Source of the DNA: Cephaloticoccus capnophilus | Lineage (GTDB): Bacteria; Verrucomicrobiota; Verrucomicrobiia; Opitutales; Opitutaceae | Direction of reading: 5' to 3' | DNA: 64,000 nucleotides | Assembly (NCBI RefSeq): GCF_001580045.1 | Contig: NZ_LSZP01000009.1 | Location: 1-64,000 of the forward strand | Shown here: positions 1-64,000 of the stretch, piece by piece | Layout: each line of letters opens with the position of its first letter | Numbering within the stretch: position 1 is the stretch's first letter | Translations under genes and position numbers: made by a program | The notes under the pieces: generated by a model | The model's database searches: none | The model's input: only the letters and a program-made list of their open reading frames with translations | What the model was told of the DNA's origin: nothing

Positions 1-969
1 ATAGATGATTCTGATGTTAATATAAACTCATGTCACTACCTTGGCGGCGATTGTTATTTACATAGTCTGAATATGTATAGCGGTAATCATGTGGGTATAC
101 AAGCCCCCTATAGGCTCACTATTGGTGAGGGTGGGATAGGCGTTTATGCATCGGCACCTGCGGCGTATATTTCAGGATCTGGAGTTCTTACTTCTAGTGA
201 AAGTTTCTTGAATATCTGGCTTTGGGTAACTGGTGGAATGATTGATCCTTTACGGATTAACTCCGTCATTGCTGATAATGGGACAAATAAGGTAGGTCTG
301 CGAATAAGTGGGACTGAGCATAGAAATTGGGTGGCTGCCGTATTGGGTGGAGATAAGAGTAATACCTTTACTGGGCCTGTCGAAGTGTCGGGGCAGTATA
401 ATGTGCTTTCGCTAGCTAAGACGAATGGGGCGATTGCGACTAGGGGAGATATTTTTATTAATAATCATGCGAAGCTGAATACGTGGGGTACTAGACAGAT
501 TGAGCGTAATTCAACCGTGCGATTGCGAGACGCCTTTTTCCAATTTGCCGATCATTCCGATGCAAGTTTTATAAAGGAGGAGTGCTTTCACAAGCTTGTG
601 GCCGAGGGGAAGTCTTTTCTCCAGTTTAACTGGATAGGCCCACTGGGTAAGCGTTTTCTTTATTTGGACGATTTATCAATTGATAGCGGTGCTGAGCTAG
701 TCGTCAGCGGCTGGGTAGAAGGCACTCACTTTTTCCTTGTTCGGAAGACGAGTAGCGGTCTTGAGGATGCTCTGAAGCGGATTGCCTTTGAGGGATATAT
801 CCCCGGGAGAACTCACCTTGAGCACTATAACGAAGATTACTGGATGATTTCGGGAACGCCGGAGCCTGCAACTTACGGGGCAGGCTTAATGTTAGCCGCA
901 CTCGGGCTTGTCTGCTATCGGCGGCGGCAAAAACAGCGCTCGGCGCGGCTGGCGGCGGGAGCGTATTAG
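1..969 (+). CDS. PEP-CTERM sorting-domain protein, 3' part only
   Basis: The reading frame is open from the first base, so the 5' end lies outside the window; an ATG at 73 is probably internal. The visible 322 residues are Gly/Ser/Asn-rich and beta-strand-like, with no enzyme motif seen. The C-terminus has PEP-ATYG, a hydrophobic helix and an RRRQKQR tail, the tripartite signal handled by exosortase in families with this motif. The segment before it (IAFEGY...) resembles that of the large PEP-CTERM protein at 8418-12143. Base composition is clearly more AT-rich than in the housekeeping genes. The last five sense codons and the TAG stop match the repeat element at 951-1140. Likely a secreted or surface protein; exact role unknown. 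Confidence 0.85.
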   Translation: MDDSDVNINSCHYLGGDCYLHSLNMYSGNHVGIQAPYRLTIGEGGIGVYASAPAAYISGSGVLTSSESFLNIWLWVTGGMIDPLRINSVIADNGTNKVGLRISGTEHRNWVAAVLGGDKSNTFTGPVEVSGQYNVLSLAKTNGAIATRGDIFINNHAKLNTWGTRQIERNSTVRLRDAFFQFADHSDASFIKEECFHKLVAEGKSFLQFNWIGPLGKRFLYLDDLSIDSGAELVVSGWVEGTHFFLVRKTSSGLEDALKRIAFEGYIPGRTHLEHYNEDYWMISGTPEPATYGAGLMLAALGLVCYRRRQKQRSARLAAGAY

Positions 970-1140
970 TGATTTTTCCCTCCTCGTCCAAACGGGTTAT
1001 CACTCTACTTTCTGCTCCCTGCCGCGTTGCGACAGGGAGAATACTTTCAAAAATTAGGGAATTGGTTTCGCCGCGAAGCGACGCGGCCAATTCCCTAATT
1101 AAATGGGAGTGGCAGCATGCCACCGCTCCACGCGCAGTGG
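951..1140 (-). repeat. Modular palindromic element, copy A (truncated, inverted)
   Basis: Read on the minus strand this matches the left half of the element at 15758-16052 and 49123-49515. It has an outer end of 39 bp (1102-1140, ending GCGCAGTGG), a small palindrome GTGGCA-gca-TGCCAC (1109-1123), a perfect 14-bp stem AATTAGGGAATTGG at 1052-1065 with its complement at 1087-1100, a stem around CTCCCTGCCGC-gtt-GCGACAGGGAG (1015-1039), and the conserved stretch with ACGGGTTATCACTCTAC. The half carrying the 23-bp hairpin and the second terminal repeat is missing. The left limit lies inside the end of the upstream gene. Confidence 0.8.
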
Positions 1141-1164
1141 GAAAAAGGCGTATCAGCGCGGCTC

Positions 1165-1190
1165 ACGTTTCAAACGCGAACAGGCCCTAC
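1165..1190 (-). repeat. REP-like short palindromic module at the mntR 3' end
   Basis: The core is CGTTT-c-AAACG followed by CGAACAGGCCCTA. On the minus strand it follows the mntR stop codon directly. Related modules lie at 13181-13215, 49538-49563 and 61377-61402. There is no T-tract, so it is not a classical intrinsic terminator; it could act as a transcript-end stem. Confidence 0.6.
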
Positions 1191-1192
1191 TG

Positions 1193-1717
1193 TCACTTTG
1201 CCGCCGCCAGTTTGGCGAAGGCGGCGAGGGTTTCGCGGCTGACGTGGTGCTCGATGCCTTCGGCGTCTTTTTGCGCGACGGCAGCGGGCACGCCTATGGC
1301 GCGCAGGAAGGCCTCGACGGTTTGGTGGCGCGCCTTGGATTCGGCGGCGAGTTGCTTACCGGTTTCGGTCAGGAAAATCGCGCGGTAGGGCAGTGAGCTT
1401 ACAAAGCCGTCGCGCTGCATGCGGGCAATCGTGCGGTTAACGGTGACGTGGCTAACGCCGAGCTCTCGGGCGAGGTCGGTTACGCGGGCTTCGCCGGTCC
1501 TGGCGACGAGGTCGGCGATCGCTTCGACGTAGTCCTCGACCGTCTCTCGCGAATGCGCTTCGCGAGTACAGCGCAGCGCGGCGGCGCGCACGGGCTCGCG
1601 TTCACTCGCCGCTTTCTTTAACGCAGTAGCGCGGGCGCCGCCGGAAGTTCCGCGCCGTTTTTCGGGGCTTTTTTTGAGATTAGTGGCGGGAGAAATAGCG
1701 CGTTTTTCGGTGGCCAT
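1193..1717 (-). CDS. mntR: MntR/DtxR-family manganese-responsive transcriptional regulator
   Basis: Represses metal-uptake genes when metal-bound, by family knowledge. The 174-residue protein has a basic N-terminal extension (about 1-50), a winged helix-turn-helix (about 58-120, with ARVTDLARELGVSHVTVNR) and a dimerisation/metal domain. Residues matching the MntR ligand set are D62 and E65 (EDYVEAI), H131 (ARHQTVEAF) and E153, E156, H157 (DAEGIEHH). This is the Asp/Glu pattern of manganese sensors rather than the Met/Cys pattern of iron DtxR. The ATG at 1717 is chosen. An upstream in-frame ATG at 1819 would put the candidate operator inside the gene, and its extra residues look non-coding. 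It diverges from the TonB receptor and importer genes, its likely targets. Confidence 0.9.
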   Translation of the reverse strand: MATEKRAISPATNLKKSPEKRRGTSGGARATALKKAASEREPVRAAALRCTREAHSRETVEDYVEAIADLVARTGEARVTDLARELGVSHVTVNRTIARMQRDGFVSSLPYRAIFLTETGKQLAAESKARHQTVEAFLRAIGVPAAVAQKDAEGIEHHVSRETLAAFAKLAAAK

Positions 1718-1788
1718 AGGAACGGAAGGGAAGGGCGGGGAAATCTGCTCAAAACGTAGCCGTAGATTCTCCTTGCTGTCGAAGTAAA

Positions 1789-1812
1789 TAAAAGTAGCTG
1801 AGGCTACATTTA
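1789..1812. promoter_or_regulatory. Candidate MntR operator between mntR and the TonB receptor
   Basis: Inverted repeat TAAAAGTAGC-TGAG-GCTACATTTA, with ten-base arms and one mismatch, in an AT-rich intergenic stretch. Its position between a metal-sensing repressor and a divergent metal-uptake gene suggests it controls both. No clear -10/-35 pair could be assigned, and no second copy was seen upstream of the binding-protein gene. Confidence 0.5.
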
Positions 1813-1838
1813 ATTTCATGAGATACCTTTTAACATCT

Positions 1839-4052
1839 ATGACTACCAAGTTAACCATACACTCATTTCGGCTAGGGCGAGCGGCCAGGACGCTCGTCTG
1901 GGGCGCTGCGCTCGGCGGTTTGGGAGCCGCTGCGTCGCTCTCTGCGCAGTCTGCTGCGACGGCAAAGGGGCTTGAAGTGGCCGACCAGTCCTCGGTCACT
2001 GCGCTAGAGCGGCTGCAGGTCGTCAGCACGGCGACGCGCACGGAGCGGCTGCTTTCGGAAGTGCCGATTCGCACGGAGGTCGTCACGCAAGAGGACATGC
2101 ACATGCGCGGCACGTTTAACTTTTCGCAGGCGGTGGAGCTTTTTAACGGCGTGCGGGTCGAGAGCACTTGCCAAAACTGCAACACCTCGGAGGTGCTGAT
2201 GCTCGGGCTCGGCGGCGCGTATAACCAAATCCTCTTCGACGGTGCGCCGCTGATGTCGGCCCTCGGGGGCGTTTACGGCTTGGAGCAAATCCCGACGGCC
2301 TTCGTCGACCGCATCGAAATCGTCAAAGGCGGCAGTTCGGCCCTCTATGGTGCGGGCGCGGTGAGTGGCGTGATCAACCTCGTACCCATCCAACCGCTGC
2401 GCAATGGCGGCTTCCTGCAGGCCGGCGTGGACGTGCAAAAGGGCGAGCCGATTTGGCTAGCCGATGGACGCCTCGACCGCGTTTTTGCGGGCGGCAAGGG
2501 CGGGCTCTCGCTCGTGTTCCAGTCCAGCCAAAACGACCCAATCGACTACGATGGCGACGACTACAGCGAGATTACGGAGAAGGAGCTGGGCGTGGTCGGT
2601 GCGCAAGTGTGGTTCGCGCCGACTGCGAAAACGCGGCTCCGCGCCAACTATCAATACACTTGGGAAGAGCGGCGCGGGGGTAATCGCTTCGACCAGCCCG
2701 AGTATCTGGCGAACATCGCCGAGTCGCTCCAGACCAAATACCATCGCGGCGGCGTGAGCTGGGAGCAGGACGTCACGGCGGACTTCGATTTCTCGATCGG
2801 CTACTCCTTTGCCTACATTGAGCGCGACAGCTTCTACGGTGGGCTAGGCGATGTGGTCACCGACCCGAACGCCCCGGGCTACGACCCCGACGAACTCGAC
2901 CCGACGATTGCCGGCAGCGCGGCCTCCGACTCCTTCGGCCAATACGGCTACACGGAAGACCCGCTGCACTACATCGACTCGCAGTTTAACTACCGGCTCG
3001 AAAAGCACGCGTTCGCCGCAGGCATCCAGTACAAATGGGAAAAAGTGCGTGACTATAATCGCGACTTCCTCGGCAAAACGCTCGCGACCTTCGTCGATGA
3101 CAGCTTCTCCAACGTGGGTTTCTACCTGCAAGATGAGTGGACGGCGACGCCCACGTTGAGCGTCGTACTCGGCGGTCGCGTCGATAAAAGCTCGGAGCTT
3201 GATGACGCGATTTTCTCGCCGCGCGTCGCGCTCGCCTACGAGGCCACGCCCACGCTCAAGCTGCGCGCCAGCGTCGCGACCGGCTTTCGTGCGCCCGGCG
3301 TATTCGACGAAGACCTACACGTGGACACGCTCGGAGCCGACCAAATCCGCATTCGCAACGACGCCGCCCTCAAGGAGGAACAGACGATCACCGGCATGGT
3401 CGGCCTAGAGTGGCGCAACGACCCGGCTAACGCGACCTGGGGCTTCGATGTCACGGCCTCGCTGACCGATATCGACGACACCTTCCTGCTCGGGCCCACC
3501 CTCACGGATCCAGTGACGGGCGACCTCTACCAAGTCCGCAGCAATGCCTCCGGCTCGCGTGTCGAAGGCGTCGAGGCGAACTGGGTTTACATACCCAACT
3601 CGCAACTCCGCTTCGAGCTGGGCGCGGCCTACTTCCAGTCCCGCTATGACGAAGCCGAAGACATTTTCGACGACACCGACGTTGGCGGCACGACCATCAT
3701 CTCGACTCGCGATTACCTGATTACCCCGGAGTGGAGCGGCGTCGCCCAAGCGATCTGGACGCCCATGCCGGAGTTCAACGTCTTCCTCGGCGTCAAATAC
3801 GTGGGCGCGATGGACGCGCTCCACAATCGCCTCGGCGAGCTGCGCCGCACGCCCGATTTCTGGGTGGTCGATTTCGGCTTCACCCGCCACTTCGATACGG
3901 GCAAGCACCACATCGATGTCACGCTCGGCGTGAAGAACCTCTTCGATGAGCGACAAAAAGACCTAGAGCGCGGCGCCGACCGCGATAACGACTACGTCTA
4001 CGGCCCACGCTTCGCTCGCTCGTTCTTTATCACCGCGAAGTATCTCTTCTAG
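1839..4052 (+). CDS. TonB-dependent outer-membrane receptor, probably for manganese or another metal
   Basis: A 737-residue protein with a signal peptide (hydrophobic WGAALGGLGAAASLSA ahead of QS), a plug domain (about 50-170, with GGSSALYGAGAVSGVINLVP) and a long beta-barrel ending in FITAKYLF, the terminal aromatic residue expected for BAM-dependent insertion. The plug has a CQNC pair that could bind metal or form a disulphide. The substrate is inferred from the neighbours: mntR upstream and an Mn/Zn-type ABC importer downstream. An in-frame ATG at 1818 would add seven residues but sits against the candidate operator. A siderophore, cobalamin or zinc role cannot be excluded. Confidence 0.88.
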   Translation: MTTKLTIHSFRLGRAARTLVWGAALGGLGAAASLSAQSAATAKGLEVADQSSVTALERLQVVSTATRTERLLSEVPIRTEVVTQEDMHMRGTFNFSQAVELFNGVRVESTCQNCNTSEVLMLGLGGAYNQILFDGAPLMSALGGVYGLEQIPTAFVDRIEIVKGGSSALYGAGAVSGVINLVPIQPLRNGGFLQAGVDVQKGEPIWLADGRLDRVFAGGKGGLSLVFQSSQNDPIDYDGDDYSEITEKELGVVGAQVWFAPTAKTRLRANYQYTWEERRGGNRFDQPEYLANIAESLQTKYHRGGVSWEQDVTADFDFSIGYSFAYIERDSFYGGLGDVVTDPNAPGYDPDELDPTIAGSAASDSFGQYGYTEDPLHYIDSQFNYRLEKHAFAAGIQYKWEKVRDYNRDFLGKTLATFVDDSFSNVGFYLQDEWTATPTLSVVLGGRVDKSSELDDAIFSPRVALAYEATPTLKLRASVATGFRAPGVFDEDLHVDTLGADQIRIRNDAALKEEQTITGMVGLEWRNDPANATWGFDVTASLTDIDDTFLLGPTLTDPVTGDLYQVRSNASGSRVEGVEANWVYIPNSQLRFELGAAYFQSRYDEAEDIFDDTDVGGTTIISTRDYLITPEWSGVAQAIWTPMPEFNVFLGVKYVGAMDALHNRLGELRRTPDFWVVDFGFTRHFDTGKHHIDVTLGVKNLFDERQKDLERGADRDNDYVYGPRFARSFFITAKYLF

Positions 4053-4155
4053 AGCGCGCTCGGGTCATCGCGTAGGGGGCCTCGGTTGCGGTGGCTGCTC
4101 TGCCATGTGTCGTCCCGCGACCGGTGCCCCACGCGCGCTCTTGTGAAGGTAAACA

Positions 4156-4203
4156 GTCGGCTAGCTCGAATGGGTTCTCGGGCTAGCCGACGATTTGTTT
4201 TTC
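4156..4203 (+). terminator. Stem-loop after the TonB receptor gene
   Basis: GTCGGCTAGC pairs with GCTAGCCGAC (4156-4191, extendable with G-U pairs), followed by gatttgttttt. It lies between the receptor and the ABC importer and is likely an intrinsic terminator or attenuator separating them. Confidence 0.6.
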
Positions 4204-4268
4204 GAACTCGCGCCGCAAGCTGCGCAGGCCGAAAAAAACAGAGCCCGGATGCGCCTTTGAAAAAAGCT

Positions 4269-5261
4269 ATGACTACGACCACGAAATGCCCGAAGCCCTC
4301 TGTCGCCGCCGTATTAAAGTGCGCGGCGCGCGCGGCGATGCTCCTTTTCCTCGGACTTGTGGCCGCCTGCACGCCTCACCAAGACGATGCGGCCAGCGCG
4401 GCTGCAAACAGCGCCGCTAGCACGAAAGCGCCGAGCGCAAAGCTCCGCGTCGTGACGACCTTCACCATCCTCCAAGACCTCGCGCAAAATGTGGCGGGCG
4501 ACTGCGCAGTGGTGGAGTCGATCACGAAGCCAGGCGCGGAGATCCACGGCTACGAGCCGACACCGCAGGATATTATTAAGGCGCAGCAGGCCGACCTCGT
4601 GTTGTGGAACGGGCTCGGGCTGGAGCTTTGGTTCGAGCGCTTTTTTGTCCGGCTAAAGGACGTGCCAAGCGTCGTCCTCAGCGCAGGCGTCACGCCGATC
4701 GCCATCGCGGAAGGCCCTTACTCGGGGCGGCCCAATCCGCACGCGTGGATGTCGCCCCGCGCGGCACTCGTGTATATCGAGAACGTGCGTGCGGCCTTAG
4801 TCGCGCACGATCCGGCCAATGCCGCCACCTACAACGCCAACGCGGCCGCGTACGGCGCACAGTTTGCCGCGGTGGAGGCCGACCTGCGTGCGCGACTGTC
4901 GCGGATCCCCGCCGCGCAACGCTGGCTCGTCACGAGCGAAGGCGCGTTTTCCTATCTCGCGCACGATTTTGGGATGAAGGAGCTGTTCTTGTGGGCGGTA
5001 AACGCCGACCAACAAGGCACGCCCCAGCAGGTAAAAAAGGTAATCGACGCCGTCCGCGCGAACGCGATCCCCGTGATTTTCAGCGAGAGCACGATTAGCG
5101 ATAAACCCGCGCGGCAGGTCGCGCGCGAAACCGGAATCCGCTACGGCGGCACGCTCTACGTGGATTCGCTCACTGCAGCGGATGGGCCTGCGCCCACTTT
5201 ACTACGCTTGATCGGTTACAACGCGGAGGTCATTTTGCGCGGCTTTAACCTTGATGACTAA
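4269..5261 (+). CDS. Metal ABC transporter substrate-binding lipoprotein (MntA/SitA/ZnuA family)
   Basis: Captures divalent metal in the periplasm and passes it to the permeases. It has 330 residues with a lipobox, LVAAC (Cys34), then a cluster A-I binding fold ([20 protein letters not shown]). The expected four ligands are visible: His in [10 protein letters not shown], His in NPHAWMSP, Glu in VTSEGAFSY and Asp in LYVDSL. The His-His-Glu-Asp set, without the His-rich loop of zinc ZnuA, favours Mn/Fe. The ATG at 4269 is preferred because it places the signal peptide at the N-terminus. Its stop overlaps the next gene by 8 bases, so the importer is translated as one operon. Confidence 0.92.
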
Positions 5262-6234
5262 AGCCGCCCGCCCGTCCGCCGAGCCTCTCCCGCCTGCCGC
5301 TGCTAACGGCTCCACCGCCTCGGCAGCGGGCGCGGGCACCTTGCTCGACCTGAGCGTCGAGGACATCACGGTGTGTTACCCAAATGGGCATGAGGCGCTG
5401 CGCGACACCAGCTTCCGGCTGGAGGGCGGGACGATTTGCGCACTGGTCGGCGTAAACGGCAGCGGCAAATCCACCTTGTTTCGCGCAATCATGGGCTTCG
5501 TGCGCCCGGCGAGCGGGCGCGTGCGCATCGCAGGCCGCAGCGTCCAATCTGCCCTCAAGGCCAACCTCATCGCCTACGTGCCGCAGTCCGAAGAGGTGGA
5601 CTGGAGCTTCCCCGTGAGCGTGTGGGATGTCGTCCTCATGGGCCGCTACGGTTATATGAACTTCCTGCGCATCCCGCGTGCGCGCGACCGCGAAATCGCC
5701 GAGGAGAGCCTGCGCCGCGTGGGGATGCTGGAGTTTCGCGAACGCCAAATCGGCGAACTCTCCGGCGGGCAAAAGAAGCGCGTGTTCCTTGCGCGTGCGC
5801 TCGCGCAGCGCAGCCGAGTCATCCTCCTCGACGAGCCATTTACCGGCGTCGATGTGCAGACCGAGACGGCGATTATCGGGCTCTTGCGCGAGCTTTGCGC
5901 GGCGGGCCACTTGATCCTCGTCTCCACGCACAACCTCGGGGCGGTGCCCGAGTTTTGCGACTCGGTGGTGCTCGTGAATCGCACGGTTTTGGCGGCGGGG
6001 CCGACTGCGGAGGTGTTTACGCAAGACAACCTCGTGCGCGCATTTGGCGGTGTCTTGCGCCACTTCAAGTTCGACGAATCCACCGTGCAAAAACACGACG
6101 AGAAAGCGGTGACGCTGCTCACCGACGATGAGCGACCGCTCGTTTTCGGCAAAGGCGGACACCTCGAATACAGCCACCGCGCGGGTAAGGAAAACGTGAT
6201 TGCCGAGCGCGCCGAGGAGGAGGGCGACCGCTAA
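5254..6234 (+). CDS. Metal ABC transporter ATP-binding protein (MntB/ZnuC-like)
   Basis: Cytoplasmic ATPase of the importer, 326 residues. Walker A is GVNGSGKST, the Q-loop lies in [12 protein letters not shown], the signature is LSGGQKKR, Walker B is VILLDEPF and the switch His is in STHNL. About 60 residues beyond the usual ATPase core form a charged C-terminal tail ([18 protein letters not shown]...), which may sense or regulate; this is inference. Start ATG at 5254, overlapping the binding-protein stop. Confidence 0.93.
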
Positions 6235-6336
6235 CCCGCGCGGGCGTTTGGCTCCATTTACTGTTTTTTTACCGCCGCCTCAAAAAAAGACCGCCGCCGC
6301 CCAAGCCCTTCTCTCCACACACGACGACTGCGTCAC

Positions 6337-7248
6337 ATGCTCGATTCCCTCCTCACGCCATTTCACTACGATTACATGCTGCGGGCGATTTTCGTCAGCG
6401 GGTTGATTGGCTGCGTGTGTGGATTCCTCTCCTGCTTCATCACGCTCAAGGGCTGGTCGTTGATGGGCGATGCCCTTTCGCACGCGGTCGTGCCCGGCGT
6501 GGCGATCGCCTATCTGCTCGGGCTGCCCTTTGCGGCGGGCGCGTTTGCGACGGGGCTTTTGGCGGCGGCGGGCATGGGCTTTGTGAAGGCGAAGACGCCG
6601 TTGCGCGAAGACGCGGTGATTGGCGTGGTGTTTACCGCCTTCCTCGCACTCGGGCTTTTGCTCATCTCGCTAAAACCGAGCGGCGTCGCGCTACAGACGA
6701 TTCTCTTGGGGAATATTCTGGGTATCTCCGATTTCGATATTGTGCAGATCATCGGCGTCGCGGTGGGCGCGCTCCTAGTGCTCGGGCTCAAGTGGCGCGA
6801 CTTGCTGCTCGTGAGCTTCGACCCGCATCAAGCGCGCACGCTCGGGCTCAATGTCGCGGGGCTTCATTTCGTGTTGCTCGCACTGCTCTCGGCGACGGTC
6901 GTCGCCGCGCTGCAAGCCGTGGGCGCGGTGCTCGTGGTCGCGATGCTCGTGACGCCGGGCGCGACCGCCTACCTGCTGACCGACCGCTTTGGGAAAATGA
7001 TAACGCTGGCGATGACGATCGGTGCGGGCACGTCGCTCGTCGGGGCTTACGCGAGCTATTTTTTCAACGGCGCAACGGGCGGCTGTATCGTGACGCTGCA
7101 GACGCTGCTCTTCCTCGCGGTATTTTACGCCGCACCGAAGCACGGCTGGCGCGCCCAACGTGCGCCGCAGGCAGGGCGGCCCGCCCACCAAGCGGAGCGC
7201 CCGCCGCGATTTTTACCAAACGGAGGCGCCCCCGATGCTACTCGCTGA
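6337..7248 (+). CDS. Metal ABC transporter permease 1 (MntC/SitC/ZnuB family)
   Basis: Inner-membrane channel subunit, 303 residues with about eight hydrophobic helices and the family pattern GWSLMGDALSHAVVPGVA near the N-terminus. Also present are SFDPHQARTLGLN and VGAVLVVAMLVTPGATAYLL. The hydrophilic C-terminal tail is Pro/Arg-rich. Its end overlaps the start of the second permease by 14 bases. It follows the ATPase after a 102-base gap that shows nothing beyond short T and A runs. Confidence 0.92.
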   Translation: MLDSLLTPFHYDYMLRAIFVSGLIGCVCGFLSCFITLKGWSLMGDALSHAVVPGVAIAYLLGLPFAAGAFATGLLAAAGMGFVKAKTPLREDAVIGVVFTAFLALGLLLISLKPSGVALQTILLGNILGISDFDIVQIIGVAVGALLVLGLKWRDLLLVSFDPHQARTLGLNVAGLHFVLLALLSATVVAALQAVGAVLVVAMLVTPGATAYLLTDRFGKMITLAMTIGAGTSLVGAYASYFFNGATGGCIVTLQTLLFLAVFYAAPKHGWRAQRAPQAGRPAHQAERPPRFLPNGGAPDATR

Positions 7249-8104
7249 CGCCCTCCTAGAGCCGTTTCGCTATCCCTTCATGGTGGAGGCCATGTTGGCG
7301 GGGGCCGCGATTGCGGCGGTCTGTGCCGTGCTCTCCTGCTACCTCGTGCTCAAGGGCTGGTCGCTAATGGGCGATGCGATTTCGCATGCCGTGCTGCCGG
7401 GGCTCGTGCTGGCGGCGGTGTTTGGGCTGCCGCTCGCGTTGGGCGCCTTCCTCTCGGGGCTCTTTTGCGCGGTCTCGGCGGGCTTTATCAAGGCCCACAG
7501 CCGGATCAAGGAAGACACGGTTTTGGGCGTGGTTTTCACGGGCCTGTTTGCGTTCGGACTGGTGCTTTTCACGAAGCTCCAAGTCGATATCCACCTCGAT
7601 AAAGTCCTCTTTGGCAACATCCTCGGGCTGCTTCCGGGCGATCTGCACGCGACGCTGATTACGAGCGCAGGGGTGCTTGTCGTGGTCGTGGCACTACGGC
7701 GCGACTTGCTGCTTTTTTGCTTCGACCCGGCCCAAGCCCGCGTCATCGGGCTGCGCACAGGGCTGCTCTACTACTTACTGCTTTCACTGCTCGCGGTGAC
7801 GATAGTCGTCGCGCTCAAGGCGGTCGGTATTCTGCTCGTGGTCGCGATGCTCGTGACGCCTGGCTGCGTCGGGTTTCTGAGTACTGCGCGCTTTGGGAAA
7901 ATGCTCTGTGTCGCAGTCGGCTGTGCCGTGGGCTCTACGCTTTTAGGGATTTACGTGAGCTTTTTCCTCAACGCGTCCCCTGCGGCCTGCATCGTCCTCG
8001 TGCAAGTGCTCGTGTTCTTCGCGGCAATGGGGCTTAGAAAAAAGCGCGGGCTTTCCCCAAAAACGCGCTTTCCGGCTCTCGCCCAAATCCTAAACGCGAA
8101 ATGA
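7235..8104 (+). CDS. Metal ABC transporter permease 2 (MntD/SitD family)
   Basis: A 289-residue paralogue of the preceding permease, sharing GWSLMGDAISHAVLPGLV, CFDPAQARVIGLR and VGILLVVAMLVTPGC. Two different permease genes in tandem are typical of Mn/Fe-type systems (SitCD, MntCD), where they are thought to form a heterodimer. The ATG at 7235 has a good GGAGG eight bases upstream, within the end of the previous gene. Last gene of the metal operon. Confidence 0.92.
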   Translation: MLLADALLEPFRYPFMVEAMLAGAAIAAVCAVLSCYLVLKGWSLMGDAISHAVLPGLVLAAVFGLPLALGAFLSGLFCAVSAGFIKAHSRIKEDTVLGVVFTGLFAFGLVLFTKLQVDIHLDKVLFGNILGLLPGDLHATLITSAGVLVVVVALRRDLLLFCFDPAQARVIGLRTGLLYYLLLSLLAVTIVVALKAVGILLVVAMLVTPGCVGFLSTARFGKMLCVAVGCAVGSTLLGIYVSFFLNASPAACIVLVQVLVFFAAMGLRKKRGLSPKTRFPALAQILNAK

Positions 8105-8417
8105 AAGCCTGCCTGAATGCTGGCGAGGGGCTCGCTGGCCACAGGTAGCGCTCGCCATCAATTCACTGGTGTTTGAGCCGCCCCACGCTGTTGAGGTGAA
8201 GACCCCCTATCGCCCATTTTTTTAAGAGGATTTGTTAGTGGAGCAAGATCGCAGCGTTACCGCAGCTTATACCGCCCCTAGTTCGCACTATTAGCTCGCA
8301 AGCTAAGTAAATCTACTAGGGTGATTTAACTCACTTTTTTAAGCTTCCCCTCAGATTAACTACTTAGTAGCTAAGTGGCTTTACCCACTGGTTAAACATC
8401 GTCATTCATGCAATTTT
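8105..8417. other. AT-rich intergenic region ahead of the large PEP-CTERM gene
   Basis: No gene seen. It holds two small inverted repeats, TTAGCT-cgca-AGCTAA (8291-8306) and ACTTAG-tag-CTAAGT (8362-8376). Both contain AGCTAAGT (8301-8308 and 8369-8376). This could be the promoter or operator region of the 8418 gene; no regulator is suggested by context. Confidence 0.35.
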
Positions 8418-11400
8418 ATGTTAAATAAAACGCAGGCACGCAGGCACCTGGTGCGGTGCGTTGGAGTAGTTCTACTTAGCTTTGCCTTATTAGGTTCTGT
8501 AGCCAGTGCTCAGTTGGTTCCGCCTGGGGCGACACAGTGGTGGCATAATGGGGATGGGGATTGGGAGACTGACTCCAATTGGAATCCGGGTATAAGCCCT
8601 TCGGATTTCCAGAACCCGGCGGACGTGTTGTTTAGCAGTGTGCCGAACCAAGGAGACCTTTCGGCGATTACGGTGAGCATGGAGCCCTGGGACTGGCCGA
8701 GAACACGGTCGTTGTGGTTCGATGCGGATTCGGGGATTAACTATACGATTAACGGCAGTACGCTCGATATAGGGTACGGGGTTCCGAGCGACGGGAATCT
8801 GGTTACGGTAAACTCCAGCGGTACAAAGGTCGTGGAGACCAATATCAACGGTACAGTCTATTTTTCCGCTAACACGGGATGGGATGGGTTTATTATCAAC
8901 CATTCCCAAGGTGGGCTGCGGTTTGGGGGCCTGATTCAGGGTAGCCGCTACCTGCGCGTGTCCGGCAGTGGGGCGACGCACTTTGCCGGTAACCTCGATA
9001 TTGGCGGTGGCATTGAGACGGTGCCCGGTTCTGGGACGCACTTGATCCTAAGCGGCGAAGCCCTCTACTACCTCAATCTCCGAGTGGGGGCAGAGACGCT
9101 TGTTTTTGTTAAGCGCAATAAGGCACTCGGCAGCGTGAATAGCTACTTAACCATCGATTACGGCGGCACGCTCGGAATCCGCTCTCACGTGGGAGAGTCG
9201 CTCAATTACAGCGAGCAGGCCACGCTCAATGTCAGCGGGCCGGGAGCTGTCCGCGCTTTGGGGCGTCCCGCTGTCGGTGCGATTTACCACGACGGGGGAG
9301 GCTCGCCTACCGACCTAAACCAATTCGCCGGCACCATCATTATGACCGGTGACACTACTTTCGGCGCACGCGGCGACGCGGGGGGGCTTCTCCTCAGCGG
9401 GGAGGTCTACAGCTCTACTTACCCGAGTAATGATTCGTTCAGCAAAGTCGGCTTAGGACTCATTACGCTGAGCAACCCCAATAACGACTGGACAGGCTCG
9501 ACCATAATCTGGGACGGCGTGCTGCGCACTGCCATCGACACTACTTTCGGCGCTCCCCCCGGTAGCGCTATCCCTACCTTCAGCACGATATACCTAAAAG
9601 GCGGAATTCTCGAACTGGGGGACACTAACTTTAACGGAGTCCTCGGCTCAAAAATTCAATGGGGTGACGATTTCGGCAACGACGCCTCCGGCGGATTCTC
9701 CGCTTTCGGAGGAAACCGCTCAGTCGAAATCCAAAACTGGGCAGGCGGCCTCGCCTGGCTGACTTGGGGAGCCGGCGGTTTCGTCGGTAACAACCGCGCC
9801 TTGCTCCTCAGCTCCCGCTACGCCAACGCACAAATCGATTTTAAAAACCCAATTAACCTCGGCAACGGAAGCCGCGAAATCCGCGTCGAACGCGGCCACA
9901 CCGACGCTCATGCGCGGCTCTCAGGGGCAATCACCGCCTCAGGCTTCGGACGCCTCGTCAAAACTGGCCCAGGAATGCTCTGGCTCACCGAACCGATAGA
10001 CTACCAAGTCCAAGTTAATGAAGGCGTCCTACGCGGAACCCTCGGAGGCGGGTTCGGAAACAGCAATCTCCGCCTCAGCGGGGGAGTTTTTGGCCTAGAC
10101 TCGGACTTCACAGGCTCCCTTGGCACAGGCCCAGGCCAAGTCATATGGGGCAGCGATTTCGGCCTCCCTGCCTCCGGCGGCTTCGCCGCTTACGGCGGCG
10201 ATCGTATTGTAAGACTCAACAACACCCCCTTCTGGGCTGATATTGCGGGCCACCCCGGCTTCGTGCAACCAGACCAAGAACTCCGCTTCGGCCACTACAC
10301 CGCTGACGGAACAGTAATATGGGATAAAGAGTTGAGCATCGAACGCATTCGCGTTGAACGCGGAAGAAATCCCAATGTCGCGGATGTCAGGTTTACCCAA
10401 GCAATCTTGCCAGAGTGGTTCTCCGGCAGTGAGATTAGGTTTGTAGGCGACGGACGGGCAGATATCACATCCCATATTGCTAGGACGACCCATGTCTCAG
10501 GCGTAGAGCTTCGGCTTCACGATGGAGGTATGATCTCCGGCAATAACGTATTTTTAAACATCCTCAACGGCGGTGTAGTGACCTTAGACAATCTCACCGG
10601 AAGTAATCACCCTGATCGACTCAACGACAGCTCCAAAGTTAGTGTCTTTCTCAGCGGCGGCACGCTGCGTCTCTGGGGCCAGCCCAATGGCACGTCCCAA
10701 GAGCTAGCAGACCCACTCCTTCTACAGAGCATTTTTCAAAGCAGCCCAGGAACGCTTGCCGCGAGCAACACCATCGAGTTAAAACACAACTCCACAGGCA
10801 TCAGTGACTTCACCGAACTAAGATTCGCCTTCTTGTACAAAGAGGACTTTTTCACGCTCAACTACAGGACTTACGATCGTTTTAACGCTATCCTCGAGGA
10901 CTTCAGCAAAGCTCGCTTGTCATTCACCTTCTGGAGTCCAAGCGATGCAATAAACCACGTCGCTACTGGCACGAAGATTACCCCGTGGGGAGTAGTAAAC
11001 GGGCTAGATTTTATGACGCCCGTCGCAGCTAACGGCGTCACGGAGTTGAGGCCTGTTACCAACTACTATACGAACACCAACTCAAACAATTGGAACCCCA
11101 GTATAAACCTTTTTCTAGACGAATACAGCACCAGCACGCTCGTCGGTAACCGCGCCATCAACTCACTAAAGATCGGCGACGGAGCTTCACTAACGTCAAA
11201 TGCAAACTATACGCTAACGATTAACTCCGGAGGACTCCTCGCGTACTCTGGAGAAGCGAATACTGGCGGGAGGCTCACTATTAGGACGGCGAACAACCGC
11301 CCGCTCTACGCTCATATTTACGGGAGTAGCTTAGGACTCACCGGAAGCTCAAGATTCGACGTTCCAAACTTAGTCAAAACCGGGCCTGGGGCGCTTAACC

Positions 11401-12143
11401 TTGGTTCCGCTGCAACCCATAACGTCCCCAATCTCTACATCCACGAAGGCACGGTAAACCTCAGCCAAGGCACCCTCCACGTAAACAATATATATATCGG
11501 CGACGGCGCAGGCCGAGACATCTTGGTCCTCCCTGCCAATAGCACCGACGCGCTCAGAAGGGCTACGGGCAGAACCTTCCCCAACGTATTTTTACGCGGC
11601 ACACCCCACGGACTCGACCCGAGTAACGTATACGGCGGCGAACAAAGCGACCAAGCCATCCTCCGGCTCAGCGGAAACACCAAACAGCATTTAGCCGTAC
11701 TAAATGTCATGGAACGCGGGACAATCGACTTCGCCGGTGGCGAGGTCGGGCTCGCTAACATCCTATGGATAGATCAACTGAATTTTCTCAATGCCGCCGG
11801 CAATTCTTATGATCCTAGCGCCCGGCTCTTCATCCGCAACTGGTATCAATACGAAGACTACTTACTCATTAGCCGGGGTTGGATTAATACCTACCAGCCC
11901 ACACAACTCGCCGAATTCCTCAATCAAATCGTCTTTGACGGCTACCAAGACTTCCGGCTCGTAGCACTCGACTACGACTCCCAATACTACGCAATCACCC
12001 CCTTCAACCATGTCTCAGGAGTCCCCGAGCCTCAAACCTATGGCGCAATCCTAGCCGCAGTTGGGATCGGCATGGTCGTGTGGGCAAAACGTAGACCGGT
12101 GCGCCAAAGGGCGCGCCGGTCAGTAAAACAAGCTGAGGCTTGA
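8418..12143 (+). CDS. Large autotransporter-repeat PEP-CTERM surface protein
   Basis: A 1241-residue secreted protein. The N-terminus has a signal peptide (LLSFALLGSVASA). The body is beta-solenoid-like, with repeats of the autotransporter-associated type such as GLGLITLSNPNNDWTGSTII and LVKTGPGMLWLTEP and many NLxLSGGxF motifs. The C-terminus has VPEPQTYGAILAAVG, a helix and a tail with AKRRPVRQRARRS. The passenger has no autotransporter barrel, so attachment probably relies on an exosortase-type pathway. Likely a cell-surface or extracellular-matrix protein; ligand unknown. Base composition is less GC-rich than in neighbouring operons. The tail codons contain an 11-bp hairpin (12095-12120). 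Confidence 0.88.
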   Translation: MLNKTQARRHLVRCVGVVLLSFALLGSVASAQLVPPGATQWWHNGDGDWETDSNWNPGISPSDFQNPADVLFSSVPNQGDLSAITVSMEPWDWPRTRSLWFDADSGINYTINGSTLDIGYGVPSDGNLVTVNSSGTKVVETNINGTVYFSANTGWDGFIINHSQGGLRFGGLIQGSRYLRVSGSGATHFAGNLDIGGGIETVPGSGTHLILSGEALYYLNLRVGAETLVFVKRNKALGSVNSYLTIDYGGTLGIRSHVGESLNYSEQATLNVSGPGAVRALGRPAVGAIYHDGGGSPTDLNQFAGTIIMTGDTTFGARGDAGGLLLSGEVYSSTYPSNDSFSKVGLGLITLSNPNNDWTGSTIIWDGVLRTAIDTTFGAPPGSAIPTFSTIYLKGGILELGDTNFNGVLGSKIQWGDDFGNDASGGFSAFGGNRSVEIQNWAGGLAWLTWGAGGFVGNNRALLLSSRYANAQIDFKNPINLGNGSREIRVERGHTDAHARLSGAITASGFGRLVKTGPGMLWLTEPIDYQVQVNEGVLRGTLGGGFGNSNLRLSGGVFGLDSDFTGSLGTGPGQVIWGSDFGLPASGGFAAYGGDRIVRLNNTPFWADIAGHPGFVQPDQELRFGHYTADGTVIWDKELSIERIRVERGRNPNVADVRFTQAILPEWFSGSEIRFVGDGRADITSHIARTTHVSGVELRLHDGGMISGNNVFLNILNGGVVTLDNLTGSNHPDRLNDSSKVSVFLSGGTLRLWGQPNGTSQELADPLLLQSIFQSSPGTLAASNTIELKHNSTGISDFTELRFAFLYKEDFFTLNYRTYDRFNAILEDFSKARLSFTFWSPSDAINHVATGTKITPWGVVNGLDFMTPVAANGVTELRPVTNYYTNTNSNNWNPSINLFLDEYSTSTLVGNRAINSLKIGDGASLTSNANYTLTINSGGLLAYSGEANTGGRLTIRTANNRPLYAHIYGSSLGLTGSSRFDVPNLVKTGPGALNLGSAATHNVPNLYIHEGTVNLSQGTLHVNNIYIGDGAGRDILVLPANSTDALRRATGRTFPNVFLRGTPHGLDPSNVYGGEQSDQAILRLSGNTKQHLAVLNVMERGTIDFAGGEVGLANILWIDQLNFLNAAGNSYDPSARLFIRNWYQYEDYLLISRGWINTYQPTQLAEFLNQIVFDGYQDFRLVALDYDSQYYAITPFNHVSGVPEPQTYGAILAAVGIGMVVWAKRRPVRQRARRSVKQAEA
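12095..12120 (+). repeat. Hairpin inside the Arg-rich tail codons of the 8418 gene
   Basis: ACCGGTGCGCC (12095-12105) pairs with GGCGCGCCGGT (12110-12120) around aaag, with a single G-U. It lies 23 bases before the stop codon. Confidence 0.6.
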
Positions 12144-12186
12144 TTCCCTTAGCCGGCTCGTGCCTCGAGGCGCGGTAGCTTTACTT

Positions 12187-12212
12187 GCCCGCGTCAAACG
12201 CGAGCCGCGAGG
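12187..12212 (+). repeat. REP-like module after the 8418 gene
   Basis: GCCCGCGTCAAACGCGAGCC and the bases after it match the sequence downstream of the sigma-factor gene (minus strand, 49563 to 49528), including the CGCGAGCCGCG core. Unlike that copy it lacks the middle segment and joins directly to the terminator hairpin at 12213. Confidence 0.55.
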
Positions 12213-12234
12213 CAGCCGCAGGCTGTTTTATTTT
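12213..12234 (+). terminator. Intrinsic terminator, shared repeat type
   Basis: CAGCC-gca-GGCTG followed by TTTTATTTT. The same hairpin and T-tract occur in reverse at 49477-49498 behind the sigma-factor gene. It probably ends transcription of the large PEP-CTERM gene. Confidence 0.65.
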
Positions 12235-12260
12235 GCTGGCGCTGGCTCAGCGCGCGAGCG
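12235..12260 (+). repeat. 26-bp direct repeat, left copy
   Basis: Identical over 26 bases (GCTGGCGCTGGCTCAGCG...) to 13221-13246. The two copies bracket the poly-C PEP-CTERM gene. Each is preceded by a CCGCGAGG-containing module. Confidence 0.8.
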
Positions 12261-12545
12261 CAGGCGTCGTGGTTTATCCGGGCGAGGAGCGATTGCCTTT
12301 AGTGAAGGACACGGAAGCGATTTCCGTTGGTCGAAGTGATGGCATTATTGCACGAGAGCTAGGCGGGGAATAGTAGCGCCGATGCGGGCTTTTAGAATTG
12401 AGTGAGCTGAACTAGGTAGCCTGTTTCTATTTTATATCGGGCGGCCTGGTCGCTTCTTGGGCGCATGTTAACGGCTCATACTATCAGAGGCTTTCTGCTG
12501 TTTTTTATTACGCAGTTTATTACTGCCAGCCTGTCATACGCAAAT

Positions 12546-12557
12546 CCCCCCCCCCCC
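12546..12557 (+). repeat. Poly-C tract of 12 within a coding region
   Basis: Twelve consecutive C directly after the signal-peptide codons. It is the longest G or C run I saw in the window; the others reach about seven. Position and length fit slipped-strand phase variation. Confidence 0.85.
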
Positions 12558-13180
12558 TGGCGGAGATAGCGTAGAAAAGAAGAGCCCGAAGAGTAGTGTT
12601 TCTTTACACACTTCTGACGAGGAGGAGGATGAAGAACAAGATCCGCCAGATTCTCATAGGAGTAAATACCGTGAAGACTGGGGTAATATTCCTAATTTCG
12701 GCAATGTGACTCTTAATAAGAGAATGAATACGTTTTATCTGGGTAATCATCACACATCTAGGACTCCTTCCCTAGAAGTTTATACAGGGAGAGACGTATT
12801 GGCGACTGTATCTTTTGGTAGAGGCCAGAGTGGTGAACAGTGGTTCTATATTGATAATCTTTGGGTAAGTCCTGATTCTTTTTTGGAGTTCGATATTAGA
12901 GAAATGGGATATTCAGGAGGAGCCTTTGTTATGACCCGTTATGATTATAGTTCTATTATGCATCGGATTGGTTTTCTTGATAGCGAATTGGGAAGGCGTG
13001 GGGCTAGGTCCGAACATTGGCATGCTGGCTGGTATCGGATTTATGTAGATAAAGTTAGAGAGTGGACTCCGCCGATGGTTCCTGAGCCGAGCACGTATGG
13101 CGCGGTTTTATTGGGACTTGGGCTTGGGGTAGTTGTTTTAAAGCGACGAAGGGTTAAGAAAGGTCGGAGGGGGAGCGTGC

Positions 13181-13215
13181 TAGGGTCTGTTCCTGTTTCA
13201 AACGTGTCCGCGAGG
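13181..13215 (+). repeat. REP-like module overlapping the end of the poly-C gene
   Basis: TAGGGTCTGTTC followed by TTTCAAACGTGTCCGCGAG, a rearranged version of the module at 1165, 49538 and 61377. It encodes the last residues of the PEP-CTERM frame ending at 13218. Confidence 0.6.
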
Positions 13216-13220
13216 TAAAG

Positions 13221-13246
13221 GCTGGCGCTGGCTCAGCGCGCGAGCG
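13221..13246 (+). repeat. 26-bp direct repeat, right copy
   Basis: Identical to 12235-12260 and placed three bases after the poly-C gene's stop codon. Confidence 0.8.
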
Positions 13247-13250
13247 TAAG

Positions 13251-13268
13251 TGGCAGTGGTCACTGCCA
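13251..13268. repeat. Short palindrome before the amidohydrolase gene
   Basis: TGGCAGTG-gt-CACTGCCA. It resembles the small variable palindrome beside the ends of the large repeat element (compare 1109-1123), so it is probably a fragment of that family. Confidence 0.5.
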
Positions 13269-13279
13269 CGCCACTTGCC

Positions 13280-14236
13280 ATGTTCATCGATGCCCATGTT
13301 CATCTGTATCCCGACGGGATTAACGGCGACCCGAGCGGCTGGGCGGAGCGCGCGGGCGAGCGGCATTGGGCGACCTTGTGCACGCGCCGCCGCAAAGGCG
13401 GTCAAGCTGTCCAAGGTTTCCCGAGCGTGGATGAGTTGCTGCGTACGATGGACGAGGCGGGCGTCGAGCGCGCGATTTTGCTCAGTTGGTATTGGGAGCA
13501 CTTGGAGAGCTGCCGTCTGCAAAACCGGTTTTACGCGTCGTGCATCCACGCCTATCCCGACCGGTTTTATGCGTTTGCGAGTGTCCACCCCGGCCCGGGC
13601 GGGGCGGGGGAAAGCGCCGCGCTGGCGGAGCTCGACTGGGCGCGCGAACACGGGCTTTGCGGCGTAGGCGAGCTTTCGCCGCACTCGGTCGGCTGGGCGG
13701 TCGATGACCCGCTGCTCGCGGCCGTTTTTGAGCGGGCAGGGGACTGGGGTTGGCCTGTTAACCTGCACGTCACTGAGGCCGATTCGCGGCCTTACCCGGG
13801 GAAAGTTGAAACGCCTCTGAGCGACTTCCTGACACTCGCCGAAAGGCATCCGCGCACCCGATTCATCCTCGCCCACTGGGGGGCGAATTTGCCCCTCGTC
13901 GTGACCGGAAAACTGCCGAGCAATCTCTACTTCGATACGGCGGCTTCGCCCTTAATTTACGGGCGTGGGAAAGCCAGCGGAGCAGCAGGGCGGGGGGACC
14001 CGGTCAGCTCGCCAAATGAGTCGCTCGAAGGGCCGTGGCGAAAATTCGTAGACACTGTGGGCGCGGATCGTGTCCTCTTTGGCTCGGACTATCCGCTCAA
14101 CCTGTATCCCGCGCTAAACGCCCGACCGGAAATGCGCCGGTTTGCAGACGAGTTTCGCGAGCAGTGGGGGCTCACACCTGACGAAATCCGCGTCATCGGC
14201 GGCGATAATGCTCGAAAGCTATTGGGGCTGCGTTGA
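13280..14236 (+). CDS. Amidohydrolase-family (TIM-barrel) metal-dependent hydrolase
   Basis: A 318-residue cytoplasmic protein of the amidohydrolase-2 group. It has an N-terminal HxH metal motif (FIDAHVHLYP), a strand-end His in LHVTEAD, FILAHWG and LFGSDYPLN, which supplies the catalytic Asp, as in ACMS-decarboxylase-like enzymes. Substrate unknown. The ATG at 13280 is chosen because sequence before it is repeat DNA and the HxH motif must sit near the N-terminus. The next gene starts right at its end, so amidohydrolase, binding lipoprotein and RidA probably form one operon. Confidence 0.82.
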   Translation: MFIDAHVHLYPDGINGDPSGWAERAGERHWATLCTRRRKGGQAVQGFPSVDELLRTMDEAGVERAILLSWYWEHLESCRLQNRFYASCIHAYPDRFYAFASVHPGPGGAGESAALAELDWAREHGLCGVGELSPHSVGWAVDDPLLAAVFERAGDWGWPVNLHVTEADSRPYPGKVETPLSDFLTLAERHPRTRFILAHWGANLPLVVTGKLPSNLYFDTAASPLIYGRGKASGAAGRGDPVSSPNESLEGPWRKFVDTVGADRVLFGSDYPLNLYPALNARPEMRRFADEFREQWGLTPDEIRVIGGDNARKLLGLR

Positions 14237-14256
14237 GCGTCTGCGGCTTTCGTTTT

Positions 14257-15264
14257 ATGACCTTTCCCTTGCGACTTCTTTCGTTCGTTTCCAGTTGCGC
14301 GTTGCTGGTTGGCTGCGGGCCGACCGATCAAAGCGCCCCCTCTAAAAATGCGGACGAAGCAGCCGCCGGGCTTACGCCGGTTATCATGCAGACGGACTGG
14401 TTTCCACAGGCCGAGCACGGCGGGTTTTACCAGGCATTGGCGCGCGGGTTTTATCGCGAAGCCGGGCTCGATGTGGATGTGCGCCCCGGCGGGCCGAGCT
14501 CGCATGTGCGACTGCGTGTCGCGCGCGGTGATGCCGACTTTGGGCTGCTGCGTAGCGACGATACGGCGATGGCGATTTCGCAAGGGCTGCCGCTGGTGAT
14601 GGTCGCTGCGTCGCTGCAGCACGACGGCGAAGCATTACTCGTCCACGCCGATAGCCCCGTGCAGGATTTTAGCGATCTCGACGGGCAGACCGTCATGGCG
14701 CCGCTGAGCATGGTGTGGGTTTCGTATATCCAAAAAAAATACGACGTGGTGTTTAAGCTCGTGCCGACAACTTACGGGCTGGCGTCGTTCTTCGCAGATC
14801 CCGCGCTCGTGCGAAGCTGCTACCTGACGAGTGAGCCTTTCTTGGCGCAAGAGCGCGGCGTGCCTGTGCGCGCGCTCCCGCTCATCGATGCAGAATACGA
14901 CGCCTATGCGGGCGTGGTCGTGCGGCGCGAGCTGGTGCGAAGCTCGCCGGAGCTGGTCCGCGCCTTTGTCGCGGCGACGCTGCGCGGTTGGGAGGACTAT
15001 CTAAACGGCGACCCCAGCCCCGCCGACACGCTGATTTTGGAGCGCAACCCGCAGATGTCACAGGGGCAGCTCGACTACTCGCGAGCGGCCTTGATCGAGC
15101 ACTCGATGGTCGCAGGTTTCCCCGAAAAAGGGGAGCGCATCGGGGCCATAGATATGGGGCGCCTCCAGCACGAGATTGACCGACTGCGCGAATTCGACGC
15201 GCTCGCCAAAGCACTGTCCGCAGAGGACATCGCCACTTTAGAGTTTCTGCCAGCGGCTAAATAA
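14257..15264 (+). CDS. NMT1/THI5-like ABC transporter substrate-binding lipoprotein
   Basis: A 335-residue lipoprotein with lipobox LLVGC (Cys20). It then has the fold used for pyrimidine precursors of thiamine, riboflavin, nitrate or sulfonates: TDWFPQAEHGGFYQALARGF followed by RLRVARGDADFGLLRSDD. No partner permease or ATPase is nearby, so it must use one encoded elsewhere. The WFPQAEHGGFYQA pattern resembles ThiY-type N-formyl-aminopyrimidine binders, but the ligand is inference. A TTG at 14233 overlapping the previous stop would add eight residues; the ATG at 14257 gives a normal signal sequence. Confidence 0.82.
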   Translation: MTFPLRLLSFVSSCALLVGCGPTDQSAPSKNADEAAAGLTPVIMQTDWFPQAEHGGFYQALARGFYREAGLDVDVRPGGPSSHVRLRVARGDADFGLLRSDDTAMAISQGLPLVMVAASLQHDGEALLVHADSPVQDFSDLDGQTVMAPLSMVWVSYIQKKYDVVFKLVPTTYGLASFFADPALVRSCYLTSEPFLAQERGVPVRALPLIDAEYDAYAGVVVRRELVRSSPELVRAFVAATLRGWEDYLNGDPSPADTLILERNPQMSQGQLDYSRAALIEHSMVAGFPEKGERIGAIDMGRLQHEIDRLREFDALAKALSAEDIATLEFLPAAK

Positions 15265-15292
15265 CCTCAACGAATAGGCCTCAGCAATTTCT

Positions 15293-15754
15293 ATGAATCC
15301 CGAACAAAAACTCGCTTCACTTGGCCTCTCTCTGCCCAACGCGCCTGCGCCTGTCGCCAGCTACGTGCCCACCGTGCGCACCGGAAACCTGCTCTACTGT
15401 GCGGGCACGATTTGCATGGTTGACGGCCAGATGACGCACACCGGCCAAGTCGGCAAAACTCAGACGCTCGCCAGCGGGGCCGAGGCCGCACGAGTCTGTG
15501 CACTTAATACCCTCGCCAACATTAAGGCCGCTGTCGGCTCGCTCGACCAAGTGGCGCGGATCGTCTTCGTGAGCGGTTTCGTCAATGCAGTCGATGGCTT
15601 CGAGGACAGTCCGGCAGTCATCAATGGCGCGAGCGACCTCTTCGTAAACGTGTTTGGCGAAGCAGGAAAACACGCCCGCGCCGCAGTGGCGGTAAACGGC
15701 CTGCCCAAAGCCTCGACAGTCGAAATCCAAGTCGTGGTGGAACTTAAGGACTAG
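15293..15754 (+). CDS. RidA/YjgF-family protein (reactive enamine/imine deaminase-like)
   Basis: A 153-residue protein of the YER057c/UK114-like subgroup: TGNLLYCAGTICMVDGQ, LASGAEAARVCALNTLANIK and HARAAVAVNGLPKASTVEIQ. The Arg of HARAAV corresponds to the substrate-carboxylate Arg of RidA. These proteins hydrolyse reactive enamines/imines in the cytosol or take part in pyrimidine and amino-acid breakdown. Location beside an amidohydrolase and a heterocycle-type binding protein suggests a small catabolic or salvage operon. Confidence 0.88.
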   Translation: MNPEQKLASLGLSLPNAPAPVASYVPTVRTGNLLYCAGTICMVDGQMTHTGQVGKTQTLASGAEAARVCALNTLANIKAAVGSLDQVARIVFVSGFVNAVDGFEDSPAVINGASDLFVNVFGEAGKHARAAVAVNGLPKASTVEIQVVVELKD

Positions 15755-15757
15755 GTT

Positions 15758-16052
15758 CCACTACGCGTGGGGCGGCAGCGTGTCGCTGCATCCATTCAAT
15801 TTGGGATTTCTCCTCGCGCTATCGCGCGAAAGCGAAATCCCAAATTTGAAAGTACTCTCCCCTGTCGCGTTGCGACAGGGAGGGGAAAGTAGAGTGATAA
15901 CCCGTTTGGGCGAATTGGGAAAAATCACCAGTAAACTCCCGCTTCCGAGTTTGGGGGCCTTTCTACCGAACGCTTGGCTGCCGTGCGTATGCACGGCAGC
16001 CAAGCGTTCGGTAAATGGGTGCAGCGACACGCTGCCGCCCCACGCGCAGTGG
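15758..16052 (+). repeat. Modular palindromic element, copy B (complete)
   Basis: Bounded by 39-bp inverted repeats (15758-15796 and 16014-16052, two mismatches) beginning CCACTnCGCGTGGGGC. Inside, in order: palindrome GCAGCG-tgt-CGCTGC; stem AATTTGGGATTTC (15798-15810) with its complement at 15834-15846, enclosing TCGCGC-tatc-GCGCGA; stem CCCTGTCGC-gtt-GCGACAGGG (15860-15880); a conserved stretch with GAGTGATAACCCGTTTGGGC; and a perfect 23-bp hairpin (15964-16013). No transposase or credible protein is inside. It looks like a non-autonomous mobile element or a large structured nucleic acid. It starts four bases after the RidA stop. Confidence 0.85.
15964..16013. repeat. Perfect 23-bp hairpin with 4-base loop
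   Basis: Arms 15964-15986 and 15991-16013 are exact reverse complements, starting TACCGAACGC, around gtat. The equivalent in copy C differs at two stem positions, both compensated. It could also end transcription of the RidA operon, but no T-tract follows. Confidence 0.85.
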
Positions 16053-16351
16053 GAAAAAGCGTATCAGCGCGGCTCGGAGAGCGCTAACTGGCGCTTAGTA
16101 TTTTTACCTAACAGATTGTTATTTACTCGGTTATGAAATCGGGATGCGTTTCGGGTGAGCGCTTCTTCAGCGTGCGAGCGATACCCCCGCTAACCCCTAA
16201 CCCGACCCCTACGTATCCTGCGCCTCGGCGGCATCTCGTGTTTATACCGCAGTAAGCGCTGCTTCCCTTTTTTGGATTTTGAGGCCGCTTCGCACAAGTG
16301 GAAGGCTAGCTCCAAGCAACTCAGTAAAATCCCCTAAAACTGACTGTTCTT
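16053..16351. other. Intergenic region upstream of the polyol operon
   Basis: No gene is supported. It begins with a short sequence shared with copy A's flank (AAAGCGTATCAGCGCGGCTC-like), then an AT-rich patch, CCCCTAACCCGACCCCTA-like C-rich sequence, and a short T-run at 16270. It presumably carries the promoter for the operon starting at 16352; no operator was recognised. Confidence 0.4.
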
Positions 16352-17122
16352 ATGTCCCAATCGTATCTCGAACACTATAATCTCTCAGGACAAAGTGCGC
16401 TGGTCACTGGTGCAGGGAGAGGAATTGGAGCGGCTTGTGCGCAAGCGCTCGCCGAAGCGGGGGCCCATGTACACTGTGTTGATCGCAATGCGGAGAGGGT
16501 GGCGTCACTCGTCGAGCAGCTGCATGCTGCAGGCTATCGGGCGAGTGCGCATGCGCTCGATGTGCGGGAGACCGATGCGCTCGACCGCTTGGCGGACACA
16601 GTCCCAGCACTTGATATTTTGGTGTGTAATGCCGGTATTGCGCACAATGCGCCTGCCCAAGACTTGAGTGATGAGGATTGGCAACAGGTCATTGATATTA
16701 ACTTAACCGGAGTATTTAAAACGTGTCGGGCATTTGGTCGTCGTATGATCGAGGCAGGACGCGGATCGATTATTAACCTCGGCTCCATGTCGGGACTAAT
16801 TGTCAATCGTCCTCAATTTCAATCTCACTACAACGCGTCGAAAGCGGCGGTGCACCAATTTACTAAGTCACTGGCGGTGGAGTGGGCCGCGTATGGAGTG
16901 CGCGTAAATGCGGTCGCGCCCGGTTATATTCGCACTGCGATAGTGGATATGGTCGCAAGCCAAGACCCCGCAATGCTCGGCCAGTGGGTGGATGGCACAC
17001 CGATTAAGCGCTTGGGTGAACCCGAGGAAATCGCTTCCGTGGTGCTCTTCTTGGCCTCTCGTGCCTCTAGCCTCCTCACTGGTTCTATCCTATCGGCAGA
17101 TGGTGGCTATACCGCTGTGTGA
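16352..17122 (+). CDS. Short-chain dehydrogenase/reductase, probable sugar/polyol oxidoreductase
   Basis: A 256-residue classical SDR. The cofactor motif TGAGRGIG is at 19-26, NAG at 93-95, the catalytic Ser is in GSMSG near 145, Tyr160 and Lys164 form YNASK, and VNAVAPGYIRT and DGGYT close the fold. Asp44 after the second strand (CVDRN) suggests NAD preference. First gene of an operon with a second SDR and a sugar-type ABC importer, so it likely oxidises the imported polyol or its product. The substrate cannot be read from sequence. Confidence 0.88.
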   Translation: MSQSYLEHYNLSGQSALVTGAGRGIGAACAQALAEAGAHVHCVDRNAERVASLVEQLHAAGYRASAHALDVRETDALDRLADTVPALDILVCNAGIAHNAPAQDLSDEDWQQVIDINLTGVFKTCRAFGRRMIEAGRGSIINLGSMSGLIVNRPQFQSHYNASKAAVHQFTKSLAVEWAAYGVRVNAVAPGYIRTAIVDMVASQDPAMLGQWVDGTPIKRLGEPEEIASVVLFLASRASSLLTGSILSADGGYTAV

Positions 17123-17183
17123 AAGCCCAACCCGAGCGCGCGACATCGGCCCGCATCGCCTCCCGCCTTTAACCTATAATACC

Positions 17184-17906
17184 GTGAAGCAGTCTCTCTC
17201 TGGAAAATTCGCCGCAATTACAGGAGCCACTTCGGGTATCGGGTTGGCAACTGCGCGGACTTTAATCAAAGCAGGGGCGACCGTAGTTTTTATTGGGCGC
17301 AACGAGCAGGTTCTCAATGAAGTCTGCGATGGGCGAAGCGCGCTTCCTCTAGTGGCCGACTTAAGTCAGCCCGAACACTGTGAGCAGCTAGCGGATCGGC
17401 TATTAACGTTAGTCCCGCATATCGATATATTTCATGCCAACGCAGGCGTTTATGTCGGCGGGGATTTGATTAATGCTAGCCTAGAGCAGATCGATCAGCT
17501 CCTTCAGGTAAACGTTAATGCAGTAATAAAAAACGTTCGCTCAATAATGCCTCACATGATGGAGCGAAAGACGGGCGATATTATCATAACGAGTTCTCTT
17601 GCCGCGCACTGTGCGGTCGCGTGGGAGCCAGTTTATTCGGCCTCGAAATGGGCAATCAATTCTTTTGTCCAAGTGATGCGGCGGCAGCTCTTGCCTTATG
17701 GGATACGCGTTGGCGCAGTCTCTCCCGGGCCAGTAGATACGCCTCTGGTTTCTGACGGGCCAGAGGGGACGCTAAAACAAGCCAAGGCTAATGGGAGTAT
17801 TATCGAGGCGGACTTGGTGGCCGACGCGATTCTCTATATGTTAACTCGCCCGCGTTGTATGACGATTCGCGACATGGTGATTATCCCCAGTCGCTTTGAT
17901 CTCTGA
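17184..17906 (+). CDS. Short-chain dehydrogenase, ribitol 2-dehydrogenase-like
   Basis: A 240-residue SDR: TGATSGIG at 13-20, NAG at 86-88, Ser of TSSLA near 137, Tyr151 and Lys155. DIFHANAGVYVGGD, GIRVGAVSPGPVDTPL and the C-terminal TRPRCMTIRDMVIIPSRFDL resemble remembered ribitol dehydrogenase sequences closely. It would oxidise ribitol or a related pentitol to the ketose with NAD. The GTG at 17184 is chosen because it gives the family's MKQSLSGK-type N-terminus; the frame is open further upstream but overlaps the previous gene. Same operon as the ABC importer. Confidence 0.82.
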   Translation: MKQSLSGKFAAITGATSGIGLATARTLIKAGATVVFIGRNEQVLNEVCDGRSALPLVADLSQPEHCEQLADRLLTLVPHIDIFHANAGVYVGGDLINASLEQIDQLLQVNVNAVIKNVRSIMPHMMERKTGDIIITSSLAAHCAVAWEPVYSASKWAINSFVQVMRRQLLPYGIRVGAVSPGPVDTPLVSDGPEGTLKQAKANGSIIEADLVADAILYMLTRPRCMTIRDMVIIPSRFDL

Positions 17907-17929
17907 TTTCTTACCCCCAAAAAAAACCT

Positions 17930-18937
17930 ATGAAAGCTAAAACCCCTATGAAAGCTATAACTAGGATAGTTGCCCTGATTGTTCTTTGTATCGCCCCATT
18001 GGCTGTGAAGGCAGCCTCTCCAGAAAGTTATCGGATCGCTGTCGTGCCTAAAGGCACTTCGCACGAGTTTTGGAAGTCAGTGCAAGCCGGACTCGTCAAG
18101 GCGCAGCGCGAGTTTGCCGAGCAAGGCGTCACGGTGGACATCCTGTGGAAAGGCCCGATCCGTGAAGATGACCGCGAGCAGCAAATCCAAGTCGTGGAAA
18201 ACTTCGTCGCGCGCCGTGTCGATGCACTCGTGCTCGCCCCGCTCGATAGCCGCGCGTTGGTGCGTCCCGTCGAGCTTGCTGCTCAAGCAAAGATCCCTGT
18301 TGTGCTAATCGACTCAGGGCTCGACTCGGACATCCCTATCAGCTCGGCCTCGACCGATAACTATAACGGCGGCGTGATCGCGGCCCGACACTTGGCCAAG
18401 CTGCTTGGCGGTAAGGGCAAGGTGATCATGCTGCGCGACGTGGCGGGCTCCATGAGCACGGGGCTGCGCGGAGATGGCTTTGCCGATACCATCGCAAAGG
18501 AGTTTCCCGAGATCGTCCTCCTTTCGGGTGATCAATACGGCGGGCCAACCCGCGATACGGCTTACCGGATGGCGCAAAACTTGCTCAATCGCTACGGACG
18601 CGAGGTAGACGGCGTGTTCTCGGTAAACGAGCCTACTGTGGTCGGCATGTTGCTCGCGCTGCGCGACTCGGGGCTAGCGGGTGGGCGCGTGCAGTTTGTG
18701 GGCTTCGATGCCGCGACGCCCCTCATCGAAGCCTTACACGCCGGCGACATCCAAGGGCTCGTTGTCCAAGACCCGCTCAAAATGGGCTACCTCGGCGTGA
18801 AGAGTGCGGTGGCCGTGCTGCGTGGCGAGGCCGTGCCCCAGGTCATTGACACCGGTTGCACGATAGTCACCCCGGAGAATATCAACGAGCCGCAGGTCGA
18901 TGCGCTGGTTCACCCGCCGCTCTCGGAGTATTTATAG
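17930..18937 (+). CDS. Sugar/polyol ABC transporter periplasmic-binding protein 1 (RbsB-like)
   Basis: A 335-residue periplasmic-binding-protein type 1 domain after a signal peptide (RIVALIVLCIAPLAVKAA). It has YRIAVVPKGTSHEFWKSVQA, a DNYNGGVIAA hinge region and QDPLKMGYLGVK near the end. A second ATG at 17948 is possible; the first 30 bases contain ATGAAAGCT twice. It is the close paralogue of the next gene, with long identical blocks (for example KGPIREDDREQQIQV), so the pair arose by tandem duplication. It delivers substrate to the ATPase and permease downstream. Confidence 0.9.
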   Translation: MKAKTPMKAITRIVALIVLCIAPLAVKAASPESYRIAVVPKGTSHEFWKSVQAGLVKAQREFAEQGVTVDILWKGPIREDDREQQIQVVENFVARRVDALVLAPLDSRALVRPVELAAQAKIPVVLIDSGLDSDIPISSASTDNYNGGVIAARHLAKLLGGKGKVIMLRDVAGSMSTGLRGDGFADTIAKEFPEIVLLSGDQYGGPTRDTAYRMAQNLLNRYGREVDGVFSVNEPTVVGMLLALRDSGLAGGRVQFVGFDAATPLIEALHAGDIQGLVVQDPLKMGYLGVKSAVAVLRGEAVPQVIDTGCTIVTPENINEPQVDALVHPPLSEYL

Positions 18938-19070
18938 GCGATATTACTAGAAGTGCCGCGCTTCGGGAACGAGTCGCCGTTAATCTGTTCTATCACCGAT
19001 AGTCATAACAATCATACGCCGCCCTGTCCTTGCTTTCAGCGGCGGCTTCCAACCCTCAAGCAAACCAGTG

Positions 19071-20060
19071 ATGAAAAAACTACCCCTCGCCGCGGCAACA
19101 CTCCTCGCGCTTTGCGCTATGTTGCCAATTACGACCCAAGCCGCTCCCGAGCGTTACCGAATCGCTGGAGTGCCCAAAGGCACCACCGATGAGTATTGGA
19201 AAAGTGCCAACGCGGGCATGGTGAAGGCGCAGCGCGAGTTTGCCGAGCAGGGCGTCACGGTGGACATCATGTGGAAAGGCCCGATTCGCGAAGACGATCG
19301 CGAGCAGCAAATCCAGGTGATGGAAAACTTCGTCGCGCGCCGCGTCAGCGCGATCGTGCTGGCCCCGCTCGACGGCACCGCGCTCGTGCCCTCGGTCGAG
19401 CTGGCGACTCGTGCAAAAATCCCCGTCGTGCTGATCGACTCCACGCTCGATAAGGACGTGTATGTGAGCGAGGCCTCGACCGATAATTACCAAGGTGGCG
19501 TCATTGCGGCGCGCCGCCTCGCCGAGCTACTCGATGGCAAAGGCAAGGTCATCGTCGTGCGCGTGGTCCCTGGCTCGACGAGTGTCGAGGGCCGCGTAAA
19601 TGGCTTTCTCGATACGATTAAGGAGTTTCCGGAGATCGAGGTGATTTCCAGCGACCAGTATGCGGGGCCCTCGCGAGACACGGCCTACCGCACTGCACAA
19701 AACCTCATCAACCGTTACGGTCACCAAATCGACGGCATCTTTACGCCCAACAACAGCAGCACTTCGGGGACGCTGCTCGCGCTCGCCGATGTAGGCCGCG
19801 GCGGCGGAAAGGTGAAGCACGTAGGCTTCGACACCGATAAGCAATCGGTCGCGGCGCTGCGCGCGGGCGATTTACAGGGCCTGATCGTTCAAGACCCGCT
19901 CAACATGGGCTACGTCGCGGTTAAAACGGCCATCGCTAAACTGCGTGGAGAGGAAATCCCCAAGCTCATCGACACCGGTTGCACGCTCATCACTGCGGAA
20001 AACATGGACGACCCGGAGATCAACGACCTGCTGCACCCTCCGCTCGATAAGTATCTCTGA
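19071..20060 (+). CDS. Sugar/polyol ABC transporter periplasmic-binding protein 2 (RbsB-like)
   Basis: A 329-residue paralogue of the preceding protein, with signal peptide LLALCAMLPITTQA and start YRIAGVPKGTTDEYWKSANA. The two differ in predicted ligand-contact regions: SMSTGLRGDGF in the first against STSVEGRVNGF here, and VNEPTVVG against PNNSSTSG. They may therefore bind different polyols or bind with different affinity, which is inference. The ATG at 19071 follows an in-frame GTG at 19068. A 133-base gap separates it from copy 1. Confidence 0.9.
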   Translation: MKKLPLAAATLLALCAMLPITTQAAPERYRIAGVPKGTTDEYWKSANAGMVKAQREFAEQGVTVDIMWKGPIREDDREQQIQVMENFVARRVSAIVLAPLDGTALVPSVELATRAKIPVVLIDSTLDKDVYVSEASTDNYQGGVIAARRLAELLDGKGKVIVVRVVPGSTSVEGRVNGFLDTIKEFPEIEVISSDQYAGPSRDTAYRTAQNLINRYGHQIDGIFTPNNSSTSGTLLALADVGRGGGKVKHVGFDTDKQSVAALRAGDLQGLIVQDPLNMGYVAVKTAIAKLRGEEIPKLIDTGCTLITAENMDDPEINDLLHPPLDKYL

Positions 20061-20081
20061 AATCCCCCTCAATGGCGGGCC

Positions 20082-20135
20082 GCCAGCAAAGGGTCGTGCC
20101 CCTGCACCGGCCCGCTAATGCAACAGCCTGCGACT
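20082..20135 (+). repeat. Fragment of the GGCGGGCC repeat module before the ATPase gene
   Basis: It contains GGCGGGCCGCCAgCA, then GCACCGGCCCGCT and AACAGCCTGCGaCTGC, a diverged match to 49407-49498. An in-frame ATG at 20118 lies in this repeat, which argues for the later start at 20142. Confidence 0.45.
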
Positions 20136-20141
20136 GCTCCT

Positions 20142-21590
20142 ATGTCCCTACGACTCAAACTCACGGGCATCAAAAAAGCCTTTGGTGCGACGCGTGCGCT
20201 CGATGGCGTCTCGCTCGAAATCGGCGAAGCCGAAGTCCACGCGTTGATTGGCGAAAACGGCGCAGGAAAAAGCACACTAATGAAAGTGCTCAGCGGCGTC
20301 ATCCAGCCGGATGCGGGGACGATGCAGCTCGAAGGCCACGCGTACGCGCCTGCGGATACACTCGACGCGCGCCGTCACGGGGTGGCGATGATTTATCAAG
20401 AGCTGAGCCTCGCGCCGCATCTCAATGTTTGGGAAAATATAGGCCTCGGGGCGCTCCCCAATCGCGGTGGCTGGATTGACCGCCCCGCCGCCCGCCAGCG
20501 CGCGCGCGAGGCACTGGCCCGACTCGCACACGAACACCTCGACCTCGAACGCGCGGTCGCCGACTTCTCGATCGCCGAACAGCAAATTATCGAAATCGCC
20601 CGTGCGCTGCTTTCCAACCCGCGCGTCCTCATCATGGACGAGCCGACAAGCAGTCTCACGCAGGCGGATACACGAAAGCTCTTTGAGGTCATCGCACAGC
20701 TCCGTGCCAGTGGCGTGAGCATCATCTACATCAGCCACTTTTTGGAAGAAGTCCGCGAAGTCGCCCAGCGCTACACCGTCCTCAAAGATGGGCGGACAGT
20801 TGGGAGCGGAGTGATGGCCGACACTCCGCAGAGCGAGATTTTACGGATGATGGTCGACCGCGATGTCTCCGAGCTTTACCCGCAGCGCAGCGCAAAACTC
20901 GGCCCGCCGCGCTTCACCCTCGAAGGCGCAGGCGGCCCGCTCACCGTCCACGAAGGCGAGATCCTCGGCATTGCGGGCCTCATCGGCGCAGGGCGCACGG
21001 AGCTGCTCCGCGCAAACTTCGGGCTCGACCCGAGCGCGCACGTCAAAGGTCGCCCAAACCCGCGTAAACGCTGGCGCGAGCGAGTCGGCTTCTTGAGTGA
21101 AAACCGCAAAGAGGAAGGGCTGATGCTTGTCCTCTCGCTTGCGGAAAACATCGGACTGACGAAATACCCCGAACTCGCCCGGGCGGGCGGCTACCTCGCG
21201 CCGCGCCGCTTGCTCGGGATGGCCACGCCCTGGCTCGGCACACTTGGGATAAAGGCGCGCGCCTCGGAGCAAGCGGTGGGCGACCTCTCCGGCGGGAATC
21301 AGCAAAAAGTCGCGCTTGCTCGGCTCATGGAGCATCCCGCCGAAGTGCTCCTGCTCGACGAGCCTACGCGCGGGATAGATGTCGGCAGCAAGGCGCAACT
21401 GTACCAAGTCATCGCCCGCCTCGCCGAGCAGGGTAAGGCGATCGTCGTCGTCAGTTCTTACCTGCCGGAACTCTTTGGACTCTGTGACCGAATCGCCGTC
21501 ATGCGCGGTGGCGCGGTCGTCGCCTGCAAGCCAACTCCCGAATGGACGGAGCCCGAGCTGATGAGTGCCGCCGTGGGTGTTTCTGCATAA
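20142..21590 (+). CDS. Sugar ABC transporter ATP-binding protein with two ATPase domains (RbsA-like)
   Basis: A 482-residue tandem ATPase powering the polyol importer. Domain 1 has Walker A GENGAGKST, a degenerate signature (ADFSIAEQQIIEIARAL, usual for RbsA) and Walker B VLIMDEPTSSL. Domain 2 has the family's altered Walker A (GLIGAGRTEL), signature LSGGNQQKV and Walker B VLLLDEPTRGID. The stretch after the second Walker A is shorter than usual, giving a protein somewhat below typical RbsA length. The start at 20142 is preferred because the upstream ATG is in repeat sequence. Confidence 0.92.
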   Translation: MSLRLKLTGIKKAFGATRALDGVSLEIGEAEVHALIGENGAGKSTLMKVLSGVIQPDAGTMQLEGHAYAPADTLDARRHGVAMIYQELSLAPHLNVWENIGLGALPNRGGWIDRPAARQRAREALARLAHEHLDLERAVADFSIAEQQIIEIARALLSNPRVLIMDEPTSSLTQADTRKLFEVIAQLRASGVSIIYISHFLEEVREVAQRYTVLKDGRTVGSGVMADTPQSEILRMMVDRDVSELYPQRSAKLGPPRFTLEGAGGPLTVHEGEILGIAGLIGAGRTELLRANFGLDPSAHVKGRPNPRKRWRERVGFLSENRKEEGLMLVLSLAENIGLTKYPELARAGGYLAPRRLLGMATPWLGTLGIKARASEQAVGDLSGGNQQKVALARLMEHPAEVLLLDEPTRGIDVGSKAQLYQVIARLAEQGKAIVVVSSYLPELFGLCDRIAVMRGGAVVACKPTPEWTEPELMSAAVGVSA

Positions 21591-21663
21591 AAACGCGACT
21601 CATGGCGCACGCTGCATCCCATTTTCCACGATACACCTATTTCCCTAAAACCCTGCTTTAGCC

Positions 21664-22611
21664 GTGAACAAAATTTTAAGCAAATTTGGCCCCTTTCTTG
21701 GACTGCTCCTCGTCATCGCCCTGTTCTCCATCCCGGGCGAAGTGCGCGAGTACTTCCTTTCCGTTTCCAACTTTAAAATCATCCTCACCCAGACCGTCAT
21801 TGTGGCACTCGCCGCGCTCGGGATGACGATGATTATCGTCAGCGGCGGTATCGACCTCAGCGCGGGCTCAGTGATTGCGTTTACGAGCGTCATCGGCGCC
21901 TTGGGGCTAAAACACGGTTGGTCGGCTTGGGCGGTCGTGCCCACCGTCGTTGCCAGTGGTGCCTTCCTCGGGCTGCTCAATGGATCGGCAATCGCGGGGC
22001 TGCGCATGACACCCTTCATCATCACGCTCGGCATGATGGGAATCGCGCGCGGTGCGGGTAAATGGATGGCGAGTAACGAGACGGTAAACTACACCAATCC
22101 GGCAATTAACGGCTGGATGACTACGGCGGATCCCTACGACCTGAGCATGCCGCCGGGAGCGTGGGTGGCGGTCGCACTGGCGATCGCGACGGCGATTTTT
22201 ATGCGCCGCACCGTCTTTGGCCGGCAGATTTTTGCCATTGGTTCAAACGAAGCCACGGCACGGCTTTGCGGTGTGAACACTGTCGTGACCAAGGCGCTGA
22301 TTTACACGATTGCGGGTGGCTTCTTCGGGCTGGCTGGGCTGATGCAATTGGCGCGGCTGCGTCAAGGCGACCCCACCGTGGCAATCGGTGTCGAGCTCGA
22401 CATCATCGCGGCAGTCATCATCGGCGGTGCGAGTTTGAGCGGCGGCGCGGGCAGCATCCTTGGGACGATGATTGGCGCGCTGATTATGTCAGTGCTGCGC
22501 AACGGCTCACAGCAGATGGGCTGGCCGACCTATTTTCAGGAAATCATGATCGGTGTGGTGATTATCGTGGCGGTGTTCCTCGACCGGCTCCGCGCCCACA
22601 AGAGCGCGTAA
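21664..22611 (+). CDS. Sugar ABC transporter permease (RbsC-like)
   Basis: A 315-residue inner-membrane protein with eight to ten helices and family motifs TMIIVSGGIDLSAGSVIA, MRRTVFGRQIFAIGSNEATA and AAVIIGGASLSGGAGSILGT. It starts with GTG at 21664. It completes the operon (two dehydrogenases, two binding proteins, ATPase, permease). No kinase or regulator is present in this cluster. Confidence 0.93.
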   Translation: MNKILSKFGPFLGLLLVIALFSIPGEVREYFLSVSNFKIILTQTVIVALAALGMTMIIVSGGIDLSAGSVIAFTSVIGALGLKHGWSAWAVVPTVVASGAFLGLLNGSAIAGLRMTPFIITLGMMGIARGAGKWMASNETVNYTNPAINGWMTTADPYDLSMPPGAWVAVALAIATAIFMRRTVFGRQIFAIGSNEATARLCGVNTVVTKALIYTIAGGFFGLAGLMQLARLRQGDPTVAIGVELDIIAAVIIGGASLSGGAGSILGTMIGALIMSVLRNGSQQMGWPTYFQEIMIGVVIIVAVFLDRLRAHKSA

Positions 22612-22723
22612 GGGTTTTGCCTTACGCCTTACGCGCCCTGTGGTTTTCGCCACTCGCCCGACCGGAATCTCTGCCTATTGAGGGGCTGTGTTTCCGCAGA
22701 TGCGGCGTGCGCCGCCGGTGCGC

Positions 22724-24070
22724 TTACAGCGTGCGCGCTAGGACTTTTGCGTTGCGGCCGCTTTCTTCGTGTTGGCGGAGGCGGGCCTCGGGCAGGATAG
22801 ACTTGTCCACTTCGCTAAAGCCGAGGTTGTTGGTGAAAAAGCCGTAGCTCTGGGTCGAGAGCGCGAGGATTTTCGAGGCCCCTTGTTTCTTTGCCATGAG
22901 GCAGGCGTACTCGACCAGTTTGCGGCCAATGCCGCGATTTTGGTAAAATGGCAGGACGTAGAGTGCGCCGAGTTCGGCGAGTTTGGGCGCGCCGGCTGTG
23001 TCGGGCGGGTAGAGGATGAGGGTCACGCAGGCGATGATGTTCTCGTCGATTTCGAAGACGTAGAATTGGTCGATCGTCTTATCAATCGCCTGCTGGGTGC
23101 GCTGGACGAGCTCTTCGCGCTTCACCGCGCTGCGCGTGAGGCTGTAGATGAAGCGGACGTCGCGGCGGTTGGCTTTGCGGATTTGTTGGTAGTCGTTGCC
23201 GTAGATGAGGGTGCCTACGCCTTCGCCGGAGAAGATTTCGTTTAACAGGCCATCGAGGAGTCGCCCGTCGACGATGTGCACGCGCGGGGTGCCGTTATCG
23301 ATGGCGTAGACCGCGTGGCGGGCCTTTGAGCGGCACTGCTCGGCGAGTTGATCGGGCGCGCGGTCGAGCTGGGCACGCAGGGCTTCGATGGCGATTTGAG
23401 GTTGCACGGTGCCGCCGATTTCGAGGCCGGGGTGTGGGGTGAGGTAGATGATCTTTGTCGCGTGGAGGGCTTTGGCGAGCTCGGCGGCGAGTAGGTCGGA
23501 GTTGACGCGCAGCGAGCGACCATCGGGGCCGAAGGCGAGCGGCGAGACCACGGGGATGACTTGGCTGTTTATCAGCGAGTGCAGGAAGTCCTTGTCCACG
23601 CGATCGACCTTGGCGGTGAACTGCTGGTCGATGCCGCGAATGATGCCGACAGGGAGCGCGCGCACGGCGTTGGTGCTCGCGCCTTTGAGATTGTTTTGCG
23701 CCAAGCCTTCGAGGATGAGGTGCGAGACGCGTGCGCTGGCGCGGATGGCGAGGTCGAGAGTCGGGGCGTCGGTGATGCCGGTGCCTTCGACGTCGGAGAG
23801 GGGGACGCTGCGCAGTTGGGCGAGTTCGCGCAGCTGCTGGCCGATGCCGTGGGCGATCACGACTTTGATGCCGAGGCTGCGCAGCACGGCGACATCGACG
23901 AGGAGGTTGCCGAAGTTATCGTCGGCGACGATGGAGCCGTCGAAGGCGATGACGAAGATCTGGCCTTGGAAGCGCGGGACGTATTGGAGAATGCCGCGCA
24001 GGTCGGTGGGCTTAATCGTGGCGGCCAGTGCGGCAGCCTTGGCGGTCGCGAGTGCGGGCGTGGCGGACAT
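22724..24070 (-). CDS. argA: N-acetylglutamate synthase (amino-acid N-acetyltransferase)
   Basis: Catalyses acetyl-CoA plus L-glutamate to N-acetylglutamate, the first step of arginine synthesis. The 448-residue length matches the ArgA family. It has an N-terminal amino-acid-kinase-like domain (FQGQIFVIAFDGSIVADD through about residue 290) and a C-terminal GNAT domain with acetyl-CoA loop YQNRGIGRKLVEY and STQSYGFFTNNLGF. The ATG at 24070 is chosen; an in-frame start further out at 24154 adds low-complexity residues. Single gene; no other arg gene in the window. Confidence 0.9.
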   Translation of the reverse strand: MSATPALATAKAAALAATIKPTDLRGILQYVPRFQGQIFVIAFDGSIVADDNFGNLLVDVAVLRSLGIKVVIAHGIGQQLRELAQLRSVPLSDVEGTGITDAPTLDLAIRASARVSHLILEGLAQNNLKGASTNAVRALPVGIIRGIDQQFTAKVDRVDKDFLHSLINSQVIPVVSPLAFGPDGRSLRVNSDLLAAELAKALHATKIIYLTPHPGLEIGGTVQPQIAIEALRAQLDRAPDQLAEQCRSKARHAVYAIDNGTPRVHIVDGRLLDGLLNEIFSGEGVGTLIYGNDYQQIRKANRRDVRFIYSLTRSAVKREELVQRTQQAIDKTIDQFYVFEIDENIIACVTLILYPPDTAGAPKLAELGALYVLPFYQNRGIGRKLVEYACLMAKKQGASKILALSTQSYGFFTNNLGFSEVDKSILPEARLRQHEESGRNAKVLARTL

Positions 24071-24156
24071 GGCGAAGGGCGTCTGTGGGTTGGGGGAGGA
24101 GGCTGCGGAGCTGCGTGAAGGGAAACGGGAGTGGGCGGCTTCGGCAAAATGCAAAG

Positions 24157-24855
24157 TTAGCGCGGCTCAGCTTCGTAGACCTTCAGGCCCCAGAGCATCG
24201 ACTCCTCTGCACCGATGAGTAGCCCCGTGTAGCGGCCGGGCTTGAGCGGCACCTTGGGGGCGATCAGCCACTTCCGGTATTCGACGTGTTCGGCGTCGAA
24301 GTCGTCTTCAGGGGCATCGGGTCCGGCGAGTTCGACGACCAGGAAGATCTGGTTTCCGTGCACGTAGAGTTGCGCGGCCACTGGTTCGGCGCTCGCGTAA
24401 AAGCGGGCTTTAAGGACGAAATCGCCGCCTTCGTGGAGGTCGGCGGGGCCGAGCGAAGTGCTCGTCTCTCTGATTAAGTGCGGCGGCTCAATCAGTGCGG
24501 CGGCCAAATTTTCGGGGAGTCCGCCTTCTGCGGTTCGCGTGATTAGCGCGTAGAGCGTGCGTTTGTTGGCGGGGTTTTCCGCGTAGTCGGGGAAGTCGGG
24601 CTCCTTGTTGAGCGGGCGCGAATCTGTTGCATCGCGGATTTCGAGCGGGATGCGTTGAAAACCGGCTTCGAGGAGTTGGTGGATTTGGGCGCGTGCTTTC
24701 AAGTCGTTGTAGGGTTCAAAGGCGTGGCCGGGTTTGCGGTATTGGAGCGTCACAAAGGTGTAGGCGGCGAGGCAGGGCAGGAGTGCGAGGACGATCCACT
24801 TCATGGGCCAAGGCTCGGGAGCGGCAGGCGGCGTGTTGTTGGGGGGCGTCTTCAT
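24157..24855 (-). CDS. Membrane-anchored hypothetical protein
   Basis: A 232-residue protein with a Pro-rich cytoplasmic start, one membrane helix (WIVLALLPCLAAYTFVTL) and an extracytoplasmic domain of mixed alpha/beta character (VLKARFYASAEPVAAQLYVH, KWLIAPKVPLKPGRYTGLLI). Family not recognised. It lies upstream of argA on the same strand with an 86-base gap and diverges from proS. Confidence 0.6.
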   Translation of the reverse strand: MKTPPNNTPPAAPEPWPMKWIVLALLPCLAAYTFVTLQYRKPGHAFEPYNDLKARAQIHQLLEAGFQRIPLEIRDATDSRPLNKEPDFPDYAENPANKRTLYALITRTAEGGLPENLAAALIEPPHLIRETSTSLGPADLHEGGDFVLKARFYASAEPVAAQLYVHGNQIFLVVELAGPDAPEDDFDAEHVEYRKWLIAPKVPLKPGRYTGLLIGAEESMLWGLKVYEAEPR

Positions 24856-24942
24856 AAAAGCGGCGAGTAACGGGATGCGGTCTTCCGCCGGCAAATACAT
24901 TTGCTTGCGCTAGGGCGGGCCGCTTGCCTGCGCGGCTTCCCC

Positions 24943-26739
24943 ATGAAGTTTTGGTCCCAGTTTTTCATTCCCACTCTCAAGGAAAGCCCGGCGGATGCCG
25001 AAATCGCGTCGCACAAGCTGCTCGTCCGCGCGGGGCTCGTGCGCAAGCTCGGTGCCGGGCTTTACACGTATATGCCGCTCGGACAGCGCGTGATGCGTAA
25101 GCTCACTGAGATTTGCCGCGAGGAGATGGATCGGGCAGGGGCGATCGAGTTGTGGATGCCGCACTTGCATCCCGCAGAGAGTTGGGAGGCTGGGCCGCGC
25201 TGGGCGGCGGGCCGCGAAATCATGTTTCGTGTCGATAGCGCGGGTGAGGGGGCCGCTGCGAAATTGCCGCGTGAGCCGGAACTCGTCCTCGGGCCGACGC
25301 ACGAGGAGATCATCACCCCGCTCGTCAAAAACGAGATTACGAGCTACCGCGATTTGCCGAAAAATTTTTATCAAATCGCCACCAAGTTTCGGAACGAAAT
25401 ACGGCCACGCTATGGCCTGATGCGTGGCCGCGAGTTTGTGATGATGGACGCTTACTCCTTCGACGCGGACGAGGCAGGCGCGGCTCAAAGCTACGAGGCG
25501 ATGAAGCGTGGGTATGAGGCGTTTTTTAAGCGCATCGGGATGCACGCGATTGCGGTCGAGGCCGATACGGGGGTGATGGGCGGGAGCTTTTCGCACGAGT
25601 TCATGGCTCCGGCGGAAATCGGCGACGATGACATCATTTACTGCGAGGCGAGCGGCTACGCGGCCAATCGCGAGAAGGCGACGAGTGCGCTGGTGCCCGC
25701 CGATTTGGCGGACGCTGCGCCAGTAGGCGAAGTCGAGAAGTTCGCGACGCCGGGAGCTACGACGATCGCCGCGCTAGAGGCTGCGCCCTACGGCGTGCCT
25801 GCTTCGGCGCAATTTAAGACGCTCGTCTATGTCGGCGACGGGCAGCCCTTCGTCGTTATTCTGCGCGGCTGCGATGAGTTGGAAGAGGCCAAACTCGGCG
25901 CGCTCGGCTTCACGCTGGTGCGGCCCGCCACGCCGGAGGAGATCGAGCCGATCATGGGCGCGAAACCTGGGAGCCTCGGCGCAGTTAAGGGCCGTATCCA
26001 GAAACCGGATGCGCTGGCGGGGATCTTTGCCGACCACGCCATTCGCTTAATTGGCAACGGCACGACGGGGGCGAATGAAGACGGCTACCACTTGCGCAAT
26101 GTGAATGTCGGGCGCGACCTCGCAGTGACGCGCTTTGGCGACTTCCGCCGCGTGCACGAGGGCGAGCCGTGTCCGCGATCCGGACAGCCGCTCAAGAGCC
26201 GCCGCGGGATTGAGGTCGGCCACATATTCGTCCTCGGGACAAAATACTCGGAACGATTTGGTGCCGTTTACACCGATGCCGAAAAGCAGACACACCCGAT
26301 GGTCATGGGCTCTTACGGCATCGGCATCGGTCGAGTGATGCAGGCGCTCATCGAGCAAGACCACGACGGCGACGGCATTCGCTGGCCTTGGGCAGTCGCG
26401 CCGTTCCAAGTGCTTGTCACCTTGCTTGACCCGAAGGACGAGGCGGCGGCGGCAGTGGCTAAAACGCTGGCCGAGGCCGCCGAGCGTGCCGGAGCCGATG
26501 TGCTCGTAGACGACCGCGACGAGCGACCAGGCGTGAAGTTTAAAGATGCGGACTTAATTGGGATTCCGCTGCGGCTGACGGTTGGCGGGCGCGGCTTGAA
26601 GGAAGGCGTTGTGGAGTTGAAGTGGCGCAGCGCCGTCGCGAATCAGGGCTCGACCGAAGCGCGCAAAATCCCGCTTGCTGAGGCCGAAGCGGTAATCGCT
26701 GCCGAGGTTTCGGCGGCAGCCGCAGTGGCAGCAGACTGA
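24943..26739 (+). CDS. proS: Prolyl-tRNA synthetase, bacterial type with editing domain
   Basis: Charges tRNA-Pro. A 598-residue class II synthetase: motif 1 around ICREEMDRAGAIELWMP, motif 2 with FRNEIRPRYGLMRGREFVMMDAYSF, an inserted YbaK-like editing domain (about 235-400, with DGYHLRNVNVGRDL), motif 3 in YGIGIGRVMQALIEQ, and a C-terminal anticodon-binding domain (PFQVLVTLLDP...). The ATG at 24943 gives the normal N-terminus (KFWSQFFIPTLKE). Confidence 0.95.
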   Translation: MKFWSQFFIPTLKESPADAEIASHKLLVRAGLVRKLGAGLYTYMPLGQRVMRKLTEICREEMDRAGAIELWMPHLHPAESWEAGPRWAAGREIMFRVDSAGEGAAAKLPREPELVLGPTHEEIITPLVKNEITSYRDLPKNFYQIATKFRNEIRPRYGLMRGREFVMMDAYSFDADEAGAAQSYEAMKRGYEAFFKRIGMHAIAVEADTGVMGGSFSHEFMAPAEIGDDDIIYCEASGYAANREKATSALVPADLADAAPVGEVEKFATPGATTIAALEAAPYGVPASAQFKTLVYVGDGQPFVVILRGCDELEEAKLGALGFTLVRPATPEEIEPIMGAKPGSLGAVKGRIQKPDALAGIFADHAIRLIGNGTTGANEDGYHLRNVNVGRDLAVTRFGDFRRVHEGEPCPRSGQPLKSRRGIEVGHIFVLGTKYSERFGAVYTDAEKQTHPMVMGSYGIGIGRVMQALIEQDHDGDGIRWPWAVAPFQVLVTLLDPKDEAAAAVAKTLAEAAERAGADVLVDDRDERPGVKFKDADLIGIPLRLTVGGRGLKEGVVELKWRSAVANQGSTEARKIPLAEAEAVIAAEVSAAAAVAAD

Positions 26740-26755
26740 AGCCAAGTTGTATGTG

Positions 26756-27082
26756 ATGACTGTCATCGTGGAGACTTCCCCCGTGACTCATCCCGAGAGC
26801 GATACGCTCACGGAGAGGGCGCCTGCACGCCGCTGGCTGGTCGTCGTCCTAAACGACCCAGTCAACCTCATGTCCTATGTCGTGATGGTGTTTCGCAAGG
26901 TGTTCGGCTTCGACGAAACGGCCGCGCGTAAACACATGCTCGAAGTCCACGAACAGGGCCGCTCGGTGCTGTGGAGCGGCCCGCGCGAGCAGGCGGAGGC
27001 TTACGCTTACACGCTGCAACAATGGCAACTCACGGCAGTGCTCGAGAGCGAGGAGGGCGACGATGGCTATGCGAGTGATTGA
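26756..27082 (+). CDS. clpS: ATP-dependent Clp protease adaptor ClpS
   Basis: Delivers N-degron substrates to ClpAP. A 108-residue protein with a disordered N-terminus and the ClpS core: VVVLNDPVNLMSYVVMVFRK, HMLEVHEQGRSVLWSGPREQ and AEAYAYTLQQWQL. The Asn-Asp pair and Met40-region residues lining the N-degron pocket are in place. No clpA in the window. It overlaps the next gene by 20 bases, so the two are probably co-translated. Confidence 0.9.
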   Translation: MTVIVETSPVTHPESDTLTERAPARRWLVVVLNDPVNLMSYVVMVFRKVFGFDETAARKHMLEVHEQGRSVLWSGPREQAEAYAYTLQQWQLTAVLESEEGDDGYASD

Positions 27083-27524
27083 AGTGCGCTTGAGCCTGGA
27101 GGTCGTCGTTCCGCTGCTTGAGGTCGTGACCGAAGCGGCAGAGCTGCTGTGCGAGGAGCCTTCGTCGGCAGTGCACTTAGCGAGCTTGCCTGATGATTTG
27201 CGCGAGGTTTGGCGCGCGGATTTGGTCGGCTCGCAGAAGAGCGACATCCACCAACTCCTCGGGCTATTTGGCGAAAAGTTTTTTGAAGAAGGGCTCGTGT
27301 ATCTGGATGAGCAGAATGCAGAGCCTGTGCTGCGCGCTTGCGCAGCCGTGCGACTCCAACTGCACCGACGGCAGCTTCACGGGCTCAGCGAGGACGAGCT
27401 AGAATCCGGCGAGATTGAAGTCGCCAACCTCACCGAGCCCCTTCGCCGCGCATTCGTGGCGTATCTGTTTTTGGCGACGCTACAGGAGTTGATTTTGAGT
27501 CACCTGAATCCGATCGGCGAGTAG
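27063..27524 (+). CDS. Small protein coupled to ClpS (DUF2017-like)
   Basis: A 153-residue, mostly helical, Leu/Glu-rich protein with no membrane segment. It overlaps clpS by 20 bases. In other bacteria, mainly actinobacteria, a DUF2017 protein follows clpS; length, helicity and position agree, but the match is by context and general look rather than a clear motif. A role in ClpS-dependent proteolysis is inference. Confidence 0.55.
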   Translation: MAMRVIEVRLSLEVVVPLLEVVTEAAELLCEEPSSAVHLASLPDDLREVWRADLVGSQKSDIHQLLGLFGEKFFEEGLVYLDEQNAEPVLRACAAVRLQLHRRQLHGLSEDELESGEIEVANLTEPLRRAFVAYLFLATLQELILSHLNPIGE

Positions 27525-27647
27525 GAGGGGACGGCATGCCCATTTTGTGGGAGTGAGTTGAAAAAGAGTGGCACGGGTAGGCAGGCGACGAGTTCACCGA
27601 AGCCGGCAGACGCGGAGAATAAAGCGCCGCCAACCTTGACGCAGTGA

Positions 27648-27855
27648 GGGCGCCTCCTAGCCTCCGAGATCGACACCCTGTGGTGTGCGAGGTGCTTTCA
27701 TTAAACAGCTCTTTGCCTTAAGAACCAACGGGAGCCAAGACCGCCGCGGAAGCTGCTAGGCCGTAAACCGGAAAGCAAACGCTGCGGGGGAGGTGCCCAC
27801 CTAAACTTAAAAGGACGAGAGCCTTTGGGCACACGGCACCGGCGGGGTGTCACTT
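27648..27855 (+). ncRNA. Structured RNA candidate, possibly 6S RNA
   Basis: Between the clpS operon and the next gene lie about 370 bases with no credible ORF but much pairing potential. A rod can form from GACACCC (27672-27678) with GGGTGTC (27845-27851), GGTGC (27691-27695) with GCACC (27836-27840) and GCTCT (27708-27712) with AGAGC (27818-27822). The stretch CCCTGTGGTGTGCG near the 5' side resembles the 5' part of 6S RNAs, and the length is close to 180-200 nt. An alternative 10-bp helix (27648-27657 with 27789-27798) would compete. Assignment as 6S is tentative; SRP RNA, tmRNA and RNase P RNA signatures were not seen. Confidence 0.45.
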
Positions 27856-27897
27856 CTTTCGCCTAACCACTATCCCGTTACATTATTTTTCCACTGA

Positions 27898-28245
27898 ATG
27901 AGCGCTGCCGAACTCCATAGCCTGCACATCCTCCACGTTTTCGCCGTATTCGTCCTCATCGGAACAACGTTTTTCGCCTGTGCTGGGCCTGCCGAGACGC
28001 GCAAACGGGTGCTGATGTGGAGCGGTATCGCGAGCTTGGTCGTCTTGCTCACCGGCTTTCGGCTTTGGCAAGGGCTTTACGGAATGGCCGGTATGTGGGC
28101 CGTGGTGAAGCTAGTCTGCTGGCTGGGGCTTTCGGCCTTTGGCGGCGTGGCCTACCGGCGGCGCGAAAAAGCGAAACTCTGGCTCAGACTTACGCTCGTG
28201 TTTGCCGCGATCGCTCTCGTGATGGTTTACCTAAAACCGTTCTGA
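27898..28245 (+). CDS. Small integral membrane protein
   Basis: A 115-residue protein with four hydrophobic segments: LHVFAVFVLIGTTFFACA; IASLVVLLTGFRL; MWAVVKLVCWLGLSAFGG; and LTLVFAAIALVMVYL. A His near the start of the first helix and the general layout recall small haem- or quinone-associated membrane proteins, but no family is recognised. It lies 37 bases upstream of the DNA polymerase gene on the same strand. Confidence 0.65.
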   Translation: MSAAELHSLHILHVFAVFVLIGTTFFACAGPAETRKRVLMWSGIASLVVLLTGFRLWQGLYGMAGMWAVVKLVCWLGLSAFGGVAYRRREKAKLWLRLTLVFAAIALVMVYLKPF

Positions 28246-28282
28246 GCCCGCTAAACCAAAATCCCGCGCAATCCTCCCCACC

Positions 28283-30535
28283 ATGAGTAAAGGCCCACTC
28301 TGCGGACTTTGGATAGACGAACAGGGAAGGGCGCATACAGCCCGCGTAGGCGAGGGTGGGGCTCGGATAACAGCAGTTGAGGACTTCCTCCCTTTTGCGT
28401 GGCTGCAGTCTGCGCCGCTTAAGGAGTGTCCTTCTGAAGTCGAGATTGAGGCGCTAAAAGGCGGGGGCGTCTTTCAATTTCTCGCGCACGGGGGCGCGGG
28501 TACTCTCGCCACTTTCCAAGACTTCCTCAAAACCGTGCGCGAGGCGTCGGGCGGCTTCGCGAGCAGTCTCGATGTCCTAAAACCTTGGGAGAACCAATTC
28601 CTCCTCCAAAACCGCGAGCGACTGTTTTCCGAGATGCGCTTTAGCGAAGTCCGCCGCTGCCAACTCGACATCGAAACTAGCTCGGCGGACGGCTCGTTTA
28701 GCGATGCGCGCAAGCCCAAGGATCGCGTATTGGCGATTGGCCTACGCTGTGGTGGCGAAACCCGGCTCCTGATCCTCGCCGAGGAAAACGACGCGGCGGA
28801 AAAAGCGCTTTTGGAAGAGTTTAACGCGGTGCTCGCCGTGCTCGATCCTGACATCATCGAAGGGCACAACCTCTTTAAGTTCGACCTAGACTTCCTGAAA
28901 CTGCGCAGCCAACGGCACAAAGTGCCCTGTGCATGGGGCCGCTTTGGCCAAGAGGCACGGTTTCGCTCTAGCCGCCTAAAAGTCGCCGAGCGCTGGGTCG
29001 ATTTCCCGCGCTGCGACCTGCCTGGCCGCGCTATCATCGACACCTACTTGCTCGTCCAACTCTACGACATCACAACGCGCGAACTCAGTTCTTACGGGTT
29101 AAAGGCAGCCGCAGTTTATTTCGGCATTACTTCGGAGGGTGGCGCCGAGCGCACGTATATCGAAGGCAGCAAAATCGCCGCCTGCTACCGCGAAGATCGC
29201 GACCGCTTTTGCGCTTACCTCGCGGATGATCTGCGCGAAACCGAAGGCTTGGCGAACGTGTTGTTACCTACCTACTTCGAGCAAGCACGCGTCTTCCCGA
29301 TTACGCTCCAAGATGCCGCACTGCGCGGTAACTCGACCAAGGTCGATCTCCTCTTTCTCGAAGAGTATTACCACGCCCGGCAAAGCTGCTCGCTGCCCAG
29401 CGAGGTCGAGCAATTCGAGGGCGGCTACACACGCAGCTTCCGCGAGGGCGTATTTAAAAACGTCCTCCATTTCGACGTCGCCTCCCTCTACCCGAGCCTG
29501 CTCCTCAATCTCGGGCGGGCACCGCACCGCGACACACTCGGCGTCTTCATCCCGCTGCTCACTCGCCTCCGCGAGTATCGCCTAAAATATAAAGCCCTCG
29601 CCCGCACTGCGGAGACGGAAGCGCTCCGCGCCGAATACACTGCGCGGCAGAGTGCCTTCAAAATCCTCATCAATTCTTTTTACGGCTACCTCGGTTTTGG
29701 CGGCGCGCGTTTTGGCGATGGTGCCCTCGCGGCTGAAGTTACGCGCCAAGGCCGTGAACTCCTCCAGCACCTGCTGGATAGTTTCGAGTCACTGGGCTGC
29801 ACCTTGCTCGAAGCCGATACGGATGGCATTTACCTCGTTGCGCCCAGCGAAGCCGACTTTGCCCAACCCGAAACCTTACTTGCCAAAGTCGCGGGAGGGC
29901 TCCCGGCAGGAATCGAGCTCGAGTACGACGGCCGCTACGCCGCCATGTTTTGCTACAAGGCCAAGAACTACGCGCTCTACGATGGCCAAAAAGTCACCCT
30001 GCGCGGCAGTGCGCTGCGTTCGCGCGGGATTGAGCCTTTTCTTAAGAAACTCTCCGACCATCTCATTCGTTACCTACTGGGCGCGGAGACGCGCCGCACC
30101 GAGGACTTACTTGCCGAGTATCGTGCGAAAATCGCTGCGGGCACGCTTCCTGTAACCGAGCTGGCGAAAGGAGAAACGCTCCGGCAAAATCCCGAAGCTT
30201 ACGAAAAGTTCATCGCCGAAGGCGGGAAACCTCGCCGCGCTTCGGCCGAAGTCTCGTTGCGCATGGCCCCGCGCCCACGGATGGGCGAGCGCGTTAGTTA
30301 CTACATTAGCCCCAAGCAAAAAGGGCAAACGAGCACTTGGGCGCGCGCCCGTGCACTGGCCGAGTTCGACCCGCAAACGGATCCCTACGACGCGAAGTTT
30401 TACCTCGACAAACTCAGCGACTGGCAAGACCGCTATGCCGCCTTCCTCGACTCGGCAGAGTTAGAAAAAGTCGAACAAATAGGGCCCGCCGGAGCAGGGA
30501 ACTCTCCCGACGGGCAAGCTGAATTGGCTTTCTAA
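28283..30535 (+). CDS. Family B DNA polymerase with 3'-5' exonuclease
   Basis: A 750-residue DNA polymerase. Exonuclease motifs are DIETSS (Exo I), GHNLFKFDLDFL (Exo II) and YLADDLRET (Exo III). Polymerase motifs are DVASLYPSL (A), KILINSFYGYLGF (B) and EADTDGIYL (C, with both catalytic Asp). The usual KKRY-like motif appears as KAKNYALYDG. All catalytic acids are present, so it should be active in proofreading and synthesis. It is closest in layout to PolII/archaeal-type PolB; a repair or damage-tolerance role is inferred. It ends with a Gly/Pro-rich tail and converges on rpe. Confidence 0.9.
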   Translation: MSKGPLCGLWIDEQGRAHTARVGEGGARITAVEDFLPFAWLQSAPLKECPSEVEIEALKGGGVFQFLAHGGAGTLATFQDFLKTVREASGGFASSLDVLKPWENQFLLQNRERLFSEMRFSEVRRCQLDIETSSADGSFSDARKPKDRVLAIGLRCGGETRLLILAEENDAAEKALLEEFNAVLAVLDPDIIEGHNLFKFDLDFLKLRSQRHKVPCAWGRFGQEARFRSSRLKVAERWVDFPRCDLPGRAIIDTYLLVQLYDITTRELSSYGLKAAAVYFGITSEGGAERTYIEGSKIAACYREDRDRFCAYLADDLRETEGLANVLLPTYFEQARVFPITLQDAALRGNSTKVDLLFLEEYYHARQSCSLPSEVEQFEGGYTRSFREGVFKNVLHFDVASLYPSLLLNLGRAPHRDTLGVFIPLLTRLREYRLKYKALARTAETEALRAEYTARQSAFKILINSFYGYLGFGGARFGDGALAAEVTRQGRELLQHLLDSFESLGCTLLEADTDGIYLVAPSEADFAQPETLLAKVAGGLPAGIELEYDGRYAAMFCYKAKNYALYDGQKVTLRGSALRSRGIEPFLKKLSDHLIRYLLGAETRRTEDLLAEYRAKIAAGTLPVTELAKGETLRQNPEAYEKFIAEGGKPRRASAEVSLRMAPRPRMGERVSYYISPKQKGQTSTWARARALAEFDPQTDPYDAKFYLDKLSDWQDRYAAFLDSAELEKVEQIGPAGAGNSPDGQAELAF

Positions 30536-30578
30536 ACGCGCACACCCTGCCAGCTCCCTGCGGGCGTTTTCCAAACGC

Positions 30579-31340
30579 TCACAGGCTCTCGACGCTTCGG
30601 GCGAAGGCGGCGAGGTCGGGCGCTTTGAAGAAGGCGGTGCCGGCCACAAAGGTGTCGGCCCCAGCGGCGCGGCAGGCGCTAGCCTCGCTCAGCCCAATCC
30701 CTCCATCGACTTCGAGCCGCCACTGCCAGCCGTTTTCGCGTCGCCAGCCGTCGAGGGTTTTTAGCTTTTCGAGCATCGCGGGGCGAAAGGATTGGCCGCC
30801 AAACCCGGGTTGCACAGTCATCACGAGGACGAGGTCAACGTCGGCCAGCAGGTGGCGGACAGCTTCGGCGGGCGTGTCGGGGTTGAGGACGATGCCACAT
30901 TGGCAGCCGAGGGAGCGGATTTCGGCCAGTGCGCTGGCGTGGTCGTAGTCGGGCTCGATGTGAATGGAAATCAGATCGGCTCCGGCTGCGGCGAAGGCTT
31001 TTAGGTAACGCTGCGGCTCGGAGAGCATCAGGTGCGTGTCGAAGAAAGTCTTCGACTCATTCACTTGCAGCTCGCTCGTTGGCGAGGTGTGGGAGCGCGC
31101 GTTTTCTTTTTCGGCGCGGCGGAGCGCGGCGAGAGTTTCGGGGCCGAAGCTCAAGTTGGGGACGAAGTGGCCGTCCATGATGTCGAGGTGCAGCCAGTGT
31201 AGGCCGACTGCGGCGACTTGAGCCGCACTTGCGGCGAGCCCGGCGTGGTCGCCCGCGAGGAGCGAGGGCGCGAGAATTGAGGGCAGTGGGGGCGGTTTCG
31301 CCCCGGTGCCGTGAGGAGAAAGTAGAGCGGGCATGTCCAT
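30579..31340 (-). CDS. rpe: Ribulose-phosphate 3-epimerase
   Basis: Interconverts ribulose-5-phosphate and xylulose-5-phosphate in the pentose phosphate pathway. TIM-barrel motifs: LPSILAPSLLAGD, LHLDIMDGHFVPNLSFGP (metal His and catalytic Asp), DTHLMLSEP, VMTVQPGFGGQSF and EVDGGIG. About 20 residues (ARSHTSPTSELQVNESK region) are inserted before DTHLM relative to usual Rpe. Start uncertain: GTG at 31394 or TTG at 31397 overlap the lptE stop; the ATG at 31340 still leaves a short extension before the barrel. Last gene of the minus-strand rpmF-to-rpe run. Confidence 0.92.
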   Translation of the reverse strand: MDMPALLSPHGTGAKPPPLPSILAPSLLAGDHAGLAASAAQVAAVGLHWLHLDIMDGHFVPNLSFGPETLAALRRAEKENARSHTSPTSELQVNESKTFFDTHLMLSEPQRYLKAFAAAGADLISIHIEPDYDHASALAEIRSLGCQCGIVLNPDTPAEAVRHLLADVDLVLVMTVQPGFGGQSFRPAMLEKLKTLDGWRRENGWQWRLEVDGGIGLSEASACRAAGADTFVAGTAFFKAPDLAAFARSVESL

Positions 31341-31390
31341 CGTGGCGTTCGCGGGTTTTGCGAGTGCAGCCGTGGACGGTTTCCGCTTCG

Positions 31391-31942
31391 TCACCAAGTG
31401 TCGAGAACAGCGTGGATGGCTTTGTCGGCGAGGTCTTGGGCAAGGAGCGGCAGGATCTGATACTCGGCTTGCTGCTGACCGCCGTCGGCAAAGATATCTC
31501 GGCGAATCTCAATCGGGCGTGCGCTGAAATAGGGCTTGCCCGTGCCGGGCTCTGCGCCTTCGCGCAGCGTCATTTCGGCGATCAGGACGACGGTGAATTT
31601 TCGCGCGAGGCCGGTATCGTCCGGGTCGGCAGTGGCGGTGTCGCGGCGGTAGTTGCGAATGGTGATCTCCAGCACTGCACCAGCGGCGGTGGGCGTGGCC
31701 GCGAGCGTGACGCGGCCATCGCGTGAGAAGCGTTCTCGCACTGCGCCGGTCAGGACGGCATCGGCTTGCGGGATGAGGGCGCGCATTTTTACAGGCGCGA
31801 CGTAGAGCGTGGAGAAGGCGAGTGGGGCGCTTTGCGGAGTCCCGAGTTGGTAGCCGCAGCCAGTGAGAAAGAGCCCGCCGAATGCAAAAACCGCGCTTAA
31901 TAGAGTGAGCGGAAAAAGGCGGGACGAAGAGGAGCGCGGCAT
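31391..31942 (-). CDS. lptE: LPS-assembly lipoprotein LptE-like
   Basis: A 183-residue lipoprotein with lipobox LTGC (Cys29) followed by GYQLG, the hallmark of LptE/RlpB. Then come LYVAPVKMRALIPQ, VLEITIRNYRRDT and a late helix. LptE plugs the LptD outer-membrane translocon that inserts lipopolysaccharide. It sits between bamD-like and rpe genes on the same strand. lptD is not in the window. Confidence 0.82.
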   Translation of the reverse strand: MPRSSSSRLFPLTLLSAVFAFGGLFLTGCGYQLGTPQSAPLAFSTLYVAPVKMRALIPQADAVLTGAVRERFSRDGRVTLAATPTAAGAVLEITIRNYRRDTATADPDDTGLARKFTVVLIAEMTLREGAEPGTGKPYFSARPIEIRRDIFADGGQQQAEYQILPLLAQDLADKAIHAVLDTW

Positions 31943-32016
31943 GGGTTTAGGAAAACGAGGGATGGGGAGCGGCGCGTGTGACTTGTGACGCGGCGGGCGC
32001 GTGAGGGCGCGTTTTT

Positions 32017-33093
32017 TTAGAAAAACAGGAAGCGTTTTTTCCGTTTCGCCCGAGCGGGTGCGGCGTCGTCAGCGGGTTGGTGTTTGGCGGCGGCGGCTTC
32101 GACTTTGACCAGTTGGGCGCGGGCGCGCTCGGCGATTTCGGAGTCGGGGTAAGTCGTAATGGCTTCGTTATAGAATACGCGGGCAGCGGTGTAGTTGTCG
32201 CGTTTCTTGAAATAGAAATCGCCCATCTTGACTTTGCTTTCGGCAAGGACGGTGCGCATTTCGTCCAAGCCTTCTTCGGCGCGGGCTACGCCCGGGTCGC
32301 CGGGGAAGAGGATTAGGAAGTCCTCAAAGTAGGTGGCGGCTTCTTGAGTAGAGGCTTGGTCGTACTCGGGGCCGTCGACGAGGCTGGCGTGGGCTTCGGC
32401 GAGCCGGAGGTAGGCATCGGGGCCGAGCGGGCTGTCGGGATAATTGTTAATCATCCGGTCGTAGGCGTCGATGGCCTCTAGCTCGTTACCGAGGTGTTGG
32501 TGGCCGCGACCGATGGCCATCATGGAGAGCGGCGCGTAGTCGCTGTAGGGGGCTTCCCAAACGACAACTTCAAATTGTTGGACGCCTTTGGTGCGGTCTT
32601 TGAAGCCGGGGATGAGGCCCCACCAGCGGTTGCGCGCGCCTTCAAGCATCGAGCTGGCGATCTGGTATTGGCGACCGACGATTTCGTTAAAGCGGTCGGT
32701 GTTGGGGTAGCGGGCGATGAGCTGCGAGTAGGCGTCGAAGGCCTTGTTGTATTGGTGCCGCTTGAGGTAAAGGTCGGCACTGCGGTAGAGGGCTTCGGGG
32801 GTGTAAATGGAGGTCGGGTAGCGTTTGACGACTCTGCGGTAGCGTTTGACGGCGGCACCGTTGTTGCCGCGTTCCTCGGCGGCGCGGGCGCGGTTCATGA
32901 GCGCGAGTGCGCTTTTGCGGTCGTCGAGTGATGAGAGGCCCACGGGCGTACCGCTCTCACTGCTCCAGCCGCTAGCAGGATCCCAAGTTACGTCGACAGC
33001 GCGGGCGGCGGGCGCGAGGAGCGAGAGAGCGATCAGGGCGGCGGTGGAGAGCAGGCCACGGAGTGCGACGGCGCGATTTTTTAGGAAGGCCAT
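32017..33093 (-). CDS. bamD: Outer-membrane assembly TPR protein (BamD-like)
   Basis: A 358-residue protein with a signal peptide (LLSTAALIALSLLAPAARA) and five or so TPR-like repeats (GNNGAAVKRYRRVVKRYPTS; YNKAFDAYSQLIARYPNT; YFEDFLILFPGDPGVARAEE). The C-terminus is basic (RAKRKKRFLFF). BamD is normally a lipoprotein, but no Cys follows this signal peptide, so it would be released by signal peptidase I, unusual for the family. The neighbouring lptE supports an envelope-assembly role. A different periplasmic TPR protein is possible. Confidence 0.72.
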   Translation of the reverse strand: MAFLKNRAVALRGLLSTAALIALSLLAPAARAVDVTWDPASGWSSESGTPVGLSSLDDRKSALALMNRARAAEERGNNGAAVKRYRRVVKRYPTSIYTPEALYRSADLYLKRHQYNKAFDAYSQLIARYPNTDRFNEIVGRQYQIASSMLEGARNRWWGLIPGFKDRTKGVQQFEVVVWEAPYSDYAPLSMMAIGRGHQHLGNELEAIDAYDRMINNYPDSPLGPDAYLRLAEAHASLVDGPEYDQASTQEAATYFEDFLILFPGDPGVARAEEGLDEMRTVLAESKVKMGDFYFKKRDNYTAARVFYNEAITTYPDSEIAERARAQLVKVEAAAAKHQPADDAAPARAKRKKRFLFF

Positions 33094-33218
33094 GATTGGG
33101 AAAACAGACGTAGAGGGAAAAGTGGGAAGGTGGGAGGCCGATCGTGCACAGGGAGCGGAGCGGCGGACTCGGGATTCGGGCGCACTAGGGACTTTGCCGA
33201 AGGGCGCCGGAAACAGGA

Positions 33219-34220
33219 CTACCACCGAAGCAGGGCCGAACCGTAGGTCAAGCCCGCCCCAAAAGCGACGAGCAGCGTAACGTCGCCGGAGCGGATGCGC
33301 CCGCTGCGTCGCGCCTCGTCGATGGCGATAGGGATGGAGGCGGCGGAGGTGTTTCCGTAGCGGTCGACGTTTACGAAGAAGCGCTCGAGCGGGATTTGGA
33401 GGAGTTTGGCGACGGCTTCGATGATGCGGAGATTGGCCTGGTGCGGGATGATTAAGGAAATGTCGTCAGGCGTGAGGCCGTTTTTCGCCAAAATGTCGCG
33501 GGCACTTTCGGCCATTGCGCGGACGGCGAGCTTAAAGAGCTCTTTGCCCTTCATCTTGATGAAGTGATCTCCTGCGGCGATTGACTCGGCGGTGGGCGGG
33601 TGGGTGCTGCCGCCTTTGGGGATGTAGAGGAGGTCGAGGCTGTCGCCGTAGGCACCGAGTTTGATGTCGATCAGTCCGGCGGTGTCGTCGGGTTCGTCGC
33701 TCGCACCAAGGACGAAGGCGGCGGCGCCGTCGCCAAAGAGCACGCAGGTCGTGCGGTCGCTCCAATCAATGATGGTGGAGAGTTTTTCGGAGCCGATGAG
33801 CAGTGCGCGTTTATAGCGGCCGGACTGGAGCATGGCGGCCGCCGTATCGAGCCCGTAGACAAAGCCCGAGCAGGCCGCGCTGATGTCAAAGCACGCGGTG
33901 GTGGGCGAGAGCCCGAGCTTGTGCTGCACGCTGCACGCGGAGGCGGGCATGCTGAGGTCGGGGGTGATGGTCGCGAGGATAAGCAGATCAATCTCGCTGG
34001 GGGCGACTCCCGCGTCGGCGAGTGCCGCGCGCGCCGCGGCTGCGGCCATGTCGGAGGTGCCTTCCTCGGGGCCTGCGACGCGTCGCTCGCGAATGCCGCT
34101 GCGGGTAACTATCCACTCATCGCTGGTTTCGATTTTGGCGGAGAGTTCGGCGTTGGTAAGCACGCGGCTGGGCGCATGTGCGCCGGTGCCGAAGATGCGG
34201 ATAGTGGGGGGCTTAGCCAT
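33219..34220 (-). CDS. fabH: Beta-ketoacyl-ACP synthase III
   Basis: Starts fatty-acid synthesis by condensing an acyl-CoA with malonyl-ACP. A 333-residue thiolase-fold enzyme with the triad visible: Cys117 in DISAACSGF, His in IPHQANLR and Asn in YGNTSAASIP. The N-terminus IFGTGAHAPSRVLTN and SDEWIVTRSGIRERR are typical. The ATG at 34220 is chosen over an upstream frame extension full of Pro/Arg. It follows plsX on the same strand, the common plsX-fabH order. Confidence 0.94.
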   Translation of the reverse strand: MAKPPTIRIFGTGAHAPSRVLTNAELSAKIETSDEWIVTRSGIRERRVAGPEEGTSDMAAAAARAALADAGVAPSEIDLLILATITPDLSMPASACSVQHKLGLSPTTACFDISAACSGFVYGLDTAAAMLQSGRYKRALLIGSEKLSTIIDWSDRTTCVLFGDGAAAFVLGASDEPDDTAGLIDIKLGAYGDSLDLLYIPKGGSTHPPTAESIAAGDHFIKMKGKELFKLAVRAMAESARDILAKNGLTPDDISLIIPHQANLRIIEAVAKLLQIPLERFFVNVDRYGNTSAASIPIAIDEARRSGRIRSGDVTLLVAFGAGLTYGSALLRW

Positions 34221-34293
34221 AGAAAGAGGAGGGTACTTGGGCGGTGTCGCTGCGCTTCTGTGTGTGGGCTCGTGTGCGCCGCCGCGCCGAGAG

Positions 34294-35424
34294 TTAGTTT
34301 TGTGGTGAAGGTGGGGGCGAGGAGGCGATCTCCGCGCGGGCTTGGGCGGATGAGGAGAGCAGCGGGGCGGCACGGCGCACATCGGCTTCGATGTGTTGGT
34401 TCATCTCCGCAGTGATGATTTCGCCTGCCGCGCAAATCGCCGCGCAGATGGCGGTGCGCTTACTGGAGCCGTGCGCTTTTAGGATATTGCCGCGCAACCC
34501 GAGGAGGGGGGCGCCGCTGTGGCTATCGGGATCGATGCGAGACTTGAGCGCGCTGAAGGCGCCCTTGGCCATCAACGCACCGGCCATGCGCAGCGGGTTG
34601 GCGCGAAGCTCGGTTTTGATGATGGAGGAGAAAAACTTAACGAGCGACTCCCAGCTTTTGAGCATGATGTTGCCCACGAAGCCGTCACAAACGACGACGT
34701 CCACGCCTCCGCCTCCAGCCTCAGCGAAGACTTGGAAGCCCTCGATTTGGCCCGAGTAGTTGAGGATGCCCGCATCGTGCGCACTGCGGAGCAGGGCATG
34801 CGCCTCGGCGGTGAGTGCGTTGCCCTTACCTTCTTCGGTGCCGATACTCATGAGCCCGACGCGAGGCGCAGTCGTGGCTTTCGTGTGTAATCGCACCCGG
34901 CAATAATGGCTGCCGAGTATGGCGTTGTGCAAAAGGTGCTCGGGGCGGGCGTCGGGGTTGGCCCCAGCGTCGATTAGCACGAAGTGGCCGCCTGCACGTG
35001 GGACGACGGCAGCGAGTGCCGGACGGGCGACCCCCTGCATGGTGCGCAGTCGCAGCGTGCCTCCGGCCATCAGTGCGCCCGTGTTACCGCAACTGACGAC
35101 GACGCTCGCGGAGCCGTCTTTCACGAGCTCAATCGCCCGGAGCATTGAGGAGTTTTTTTTGCGGCGCAGCGCGAGCACGGGCTTGTCATCCATCGTGATG
35201 ACTTCGGGCGCGTGCAGGAGGGCGAGGCGCTCGCTGTCGCCGACGCGGAGTCCGGCACGGTCGAGCAGTGGCACGAGCTGGGCTTCGTCGCCGACTAGCG
35301 TGATCGGGTTGAGCGCAGGCTGCTGGGCGAGCGCGAGCTTCACGGCCTCGACGACCTCGGCTGGGCCGAGATCACCGCCCATGGCATCGACGGCGATGCG
35401 CTGGGTGTCGCGAGGCTGGGGCAT
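34294..35424 (-). CDS. plsX: Phosphate acyltransferase PlsX
   Basis: Makes acyl-phosphate from acyl-ACP for phospholipid synthesis. A 376-residue protein beginning RIAVDAMGGDLGP, with KKNSSMLRAIELVKDG, VSCGNTGALMAGG, LIDAGANPDARPEHL and VCDGFVGNIMLKS. An in-frame TTG at 35463 is possible; the ATG at 35424 fits the family N-terminus. Lies between rpmF and fabH. Confidence 0.94.
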   Translation of the reverse strand: MPQPRDTQRIAVDAMGGDLGPAEVVEAVKLALAQQPALNPITLVGDEAQLVPLLDRAGLRVGDSERLALLHAPEVITMDDKPVLALRRKKNSSMLRAIELVKDGSASVVVSCGNTGALMAGGTLRLRTMQGVARPALAAVVPRAGGHFVLIDAGANPDARPEHLLHNAILGSHYCRVRLHTKATTAPRVGLMSIGTEEGKGNALTAEAHALLRSAHDAGILNYSGQIEGFQVFAEAGGGGVDVVVCDGFVGNIMLKSWESLVKFFSSIIKTELRANPLRMAGALMAKGAFSALKSRIDPDSHSGAPLLGLRGNILKAHGSSKRTAICAAICAAGEIITAEMNQHIEADVRRAAPLLSSSAQARAEIASSPPPSPQN

Positions 35425-35486
35425 CTGTGTCGCGATGCTGGCGTTTTTAGAGGGGAAGGGCAAATCGGCGCGCGTGCGACGCGCGA

Positions 35487-35666
35487 TTAGACCTCCACGT
35501 TGAGCACTTGGCGTCCGCGATACATGCCCGTCTTCGGGTTCACATGGTGCGGGCGAAAGAGGCTTCCATCGGTCGGATCTTTGGCAAATTCAGGCGCTTG
35601 GAAGGCGTTGGCTGCGCGGCGGTTAGCACTGCGGCGCTTGGATTGCTTACGTTTGGGTTGAGCCAT
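35487..35666 (-). CDS. rpmF: 50S ribosomal protein bL32
   Basis: A 59-residue basic protein: MAQPKRKQSKRRSANRRA, then RPHHVNPKTGMYRGRQVL. It is of the zinc-free type, lacking the four Cys of some bL32. It heads the rpmF-plsX-fabH group, a conserved arrangement. Confidence 0.95.
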   Translation of the reverse strand: MAQPKRKQSKRRSANRRAANAFQAPEFAKDPTDGSLFRPHHVNPKTGMYRGRQVLNVEV

Positions 35667-35771
35667 GATTGCGTGATGTTGAAGGAGAGTATTGCGCCGG
35701 TTAAGACGGCCCGTTTCGGGCGTAAAAAGGGGCGGAGTTAAGAGGGCGGGCAGAGGCTGCGTCAAGCGCAC

Positions 35772-36869
35772 TTATAGGTAAACCACAACGGCGACTGCCG
35801 CAGCCAGCACGAGCCGGTAGAGTGCGAAGGGGGCAAGCCCACTGCGTGTGAGGATTTTTATTAAGAACTTAACTGCCAGTGCAGCCGAGATTGCTGCGAC
35901 AGCCATCCCGAGCAACACGCTCGGTGCGCCAAAAACAGCGATCATCTCGGGCCCGCTGCGCCAGCCTTTGAGGATGGCTGCGCCTGCCAACACGGGCAGC
36001 CCGACGAGGAAGCTAAACTCGGCGGCGCGTGCGGGGCTGAGCCCTGCCCAGTAACCGCCGACAATTGTGAGCATCGAGCGGCTCGCCCCGGGCCAAAGCG
36101 CAAGGCACTGGATGAGGCCGACTTTTAGGGATTCAGTCGGCGTGAGTTGGGCGGGCTGTTTATCGGCGTCGGTCGGGTGCGCTGCGGACGGAGTCTTTTT
36201 TCGCCTCCACGCTTCAACCGCGAGCATGAGCACGGCTCCGCCGACGAGCCCGCCGATCACGGCAGCGACGGAGAAGAGGTAGGCTTCGATAAAGTCGCTG
36301 GCGAGCAGCCCGACGAGCGCGACTGGCACGAAGGCGAGCACGAGGTTTCGCAAGAGCAGCAGTCCCTCGCGGTCGCGGCCGAGGAGCCCGCGCAGCAGTT
36401 TTAGGCAGCTCGGCCAATACAGCGAGAGCACGGCCAAAATCGCGCCGACTTGGATGACCACCGTGTAAGTGTCGGCAGCGACTTTGATGGTGAGCGGTTC
36501 GCCTTCGGGTGCATCGGGGTTGGGGGGCTTGTGCCAGAGTGGGCTGCCCGCCGCGTCGCGCAGCGCTTCCTCGGAGTCTAGGGCGAGAAACTGGTTTGTG
36601 AGGATGAGGTGGCCGGTCGAGGAAACGGGCAGAAACTCAGTCACGCCCTCGACGAGCCCGAGGACGATGGCTTGACCGGGCGTGAGCGGGGCAAGCGGCG
36701 CGGCTACCTCGCTGTGCTCAGGCGTTTCCGCGCGGGCGTGAGCACGCGTTGTAAGAGTAAACAGGCACGCAAGCGCGAGCGTAGGGAAAGACAGGATAGG
36801 GAGGTTTCGACGCACAGAGTGGCGTTTGCTGCGGGGTTTTGAGGTAGAGCGCAAATTGATTTGCGGCAC
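35772..36869 (-). CDS. uppP: Undecaprenyl-diphosphate phosphatase (UppP/BacA)
   Basis: Recycles undecaprenyl pyrophosphate for peptidoglycan and glycan synthesis. Membrane protein with the two family motifs: GLVEGVTEFLPVSSTGHLI (catalytic Glu) and WPGASRSMLTIVGGY (catalytic Arg/Ser). At 365 residues it is longer than the usual 270. It has an extra N-terminal signal-like segment (LPILSFPTLALACLFTLTTR) and two hydrophilic loops (about 90-125 and 240-260). GTG start at 36869, facing trpD head to head with about 30 bases between. Confidence 0.92.
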   Translation of the reverse strand: MPQINLRSTSKPRSKRHSVRRNLPILSFPTLALACLFTLTTRAHARAETPEHSEVAAPLAPLTPGQAIVLGLVEGVTEFLPVSSTGHLILTNQFLALDSEEALRDAAGSPLWHKPPNPDAPEGEPLTIKVAADTYTVVIQVGAILAVLSLYWPSCLKLLRGLLGRDREGLLLLRNLVLAFVPVALVGLLASDFIEAYLFSVAAVIGGLVGGAVLMLAVEAWRRKKTPSAAHPTDADKQPAQLTPTESLKVGLIQCLALWPGASRSMLTIVGGYWAGLSPARAAEFSFLVGLPVLAGAAILKGWRSGPEMIAVFGAPSVLLGMAVAAISAALAVKFLIKILTRSGLAPFALYRLVLAAAVAVVVYL

Positions 36870-36899
36870 TGCGACAGGCTTGGCTGCCTAGATGCCGAT

Positions 36900-37949
36900 A
36901 TGCCGATTTTACATGAATTGACTACGCAGCTCTTGGGGGGGCGGGAGCTGTCGTCAGAGCAGGTCGAGGCAGCGGCAGCGGCGCTCGAAGCGCCCGAAGT
37001 GTCGGGCTCGATGAAGGCGGATTTTTTGCGTGCCTTGGCCGATAAAGGCGAGAGTGCCGAGGAGATTGCGGCGTTTGCGCAGGCCTTTCGCCGCCGCGCG
37101 ATTGATCCCAATATGTCCGACTGGTCGGAGCGGGCGATCGATATCGTCGGGACAGGCGGCGACCATTCGGGCGGGTTTAATGTATCGAGCTTGGTCGTCC
37201 TGACGCTCGCCGCGGCGGGTGTTCCGGCGATGAAGCATGGCAACCGCGGCATCACCTCGAAGTGCGGTAGCGCGGATATTCTCGCTGCGCTGGGCGTCGA
37301 TTTGTTCGCGCCGCCCGCTGTGCTGCGAAAGGCGATGGAGCAACTCGGCTTTGTGTTCTTTTTTGCGCCCAACTTTCACCCGTCCTTCAAGCATATCGCG
37401 CCGGTGCGCAAGGTGCTCGCAACACAGGGCAAGCGCACGATCTTCAATATCCTCGGGCCGCTCATCAATCCGGGCCGTCCCGCGCATGTGTTGCTCGGCA
37501 GCTTTTCCCCCGATTGGGTGCCGCGCCTCGCCGCCGCGTTGGCCGCTCTGGAGCCGCAAGCCGGGCTCGTCGTTCACGGCGAAATTGCGGCAGGTAAGGG
37601 TATCGACGAAATCACTACCGCGACGCGGAACCGCGTCCTTGGTGTGGGCCGCGCCGCTCAGGTCGATGGGACTTGGGAGGCCGAGCACTATGGGCTCCAA
37701 GCCGCTTCGTTTTCCGAACTTCAGGGCGGCGACCTTCCGCAAAACCTCGCCCTCGTGGACGCGCTCTTGGCAGGTAAAGGCCCGCGAGGGCTCGAAGATA
37801 CGATCGTGCTCAATACGGCGATCGCGCTCTGGCTCGTTGGCAAAGTCGACAAAATCGAGGACGGCCTAGCCCCGGCGCGCGAGCTGCTCGTCGGCGGCGC
37901 TGTGCGCCGCAAAATTGAGGACACCCGTCAATTTTACCGCAACGCATGA
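36900..37949 (+). CDS. trpD: Anthranilate phosphoribosyltransferase
   Basis: Second step of tryptophan synthesis, joining anthranilate and PRPP. The 349-residue protein has DIVGTGGDHSGGFNVSS (PRPP site), AMKHGNRGITSKCGSADILAA, LGPLINP and EITTATRN. Family length and motifs are complete. Its stop overlaps the glmM start as ATGA, so a biosynthetic gene is translationally coupled to a cell-wall gene. trpE is about 13 kb away on the other strand. Confidence 0.94.
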   Translation: MPILHELTTQLLGGRELSSEQVEAAAAALEAPEVSGSMKADFLRALADKGESAEEIAAFAQAFRRRAIDPNMSDWSERAIDIVGTGGDHSGGFNVSSLVVLTLAAAGVPAMKHGNRGITSKCGSADILAALGVDLFAPPAVLRKAMEQLGFVFFFAPNFHPSFKHIAPVRKVLATQGKRTIFNILGPLINPGRPAHVLLGSFSPDWVPRLAAALAALEPQAGLVVHGEIAAGKGIDEITTATRNRVLGVGRAAQVDGTWEAEHYGLQAASFSELQGGDLPQNLALVDALLAGKGPRGLEDTIVLNTAIALWLVGKVDKIEDGLAPARELLVGGAVRRKIEDTRQFYRNA

Positions 37950-39442
37950 GCCGCCTCTATTTTGGCACTGACGGCGTGCGCGGGCCGGTGGGCGGCGCAC
38001 TCGTAAATCCTTCTTTTTTTGCTCGATTGAGCGTAGCAGCGTGCGAGTGGGCGAAGCGGACGAAGTGCGCCGCGCAGCGAGAGCCGGCGAGCCCGCGCCA
38101 CGATGCGAGCGCCGCCGAGGAAAGCCGTTTCCCGCTGCGTGTGCTGATTGGCCGGGACACTCGGGCGAGTGGGCTGGAGCTAGAGCAGGGCGTGGTCGCG
38201 GGTATTCTGGCCGCAGGCGGCGATCCGGTTTTGTTGGGCGTGCTGCCCACGCCTGCTGTTGCGCGTGCGGTCAAGACGAGCGGCGCGGCCCTCGGCGTTG
38301 TCATTACCGCCTCGCACAATCCTGCGAGCGACAACGGCATAAAGTTTTTCACGGCTTTAGGGACGAAGCTCACCGACGCCGACGAGGCGGAGATTGAAGC
38401 CCTACTGCCTGAATCGGTTCCGATGCCCGAGCCGGTCGAAGTGGCCGAAGTGGCGACCGATACGAGCGCGCTCGAGGGCTACGTCACAGGGCATACCGCA
38501 CTTCTGCCGCCGCAGTCCTTGGCGGGCTGGCGAATCGCGGTCGATACGGCCAACGGCGCGACGGTCGGCGCGACGCCCGCTGTCTTGCGTGCGCTCGGCG
38601 CAGAGGTCGTGGGGCTCGGTGACGCACCGGACGGACACAACATTAACGCGGGGCTCGGCAGTGAGCACCCCGAGCAACTCGCCGCGCTGGTGTGCGAGTC
38701 CGGGGCGAGGCTGGGCGTCGTTCACGATGGCGATGGCGATCGCTGCATTTTGGTCGATGAGTTTGGCGCGGTGCTCGATGGAGATGAGATTTTGACGCTT
38801 CTTGCGCTCGACGCGCTGCGGCGCAGCGCACTCGCGCAGCGCACGCTCGTTATCACCGTGCAGAGTAATCTGGGCGTCGATGTGGCGCTCGGCGCGGCGG
38901 GCGGGCGCGTGCTCCGCACCAATGTCGGCGACCGCTACGTCAGCGAATGTATGCGAGCCGAAGCGGCGATGCTCGGCGGCGAATCCAGCGGCCACATCAT
39001 CTGTGCGGATGTCTCGCCGACGGGCGATGGACTTGTGACCGCGCTGCGCGTAATCGATGTCATGCGTCGAACGGGGGAGCCGCTCTCCTCCCTGCGCAAA
39101 GCCCTCAAAAAATTCCCCCAAAAGACCTCTGCGCTTTCGGTTCGTGAACGGCGCGACTTGGCCGGATGCCCGCAACTCCAAGCTGCGATTCAAAAGTGGG
39201 AATCACGGTTTGGCCGCAACGGCGACGCGGCGGCTGGCCCGGTCTGCGATCGCGACAACGCGCCAAATAAAACCGCAGCGGACGGCTCTCGCGACTGTGG
39301 CCTGGCAGTGGGCCGCGTGATGGTGCGCTATTCGGGCACCGAGCTAAAACTGCGTTTCTTGGTCGAAGCCGCGGACGAAGCGACCGCCAGCGAAGCGCTC
39401 AGCGCACTCGAGGCGGCCGCCTCAGCGGATGGGCTTTTGTGA
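37946..39442 (+). CDS. glmM: Phosphoglucosamine mutase
   Basis: Converts glucosamine-6-phosphate to glucosamine-1-phosphate for UDP-GlcNAc. It has 498 residues; the usual length is about 445. Motifs: YFGTDGVRG, catalytic Ser loop VITASHNPASDNGIKFF, metal site HDGDGDRC, GGESSGHII and VRYSGTELKLR. Two inserts explain the length: 40-60 (KRTKCAAQREPASPRHD) and about 410-440. glmS for the preceding step is in the same window at 52651-54594. Confidence 0.93.
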   Translation: MSRLYFGTDGVRGPVGGALVNPSFFARLSVAACEWAKRTKCAAQREPASPRHDASAAEESRFPLRVLIGRDTRASGLELEQGVVAGILAAGGDPVLLGVLPTPAVARAVKTSGAALGVVITASHNPASDNGIKFFTALGTKLTDADEAEIEALLPESVPMPEPVEVAEVATDTSALEGYVTGHTALLPPQSLAGWRIAVDTANGATVGATPAVLRALGAEVVGLGDAPDGHNINAGLGSEHPEQLAALVCESGARLGVVHDGDGDRCILVDEFGAVLDGDEILTLLALDALRRSALAQRTLVITVQSNLGVDVALGAAGGRVLRTNVGDRYVSECMRAEAAMLGGESSGHIICADVSPTGDGLVTALRVIDVMRRTGEPLSSLRKALKKFPQKTSALSVRERRDLAGCPQLQAAIQKWESRFGRNGDAAAGPVCDRDNAPNKTAADGSRDCGLAVGRVMVRYSGTELKLRFLVEAADEATASEALSALEAAASADGLL

Positions 39443-39600
39443 GCGAGCTATGAGGCTCCTAGACGAATGTTTAAGCGGCCGACTTTAGCGGATTTTAGCG
39501 CGTGAGGTTCGAGCAAATTTCGGAACTGCACTCGGACTCTGCGTTGGGGGAGGACTAAGGCTTGCGGAGTTTTTCAGAGCTGGGCTAAGTGGGCGGTGCC

Positions 39601-40251
39601 ATGTCGGACGCTGCGCCCCACTTGCCTAGTTCGCTGGATGTGTTGAGTGCGGTCGAGCGGAGGCGTTTTGAAAAGGCACGCTGTGCCTTTGAGCAGGGAG
39701 ACTGGGCATATGCGTTGAGTGCGTGTGGGGTGCTGCTTACCGCGCATCCCGAGTGTTTGCCGGTGCGGCGGCTTCAACGGGCGGTGCTTTTGAAAAAGTT
39801 TCCTAGGCGCGCTGGCTTGCTAGGGAAGCTCTCCGCTGCGCTTACGCGGCGTTTACTTTGTTTTGGCAGAACCCGGGCGAAAAGGAGTGCTTCGGAACAA
39901 ATCGCCCACGCGGAAATGCGCTTAGGGAAAAATCCTTACGACACGGCAGCCCTCCGGCTTTTGGGGGAGGCGGCGAGTGAGCTCGGCTGGGTGGAGACGG
40001 CGGTCTTCGCCTACGAGGCGATTTGGGACTTGGAGCCCACTCGCCAGGCAAACTTGCTTGCGCTAGGCGAAGCTTTGCTCAGCGCCCAACGCGCCGCCGA
40101 TGCGCTCAAAATTGCTGACACCCTCCTTGCCGAAAATCCGGTGGATAGCGCAGCGCAGGCGCTCATGCGTAAGGCGTCTATCGCCCAAACGCTCGGCAAA
40201 GGAAACTGGGAGGAAGCGGGCGATTTTCGCGCAAAGCTCAAGGCGCAGTAG
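39601..40251 (+). CDS. TPR-repeat hypothetical protein
   Basis: A 216-residue soluble protein with TPR-like helix pairs: KARCAFEQGDWAYALSACGV early, and LLGEAASELGWVETAVFAYE and LLALGEALLSAQRAADALKI late. A basic linker (TRRLLCFGRTRAKRSAS) separates them. No signal peptide. Probably a protein-interaction module; partner unknown. It stands alone between glmM and the convergent EamA gene. Confidence 0.6.
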   Translation: MSDAAPHLPSSLDVLSAVERRRFEKARCAFEQGDWAYALSACGVLLTAHPECLPVRRLQRAVLLKKFPRRAGLLGKLSAALTRRLLCFGRTRAKRSASEQIAHAEMRLGKNPYDTAALRLLGEAASELGWVETAVFAYEAIWDLEPTRQANLLALGEALLSAQRAADALKIADTLLAENPVDSAAQALMRKASIAQTLGKGNWEEAGDFRAKLKAQ

Positions 40252-40265
40252 TCGTTGCGCGGCGG

Positions 40266-41144
40266 CTACGCTTTCTGGGTTTTCTCAAACCAGCCTTCGG
40301 CGAGAGCCACGGCCGCGAGCATCACTGCACCGCTTAGGAGTAGCCGTGTGAGGTCAGCGTCTTCGCCGAAGAAGACGAGCGAGACGAAGACGCCAATGGG
40401 GACTTTGGCGTTATTCATCACGGCGAGTGTGCCTGCGTTGACGCGACAGGCTCCGAGGTTCCACCAAAAGAATCCGACTCCGGAGGCGATGGTGCCTAGG
40501 TAGGCAATTATCCCCAGTTGCGCCGCGCTTGGGCGAAAGGCGAGCCAGTCTGTGGTCACGAGCGAAGCGGCGAGGGCCGCCCCGAGCGCGCCGAGGTAGA
40601 GGAGGCCGACGAGCGCGGCTTCGCTTAGCTGTGGCGCGCGGGCGCGTTCGCGCCGCCAAGCGAGTTGGCCGAGCGCAAAACACAGGTTGGAGACTTGCAT
40701 GAGCCCAAAGCCGAGCGCGATTCCTGAAAGCGCGAGCGAGTTCCAGAGCATCAGGGAGGCACCAATGAACGCGAGCAGCGCCGCGCCGAAGTGCCGCCAC
40801 GCCCAGCGTCGCTCAATTACTGCGTCGAGCAGCGCGACAAAAACGGGGGTAAATATCGTAAAGAGCACGACCTCGTGCGCCGCCAAAAATGCGAAGGCGC
40901 GCAGGTAGATGACATACATGAGGCCGAATTGCAGTGCGCCGATGGCCGCGAGTCGGCCGGCTTGCGCGAGCGAGATTTGGCGCAGTTTTAAAAAGGGCAG
41001 GAAAACGAGCGAGGCACAGAGTAGCCGCAGAACGACGACGGCGGTCGGGTCGAGCGCAGTGAGTTGGTCTTTGATGAGGCCGAACGAGAAGGCCCAAGCG
41101 AGAGAGGCGAGCAGGAGGTAAAGCATAGGGCGTGTCGCCTGCAT
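40266..41144 (-). CDS. EamA/DMT-superfamily transporter
   Basis: A 292-residue inner-membrane protein with ten hydrophobic segments arranged as two EamA repeats (LLLASLAWAFSFGLIKDQLT at the start; YLGTIASGVGFFWWNLGACR in the second). It probably exports a metabolite or amino acid; the substrate cannot be inferred. It converges with the TPR gene and stands alone. Confidence 0.85.
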   Translation of the reverse strand: MQATRPMLYLLLASLAWAFSFGLIKDQLTALDPTAVVVLRLLCASLVFLPFLKLRQISLAQAGRLAAIGALQFGLMYVIYLRAFAFLAAHEVVLFTIFTPVFVALLDAVIERRWAWRHFGAALLAFIGASLMLWNSLALSGIALGFGLMQVSNLCFALGQLAWRRERARAPQLSEAALVGLLYLGALGAALAASLVTTDWLAFRPSAAQLGIIAYLGTIASGVGFFWWNLGACRVNAGTLAVMNNAKVPIGVFVSLVFFGEDADLTRLLLSGAVMLAAVALAEGWFEKTQKA

Positions 41145-41285
41145 TGCGGATAAGAGGAGACGCAGCGCGAGCTTTTCTCCACCTGCACTACGTGTGGGGA
41201 GTCTGTGCCTCTTTTCATTTTGGCGGGCCGCTCGTTGGAGGCCCGTCTATTTGCCTCAGCGTCCACGCGCCCGCGTCGGTCGCCG

Positions 41286-42980
41286 TTATGCTCTAAACAA
41301 TGCGCCGAGGTTTTTCCCAAGTAAGCGCGTCATCCCGACAAGGGTCACGCCGAGGAAGGCCATCGCCCACACACCGAGTGCGCTGGCGATAAACTTGCCC
41401 TCACCAATGAGTTGGAAGAGCTCCATAATCGCTTTGGTGATCGGATAGTAGAGCTGTTTTTGGGCGAGAATGAGTGAGTCGGAGACCTCGAGCATCGCGA
41501 AGGAAAAGGCGAGTAGCCCACCGGCGATGAGGTTGGCCATGATGAGCGGAAGCGTGATTTTGACCGTGGCTTTGAGCGGTGGACTGCCGAGGCTTTGCGC
41601 AGCCTCTTCGAGCGTTTCGCTGGTTTGCTGAAAGCCCGCGACTGCCGAGCGCACGACATAGGGCAAGCGGCGCACCGAGTAGGCGATGACGAGCAGCACG
41701 GTCGGGTTTTCCACGGGATTGAGAAACGCAAACGCCTTTCCCTCCTGCGACATCGCGAGGTAGCCAAAGGCGAGCACGAGCCCGGGCACTGCGAGCGGCA
41801 TCATTGCCAAAAAATCGAGGATTTGGCGGCCCGCGAGTCGGCTGCGCACGACCACGTAGGCGATGGCGACTCCGAGCACGATATCAATGGCGGTCGAGAG
41901 GCTGGCAAATTTTAGGCTGTTGGCGATTGCGGGGACGGTGAGTTCGTGGCCGAGCGCGAGCGCGAAGTTCTCTAGCGTAAAGTGCTGCGGCAGCACGGTG
42001 GCATACCAGTCGGGCGAGAACGCGACGAGCACGACGCCGAGGTGCGGCAGGATGGCGACGAAGGTCACCGCGGCGAAAAGCAGCGTGCAGGCCGTGCGGG
42101 GCAGGGGCCGCAGCGTGCGTGGAGCGCTGAGCGTCGTCGCCTTCGGGCTTGCGGCGTGCGCGGCGCGGCCAAAAAGCCCTTTGCCCAAGCCATAGAGCGC
42201 GACCGAGCTGCCAAGCATCACCGCGACTAGCGCGTAGGGAAAGGGATTCCCGCCGATGTCGCGCAGTCCGTAGTAGATCTGGACAGGAGTCACCCGTGCG
42301 TAGTCGAAAACGAGCGGCGTTCCTAGCTCGGTAAAGGCCCAGATAAACACAATCGTGCCGCCCGCAAAGAGCCCCGGTCTGATGAGCGGCAGCGTGATTT
42401 TAAAGACGCGTCGTAAACCCGTGCAGCCGAGATTTTCGGCGGCCTCCTCCATCGCGGGATCGATGTTGGCGAGCGCGGCAGTCGCGTTGAGGTACACGAT
42501 CGGGTAGAGCGAGAGGGCTTCGATGAGCGCAATCCCCCAGAATCGGTTGAGCGCGAACCAGTCGAAGGCCCAGCCTTCGGGGCGCAGTCCGAGCGCGATG
42601 ATGAGCGCATTGACCGCGCCGTATTGGCCGAAAATCTGCTTGATCCCAATCGCACCGACGAAGGGCGGGAGAATCATCGGCACGAGGATGAGCGAGGAGA
42701 ATAGTCCCTTTGCCGGAAACAAGAAGCGGTCGGAAATAAAGGCGAGCGGCAGCGCGATTAGCAGCGAGAGCGAAGTCGCCGCACAGGCGAGGAGGAAGGA
42801 GTTACGCAGCCCGCCTAAGTAGAGCGGATCGCTTAGCAGCACTGCAAAATACTCGGTCGTGAAGCGGCCATCTGCATCGAAAAAGCCGCCCTTTAGAATC
42901 TGCAAAATCGGCCAAAGAAAAAACGCGGTGAAGAACAGCAATGTCAGGGCAAACACGAGCCGGGCCGCAGTTTTGGACAT
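41286..42980 (-). CDS. Iron(III)-type ABC transporter permease, two fused permease domains
   Basis: A 564-residue membrane protein with twelve helices and two copies of the EAA permease loop (MEEAAENLGCTGLRRVFKITLPLI and LEEAAQSLGSPPLKATVKIT regions). This is the FbpB/AfuB arrangement for ferric iron, also seen for aminoethylphosphonate and thiamine importers. No binding protein or ATPase is adjacent, so the substrate is uncertain and partners must be elsewhere. Confidence 0.87.
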   Translation of the reverse strand: MSKTAARLVFALTLLFFTAFFLWPILQILKGGFFDADGRFTTEYFAVLLSDPLYLGGLRNSFLLACAATSLSLLIALPLAFISDRFLFPAKGLFSSLILVPMILPPFVGAIGIKQIFGQYGAVNALIIALGLRPEGWAFDWFALNRFWGIALIEALSLYPIVYLNATAALANIDPAMEEAAENLGCTGLRRVFKITLPLIRPGLFAGGTIVFIWAFTELGTPLVFDYARVTPVQIYYGLRDIGGNPFPYALVAVMLGSSVALYGLGKGLFGRAAHAASPKATTLSAPRTLRPLPRTACTLLFAAVTFVAILPHLGVVLVAFSPDWYATVLPQHFTLENFALALGHELTVPAIANSLKFASLSTAIDIVLGVAIAYVVVRSRLAGRQILDFLAMMPLAVPGLVLAFGYLAMSQEGKAFAFLNPVENPTVLLVIAYSVRRLPYVVRSAVAGFQQTSETLEEAAQSLGSPPLKATVKITLPLIMANLIAGGLLAFSFAMLEVSDSLILAQKQLYYPITKAIMELFQLIGEGKFIASALGVWAMAFLGVTLVGMTRLLGKNLGALFRA

Positions 42981-43080
42981 GGGTGCGGAGTCTGGGACGC
43001 GCCCGAGTCGGGCTCAAGTCGCTTATCAGTCGTTTGCGGCGGCGAGTTTCGCGAAGACGTCGAACTCAACAAGTTCGGCT

Positions 43081-44586
43081 TCAATGATCCTTACGCAGGT
43101 TGCTTGGCGGGAGGTTTAAGGCCTCGCGGTATTTGGTTACGGTGCGGCGGGCGAGGTGTAGGCCGCGTTCGCGCAGTTTTTCCACAATCGCTTGGTCGCT
43201 TAGGGGAGCGTCCCGATCTTCGGCCGCGATGAGGTCGGCAATCCATTCTTTTACGCTGGTGTTGGCGACTGGGGTTCCGCTGTCGGCTTGGTAGCCGGTA
43301 GTGAAAAAGTAGCGCAGCGGGAAGAGGCCGTGTGGGGTTTTGATAAACTTGTTGGCCGCGGCACGGCTGACAGTCGTTTCGTGCACGCCGAGTCGCTCGG
43401 CGAGTTCGCCCATTGTGAGCGGTTTTAGGTGGGTCGGGCCGTGCTCAAAAAATGCGTGTTGGAGTGTGAGCAATTCACGGGCGAGGCGTTCGAGCGTGTG
43501 TTGGCGTTGTTCAATCGAGTCGATGAGTGTGCGTCCGGCCCGCATGCGTTCGCGCAGGTAGTCGCGTTCGCTTTCGGCCAGTGTGCCTTTGGCGATGAGG
43601 TCGCGATAGGTGGCGGAGATGCGCAGGCGGGGGATGTAGCGGCGGTTGAGCATGAGTTGCCACTGGCGGTCGGAGTCGCGCCACACCTCGATGTCGGGCT
43701 CGATGATTTGATTACTGTCGGCGGCGAAGCGGCGGCCGGGCGCGGTGTCGAGTCGTCCGATGAGTTCGATGGCGCGCTGCACCGCTTCAGGGCTCGCGCC
43801 AAGTGCACGGGTGAGTTCGCCGATTCGGCGGCGGGTGAGCAGCTCGAACTGCTCGGCAATGATTCGCTCTGCGAGCGCGAAGCTCGCTGCGCTTTCCTCG
43901 CTGTGCTCCGCCGGCAAATCTTGGTCAGCGGTCTTGTGGCGGAGTTGGAGTAAGAGGCATTCGGGGAGCGAGCGTGCGCCGATGCCGGGTGGGTCGAAAT
44001 TGCGGAGCGCTTCGGCAGCGGTGCTGATGTCGCTGAGCGCGAGGCCCGATTGGGCGGCGGCGTCTTCGAGCGATTGGCTAAGGAAGCCGCGTTCGTCGAG
44101 CGCACCGATTAAGTAGTCGAGTGCGCGCTGTTGTGCGGGCGAGAGGTCGGCGAGTGCGGCTTGTGCGGCGAGCTGTTCGTAGAGTGAAGGCGCGGCCACG
44201 AGCGAGTCGAAGAAGTGCTGTCTGCGCTCGGCATCGGCATTCGAGTAAGGTTGCTGCGTGTCGGAGCCGGAGGGCAGGAGCGGTTCGCCACTTTTCGCAA
44301 AATCGAGTTCAGCGGGCGAGGGCAGCGTGGACTCGTTTTCGGTAGATGGGCTTCCGGCTTCGGCGTGGCCACTCGGTGGTGTGGGCGGGGCGTCGAGGCT
44401 GATTGAGTCCGAATCGCTTGGGAGTTCTTCGAGCGTGGGATTTTTTTGCAGCTCTTCCTGTATCTCGGCGTGTAGGTCGATGGCGGCGACTTGTAGGAGC
44501 TTGAGTGCTTGGCGCATCTGCGGCGCGAGCACGAGGGACTGCGTCTGCCGCTGCTCTTGGGAGTGATAAAATTCTGGGGCTGCCAC
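43081..44586 (-). CDS. rpoN: RNA polymerase sigma-54 factor
   Basis: Directs transcription from -24/-12 promoters with AAA+ activators. It has 501 residues: region I with a Gln/Leu-rich start (QTQSLVLAPQMRQALKLLQ), an acidic region II, the core-binding domain, a helix-turn-helix (MGELAERLGVHETTVSRAAA) and the C-terminal RpoN box ARRTVTKYRE. GTG start at 44586. No activator gene is in the window. Confidence 0.95.
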   Translation of the reverse strand: MAAPEFYHSQEQRQTQSLVLAPQMRQALKLLQVAAIDLHAEIQEELQKNPTLEELPSDSDSISLDAPPTPPSGHAEAGSPSTENESTLPSPAELDFAKSGEPLLPSGSDTQQPYSNADAERRQHFFDSLVAAPSLYEQLAAQAALADLSPAQQRALDYLIGALDERGFLSQSLEDAAAQSGLALSDISTAAEALRNFDPPGIGARSLPECLLLQLRHKTADQDLPAEHSEESAASFALAERIIAEQFELLTRRRIGELTRALGASPEAVQRAIELIGRLDTAPGRRFAADSNQIIEPDIEVWRDSDRQWQLMLNRRYIPRLRISATYRDLIAKGTLAESERDYLRERMRAGRTLIDSIEQRQHTLERLARELLTLQHAFFEHGPTHLKPLTMGELAERLGVHETTVSRAAANKFIKTPHGLFPLRYFFTTGYQADSGTPVANTSVKEWIADLIAAEDRDAPLSDQAIVEKLRERGLHLARRTVTKYREALNLPPSNLRKDH

Positions 44587-44695
44587 AGTGGGTTGCGGGC
44601 CGATTTATTTGGCGAGTCGGCGGCGTAGGCGCGGCTTCTGGCCGCGCGGCGCATTAGTGAGTCGAGTGAGCAGGCGGCATCGAGAATGCCTCATC

Positions 44696-45028
44696 TTAGC
44701 TGAAAGACTTACCGCAGCCGCAGGTCGATTTGGCATTGGGGTTTTGGATTTCGAAGCCTTTTCCCTGTAGGCCATCGTCGAAGTCGATACGGCTGCCGCT
44801 CATATGTGCGAGGCTGTCGGCGTCGATGAGGAGGCGCACGCCTTCGCTTTCGATTTCGGTGTCGCCGTCCTTCGGCGCATCGAAAGACATGCCGTATTGG
44901 TGGCCGGAGCAGCCGCCGTTTTCGACGAGGACGCGCAGCAACTGCTTATCATCCGCAGCAGTCGTTGCGGTGTTGGCTTCTTGCATGAGGCGGATCTGAG
45001 CGGCAGCACGGGGCGTTAGCGTAATCAT
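44696..45028 (-). CDS. erpA: Iron-sulfur cluster insertion protein (IscA/ErpA family)
   Basis: An A-type Fe-S carrier of 110 residues: ITLTPRAAAQIRLMQE at the start and the three conserved Cys in NGGCSGHQYGM and STCGCGKSF. It transfers clusters to apo-enzymes. The ATG at 45028 gives the family N-terminus. ErpA versus IscA cannot be settled from sequence alone; no isc or suf genes are nearby. Confidence 0.88.
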   Translation of the reverse strand: MITLTPRAAAQIRLMQEANTATTAADDKQLLRVLVENGGCSGHQYGMSFDAPKDGDTEIESEGVRLLIDADSLAHMSGSRIDFDDGLQGKGFEIQNPNAKSTCGCGKSFS

Positions 45029-45196
45029 ACGTGCGCGGAAATTGTTCGGAGGCGTTTTCCTGTCAACGGGTCGCAGGTTCTTTCGTGCAGCGGCGCGACT
45101 GACGACGTGCACAGGACAGCCCTAGCCGCCAAGGCGGACGCACTTGGCGCTGCCGAGCCGTCGTCACGTGTTGGCGCGTCGTCAGAAGCGGATTTC

Positions 45197-45904
45197 CTAC
45201 TGGGTGACGGTGCATTGGTGCAGCGCGACGATGCCGCCGGTCATCCGTGTGGCGCGCACATCTGCGAAACCGGCTTCACGAATCTCGGCGGCGAGCGCGA
45301 GGTGGTCGGGGAATTCCTCAATTGTTTCGTTTAAATAGCGGTAGGCGGCGCGGTCACGTGTGACGAGTCCGGCGAGCGGCGGTAGGATGTGCCGCAGGTA
45401 GAAAAGGTAGAGCGGGCGAAACCAGCCCCACGCTTGCGAAAACTCCAACACGTAGAGTCGTCCGCCGGGCCGCAGCACGCGGCGCATTTCGCAAAGTGCA
45501 CGGTGACGGTCGGCCATGTTACGCAGCCCAAAGGAGATGGTGACCGCATCCACGCAGGCGTCGGGCAGCGGCAGGTTTAGGCCGTCGCCCTGTAAAAAAC
45601 GGAGCGACGGGTAGGCCGCGTTACCGCCTGCTGCGGCTTTCTTGGCCTCTGCTTGGTCGAGCATGGGTTGGCAAAAGTCCATGCCCGAAACCTCGACTCC
45701 GGGCATGGCGCGGCACAGCGCAAAGGCGACATCGCCGCTGCCGGTTGCCAGGTCGAGGACATCGCGCGGCGCGGCGCGGCGGACGCGCCGCACGAGTCGC
45801 CACCGCCACCAAAGGTCAGTGCCACCGCTGAGCAAGCGATTGGCCAAGTCGTAGCGCAGCGCGATACGGGCGAACATTGAGTTTACGGCTTGTGGGTCGG
45901 GCAT
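45197..45904 (-). CDS. ubiE: Demethylmenaquinone/ubiquinone C-methyltransferase
   Basis: SAM-dependent methyltransferase for the last step of menaquinone (MenG) synthesis. A 235-residue protein with ALRYDLANRLLSGGTDLWWR, the SAM motif VLDLATGSGDVAF, FGLRNMADRHRALCEMRRVL and RPGGRLYVLEFSQ. Verrucomicrobiota generally use menaquinone, so the MenG role is favoured. The frame continues upstream to 46075 without family similarity; the ATG at 45904 fits. Divergent from the HU-like gene. Confidence 0.9.
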   Translation of the reverse strand: MPDPQAVNSMFARIALRYDLANRLLSGGTDLWWRWRLVRRVRRAAPRDVLDLATGSGDVAFALCRAMPGVEVSGMDFCQPMLDQAEAKKAAAGGNAAYPSLRFLQGDGLNLPLPDACVDAVTISFGLRNMADRHRALCEMRRVLRPGGRLYVLEFSQAWGWFRPLYLFYLRHILPPLAGLVTRDRAAYRYLNETIEEFPDHLALAAEIREAGFADVRATRMTGGIVALHQCTVTQ

Positions 45905-46096
45905 GGCGTCGTCGGGCGGAGAAGCGCGGTAGGCTGCAAGAGGAGTCGCAGAGAAAAAGAGGCGCAGACTGTGCGATGCAATTCGGAGCGAGTGCGAGTC
46001 ATATTCAAATTGACGCAATCGAGGAACTGTTAATGGTTTAGCCATTGCTTTACTCTGTTCTCCCGAATCTCCCAACCGCTAGCGAAAGGAATAGTC

Positions 46097-46435
46097 ATGT
46101 CTAACAACCTCACGAAACGAGAGATCGTGCTCGAAATCTACAAGAAGACTGCGTTCCCCCAAAAGCAGATCGTCGACACCGTGCAGCTCACTCTCGACAT
46201 CATCCAGAAGGCCCTCGCCAAAGGGCGCAACGTGGAGTTGCGAAACTTCGGGGTGCTAGAGGTACAGGTGCGCAAGTCGCGTGTCGGGCGTAACCCCAAC
46301 AAGCCCGAGCGCGAAGTCGTCATCCCGCGCCGCGCCGTCGTGAAGTTTAAGTCCGGCAAAATGCTGAAACAGCAGCTCAAGAAAATCGACCTGAGCAAAC
46401 TAAAGTCGGCGGACAGCGAGTCGGACGACGATTGA
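46097..46435 (+). CDS. HU/IHF-family DNA-bending protein
   Basis: A 112-residue nucleoid protein: LTKREIVLEIYKKTAFPQKQ, GRNVELRNFGVLEVQVRK and the DNA-binding arm with RVGRNPNKPEREVVIPRR. The Pro at the arm tip inserts into the minor groove in this family. About 20 extra residues form an acidic C-terminal tail (SADSESDDD), longer than in classical HU. It has a good ribosome site (AAAGGA about 7 bases upstream), one of the clearer ones here. Confidence 0.93.
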   Translation: MSNNLTKREIVLEIYKKTAFPQKQIVDTVQLTLDIIQKALAKGRNVELRNFGVLEVQVRKSRVGRNPNKPEREVVIPRRAVVKFKSGKMLKQQLKKIDLSKLKSADSESDDD

Positions 46436-46455
46436 GCCCCTGAAAAGGAGGGGCT
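46435..46455 (+). terminator. Stem-loop directly after the HU-like gene
   Basis: AGCCCCT-gaaaagg-AGGGGCT, a 7-bp stem starting in the stop codon. No T-tract follows, so termination efficiency is uncertain. Confidence 0.5.
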
Positions 46456-46793
46456 GTGACCGTAACCAAGACGGCGGCGCGCCCGCGGCTTCGTCGTCTA
46501 TAGATCGGGCCCATAAATAAACTACGTTTATGGGATTCAGGCGATGCTGTCGGTCATGCCGCATGCATCTATTTGCGGGCCGGATCAATGGGCCGATCCC
46601 GACTTTGCTATCCGAAGTGCCAAAGGAAGCAGCGCTTTTCATATGAATCGGGAGGGCAGGCGCCCTATGCGCGCTCGGGGGAGCGGCCCGAGTGTCGCCC
46701 TGCGTTTAAGCGAGTATCAAACGCGTCTACTCTTCCTCTTTGCCAAAAAAGGAGTGACGAGCGAGCAGGCCGCTTTGCAAGGTCGTCGCCCTT
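46456..46793. other. Intergenic region upstream of hisS
   Basis: Several ORFs cross it but none looks like a protein. A hairpin CCCATAAA-taaactacg-TTTATGGG lies at 46510-46534. Nothing resembling a T-box or tRNA was recognised. Confidence 0.4.
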
Positions 46794-48101
46794 ATGTCGG
46801 CTTTTCAGACCCTGCCCGGATTTCGCGAGTTTTACCCCGAGGAGCTTCTTCGGCGCAACTACCTGTTCCGGCTTTGGCGGCAGACTGCTGTGAACTTCGG
46901 CTTCAGCGAATACGATGCGCCGGTGCTCGAAGCGCTCGAGCTCTACAAGGCCAAGTCGGGCGACGAAATTGAGGCACAGCTTTTCAGCTTTACCGACAAG
47001 GGCGGGCGTGCCGTGACGTTGCGGCCCGAGATGACGCCGACCGTGTGCCGCCTAGTCGGCGCAAAGGCCAACGCGCTCAAGCGGCCCATCAAATGGTTTA
47101 GCATCGGCGAGTTTTACCGCTACGAGCGGATGCAGCGCGGTCGCGGTCGCTGCTTTTTTCAGTTTAACGCTGACATTTTTGGCGAGCCGGGCGTGGAGGC
47201 TGAGAGCGAGCTAATCGGACTTTTGGTGCAAAATCTCTGCGCCTTTGGGCTCACAGAGGCGGACTTTTTTGTGCGGCTAAGCGACCGTGATTTGTGGGTG
47301 TATTACTTGAGTGCACTCGGGCTCGATGAGCCGCGTATCAAGGCCGTCCTTACGGCGGTCGATCGCTACGAAAAACACGGTGAAGCCGCGTTTAAGGCGT
47401 ATGCGGAAGTGTTTGGGGAAATCCCTGCTGAGCTGAAAACGCGAGTCGTGGAGTTCCTTGGCGTGAAGTCGCTCGACGGGTTGGAAGCCATACTCGCTGC
47501 GCTGGGCGACGAACGGATCGTTGCCCGTTTGGGCGAGTGGCGAAAACTCCTGGGTAATCTCGAGGCGATGGGACTCTCGCGATTTGTGCAGGTCGATTTA
47601 GGCGTGGTGCGCGGGCTCGCTTACTACACGGGCTTTGTCTTCGAGGCCTTTGACCGAAAGGGCGAGTTGCGCGCAATCGCGGGCGGTGGCCGTTACAACG
47701 ACTTGTTGGGGAAACTCGGCTATGCAGACATGCCTGCGGTGGGTTTTGCGATTGGCGATATGACCTTTGCGCTGCTCCTAGAGCAACGCGGGCTAATGCC
47801 GCCGCTACTTAGCGCGCCCGATGTGTATTGCGTGATTGGTGACGGCGAGGCCGAGCGACATGCCGCACTCGGGGCGATTCAGTCACTGCGCGCCTCTGGG
47901 TTGCGGGTGGAGTATTCGCTAAAGCCGCTGGCCTTCGGAAAACAGTTTCGGGCGGCGACGGATGCGGGGGCGCGGATCGCGCTGATTTTTGGCGGCGACG
48001 AAGTGGCGCGCGGCGTCCTAAAACTGCGCGACTTAAACGAGCGCAGCGAACGCGAAGTGCCGCTTGCCGCTGTAATCGAGAGCGTCCGCTCCGCGTTTTG
48101 A
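46794..48101 (+). CDS. hisS: Histidyl-tRNA synthetase
   Basis: Class II synthetase of 435 residues. Motif 1 lies around FGFSEYDAPVLEALELY, then LRPEMTPTVCRLV, motif 2 FYRYERMQRGRGRCFFQFNAD, the His-specific loops GLAYYTGFVFEAF and GGGRYNDLLGKLG, and motif 3 VGFAIGDMTFALLLEQ. A C-terminal anticodon domain (VYCVIGDGEAERHAALGAIQ) is present, supporting a true synthetase rather than HisZ. Confidence 0.9.
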   Translation: MSAFQTLPGFREFYPEELLRRNYLFRLWRQTAVNFGFSEYDAPVLEALELYKAKSGDEIEAQLFSFTDKGGRAVTLRPEMTPTVCRLVGAKANALKRPIKWFSIGEFYRYERMQRGRGRCFFQFNADIFGEPGVEAESELIGLLVQNLCAFGLTEADFFVRLSDRDLWVYYLSALGLDEPRIKAVLTAVDRYEKHGEAAFKAYAEVFGEIPAELKTRVVEFLGVKSLDGLEAILAALGDERIVARLGEWRKLLGNLEAMGLSRFVQVDLGVVRGLAYYTGFVFEAFDRKGELRAIAGGGRYNDLLGKLGYADMPAVGFAIGDMTFALLLEQRGLMPPLLSAPDVYCVIGDGEAERHAALGAIQSLRASGLRVEYSLKPLAFGKQFRAATDAGARIALIFGGDEVARGVLKLRDLNERSEREVPLAAVIESVRSAF

Positions 48102-48132
48102 GCTACGTAGTCTGCCCCTCGATACGTAGCTC
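48100..48132 (+). terminator. Hairpin at the hisS stop codon
   Basis: GAGCTACGTA (48100-48109) pairs perfectly with TACGTAGCTC (48123-48132) around a 13-base loop. The first bases overlap the TGA stop. No T-tract follows; probably a transcript-end stem. Confidence 0.45.
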
Positions 48133-48188
48133 GGCGACTACGCAGCCCATTGACGGAGCGGACTGTCGGCGGCTCGACTGCGCAGCCT

Positions 48189-49058
48189 ATGCGTTCCCTT
48201 TTTGTCTGTTCTTTGCTTTCACTGTTATTGGGGCAGTTTGCCGTACAGGTTCGTGCCGATTCGGATGGCGACGGTTCGCACGAGTTTTCCGAGCCGCGAT
48301 CGCTGAAGCTCGATTACTCAGGTGTGCGTTGTGTGGTCTTTAATGTTAGGGAAAACAAACTACGCGTAGACGCCTCCCCGCATCCGCAGCCCGTGCTCTC
48401 AGGCTATGTCTGCGCGACGAGCGAAGCGCAGTTGGCCAAGCTGACGCTGCAGCAAGAGCGGCAGGGCGACCGGCTATTGGTGAGTCTGCTGCGAGAGGAG
48501 GCAGAGGTGAAAGATAAGGAGCAGCCGCCGAGCGACTCCTTGCGGAGCTATGGCTACATGGACTTGCGAGTGGCGGTGCCCTTAGAAATCGGGGTCGAGG
48601 TGAATGTGACTTCGGGCGATGCTTGGGTGACGGGCGCGCATTCGCTTACGGCTAAAGTCGGCTCGGGCGAGCTCGAGGCGCGGCGGATCCCGGGCGCAGT
48701 GATCCTGAGTGTCGGCTCGGGAGAAGTGGAGTTGCGCGACATTGGTTCACTCACGGTGGGCTCGATCGGTTCGGGCGAAGTGGATGTCGAAAATGTGCGC
48801 GGACTCGTGCGAGTGAATAGCATCGGCTCCGGGGCTTTCGACCTAGAAGGGGCCGATGGCGATGTGAAGATTGAGGCCGTCGGTAACGGCGAAGTGGATC
48901 TCGAGCGTGTGCGTGGCAGCGTGACGGTGGGCTCACTCGGAGCAGGGGATCTGGAAGTCGAGGACGTGGCCGGAGATTTTATAGTAAAGGAGCGCGGGCA
49001 TGGACGAGTCGAGTGGCGGCGAGTTGGCGGCGTAGTGGAAATCCCACAACAGCGCTGA
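48189..49058 (+). CDS. Secreted beta-helix-like protein with GSGE repeats (DUF4097/adhesin-like)
   Basis: A 289-residue protein with a signal peptide (LFVCSLLSLLLGQFAVQVRA) and a C-terminal half built of about ten short repeats of the form xVGSGEVEL, alternating buried and exposed residues, as in DUF4097/DUF2807 putative adhesins that form a beta-solenoid. The first half (SLKLDYSGVRCVVFNVRENK) is the usual capping strand region. Location periplasmic or surface; ligand unknown. It stands alone and is followed by repeat copy C. Confidence 0.72.
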   Translation: MRSLFVCSLLSLLLGQFAVQVRADSDGDGSHEFSEPRSLKLDYSGVRCVVFNVRENKLRVDASPHPQPVLSGYVCATSEAQLAKLTLQQERQGDRLLVSLLREEAEVKDKEQPPSDSLRSYGYMDLRVAVPLEIGVEVNVTSGDAWVTGAHSLTAKVGSGELEARRIPGAVILSVGSGEVELRDIGSLTVGSIGSGEVDVENVRGLVRVNSIGSGAFDLEGADGDVKIEAVGNGEVDLERVRGSVTVGSLGAGDLEVEDVAGDFIVKERGHGRVEWRRVGGVVEIPQQR

Positions 49059-49400
49059 GTGACTGCGGTGCCCGACCGCCTCGGCGTCTGTTCCTGTCTC
49101 GCGCGGCCACGCTAATACTTTCCCACTGCGCGTGGGGCGGCGGTCAGTGACCGCTTCCATTCAATTTGGGATTTCGCATCGCGCTATCGCGCGAAAGCGA
49201 AATCCCAAATTTGAAAGCACTCCCCCTGTCGCGTTGCGACAGGGAGGGGAGTCAAAAGGAAAGTAGAGTGATAACCCGTTTGGGCGAGGTGGGGAAAATC
49301 ACTAATAAACACCCGCCGCCAAGTTTGGGCTCCTTTCTACCGAAGGCTTGGTTGCCGTGCGCATGCACGGCAACCAAGCCTTCGGTAAATGGGTGCAGCG

Positions 49401-49499
49401 ATGGACGGCGGGCCGCCAACACTTGACGACGGCTCGGCGACTAAAGTCGTCCTGTGCACGCCGTCAGGCCCGCCGCCAAATAAAACAGCCTGCGGCTGC
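49401..49499 (+). repeat. Nested GGCGGGCC module inserted in copy C
   Basis: Interrupts the right terminal repeat of copy C. It has outer arms GGCGGGCC (49407-49414) and GGCCCGCC (49467-49474), an inner GACGAC/GTCGTC pair (49425-49430 and 49446-49451), and the terminator hairpin at its right side. Diverged fragments lie at 20082-20135, and the terminator part recurs at 12213-12234. Confidence 0.65.
49477..49498 (-). terminator. Intrinsic terminator of the sigma-factor gene, carried by repeat DNA
   Basis: On the minus strand CAGCC-gca-GGCTG is followed by TTTTATTT, the same hairpin as at 12213-12234. It lies about 65 bases beyond the stop codon at 49561. Confidence 0.6.
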
Positions 49500-49537
49500 G
49501 CCCCACGCGTAGTGGAAAATCTGCCTCCGGCGCGGCT

Positions 49538-49563
49538 CGCGTTGCAAACGGGAGCAGATCCTA
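49538..49563 (-). repeat. REP-like module overlapping the sigma-factor stop codon
   Basis: On the minus strand it reads TAGGATCTGCTCCCG, then TTTGCAACGCGAGCCGCG, starting with the stop codon itself. Related to 1165-1190, 13181-13215 and 61377-61402. Confidence 0.6.
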
Positions 49564-50685
49564 ATCGTGAGTTTTGGAGGCGGCGAAATTGCGAAGGGTT
49601 TGGAGGCGTTGGACGCGACGGCGCTCGTCCTCCACCTCGTCCGCACTGCGGATGGCCTCGTGTTTGGCCATGGCCCGCCGTATTTTGTTGAGCGCGAGGT
49701 ATTCGAGCTGGCGGATGCGCTCGCGGGTGACGTGGAAATGGCGGCCCACTTCTTCGAGTGTGAGCGGTTCGCGGCCTTCCAAGCCGAAGCGCAGGCGGAT
49801 GATCTCGGCTTCGCGCTGGTCGAGCGAGGCGATCATTTCGTGCAGGTCGGAGTTTTGGAGGCGGTTGCGGAGGCTGTCGAAGGGGTTGATGGCGTTTTCG
49901 TCGCCGATGATCTCGCCGAGGCTAGAGGAGTCGGAGTCGTCGCCTAGGGGCGCGTCGAGCGAGGCGGGGCGCACGCTGACGCTTCTTAGGTGGGCGACTT
50001 TGGCGGTGGGGATTTGCAGTTCGCGCGCGATTTCTTCGTCAGTGGGTTCGCGGCCTAGCTCTTCGTTGAGGGCCGCCGCCGTGCGCCGCATTTTTGCGAT
50101 TTTATCGACGAGATGGACGGGCAGGCTGATGGTCTTGGACTGGTTGGCGAGTGCGCGCTTGATCGACTGTTTAATCCACCACGCGGCGTAGGTGGAGAGT
50201 TTGCCGCCTTTGGCGGGGTCGAAGCGTTCGACCGCTTTGACGAGGCCGATGTTGCCTTCGGAGATGAGGTCAAGGAGGGGCAGGCCGAAGTCTTTGTAGT
50301 CCATCGCGATTTTCACGACGAGGCGCAGATTGGCCTTAATCATGTGTTCGCGGGCCGCTATGTCGCCTTTTTGGATACGCTCGGCGAGGGCGATTTCTTC
50401 CTGAATGGTGAGGAGCGGGGTTTTGGAGATTTCCTGTAGATAAATCTGCAGGTTGGAGCGCTCGCTGGGCGGGTTGGCCGGTTCAGGCGCGGGCGCGGCG
50501 CGGGCTTCTAAAACAGTGGAGGCTGCGGAGGGAAACTTTGGCGCGGTGTCGAGCGGGGCAGTGATTGGCGAAGCGACTGCGGCGGCTTGGCGCGCAGGGG
50601 GCTTAGTGGGGCTAACGCTAATGCCGTCGTCGCTGGCGGCGGGGCGGTCGGTCGTCTGGCGGGCGAGGGAGGTCTTTGGCAGCAT
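49561..50685 (-). CDS. rpoD: Sigma-70 family RNA polymerase sigma factor (primary type)
   Basis: A 374-residue sigma factor with regions 1.2 (QIYLQEISKTPLLTIQEEIA), 2.1-2.4 (LLDLISEGNIGLVKAVERFD; LSTYAAWWIKQSIKRAL), 3 (LGREPTDEEIARELQIP) and 4 (EIIRLRFGLEGREPLTLEEV; TRERIRQLEYLALNKIRR). It lacks the long region 1.1 of classical RpoD, having a Pro/Ala-rich start instead, so it could be the primary factor or a RpoS-like group 2 factor. The stop codon is the first triplet of a repeat module. Confidence 0.88.
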   Translation of the reverse strand: MLPKTSLARQTTDRPAASDDGISVSPTKPPARQAAAVASPITAPLDTAPKFPSAASTVLEARAAPAPEPANPPSERSNLQIYLQEISKTPLLTIQEEIALAERIQKGDIAAREHMIKANLRLVVKIAMDYKDFGLPLLDLISEGNIGLVKAVERFDPAKGGKLSTYAAWWIKQSIKRALANQSKTISLPVHLVDKIAKMRRTAAALNEELGREPTDEEIARELQIPTAKVAHLRSVSVRPASLDAPLGDDSDSSSLGEIIGDENAINPFDSLRNRLQNSDLHEMIASLDQREAEIIRLRFGLEGREPLTLEEVGRHFHVTRERIRQLEYLALNKIRRAMAKHEAIRSADEVEDERRRVQRLQTLRNFAASKTHD

Positions 50686-50715
50686 AGTGGTATATCCTCT
50701 CTTTTTTAGGATCAC

Positions 50716-51040
50716 TGCCGCACAGTCAGTCGTCCGGCGGTGATGCTGTTATGGTGGGGTTTCTTCTTAGGAAAATTCGATTCCCAGTAGCTTAGGCCGT
50801 TCCCAAATGAGCTTGGGCGTTACTCGAGGGAAGCGAAGCCTAGAATGCCAAAATATGCGTAGTTTGGCGCGCCAATTTGGCCCTGCGGGCTGTGCCACAG
50901 AGGACTCTACGCCCGCGCGATACTTTAGGCACGCTGCAGATTTTGCCTGCTTCGCCGGGCCCCAGCCCTAGCACGGAGCGCACTTTGGGTGCGTCATGCT
51001 GCCGTGCGGGTGTAGGTGTGAATACTTACCGCGGAAATAC
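50716..51040. other. Intergenic region between rpoD and trpE
   Basis: No gene supported. It has an exact 12-bp palindrome TTGGCGCGCCAA (50864-50875) and a short direct repeat AATACTTACC beside the trpE stop (51020s and 51037s). It should hold the sigma-factor promoter near its left edge; no promoter box could be assigned with confidence. Confidence 0.4.
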
Positions 51041-52534
51041 TTACCTAGCGCCGGCGACGCCCACGGCTTTGAAGAGGGCGGAGGCTTTGTTGATTGATTC
51101 TTGGTATTCGCCTTCGCCGGTGGAGTCGGCGACCCAGCCGCCGCCGGATTGGATGTAAACTTGGCCGTCTTTAATAAGTGCGGTACGCAGCATGATGCAG
51201 GTGTCGGTGTTGCCGTCGTAACCGAAATGGCCGAGGGCTCCGGCGTAGAACCCGCGTTGGAGCTGCTCGAGCTCGGTGATGATTTGCATGGCGCGGACTT
51301 TGGGCGCGCCGCTGACGGTGCCGGCGGGGAAGGTGGCACGCATGAGGTCGAAGGCGTTTTTATCGGCGGCGATGCGGCCTTCGACTTGGGACACGATGTG
51401 CATGACGTGCGAGTAGCGCTCGACGGTCATGAAGTCGGGGACGGTGACGGTGCCGTATTCACAGACGCGGCCGATGTCATTTCGGGCGAGGTCCACGAGC
51501 ATGAGGTGCTCGGCTTTTTCCTTCTCATCGGCGAGGAGTTCGCGTTCGAGCGCGGCGTCTTCGGCGGGGGTCGCGCCGCGGCGGCGTGTGCCCGCGATGG
51601 GGCGGATCTCCACGAGCCCGTCGGTGAGTTTGACGTGGACTTCGGGCGAGGCGCCGACGAGCGAGAAGTCGCCCGTCTCTAGGATAAACATGTAGGGCGA
51701 GGGGTTTACGGTGCGGAGCGCGCGGTAGAGGTCGAGCGGGCTTTGGGCAAAGGGTTTGGAGAAACGCTGCGCGCCGACGACTTGGATGATGTCGCCCGCG
51801 CGGATGTAGCCTTTGGCGGTTTCGACGGCGGCTTCAAAGTCGGGCTGAGTGAAATTACCGCTGGGGACTTTAATGGGTGGGGACTCGGGGAGCGGTACGG
51901 GCGCAAGCGGGGCGGGTTGGCGGAGGATTTCGTAGAGGGCGTCAATCTCGTTGACGGCGCGGTCGTAGGCTTGGGCTGCGTCTTCGTCATCGCCGATGTG
52001 CGCGTTTACGCAGAGGCGGAGCGTCTGTTTGGCGCGGTCAAAGATGAGCAGCGTATCCGAGAGCATGAAGTAGAGAAGCGGCAGGCCGAGTTCGTCGCGC
52101 GGGGCTACGGGGACGGTGGGCTCGATGCGCATCACGTATTCGTAGCCGAGGAAGCCGACTGCACCGCCGGTGAAGCTGGGGAGCTCGGGGAGGCGGACGG
52201 GCCGGTAGCGCGCCATCTCGTCTTCGATTAATTTAAGCGGGTCAGCGGGGGTGGGGACGTGGCGGACGGGTTCGGCCGCGGCGGGCTCGCGGATTTGCGT
52301 AGTCTCTGGCCCGCAGGCGAAAACTTTGCGCGGGCGGCAGCCGATGAAGCTGTAGCGGGAGAGGCGTTCGCCGCCTTCGATGGATTCGAGGAGGTAGGCG
52401 GGGCCCGCGTTGCGAAGCTTGGCGTAGGCCGAGACGGGTGTCTCAAAGTCGGCCATGAGGTCGGTGTAGACGGGGACGACGTTGCCGTGCGTGGCGAGTT
52501 CGACGAAGGCATCGCGCGAGGGATGGATGTTCAT
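51041..52534 (-). CDS. trpE: Anthranilate synthase component I
   Basis: Makes anthranilate from chorismate with a glutamine amidotransferase partner (not in the window). It has 497 residues: N-terminal regulatory part with AYLLESIEGGERLSRYSFIG (the LLES motif of Trp feedback binding), then GDIIQVVGAQRFSKPF, RPIAGTRRRG, LVDLARNDIGRV, FPAGTVSGAPKVRAMQII and GGGWVADSTGEGEYQE. All chorismate-site motifs are intact. It is downstream of glmS on the same strand, with no leader peptide or attenuator seen. Confidence 0.94.
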   Translation of the reverse strand: MNIHPSRDAFVELATHGNVVPVYTDLMADFETPVSAYAKLRNAGPAYLLESIEGGERLSRYSFIGCRPRKVFACGPETTQIREPAAAEPVRHVPTPADPLKLIEDEMARYRPVRLPELPSFTGGAVGFLGYEYVMRIEPTVPVAPRDELGLPLLYFMLSDTLLIFDRAKQTLRLCVNAHIGDDEDAAQAYDRAVNEIDALYEILRQPAPLAPVPLPESPPIKVPSGNFTQPDFEAAVETAKGYIRAGDIIQVVGAQRFSKPFAQSPLDLYRALRTVNPSPYMFILETGDFSLVGASPEVHVKLTDGLVEIRPIAGTRRRGATPAEDAALERELLADEKEKAEHLMLVDLARNDIGRVCEYGTVTVPDFMTVERYSHVMHIVSQVEGRIAADKNAFDLMRATFPAGTVSGAPKVRAMQIITELEQLQRGFYAGALGHFGYDGNTDTCIMLRTALIKDGQVYIQSGGGWVADSTGEGEYQESINKASALFKAVGVAGAR

Positions 52535-52650
52535 GACGGGAAAGAGCGAGATAAGGCAGGCATTGGGCGGCGAGTTAAGGGACGCGGGCTCGGCGGCTTC
52601 CGCTGTGCTGTGCCCCTCGTTCGCGCGGCGTGTTTTACTGTAGGCAAGGC

Positions 52651-54594
52651 TTATTCTACAGTGACGGATTTGGCGAGGTTGCGCGGTTTATCGACATCGC
52701 AGCCGCGTTGTTTGGCGATTTCGTAGCTGAGCAGCTGCACGGGGATTGTGGCGACGAGCGGGAGGATGGCTTCGTGGCAATCGGGGATGTCAATGCGCGC
52801 ATCGGCGAGTTTTTCTGGGAGTTCGAGCCCTTCGGTGCAAATGGCGATGATAGGGCCGCCGCGCGCTTTTACTTCCTGCATGGAGGAGACGACTTTGGAA
52901 AACAGCTCGCCGCGCGTGACGAAGAACACGCTGGGGCAGTCGGGGCTAATGAGGGCGATGGGGCCGTGCTTGAGTTCGGCGGCGGGGTAGCCCTCGGCGT
53001 GAATGTAGGAGATTTCTTTGAGCTTGAGCGCGCCCTCGAGTGCGATGGGAAAGAGCGCGAGTCGGCCAAGGAAGAGCATGTCGGTGACCTGCGCGTAGCG
53101 TGTAGCGATTTCGGCGATACGTGGGGCTTGCTCGAGCGTTTTGCGGATGAGTGCGGGGACGGCGCGAAGCGCGGCCACAGCGGCGGCGCCGTCGGTGAAG
53201 CTCATCGTGCGCAGCCGCGCGAGGTAGAGTGCGAGCATCGCGCCGATGAGTAGTTGCGAGGTGAAGGCTTTGGTGGAGGCGACGCCGATTTCGGGCCCTG
53301 CGTGCTGGTAAATGCCGCCATCGGCTTCGCGGGCGATTGTGGAGCCGACGACGTTGGTGACGGCGAGCACGCGCAGGCCCTTGCGTTTGGCTTCGCGGAG
53401 GGCGGCGAGTGTGTCGATGGTTTCGCCGGACTGGCTCATGACGAGGCAGAGCGTGTTGGTGGGCGAGAGGGGGGCGTTGCGGTAGCGAAATTCGGAGGCG
53501 TAATCGACCTCGACGGGTAGGCGCGCAAATCGCTCGATGAGGTGCTTGGTGACGAGGCAGGCATGCCAAGCGGTGCCGCAAGCGCAGAGGATGATCCGGT
53601 CGACGTTGCGAAGTTCATCTGCGTTGAGGTTTAGCCCGCCGAATTGGGCGGTGCTGCCGTCTTCGGAGAAGCGGCCACGCATGGTGTTTTCGAGCGCGTC
53701 AGGCTGCTCGAAAATCTCCTTCTGCATAAAGTGCGCGTAGTCGCCGAGCTCGGCTTGGGCGATTGACCAAGTGATTTGGTCAACGACGGGTTCGAGCGGG
53801 GCGGCGTTTAGGCTGCTGAGGCGTAGGTCGGTGGGGCTCAGGTGGGCGAGCTCGCCGTCGTTTAGGTAGACGACTTTTTGCGTGCGGCTGATGAGTGCGG
53901 CGGCGTCGCTGGCGACGAGGTGCTCGCCCTCGCCGATGCCGAGGATGAGCGGCGAGCCTTTGCGCGCGGCGACGAGCTCGTCTGGCGCATCGACGCAGAG
54001 GGCGACGAGCCCGTAAGTGCCTTCGACATGGCGGAGTGCGCCGCGCACAGCGACGAGGAGCCGGGCGTCCTGAGCGTCATTGGCGTTGTGCGCGTTTTGC
54101 GGCGGCGTCTTTGCGTAGTGGTAAGCGATGAGGTTGCAGAGCACCTCAGTGTCGGTCTCGGAGGCGAAGGTGTAGCCGTGGCCGAGGAGGAATGTCTTTA
54201 TCGAGTGGAAGTTCTCGATGACGCCGTTGTGGACGAGGGCGATCCGGTGGTCGTTGCTGAGGTGCGGGTGCGCGTTGGCCTCGGTGACGCCGCCGTGGGT
54301 GGCCCAGCGCGTGTGGCCGATCCCACAATGCGCAAGCGCGGGGAGGGCACTGTGTTGTTGTGCGGCGGCAAGCTCCAACTCGGCGACCCGGCCTATGCGT
54401 TTAAGGTAATGTAGCTTGGCGGCGCTAGGTGCGCGCGCCTTGGCGCTGTCCGGCTCACCCGGCTCGCTGCCTGTCGCAGCTGTCGTGACTGCTAATCCCG
54501 CCGAGTCGTAACCTCGGTATTCGAGTCGTTTTAGTCCCTCGATGATGAAGGGGGTTGCGTGTTGTTTTCCCGTATAGCCGACGATTCCGCACAT
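52651..54594 (-). CDS. glmS: Glutamine-fructose-6-phosphate aminotransferase (isomerizing)
   Basis: First committed step of UDP-GlcNAc synthesis. The 647-residue protein has catalytic Cys2 (MCGIVGYTG), GHTRWATHGG, then two SIS domains (CLVMSQSGETIDTLAALREA; LGRLALFPIALEGALKLKEI; AELKHGPIALI) and the C-terminal KPRNLAKSVTVE. About 30 residues are inserted near position 45-70 (GSEPGEPDSAKARAPSAAK). No glmS ribozyme was recognised in the 120-base divergent gap to glgC. ACTGTAG/CTACAGT arms lie around the stop codon (52637-52662). Confidence 0.95.
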   Translation of the reverse strand: MCGIVGYTGKQHATPFIIEGLKRLEYRGYDSAGLAVTTAATGSEPGEPDSAKARAPSAAKLHYLKRIGRVAELELAAAQQHSALPALAHCGIGHTRWATHGGVTEANAHPHLSNDHRIALVHNGVIENFHSIKTFLLGHGYTFASETDTEVLCNLIAYHYAKTPPQNAHNANDAQDARLLVAVRGALRHVEGTYGLVALCVDAPDELVAARKGSPLILGIGEGEHLVASDAAALISRTQKVVYLNDGELAHLSPTDLRLSSLNAAPLEPVVDQITWSIAQAELGDYAHFMQKEIFEQPDALENTMRGRFSEDGSTAQFGGLNLNADELRNVDRIILCACGTAWHACLVTKHLIERFARLPVEVDYASEFRYRNAPLSPTNTLCLVMSQSGETIDTLAALREAKRKGLRVLAVTNVVGSTIAREADGGIYQHAGPEIGVASTKAFTSQLLIGAMLALYLARLRTMSFTDGAAAVAALRAVPALIRKTLEQAPRIAEIATRYAQVTDMLFLGRLALFPIALEGALKLKEISYIHAEGYPAAELKHGPIALISPDCPSVFFVTRGELFSKVVSSMQEVKARGGPIIAICTEGLELPEKLADARIDIPDCHEAILPLVATIPVQLLSYEIAKQRGCDVDKPRNLAKSVTVE

Positions 54595-54714
54595 TTTTAC
54601 TCGCGACCGTAGCTGTGGCCGATAAGCTCCTGCAAGGCTTTAGGATAGACCCCAAAAAGAACGCATTCTGCGCGCCCCTACGCGGCCTCCAAAAACCCCT
54701 AACTCTTCCTCATC

Positions 54715-56010
54715 ATGACGACACGAAAACGAGTCTTGGCTGTCATCATGGGCGGCGGTCGCGGCACGCGGCTGCAGCCCCTCACTGCGGAGCGCTGCAA
54801 ACCGGCCGTACCTCTTGCCGGTAAATATCGCTTGGTCGATATTCCGATAAGTAACTGCATTAATTCCGAGATTAACCGGATGTTTTTGCTCACGCAGTTT
54901 AACACTGCCTCGCTGCACCGTCACATCCGCGAGACTTACCATTTCGATGCGTTTGGCGGGGGCTTTGTCGAAGTGCTCGCCGCCGAGCAGACTGAGAAGA
55001 GCGTGGATTGGTATCAAGGCACTGCCGATGCGGTGCGGCGCAACCTCAACCACTTCCGCGTCTTCGATCACGATCTCGTGCTGATACTTTCGGGCGATCA
55101 GCTTTACAAAATGGACTTTCGCGAGCTAATCGACGCGCACATCGCGAGCGGGGCCGATGTGACGCTCTCGGCAATTCCGGTGCCGGTTTCCAAGGTCGAG
55201 GGGCTAGGGCTGATGAAGGTAAACGATGCGCTCGAGATCGAAGACTTTGCCGAAAAGCCGAGCGACCCTGCGGTGATTGAAGGGCTCGCGTTGAGCCCCA
55301 AGATAGAGAAGCGGCTGCACGCGCCTACTATCGGTCGCGAGAAGCACTGCCTCGCCTCGATGGGGATTTACCTCTTTAACCGCAAAGCGCTCACCGAGGC
55401 ACTCGACAACACGATGGCCGACTTTGGCAAAGAGGTGATCCCGAGCCTGCGCGGGCGCAAAAAACTCTGTGCGCACATCTTTGAGGGCTATTGGGAAGAC
55501 ATCGGCACAGTGAAGGCGTTCTACGAGGCAAACCTCGCTCTCGCGCAGCCTTTACCGCCCTTTAACTTTTTCGACCCGAGGGCGCCCGTCTACACGCTCG
55601 ACCGCTACCTGCCGCCGTCGAAAATCAATCTCTGCACGGTCGATAACATCGTGGTGGGCGACGGCTCCATTTTGAGTAATGGCGTACTGACGCACTGCGT
55701 CTTCGGGCTGCGCTCCTTCGTCGCCGATGGTTGCGCCTTGGAGGATGTCGTTCTCATGGGTGCGGATTTTTACGAAACGCCTGACGACCAGGCGGAAAAC
55801 AAACGGCTGGGCCGGCCAAATATCGGTGTCGGGAAAAACTGCACGATTCGCGGCGCGATTATCGATAAGAACGCACGCGTGGGCGATGGCTGCACGCTCG
55901 ACGCGACCGGCAAGGCCGATGGCCGTTACGCCGCCGGGGCAGTCATCGTGCGCGACGGCGTGCTTGTCGTCCCTCGCGGCGGTATCGTCCCACCCAATAC
56001 AGTGGTGTGA
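54715..56010 (+). CDS. glgC: Glucose-1-phosphate adenylyltransferase
   Basis: Makes ADP-glucose for glycogen. A 431-residue protein with the nucleotide-binding GGGRGTRLQPLTAERCKPA, YRLVDIPISNCINS, YQGTADAVRRN, LILSGDQLYKMD, IEDFAEKPSDP and GYWEDIGTVKAFYEANLAL. A left-handed beta-helix domain follows (INLCTVDNIVVGDGSILSNG, IIDKNARVGDGC). The Arg/Lys allosteric residues near the N-terminus look conserved. Divergent from glmS; no other glg gene here. Confidence 0.94.
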   Translation: MTTRKRVLAVIMGGGRGTRLQPLTAERCKPAVPLAGKYRLVDIPISNCINSEINRMFLLTQFNTASLHRHIRETYHFDAFGGGFVEVLAAEQTEKSVDWYQGTADAVRRNLNHFRVFDHDLVLILSGDQLYKMDFRELIDAHIASGADVTLSAIPVPVSKVEGLGLMKVNDALEIEDFAEKPSDPAVIEGLALSPKIEKRLHAPTIGREKHCLASMGIYLFNRKALTEALDNTMADFGKEVIPSLRGRKKLCAHIFEGYWEDIGTVKAFYEANLALAQPLPPFNFFDPRAPVYTLDRYLPPSKINLCTVDNIVVGDGSILSNGVLTHCVFGLRSFVADGCALEDVVLMGADFYETPDDQAENKRLGRPNIGVGKNCTIRGAIIDKNARVGDGCTLDATGKADGRYAAGAVIVRDGVLVVPRGGIVPPNTVV

Positions 56011-56441
56011 GCGTGAGTGCCCGCTGGCGGATTTTGACGATTCCGGCACTGGGCATGTTACGTGTACCATGAGCCGGGCGTGGTGCTCATCCGGGCGGGC
56101 GAACGTATTGCGATTCCCGATTTGCTGATTGGCCGCGTGGGCGACGGCTGCACGCTCCACGCGAATGTGCTTAGCTTTGACCAGTACTTTGCGCGGATGC
56201 CCGAAGTGAGCGCGCGCAGAGGCATTTCAGTGAGGCTCAAGCTTGGTCGCGCTGCGCGTAAACTGCCGCGGTCACTGACCGCCCCTTACGTAAAAAACGG
56301 GAGGCCAGAAACCTCGCAAAGTTGGCAGGCGGTAGCTTCTCTTTTGCTACCCCTTACCGCAGTGATCGTGTTGCCCGCACAGGCTCGCCGTTTTCATGCG
56401 GATTTCTCTCTCCACCAAGACCCCAATTTCCCCTTTTGGCT
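56011..56441. other. Region after glgC with a weak ORF and a repeat fragment
   Basis: One frame (56038-56502) reads GVVLIRAGERIAIPDLLIGR and onward, but it has no family match I know, starts from GTG at best and runs through repeat DNA and into the next gene in another frame. The palindrome GCGGTCA-c-TGACCGC (56268-56282) is the same as in copy C of the large element. The right part holds nothing recognisable. Confidence 0.35.
56268..56282. repeat. Solo palindrome of the modular-element family
   Basis: GCGGTCA-c-TGACCGC followed by CCCC. It corresponds to 49140-49154 and the adjacent GGGGC of the terminal repeat, in the opposite orientation, without the rest of the element. Confidence 0.5.
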
Positions 56442-56936
56442 ATGGGCTGCGACCTACCCAAAATTCACATCGAGTGGGATGACGCGCATGCTGCCGGGCT
56501 AACGCTCGAGCTGCGCACTTATCGACAAATCGTGAGTCGGCTCGGTTCGCATGAGGGCGTGGAAACCTCGCTCGATACGCAAGACGCGGACGGACGACAC
56601 TGGGGGCGCGAGCCTTCCGATGTGCTCGAAAATACGCGCGAATCGAGCGAGTGCGCAGGCAGCGTCTTACATGACGTCCGCGCCATGTGCCGTAGTCTGG
56701 GGAGACTGCGCGACCTCGGGGCGACCGTGACAATCGATGGACGCGAAGCCACCGTCGCTGCGCTCGATGCCTACGAAGACACACTCGCACGCGAAGTGTG
56801 CCGACTCGGGAGTGATGCATCCGCCGATTCCGGCGACCGCGCAGTTAACGGCGAACGCGGCGGCAGCTTCCTCAGCACCATCGTCTATGTCGTGGGCCTC
56901 GCAGTCGTGCTTCAGTGGGTTTTTAGCTGTAGTTGA
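56442..56936 (+). CDS. Tail-anchored small membrane protein
   Basis: A 164-residue protein. Its soluble part is helical and charged (LTLELRTYRQIVSRLGSHEG; VRAMCRSLGRLRDLGATVTI), followed by a single C-terminal membrane helix (FLSTIVYVVGLAVVLQWVF) ending SCS. No signal peptide, so it would be anchored with its N-terminus in the cytoplasm. Family not recognised. The ATG at 56442 is chosen; frame upstream is non-coding in character. It lies 164 bases before hrpA. Confidence 0.55.
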   Translation: MGCDLPKIHIEWDDAHAAGLTLELRTYRQIVSRLGSHEGVETSLDTQDADGRHWGREPSDVLENTRESSECAGSVLHDVRAMCRSLGRLRDLGATVTIDGREATVAALDAYEDTLAREVCRLGSDASADSGDRAVNGERGGSFLSTIVYVVGLAVVLQWVFSCS

Positions 56937-56963
56937 GCCTGCCCGCGCAGCCGCTGCGAGAGG

Positions 56964-57025
56964 GCGACTACAGGGCGCGCGCGGCCCGCTTATTCATTGT
57001 AGCGACTACAGGGCGCGCGGCCCGC
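56964..57025. repeat. Short direct repeat upstream of hrpA
   Basis: GCGACTACAGGGCGCGCG and GGCCCGC occur at 56964-56989 and again at 57003-57025, differing by one CG. The GGCCCGC part recalls the GC-rich repeat modules elsewhere. Confidence 0.55.
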
Positions 57026-57100
57026 CCGCAGCGACCCGGTCGTCACGTTTAAGGGCGGGGAGTTTTCTCGTGTGCTGGGCTTGACCACGATTGCGCTAGA

Positions 57101-60100
57101 GTGAGGGCATTTGTTTCGCTCTCGCTTCCCGCCAATCCCGTGCCTTCCCGCAATCCCGATAAAACCCATCCTCACGCGCCTGCCTTCCGGCTCGATTTTC
57201 CGCCGGAGCTTCCGATTAGCGCGCGCGCGGAAGAAATCGTTGAGGCGATTCAGCGGCACCCCGTCCTGATCCTTGCGGGCGAGACCGGCTCGGGAAAAAC
57301 CACGCAGCTTCCCAAGCTCTGCCTCGCTGCCGGACGTGGGACGCTCGGGCGCATCGCGTGCACGCAGCCGCGGCGTGTGGCCGCGCTTTCGGTGTCGCGC
57401 CGCGTGGCCGAGGAGCTTCGCGTGCCGTGGGGCCGAGAGGTCGGCTGTAAAATCCGTTTCAACGACCAAACGAGCGCGGCGACACTCATCAAATTCCTGA
57501 CCGACGGGATGCTCCTCGCTGAAGTCCAAGGCGACCCGTTTTTAGGCGAGTACGACACGGTCATCATCGACGAGGCGCACGAACGCTCCCTCAACATCGA
57601 CTTCCTAATCGGCCACTTGCGCAACCTCCGCGCGCGGCGGCCCGAGCTAAAAATCATCCTTACCTCGGCAACGATTGATACCGCGCTTTTCAGCGCGGCC
57701 TTCGACGATGCACCGGTGATTTCGGTCTCGGGCCGCACCTATCCAGTAGAGGTCATTTATTCGCCGCTCGACGGACTCGGCAGCGACTACGCCGAAGGCG
57801 ACGAAAACGAAGACCGCAGCGACCTAGCCTCAATCCAGTCTGCCCGTGCGGAGGCGCTCCACTACATCGATGGCGCAGTCGAGGCCGTAGCGCGTATCCT
57901 CGCCGAAAGCCACTCCGGCGACATCCTCGTTTTCATGCCCAGCGAGCGCGATATCCGCGAGACCTGCGACTTGCTGGGAGGCGTGCAAAATCGCCACCGC
58001 TGCGAACTGGTGCCGCTCTTTGGCCGCTTGAGTGCGAGCGAGCAGCAACGCGTTTTCGCGCCGAGCCAAGCGCGCAAAATCGTCGTCGCGACGAACATCG
58101 CCGAGACCTCACTCACGCTTCCGGGCATTCGCTTCGTCGTGGATACGGGGCTCGCGCGGCTCAGTCGCTACTCGCCGCAGACGCGCACGCGACGGCTCCC
58201 GATCGAGCCCATTTCGCAATCAAGTGCTGACCAACGCAAAGGCCGCAGTGGCCGCGTCGCCGAGGGGCTCTGTATCCGGCTCTACAGCGAGAAAGACTTT
58301 TTGGAGCGACCGCGCTTTACGCAGCCCGAGATTCAGCGCGCGAACCTAGCGGACGTGATTTTGCGGATGCTTGCCAGTGGTCTCGGCGACATTGAGAGCT
58401 TCCCCTTCATCAACCGCCCCAGCACTCAAGCGATTCGCTCCGGCTACTCGCTCCTCGAAGAGCTCGGCGCAATCGAGCTCGGAAGTGCACGCACCTTAAC
58501 CCGCGTGGGCCGCGAGCTCGCGCGGCTCCCCGTCGATCCGACAATTGGGCGGATGATTCTCCAAGCGCGTCGCGAAAAGGCGCTGCGCGAAGTGCTCGTC
58601 ATCGCTGCCGCGCTCTCGATTCAAGACCCGCGTGAGCGCCCGCTCGACAAGCAGGCCCAAGCCGACTCTGCCCACCGTCGCTTCCTGCATCCCGACTCCG
58701 ACTTTCTCACCCTGCTCAACATCTGGGATGCCTATCACGACGAGTTTGAGCGCTTGAGCCAATCGCGGCTCCGTAAGTTCTGCCGTGAGCATTTTCTAAG
58801 TTACCCGCGCATGCGCGAATGGCGCGACATTCACTCCCAACTTTGCGAAGCGATTGGCGACGGGCGGAAAGGGGCGAGTCCCCTGAGTTCGGCTTTCTCA
58901 GGGCTGGAAGTTCAAGATGCCAAAACGACCGCTTGGGGCACTGCGCCGTATCGCGCCATCCACCGCGCGATTCTCGCCGGCCTCCTTGGCAACATTGCCG
59001 AGTGGCAGGAAAAGGATCGTGTCTACAAAGCCCAGCGCGACCGTCGCCTCGCGATCTTTCCCGGCTCGGTGCTCTTCCAGCGCGACGCGCGGAAAGCGAA
59101 AGGCCAGTCCCCCGACGGGCGGCCGCCGTCCGCCCGCCAAAAAAAGGGAGCGAATCCGCCCTGGATGATGGCGGGGGAGATTGTGGAAACCTCGCGGCTC
59201 TATGCGCGCACCTGTGCGCGGCTCGACCCGCAGTGGGCAGTCGAGCTCGGAAAGCACCTCATTAAACTCTCGCACAGCGAACCCTTTTGGGACGAGGCGA
59301 AGGGGCGCGTGATGGTCAAGCAGCGCGCCCGGCTTCACGGGCTCGAACTCGAAGTCCGCGCCGTAAGCTACGGCCGCATCGACCCACGCAGCGCGACGGA
59401 GATTTTCATCCGCGAGGGGCTCGTTAATGACACGATTACTTGGCCCTTCGATTTCCTAGCGCACAACCGAGCCATCCGCGACGAAGTCGAGAGCCTCTTC
59501 ACCCGCACCCGCGACAGCCGCGTCCTCAACCTCGACGAGGCCCTCTATCGTTTCTACGCGGCGCAGCTTTTTACCGATGCAGACGGTGGGCCGCACTATA
59601 CCTCCTCCGTCGCCGAGCTGGTTGACCTCACCCGCGAGCGTGCCGCCGCGTACCCCGATTTTCTAAAACTGCGCGTTGGGGATTTATACGATCCGGAGGC
59701 CGATGAGGCCGCCGCGCACGCGCTCAGCTTTCCAGAAAAACTTCCGCTCCAAAACACCGCGCTGCCGCTTAACTACGCCTACCGCCCGGGCCAAGCGGAC
59801 GACGGCGTGACGCTCGATCTGAGTCCGCGCGAAGTCACCTCGCTTAACGAGGCCTCATTGGATTGGGCAGTGCCCGGGCATCTCTTTGAAAAGGTAGAGT
59901 TCTACTTGCGCGCGCTGCCCAAGGAGCTTCGCCGTGCGCTCGTGCCGCTCGCCGAAACCGCCAAAAGTCTCAGTGCCCAGCTCGCCTCGCGCGACCGCTT
60001 AACCGGTCGTCGCGAAACGCTCACCGCAGCCCTTGCTGCCCAGCTCAATGAACGCTTCGGCCTCCACCTTAAGCCGGAGATCTGGACGGGCCGCGCACTC

Positions 60101-61360
60101 CCCGAGCACCTGCGCGTCCGCGTCCGCGTGACTGACGAAACGGGCCGCGAACTTTGCGCCAGCCGCGAGCTTGCGGAGATTCGCGCAAAACTCGCCCTCG
60201 CGCAAACCGAGGCGACCAGCACGGCTTCGAAAGCGGCGAGTCAAGCTTGGCGCGCGGCGCGTGCGCGCTGGGAAAAGCTCGACCAAGCCGAGTGGGCTTT
60301 CGGGGAGGCAATCCCCAGCGAGGTCAAAATCGGCGAGGACGCGGGACTGCCGCTGATGGCTTACCCGGGACTGGCGACGCGCGTCGGACAGGTGAGTGCC
60401 GAGCCGTCGCCTCCTTGGGCTACAGGCGTTTCGCTCAAACTGTTTAAAACGCGGGAAGAGGCGCTTGCCGAAACACGCGCGGGTGTTTCGGCCCTCTTGG
60501 AGTTGGGGCTTCGGCACGACCTAGGTTGGCTCGCTCGCGACCTGCGCGATTTTAGGAAACTCGGGCCCCTGGTTTCCACGCTGGCACCGCTTGCCGCATT
60601 GGAGGAGGACGCCGCACAGATGCTTCGCCGCTGGGCCTGCGACTCGGCCCGCTGTCCGTGGCGAGACGCGGGCGTCAAGTCAGGCTCCGCGAGCGAACTC
60701 CGCGCGGGCGATTTCTCAGCGGCCCTCGCAAAAGCAAAGGCCGACTTACGCGGCATCGTGCCCAAGCTCTGCGACCTGCTTGGCGAGGTGCTCGCACTCC
60801 GACAAGAACTCCTCGTCCACCCGACGCCCTACACCGGACTCGGCGAGGAGCTTACGCGCCTGTTGCCGCCAGATTTTATTCGGTGTGTGAGCTGGCCGCA
60901 GCTTCAGCACTTTCCCCGTTACTTACGTGCGAGACGGCTGCGTGCGGAGCGTTGGCGGCAGAATCCGAAAAAAGACGCCGACCGTGCACGCCAACTCGCC
61001 CCCTACGAGCGGGCCTTGCACGAGTTCGAAAGCGAGGCGCGCGACAAACCCGCTTATCGCGAATTAGCCGCTCTGGGAAAACTCCGCTGGCTCGTCGAAG
61101 AGTTTCGCGTGAGCCTCTTCGCTCAAGAGCTCGGCACCGCAGAGCCCGTTTCGGAGAAAAAATTGGACGCGGTGATTTTTGCCCTGCGTTCGGAAGATTC
61201 GCCCCAGCGGGAACTCAGTTCACGGGGGCCAGCTTTGCGCAGTTCCTCGCTCCCAGCACCCGCTACATCCGTTTCCAAACAGCCGATTGCTCAAGCAAGC
61301 GCTCCGCTCAAGCAACCGCTGAAAAGCCTCGCCGCGCTCGAAAAACTCTTCCGCCGCTAA
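57101..61360 (+). CDS. hrpA: ATP-dependent RNA helicase HrpA (DEAH-box)
   Basis: A 1419-residue DEAH/RHA helicase, slightly longer than E. coli HrpA. Walker A is GETGSGKTT, then TQPRRVAALSVSRRVAEE, DEAH box DEAHERS, motif III TSATIDT, motif V TNIAETSLTLPGI and motif VI DQRKGRSGRV. The HA2 and OB-fold regions and the long HrpA-specific C-terminal domain (DUF3418) follow. An insert of about 20 residues (KGQSPDGRPPSARQKKG) lies near 665. GTG start at 57101; another GTG at 57140 is possible. Implicated in RNA processing and ribosome rescue. Confidence 0.93.
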   Translation: MRAFVSLSLPANPVPSRNPDKTHPHAPAFRLDFPPELPISARAEEIVEAIQRHPVLILAGETGSGKTTQLPKLCLAAGRGTLGRIACTQPRRVAALSVSRRVAEELRVPWGREVGCKIRFNDQTSAATLIKFLTDGMLLAEVQGDPFLGEYDTVIIDEAHERSLNIDFLIGHLRNLRARRPELKIILTSATIDTALFSAAFDDAPVISVSGRTYPVEVIYSPLDGLGSDYAEGDENEDRSDLASIQSARAEALHYIDGAVEAVARILAESHSGDILVFMPSERDIRETCDLLGGVQNRHRCELVPLFGRLSASEQQRVFAPSQARKIVVATNIAETSLTLPGIRFVVDTGLARLSRYSPQTRTRRLPIEPISQSSADQRKGRSGRVAEGLCIRLYSEKDFLERPRFTQPEIQRANLADVILRMLASGLGDIESFPFINRPSTQAIRSGYSLLEELGAIELGSARTLTRVGRELARLPVDPTIGRMILQARREKALREVLVIAAALSIQDPRERPLDKQAQADSAHRRFLHPDSDFLTLLNIWDAYHDEFERLSQSRLRKFCREHFLSYPRMREWRDIHSQLCEAIGDGRKGASPLSSAFSGLEVQDAKTTAWGTAPYRAIHRAILAGLLGNIAEWQEKDRVYKAQRDRRLAIFPGSVLFQRDARKAKGQSPDGRPPSARQKKGANPPWMMAGEIVETSRLYARTCARLDPQWAVELGKHLIKLSHSEPFWDEAKGRVMVKQRARLHGLELEVRAVSYGRIDPRSATEIFIREGLVNDTITWPFDFLAHNRAIRDEVESLFTRTRDSRVLNLDEALYRFYAAQLFTDADGGPHYTSSVAELVDLTRERAAAYPDFLKLRVGDLYDPEADEAAAHALSFPEKLPLQNTALPLNYAYRPGQADDGVTLDLSPREVTSLNEASLDWAVPGHLFEKVEFYLRALPKELRRALVPLAETAKSLSAQLASRDRLTGRRETLTAALAAQLNERFGLHLKPEIWTGRALPEHLRVRVRVTDETGRELCASRELAEIRAKLALAQTEATSTASKAASQAWRAARARWEKLDQAEWAFGEAIPSEVKIGEDAGLPLMAYPGLATRVGQVSAEPSPPWATGVSLKLFKTREEALAETRAGVSALLELGLRHDLGWLARDLRDFRKLGPLVSTLAPLAALEEDAAQMLRRWACDSARCPWRDAGVKSGSASELRAGDFSAALAKAKADLRGIVPKLCDLLGEVLALRQELLVHPTPYTGLGEELTRLLPPDFIRCVSWPQLQHFPRYLRARRLRAERWRQNPKKDADRARQLAPYERALHEFESEARDKPAYRELAALGKLRWLVEEFRVSLFAQELGTAEPVSEKKLDAVIFALRSEDSPQRELSSRGPALRSSSLPAPATSVSKQPIAQASAPLKQPLKSLAALEKLFRR

Positions 61361-61376
61361 GCTGCGCTCGGTGCCT

Positions 61377-61402
61377 CGCGTTTCAAACGCGAACAGACCC
61401 TA
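61377..61402. repeat. REP-like module between hrpA and the hydrolase gene
   Basis: Perfect 7-bp arms CGCGTTT-c-AAACGCG followed by AACAGACCCTAG, starting 17 bases after the hrpA stop. This is the best-formed member of the family also found at 1165, 13181 and 49538. Confidence 0.65.
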
Positions 61403-61453
61403 GCATTTTCGTCTCTTCTTGCTGCGTGCGGCTGCGTCGTCAGCTTCTGCGGC

Positions 61454-62239
61454 ATGAAACGTTACCCTCTTTTTGTGCGGTGTGTGCTGTCCGCGTTCGT
61501 TTCCAGTGCGTCGCTTATGGCGGCGATTGTCGAAAAACCGATTTCCTACGAGCACAGCGGAGCGACGCTCCACGGGCTGCTCGTTTACGATGAGGCCAAG
61601 GTTGGCGGCGGCGAGCGACTCCCGGGCGTTCTCGTCATCCACCAGTGGATGGGCCGCGGCGAATTTGAGGCGGCGCAAGCGCGGCAGCTTGCAGCCGAGG
61701 GCTACGTGGCCTTCGCGCTCGATATGTATGGCGAACAGCCGAAGAACACGGCGGAGGCACGTGCCTTGACTGCTCAGTTTTATGGCAAAGCGCTCATGGC
61801 CGAGCGGGCTGGCGCGGGACTCGATCAGCTCCTGAGTAGCGACTTCGTCGATTCGGAAAAGGTCGCGGCGATTGGCTACTGTTTTGGCGGCACCACGGCG
61901 ATGGCCCTTGCGTATAGTGCCGCGCCACTCGCGGGCATTGTGAGTTTTCACGGCGGACTCATTGAGGCTCCAGAAACTGCTCCTGAGCCGCTTCGCGCGA
62001 AGTTCTTGATCTGCCACGGTGCCGTCGATCCCTTCGTGCCTTGGGCGCAGGTGCAGGCGACGCTCGACTCGCTGGAAGCCGCGAAAATCGACTACCAATT
62101 TATCGCTTACCAAGGGGCCGTGCACAGTTTTACCGATCCGGCGGCGACGGGTGAGGGAAGCCCGGGCGCGAAGTATCAACGCGAGGCGGCCGAGCGGTCT
62201 TGGGCGCACATGATCCAGTTTTTTGAGGAAATTTTTTGA
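61454..62239 (+). CDS. Secreted dienelactone hydrolase-family protein
   Basis: A 261-residue alpha/beta hydrolase with a signal-like N-terminus (LFVRCVLSAFVSSASLMAA). The dienelactone hydrolase triad is visible: Cys in IGYCFGGTTA, Asp in GAVDPFVPW and His in AVHSFTDP. It likely cleaves an ester or lactone in the periplasm. True substrate unknown; no aromatic-catabolism genes are near. Confidence 0.85.
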   Translation: MKRYPLFVRCVLSAFVSSASLMAAIVEKPISYEHSGATLHGLLVYDEAKVGGGERLPGVLVIHQWMGRGEFEAAQARQLAAEGYVAFALDMYGEQPKNTAEARALTAQFYGKALMAERAGAGLDQLLSSDFVDSEKVAAIGYCFGGTTAMALAYSAAPLAGIVSFHGGLIEAPETAPEPLRAKFLICHGAVDPFVPWAQVQATLDSLEAAKIDYQFIAYQGAVHSFTDPAATGEGSPGAKYQREAAERSWAHMIQFFEEIF

Positions 62240-62309
62240 GGGTCGCAGGCCCTTTTCCTTAGGCGGCAGCTTGGCCGCGCCTCCGCTCCGTGAGGCATAG
62301 GCAGTTCCG

Positions 62310-63212
62310 CTATTGGCTTTGAATGTCTAGCCGCAGTCCGTGTGTCGCACTGCGGCTAAGTCGAACGGGCGCGGCGAAGACTTGCGAAAGTTTCTCGGAG
62401 TTGAGCGTCCGTGCGCGTGTCCCCGCGGCGACGACTCCGCCCTTTCGCAACAGCAGTGCGTGAGTGAAGGCGGGCGTGATCTCCTCGACATGGTGGGTGA
62501 CGAATACGAGCGCAGGCGCGCGCGGACTGCGGGCCAAGCGATCGACGAGCTTTAGGAACTCGACCCGCGCCACCGGATCAAGCCCGGCGCAAGGTTCGTC
62601 AAGTATCAGCAGGCGCGGGCGAGCCATGAGCGCGCGGGCGATGAGCACGCGCTGCCGCTCGCCCTGGGAGAGGAACTGCCACTCGCGCGTTTCGAGGTAG
62701 CTGCCATCGACCAGCGCGAGGAGTTTACGCGCGGCGCTGCAATCGACTTTCGTGACTTTTTTCCACAAATCGAGCTGCGCAAATTTACCGCTGATGACCG
62801 TCTCGAGCGCTGGCTCGGCGGGCGGAATGAGTGAGGTGAACGAGGTGGTAACGATGCCGATGTGCTCGCGCAGCGCGCGCCAATCGCAGTTTCCGTATTG
62901 GCCGCCGAGCAGCTCGATCTCGCCGCGCGTGGGTGGGAAATAGCCAGTGAGTGCACGCAAGAGCGAGGTCTTGCCCGAGCCGTTGGCCCCGAGGATGACC
63001 CAGTTTTCACCGCGATTTATCCGCCAATCCACACGCTCAAGAATGACCGTCTTCCCGCGCCGGATATGCAGGTCGCTGACGTTTAAGATGGGGGCCGCCG
63101 CCTTAGGCGATTTTACCTGGTGGGGCAGTGCAGGCCGCACTGGCTTTTTTAAGAGGCCAGTCGTGGTCGGCTTTTTCTGCTGCTTTGGCTTAGTCGCAAG
63201 TCGCTTGGGCAT
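62310..63212 (-). CDS. ABC transporter ATP-binding protein (ModF-like, single domain)
   Basis: A 300-residue ATPase with a basic, Lys/Pro-rich N-terminal extension of about 40 residues. Walker A is GANGSGKTS, the signature is LSQGERQRV (Gln for the usual Gly), Walker B is LLILDEPCAGLD and the switch His lies in THHVEEI. The sequence around GENWVILGANGSGKT resembles ModF/PhrA-type cytosolic ATPases. No membrane partner is adjacent; it may be a regulatory or translation-related ATPase instead of a transporter. The ATG at 63212 is preferred. Confidence 0.8.
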   Translation of the reverse strand: MPKRLATKPKQQKKPTTTGLLKKPVRPALPHQVKSPKAAAPILNVSDLHIRRGKTVILERVDWRINRGENWVILGANGSGKTSLLRALTGYFPPTRGEIELLGGQYGNCDWRALREHIGIVTTSFTSLIPPAEPALETVISGKFAQLDLWKKVTKVDCSAARKLLALVDGSYLETREWQFLSQGERQRVLIARALMARPRLLILDEPCAGLDPVARVEFLKLVDRLARSPRAPALVFVTHHVEEITPAFTHALLLRKGGVVAAGTRARTLNSEKLSQVFAAPVRLSRSATHGLRLDIQSQ

Positions 63213-63262
63213 GGCGCACTTTTTCGCGTGAGGTTTTTTCGCGGTCAAGTGTGCTAGGGTAA

Positions 63263-63988
63263 ATGCCGCAGAGAACTTTAGATCCCCACAACGACGCGTC
63301 CCCAATGCGTGGTGCGCCAAAAGAAGAGCCTGCGGCTGCCGAGCCTGAGTTTAAGCCGTATGAGATCCGTGGGTGGCGGCGTGCCTTGCTTTGGCCGCTG
63401 GGCGCACTCGTGCGGCTCTGGGGGCGGACGCTTCGCTTCGAGACGAGCGAGGCGGATTTGTGCAACTTGCGCAAAATCGATGAGCCGGTCGCGTTTGTCC
63501 TCTGGCATAACCGGCTCTTTGTAACGCCCGAGGTGTGGCGTCGCTACCGGCAAGGCCGCCCGCTCTACGCGCTCGTGAGCGCGAGCCAAGACGGGGCGTG
63601 GCTAACCGCGTTTTTCTCGCTCGTGGGGCTGAGCGCAGTGCGCGGGTCGAGCAGTCGGCTAGGGCGCGAAGCGGCGAGCGCACTCGTCGGCGTGCTACGC
63701 GCCGGACACGATGTGGGCATAACGCCCGATGGCCCGCGCGGCCCGCGCTACACGCTGAAGCCCGGCGCACTCATCGTCGCCCGTCGCACGCAAACGCCGC
63801 TTTTGCTCTTAGGCGCAGAGTTTCACTCGTCTTGGCAACTCAAGCGGGCTTGGGATCGGTTTTACCTGCCAAAGCCGTTTTCGCGCGTGCGGCTGCACTG
63901 CGAACTCGTCGCTGCAGCCGAGCTAAGTGCCCGCGACGCCGCCGCCGCCCAACTCGAAACCCGGCTCCGCGAAATGAGCCCGGACTAG
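63263..63988 (+). CDS. DUF374-type lysophospholipid acyltransferase
   Basis: A 241-residue protein with one N-terminal hydrophobic stretch (ALLWPLGALVRLWG) and the acyltransferase pattern of this family: FVLWHNRLFVTPE (where H-x5-D is replaced by a WHxR form), VSASQDGAWLTAFFSLVGLS, RGSSSRLG, GHDVGITPDGPRGPRYTLKP (substrate Gly-Pro loop) and PLLLLGAEF. It probably acylates a lipid A or phospholipid precursor at the inner membrane. Divergent from the ABC ATPase with 50 bases between. Confidence 0.85.
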   Translation: MPQRTLDPHNDASPMRGAPKEEPAAAEPEFKPYEIRGWRRALLWPLGALVRLWGRTLRFETSEADLCNLRKIDEPVAFVLWHNRLFVTPEVWRRYRQGRPLYALVSASQDGAWLTAFFSLVGLSAVRGSSSRLGREAASALVGVLRAGHDVGITPDGPRGPRYTLKPGALIVARRTQTPLLLLGAEFHSSWQLKRAWDRFYLPKPFSRVRLHCELVAAAELSARDAAAAQLETRLREMSPD

Positions 63989-64000
63989 GGCAGCCGCCGT

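Follow-up and report, generated by a model that had tools for sequence, protein, structure and literature searches.

Directly 3' of a signal peptide at 12465-12545, the sequence analysed here reads exactly twelve C on the forward strand (12546-12557), and the question raised by this locus is whether such a homopolymer is a sequencing error, the scar of a decaying gene or a device by which a surface protein is turned on and off. The window, the whole 64,000-nucleotide stretch under analysis, belongs to contig C9 of the Cephaloticoccus capnophilus genome (G000; 2.09 Mb, 66 contigs). In this and the other genomes, the sequence read comprised the stretches around tracts and around matches to the protein family described below. 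The parts of the window gene are as follows.

12405-12464, + strand: 5' flank of the gene, forming with the signal-peptide region a leader present three times in the genome.
12465-12545, + strand: signal peptide MLTAHTIRGFLLFFITQFITASLSYAN, probably cleaved after SYA and conserved among paralogues; assigned by eye, and out of frame with the mature part at the assembled tract length.
12546-12557, + strand: C12 tract, the proposed slipped-strand switch, OFF as assembled (sequence, run-length statistics).
12567-12569, + strand: TAG closing the OFF-state frame after four proline codons and WRR (reading-frame translation).
12559-13218, + strand: mature part of 219 codons with an all-beta core and a PEP-CTERM anchor, predicted to be expressed if the tract has 11 or 14 C (open frame, profile matches, structural model).
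13078-13149, + strand: PEP-CTERM motif in the VPEPSTYGAVLLGLGLGVVVLKRR region (PF07589 and TIGR02595, both over cut-off).

The frame of the ATG at 12465 thus encodes MLTAHTIRGFLLFFITQFITASLSYAN-PPPP-WRR and ends at the TAG, the second off frame is shut after 4 codons, and the frame starting at 12559 stays open to a stop at 13216-13218. By frame arithmetic, a tract of 11 or 14 C makes one gene of the signal peptide and the 219-codon frame. The first-pass annotation had described a C12 tract behind the signal peptide with a stop at 12567, a second frame of more than 200 codons ending in a PEP-CTERM anchor, and a joining of the two by the loss of one C or the gain of two; each of these statements agrees with the sequence. 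The anchor reaches 24.7 bits with Pfam PF07589 (curated cut-off 20.7) and 26.5 bits with NCBIfam TIGR02595 (curated cut-off 16), and the genome encodes one exosortase (PF09721, 127 bits, G000:C60:31407-32213). A C-terminal PEP motif with a hydrophobic helix and a basic end, an N-terminal signal peptide and an exosortase in the same genome, by which substrates of this sorting system are recognised, are therefore all present. So is the hallmark of a contingency locus, a pure repeat in excess of chance at a place where a change of length would flip the frame.

The excess over chance becomes apparent at the scale of the whole genome. The longest C run elsewhere in the window is of 6, and runs of 12 or more C number 18 in the 2.09-Mb genome, both strands included, for an expectation of 0.03-0.17; the C12 tract is therefore not a product of chance. 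A search of both strands for runs of at least 9 C returned 30, of which 26, with lengths of 9-23, belong to a set defined by its position either after a short, ATG-led hydrophobic leader or before a long frame. Wherever these long frames could be traced to their end without a second frameshift, they finish in PEP-CTERM. The C lies on the coding strand in 26/26 tracts of the set; all 25 runs of at least 10 C fall within it, where about 1-3 would be expected by chance anywhere in the genome, and the four runs outside it are exactly C9 each. Runs of A or T of at least 9 are only 10 in number, and mutS1 and mutL are intact; there is therefore no general hypermutation, and the loss of mismatch repair, considered as a cause of the tracts, is ruled out by these two intact genes.

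Most of the set (22/26 tracts) lies at contig ends, within about 10 bases, out of 132 contig ends in total. Four tracts were assembled through, 14 are known from their leader side and 8 from their mature side; the first two classes imply at least 18 tract-bearing genes. Contig breaks at the tracts are compatible with mixed tract lengths in the sequenced population, and also with stutter in PCR or sequencing or with leaders shared among paralogues. The window contig itself begins inside another member of the family, whose signal peptide and any tract are cut off, and a further relative, devoid of a C tract, stands upstream of the C12 gene.

1-969, + strand: 3' portion of a further family member, its frame open from base 1 on (match to alignment A2, 9.5e-121).
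8418-12143, + strand: PATR/beta-strand-repeat protein of 1241 aa with a PEP-CTERM-like end and no C tract (profile matches; untracted relative).

In some giant PATR/PEP-CTERM proteins, of about 1200 aa, the tract precedes the hydrophobic core of the signal peptide instead of following it.

L063:1-60 (start of G000 C34), L071 (end of C64) and L272:1534-1543 (G006): tract before the hydrophobic core.

The leader of the window gene (12405-12545, 141 bp) is 91% identical to G000:C4:80847-80987 and to G000:C48:25750-25890, and all three genomic copies run into a C tract, of 12, at least 22 and at least 11 C. Another group of paralogues, with MASLF leaders, displays 85-97% identity from about 150 bases upstream up to the tract, falling to 64-75% just 3' of it. 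Near-identical leaders at several loci, a divergence that begins at the tract and assembly breaks at the tracts could all be expected if the leader and tract units served mainly as recombination anchors for exchanging mature parts among loci. Such cassette shuffling is, in our estimation, quite unlikely as the main role of these units: each leader type appears to keep to its own type of mature part, as with the MLTAHTIR leader, present three times, and the mature part of the window kind, present twice, and an anchor would leave the purity of the C run unexplained.

A second genome allows these observations to be extended. The closest match to the family alignment was found in Cephaloticoccus primus CAG34 (G006), an isolate from the gut of a turtle ant (PMC5840417), and the Cephaloticoccus carrying the window gene is probably a turtle-ant gut symbiont as well. 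The family profile matches 41 times in G000 and 37 times in G006, where the same arrangement recurs with tracts of 10-37 C. Several of these were assembled through, three of them (C11, C10 and C11) OFF and one, the C10 of L272, ON; those at contig ends reach C36-C37. Tract lengths differ among paralogues and between the two species, each represented by one assembly. Poly-C of 23 and 40 also ends two contigs of G006 in the absence of a signal-peptide gene (L263 at the end of C53, within an apparent alaS, and L268 at the end of C65). These two ends are probably assembly artefacts, and the contig-end tracts of G006 therefore need to be taken with care.

Beyond these two species, the tract was absent from two homologues of full length in G007 and G008, further members of the GTDB genus that are not identified as ant symbionts. 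It was likewise absent from more distant Opitutaceae homologues wherever the N-terminus could be read, the N-terminus being out of reach for many. C tracts in other genomes were considered as parallels and rejected: those read in G002 and G007 lie in unrelated or N-flanked sequence, and those sampled in G010, G013 and G060 lack the signal-peptide pattern when examined by eye. G060, a 5.7-Mb genome of the same family, holds about 1576 C runs of at least 10, mostly preceded by T and found in coding and non-coding sequence (for example L280, L292 and L300); this excess stems either from an expansion across the whole genome or from an artefact in the sequence. G013, of the same genus as G060, has 50 such runs. 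Viral contigs, scanned for strain variants of the window leader followed by a C run, gave no match.

Since a run of at least 12 C is difficult to sequence, the assembled lengths might be errors of assembly or sequencing, with most genes really in frame and the poly-C a fixed poly-proline linker. The two poly-C ends of G006 that lack a plausible gene context, and the tracts of G007 that adjoin runs of N, lend this some credit. We nonetheless regard it as very unlikely. Pure CCC over 9-23 bases at 26 sites, never interrupted by CCA, CCG or CCT, is unlike the outcome of selection for proline alone, even with an error of one C in every length, and the untracted relatives use mixed codons at the same site (APSPLL in L137, SSPLPI in L141). 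Neither the chance expectation given above nor the presence of a tract at the same site in two separately assembled genomes is easily attributed to error.

The state of the frames bears on whether the genes are still in use. Of the eight tracts assembled through in the two species, 7/8 are OFF and 1/8 is ON. With random phase, one or no ON tract among 8 has a probability of 0.20, so that the count agrees with random phase, and also with partial decay. Eight paralogue pairs of G000 indicate which frames have been kept: they differ by 126-241 substitutions per pair over 188-326 codons with 0 stops, for a neutral expectation of 5-8 stops per pair, the frames counted being the longest open ones. 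By a simple counting method, whose values gene conversion or misalignment could inflate, dN/dS is 0.7-1.7 at a dS of about 0.2, with a lower bound of at least 1 in 4/8 pairs. The window gene and its paralogue L172, at the start of C5, give 1.74 [1.13-2.71] and no stop. Frames kept open under fast amino-acid change are, as far as these comparisons go, what a diversifying surface protein would show. Behind the tracts, the off frames close after a mean of 4.5 codons; at control positions in the same genes the mean is 16.4, a difference that is suggestive only because the genes are related.

Decay of the family, in the course of its loss from a host-restricted symbiont, would turn the tracts into expansions in unneeded genes. 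The predominance of OFF tracts would then be accounted for, as would the small genome (2.09 Mb) and two individual copies: L157 has lost its tract and is out of frame, and the tract gene at G000:C20:31850 (L057:11851) has a second frameshift, of one extra G, some 370-390 bases downstream. This second frameshift is due either to decay of the copy or to an error in the sequence. The open frame was already taken by the first-pass annotation as speaking against decay, and the missing stops behind OFF tracts now bear it out. Decay is also difficult to reconcile with the retention of about 40 family matches in each of two species, with the ON state of the L272 tract gene, and with the near confinement of long C runs to this gene set, whereas decay should be general. 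We consider it most improbable.

Long homopolymers are slippery for RNA polymerase and for the ribosome. Slippage of either on the tract could provide a fixed fraction of full-length protein from any tract length, without a change in the DNA, and would explain why most assembled genes are nominally OFF with their frames nonetheless conserved. Programmed frameshifting, however, usually fixes both the site and the phase, and the lengths of 9-23 among paralogues share no common phase. Moreover, DNA slippage is expected at such lengths anyway, so that the two processes are not exclusive. As a replacement for a switch in the DNA, slippage during expression appears unlikely.

The reading best supported by these comparisons is that of a phase-variable PEP-CTERM surface protein, as first proposed from the window gene and now reinforced by the recurrence of the tract, in 18 or more paralogous genes of this genome and again in a second species. 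With high confidence, we interpret C12 as one of an array of independent slipped-strand ON/OFF switches on a diversifying, exosortase-anchored family of surface proteins. In the proposed plan of each gene, a conserved leader (flank and signal peptide) is followed at the signal-peptide junction by a pure C tract, ahead of the hydrophobic core in a few giant members; a mature part that has diversified comes next, and a PEP-CTERM anchor closes the gene. This anatomy, its recurrence in two species, the current frame states and the conservation of fast-changing frames can be read from the assembled sequences. In living cells, slippage during replication would lengthen or shorten the tract by one or a few C. 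The signal peptide would be in frame in one of the three phases, and the protein would then be exported with an N-terminal poly-proline and anchored by the exosortase, presumably at the cell surface. In the other two phases, translation would stop within a few codons and yield only a short secreted peptide. With at least 18 genes switching independently between ON and OFF expression, the combination of proteins would differ among the cells of one clone.

What these proteins do may be approached through their fold. A model of the common mature domain of the family (pLDDT 88.9) is all-beta with a C-terminal helix, which occupies residues 282-308 of the modelled member, after PEPATYG. Compared by VIA-align, it resembles, at Z 13-17, right-handed beta-helices that include many autotransporter passengers and adhesins: 7jvi (Z 16.8, rmsd 3.4, 244 aligned), EspC (15.3), Awp3b (14.3) and pertactin (13.7). 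Foldseek alone found no match to this model at E 0.001 or better, weak ones only. The common mature domain is thus predicted to be an adhesin-like right-handed beta-helix; a fold of this kind is no proof of adhesion. In the window protein, a shorter relative, the core is also all-beta, modelled at low to moderate confidence (pLDDT 70). In the ant gut, the family may contribute to adhesion, or to the evasion of phage or host recognition.

On other aspects, the window also includes an apparent metal ABC transporter operon at 4086-8104 (binding protein, ATPase and two permeases) and, upstream of it, an apparent TonB-type receptor gene at 1818-4052, both recognised by eye in the list of open reading frames. 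A 295-bp element at 15758-16052 is bounded by inverted repeats of 39 nt (95% complementary), contains an internal perfect hairpin of 23 nt and ORFs on both strands, and resembles a small MITE.

Among pathogens exposed to vertebrate immunity, slipped-strand switching of surface proteins is textbook knowledge. In Neisseria, Haemophilus, Campylobacter and Helicobacter, as proposed here, a repeat near the 5' end sets a frame ON or OFF at many loci per genome; a CT repeat in the 5' region of H. pylori oipA switches its frame (PMC10564699), and N. meningitidis has 115 candidate phase-variable genes (PMC5084427). The present, predicted system differs by its phylum, its probable insect symbiont and its exosortase/PEP-CTERM sorting, and in that one paralogous family with common leaders bears most of the switches. 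Closer in phylogeny, phase variation at mononucleotide repeats was proposed from the genome of Akkermansia muciniphila, where 17 genes, two of them capsule genes, have tracts over 8 bp (PMC3048395). This bacterium has in common with Cephaloticoccus its phylum, a gut habitat, and PEP-CTERM proteins with an exosortase (PMC3048395). Its tracts were not linked to PEP-CTERM proteins in that study; those described here are longer and concentrated on one PEP-CTERM family. The PEP-CTERM/PATR autotransporter-type proteins of Opitutaceae share the C-terminal anchor, the beta-helix-like mature part and family-wide homologues, but outside the ant symbionts they are free of a C tract where the N-terminus can be read.

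In the literature covered, to which most subscription journals and preprints did not belong, no paper was found linking repeat-tract phase variation to PEP-CTERM proteins, and matches for exosortase and antigenic variation were judged unrelated. The only paper that came up for PEP-CTERM together with homopolymeric tracts was the Akkermansia genome study. Homopolymer frame switching itself is known; what appears to be new is a concentrated, diversifying, multi-locus poly-C system on a PEP-CTERM family in a probable insect mutualist. If confirmed, slipped-strand switching of surface proteins would extend to a probably beneficial symbiont of the ant gut, in a phylum where it was only suggested before, and to proteins of the exosortase/PEP-CTERM system, whose function is still poorly understood.

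On average, 84% of the midgut community of turtle ants (Cephalotes) is Cephaloticoccus (PMC8091110). Such a share makes it possible to ask directly whether surface diversity, where adaptive immunity is absent, is driven by phages, by recognition on the part of the host or by the partition of niches. The switching claim could be checked soon, with C. primus CAG34 in culture and sequence reads already in existence, among them short-read metagenomes from the guts of 17 Cephalotes species (PMC5840417). We find it reasonably likely that a mutualistic gut symbiont here possesses a system resembling antigenic variation, in which some 20 exosortase-anchored beta-helix proteins under positive selection are switched independently by poly-C. 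If so, the near-pure population of an ant midgut could hold very many surface states at once, whether as a defence against phages, to escape recognition by the host or to divide up niches.

Follow-up and report, generated by a model that had tools for sequence, protein, structure and literature searches.

A dispersed modular element of two sister Opitutaceae species, with stem covariation probably shaped by copying between palindrome arms

Three copies of one family of intergenic elements, called here A, B and C, lie in the window, that is the whole 64,000-nucleotide stretch of the Cephaloticoccus capnophilus genome that was analyzed. We propose that this element is a dispersed chain of non-coding modules and that the covariation of its stems would be made mainly by replication, through the copying of one palindrome arm from the other, a reading drawn from sequence comparison to which we assign a probability of about 0.68. 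Paired changes usually count as the strongest sign that an RNA stem is functional; if arms are matched by DNA replication, such changes would not, here, be proof by themselves of a working RNA. The preliminary description of this DNA had offered two causes, preservation of structure under sequence drift or correction of the arms against each other, and had chosen neither: our results favor the second, a functional RNA being neither shown nor needed.

Copies of the element in the window

The features of the three copies are as follows.

49123 to 49515, forward strand: copy C, both ends present, of a family found genome-wide
49123 to 49135, forward strand: left end motif of copy C, CCACTGCGCGTGG (end-motif search)
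49140 to 49154, forward strand: left small palindrome of copy C, GCGGTCAGTGACCGC, the commonest allele beside left halves
49163 to 49211, forward strand: left hairpin of copy C, AATTTGGGATTTC...GAAATCCCAAATT (self-match; allele counts)
49224 to 49244, forward strand: central palindrome of copy C, CCCTGTCGCGTTGCGACAGGG, apparent junction for half-element swaps
49260 to 49283, forward strand: conserved core of copy C, AAAGTAGAGTGATAACCCGTTTGG (core search, at most 3 mismatches)
49338 to 49387, forward strand: right hairpin of copy C, 50 nt, with 23-bp arms and a 4-nt loop (sequence)
49402 to 49490, forward strand: extra hairpin cassette of copy C, GGCGGGCC...GGCCCGCC...AAATAAAACAGCC, boundaries approximate
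49503 to 49515, reverse strand: right end motif of copy C (end-motif search)
15758 to 16052, forward strand: copy B, a canonical element of 295 bp with ends at 15758 to 15770 and 16040 to 16052
15964 to 16013, forward strand: right hairpin of copy B (self-match)
about 946 to 1140, reverse strand: copy A, which has the left half alone, with its end motif at 1128 to 1140 and an approximate inner boundary

The right hairpin reads TACCGAACGCTTGGCTGCCGTGC-GTAT-GCACGGCAGCCAAGCGTTCGGTA in copy B and TACCGAAGGCTTGGTTGCCGTGC-GCAT-GCACGGCAACCAAGCCTTCGGTA in copy C, with two arm differences, both of them compensated, just as the preliminary description had claimed for this 23-bp stem, and one loop difference. 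Its further statements, on the small palindromes (GCAGCGTGTCGCTGC in B, GCGGTCAGTGACCGC in C and GTGGCATGCTGCCAC in A) and on the paired difference in the left stem (AATTTGGGATTTC in B and C, AATTAGGGAATTGG in A), were likewise borne out. Copy A consists of the end motif, the GTGGCATGCTGCCAC palindrome, the AATTAGGG hairpin, the central palindrome and the core; it has no right half, so that there is no 23-bp right hairpin to compare. The folding of copy B goes far beyond that of shuffled sequences (z of -19.1 as DNA and -17.9 as RNA). In copy C the right small palindrome is interrupted by the extra cassette, a module that occurs in a shorter form in many other copies (L016, L017, L025, L105 and others); the longer form in copy C seems to owe its extra length to a second hairpin nested in the loop.

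Organization and copy number of the family

From its outer left end to the core, the canonical element carries the end motif, a small palindrome, the left hairpin, the central palindrome and the core, followed by the right hairpin, a small palindrome and the inverted end motif, for a total of about 295 bp. A search of the genome of the window (G000, 2.09 Mb in 66 contigs) that allowed up to 3 mismatches located the core no fewer than 134 times, and its control not once. The end motif CCACTRCGCGTGG has about 295 matches there and its control pattern 2; inverted pairs of the motif are spaced by about 215 to 400 bp. Many contigs start or end within the element (for example at C2:1, C8:115, C12:122, C21:12, C30:41, C46:43 and C47:6), which thus breaks the assembly, and the true number of copies is no smaller than the one counted here. 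We saw no conserved open frame in the element, which is bounded by terminal inverted repeats and stays below about 600 bp.

The modules come as alleles. The right hairpins of G000 fall into three families (ACCGAA, ACAGAG and AGATTTTGG), its left hairpins into the types AATTTGGGATTTC, AATTTGGGAATTGG and AAATCxCG, and 177 ends carry four main small-palindrome alleles, all of these being reused in many combinations. An M-type left half is joined to an inverted left half at the central palindrome in L168, L170 and L173; L052 and these three loci, and likewise L037 and L108, look like pairs of same-side halves, left with left or right with right, fused mid-element. In the chimeric right hairpins of L016 and L101 each arm comes from a different family. 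Other repeated modules (GAAAAAGCGTATCAGCGCGGC, GGCCTGTTCCCGTTTCAAACG, GGTCTGTGACCTCTGACATTTAC and CTCTCTGAGCTTCCACT) adjoin the ends of many copies, for example at window positions 1141 to 1175, 16053 to 16075 and 49516 to 49545, so that intergenic DNA is here a mosaic of several repeat families.

Distribution and comparison with the sister species

The TrpE protein of G000 shares no more than 81% identity with its counterparts in named Opitutaceae assemblies. A longer form of the end motif is shared with one sister species only (G006), where it occurs at 217 places with at most 1 mismatch; it is absent from seven other genomes of the genus and was found in no further genome among 252 of the family. 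Searching the named genomes for the exact core gave no match, and 19 single matches of the end motif in viral contigs were taken as chance. The G006 element has the same layout, with a right hairpin at the same place that is unrelated in sequence (CTGTGCGGTTTG...): the position and arm length of this hairpin are kept between the two species, while its sequence is fully replaced. Few insertion sites are common to both species among the loci compared, which suggests turnover of the element since the species parted. Vertical inheritance of insertion sites was rejected, as only L007/L181 has orthologous genes on both flanks, with the element present in both species in opposite orientation; most short matches in this comparison of flanks are reading frames through the element itself.

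Extent of the covariation

The three copies of the window are too few for an analysis of covariation, and we used about 110 copies of G000 and about 100 loci of G006. Thirty-one distinct right hairpins of G006, chosen as alignable without gaps and with at most 4 mismatches, show 98.1% of cells paired, a share inflated by that selection, which does not inflate the double changes. These double changes occur at 16 of the 22 pairs and in 105 cells, against a shuffled mean of 25.5; the covariation score is 0.478, and falls to 0.159 (sd 0.013) when partners are shuffled and to no more than 0.10 when they are slid. The observed arms hold 0.65 mismatches per 20 bp and those re-paired across copies 6.91, none of 2000 shuffles falling below 5.70.

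Changes were also counted between nearest neighbors, in a tree that stands in only roughly for ancestors, with one assembly per species and with blurring by recombination between copies. Double changes from one Watson-Crick pair to another number 108 in G006, against 23 one-sided changes, and transversions, which have no G-U intermediate, account for 60 of the 108. Family Ra of G000 shows 19 double and 15 one-sided changes; 12 of the former lie on a single edge between distant sequences, and without that edge the counts become 7 and about 14. Family Rb has 5 double against 14 one-sided changes, and most left hairpins of G000 retain an unpaired internal loop. Covariation is thus overwhelming across species and within G006, and mixed within G000. 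The view that structure is kept while sequence drifts accordingly holds most clearly in G006; in G000 the picture is mixed, one-sided changes equaling or exceeding compensated ones. The preliminary description had named, as evidence against its claim, uncompensated changes that are no rarer than compensated ones; the younger allele families of G000 show this, and G006 clearly does not.

Probable footprints of arm copying

Template switching between the arms of inverted repeats has a published footprint that consists of arm homogenization and spacer inversion (PMC8604942, PMC8794818). Several comparisons between copies fit this description, each of them being circumstantial. In G006, L161 and L204 have identical arms and inverted loops (GGAAC/GTTCC), as do L219 and L322 (GAAAC/GTTTC). 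Both orientations were seen for 4 loop types, compared with 1.17 under the null (P 0.015), and exact inversions make up 2 of 14 comparisons with the same arm and a different loop, so the excess of inversions is modest in numbers. Inverted loop pairs also occur in G000 (GAAT/ATTC, GCAA/TTGC and TTAT/ATAA), and in L049 of that genome the whole right hairpin is inverted, mismatches included.

Internal loops point in the same direction. About 13 copies of G006 have an unequal internal loop with TTC opposite AG, which in L180 and L346 is TTC opposite GAA. The 4x5 internal loop of the left hairpin in G000 has become GCTTT opposite AAAGC in L013 and L085, where the left hairpin is fully paired, matches the right arm and is one base longer. 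Homogenization of several bases of an arm at once, length differences included, is thus a pattern that emerges from comparing copies. Old mismatches are nonetheless retained by many hairpins, namely the left hairpins of both species and the Rc family, so that correction is not frequent everywhere.

Origin of the covariation

Taken together, loop inversions, equalized internal loops, the many paired transversions and the lack of a consistent strand for G-T mismatches lead us to favor arm copying. The element, of about 295 bp, would have multiplied in two sister species of Opitutaceae to 100 or more copies; within a palindrome, the nascent strand may fold back or switch template, one arm being then copied from the other and the loop sometimes inverted. 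An imperfect hairpin could be made perfect in one such event, and the arm sequence would drift while pairing persists. Discrete alleles may be added when modules are swapped at palindromes or when copies exchange sequence. If the structure has a role, we tentatively suggest that it most likely helps the element to spread or to be tolerated between genes, instead of serving a host RNA.

If selection acted instead on a folded RNA, transcribed from the element and relevant to the host, compensatory mutations would have been fixed singly, first in one arm and then in the other, often with a G-U intermediate. The strength of the covariation in G006 and the extreme folding of copy B are what such selection would leave, and the preference for convergent gene ends described below, which other intergenic palindromes share, also fits it. 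The mismatches bear on this point on both sides. Among one-sided changes of the right hairpin, read on the core strand, G-T outnumbers A-C by 29 to 14 (P 0.03 if events are independent), a lean that counts against arm copying in that it is also expected from mild selection on RNA or on a single strand. However, the old mismatches of the G006 left hairpin, on the same strand, are 34 A-C against 4 G-T, those of Rc are G-T, and no strand is consistently favored for G-T tolerance. Selection on RNA also fits poorly with the internal loops left unpaired in most left hairpins, with the majority of transversions among the G006 double changes, with the full replacement of the right-hairpin sequence between the sister species and with the lack of an Rfam match for the element. 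We consider this explanation unlikely.

Less probable again, in our view, is that selection acted on a single-stranded or cruciform DNA structure serving the mobility of the element, as proposed for REPINs, with compensation by ordinary mutation. It would explain why the position and arm length of the right hairpin, and not its sequence, are kept between species; alone, it leaves loop inversions and equalized internal loops unexplained, and no transposase partner was found. Such selection can operate together with arm copying.

As a more speculative and rather improbable variant, arm matching might be part of the element's own replication, a snapped-back arm serving as the template for the other, so that new copies would be perfect and their loops randomly oriented. 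If true, this would explain why diverse yet mostly perfect right hairpins stand beside left hairpins that keep their mismatches in G006. Finally, the spread by recombination of a few ancestral perfect hairpins as ready-made alleles, with no correction of arms, agrees with the discrete right-hairpin alleles and four end palindromes of G000, reused in many combinations, and with the chimeric arms of L016 and L101, but is very improbable given that the right hairpins of G006 come in at least 31 distinct forms, most of them perfect, with one or several paired changes between them.

Mobility and genomic setting

Among 120 + 45 elements, no excess of matching flanks was detected for target-site duplications of 2 to 10 nucleotides at offsets from -4 to 4. 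Joining the flanks revealed no clean empty site, the matches that span the junction resembling shared end modules or self-matches. A RAYT or Y1 transposase as mobilizer was not supported: G000 has a single Y1_Tnp, and G006, in which the element is also present, has none. A single IS200/IS605-like unit, with a Y1 transposase beside a TnpB-like frame, was recognized by inspection at L172 (contig C59 of G000, 24000 to 26800), and its ends are unlike those of the element. We searched for an autonomous element with the same ends and found no candidate among the matches listed (100 end places per genome). The 2.4-kb stretch between two ends at L229 of G006 holds ABC-transporter-like genes and no transposase. 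At L167 (contig C20 of G000, 31300 to 33200), a frame resembling a PEP-CTERM surface protein is bounded by two opposed end motifs spaced by 1.47 kb and sits between half-elements of different type.

Background gaps of the window lie between convergent genes in 7 of 50 cases, and element sites in 20 of 42 (P 0.0005, with a simple gene caller). The Rfam scan of the window gave no match for the element; its only hit, elsewhere, was a 6S (SsrS) RNA at 27672 to 27852 on the forward strand, with 50.6 bits where the gathering score is 46.4.

Comparison with known systems

We read the element as a new, transposase-less, REPIN- or MITE-like modular element, predicted from its sequence. With REPINs and REP-BIMEs it shares an intergenic location, high copy number, inverted pairs of palindromic ends, mosaics of modules and compensatory changes in hairpins, the latter reported as common in the arms of REPIN hairpins (Bertels and Rainey 2011, PMC3116915). 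A REPIN is a doublet of REP sequences, in which GI 16-mers start 71 bp apart (PMC3116915), whereas the element measures about 295 bp and contains several hairpins and a core. As for the GTAG/CGTC tags of REPINs, GTAG lies within the end-motif variant GCGTAGTGG and within the core, and in neither does it stand as an evident 5' tag. Bacterial MITEs such as RUP, NEMIS, ERIC and BOX are similarly short and non-coding, with inverted terminal motifs, a stable fold and a position beside genes; unlike in these, the small palindromes within the ends of the element vary by allele, and no transposase with its ends was found among the end places listed. The element thus lacks one defining feature of each class: the RAYT partner of REPINs, the sole Y1 transposase of G000 being missing from the sister species that also carries the element, and the target-site duplication of MITEs, in the 120 + 45 elements compared. 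The mobile-looking hairpin families of intergenic DNA called RHE in sponge mitochondria (PMC2800124) are also similar in general outline, and belong to organelle genomes.

The closest parallel for the covariation itself is quasipalindrome correction by template switching, with its arm homogenization, loop inversion and paired changes of several bases (PMC8604942, PMC8794818). That process has been described at single loci, in reporters and in rRNA genes, whereas the pattern described here extends over about 100 dispersed copies per genome. The element family appears undescribed in the literature searched, and the proposed mechanism of covariation is one already known. The two sister species, each with about 100 parallel hairpins, in which strong covariation is found together with loop inversions and arm copying, offer a ready test bed for telling covariation made by mutation from covariation made by selection, and call for caution in covariation screens run on palindromic repeats.
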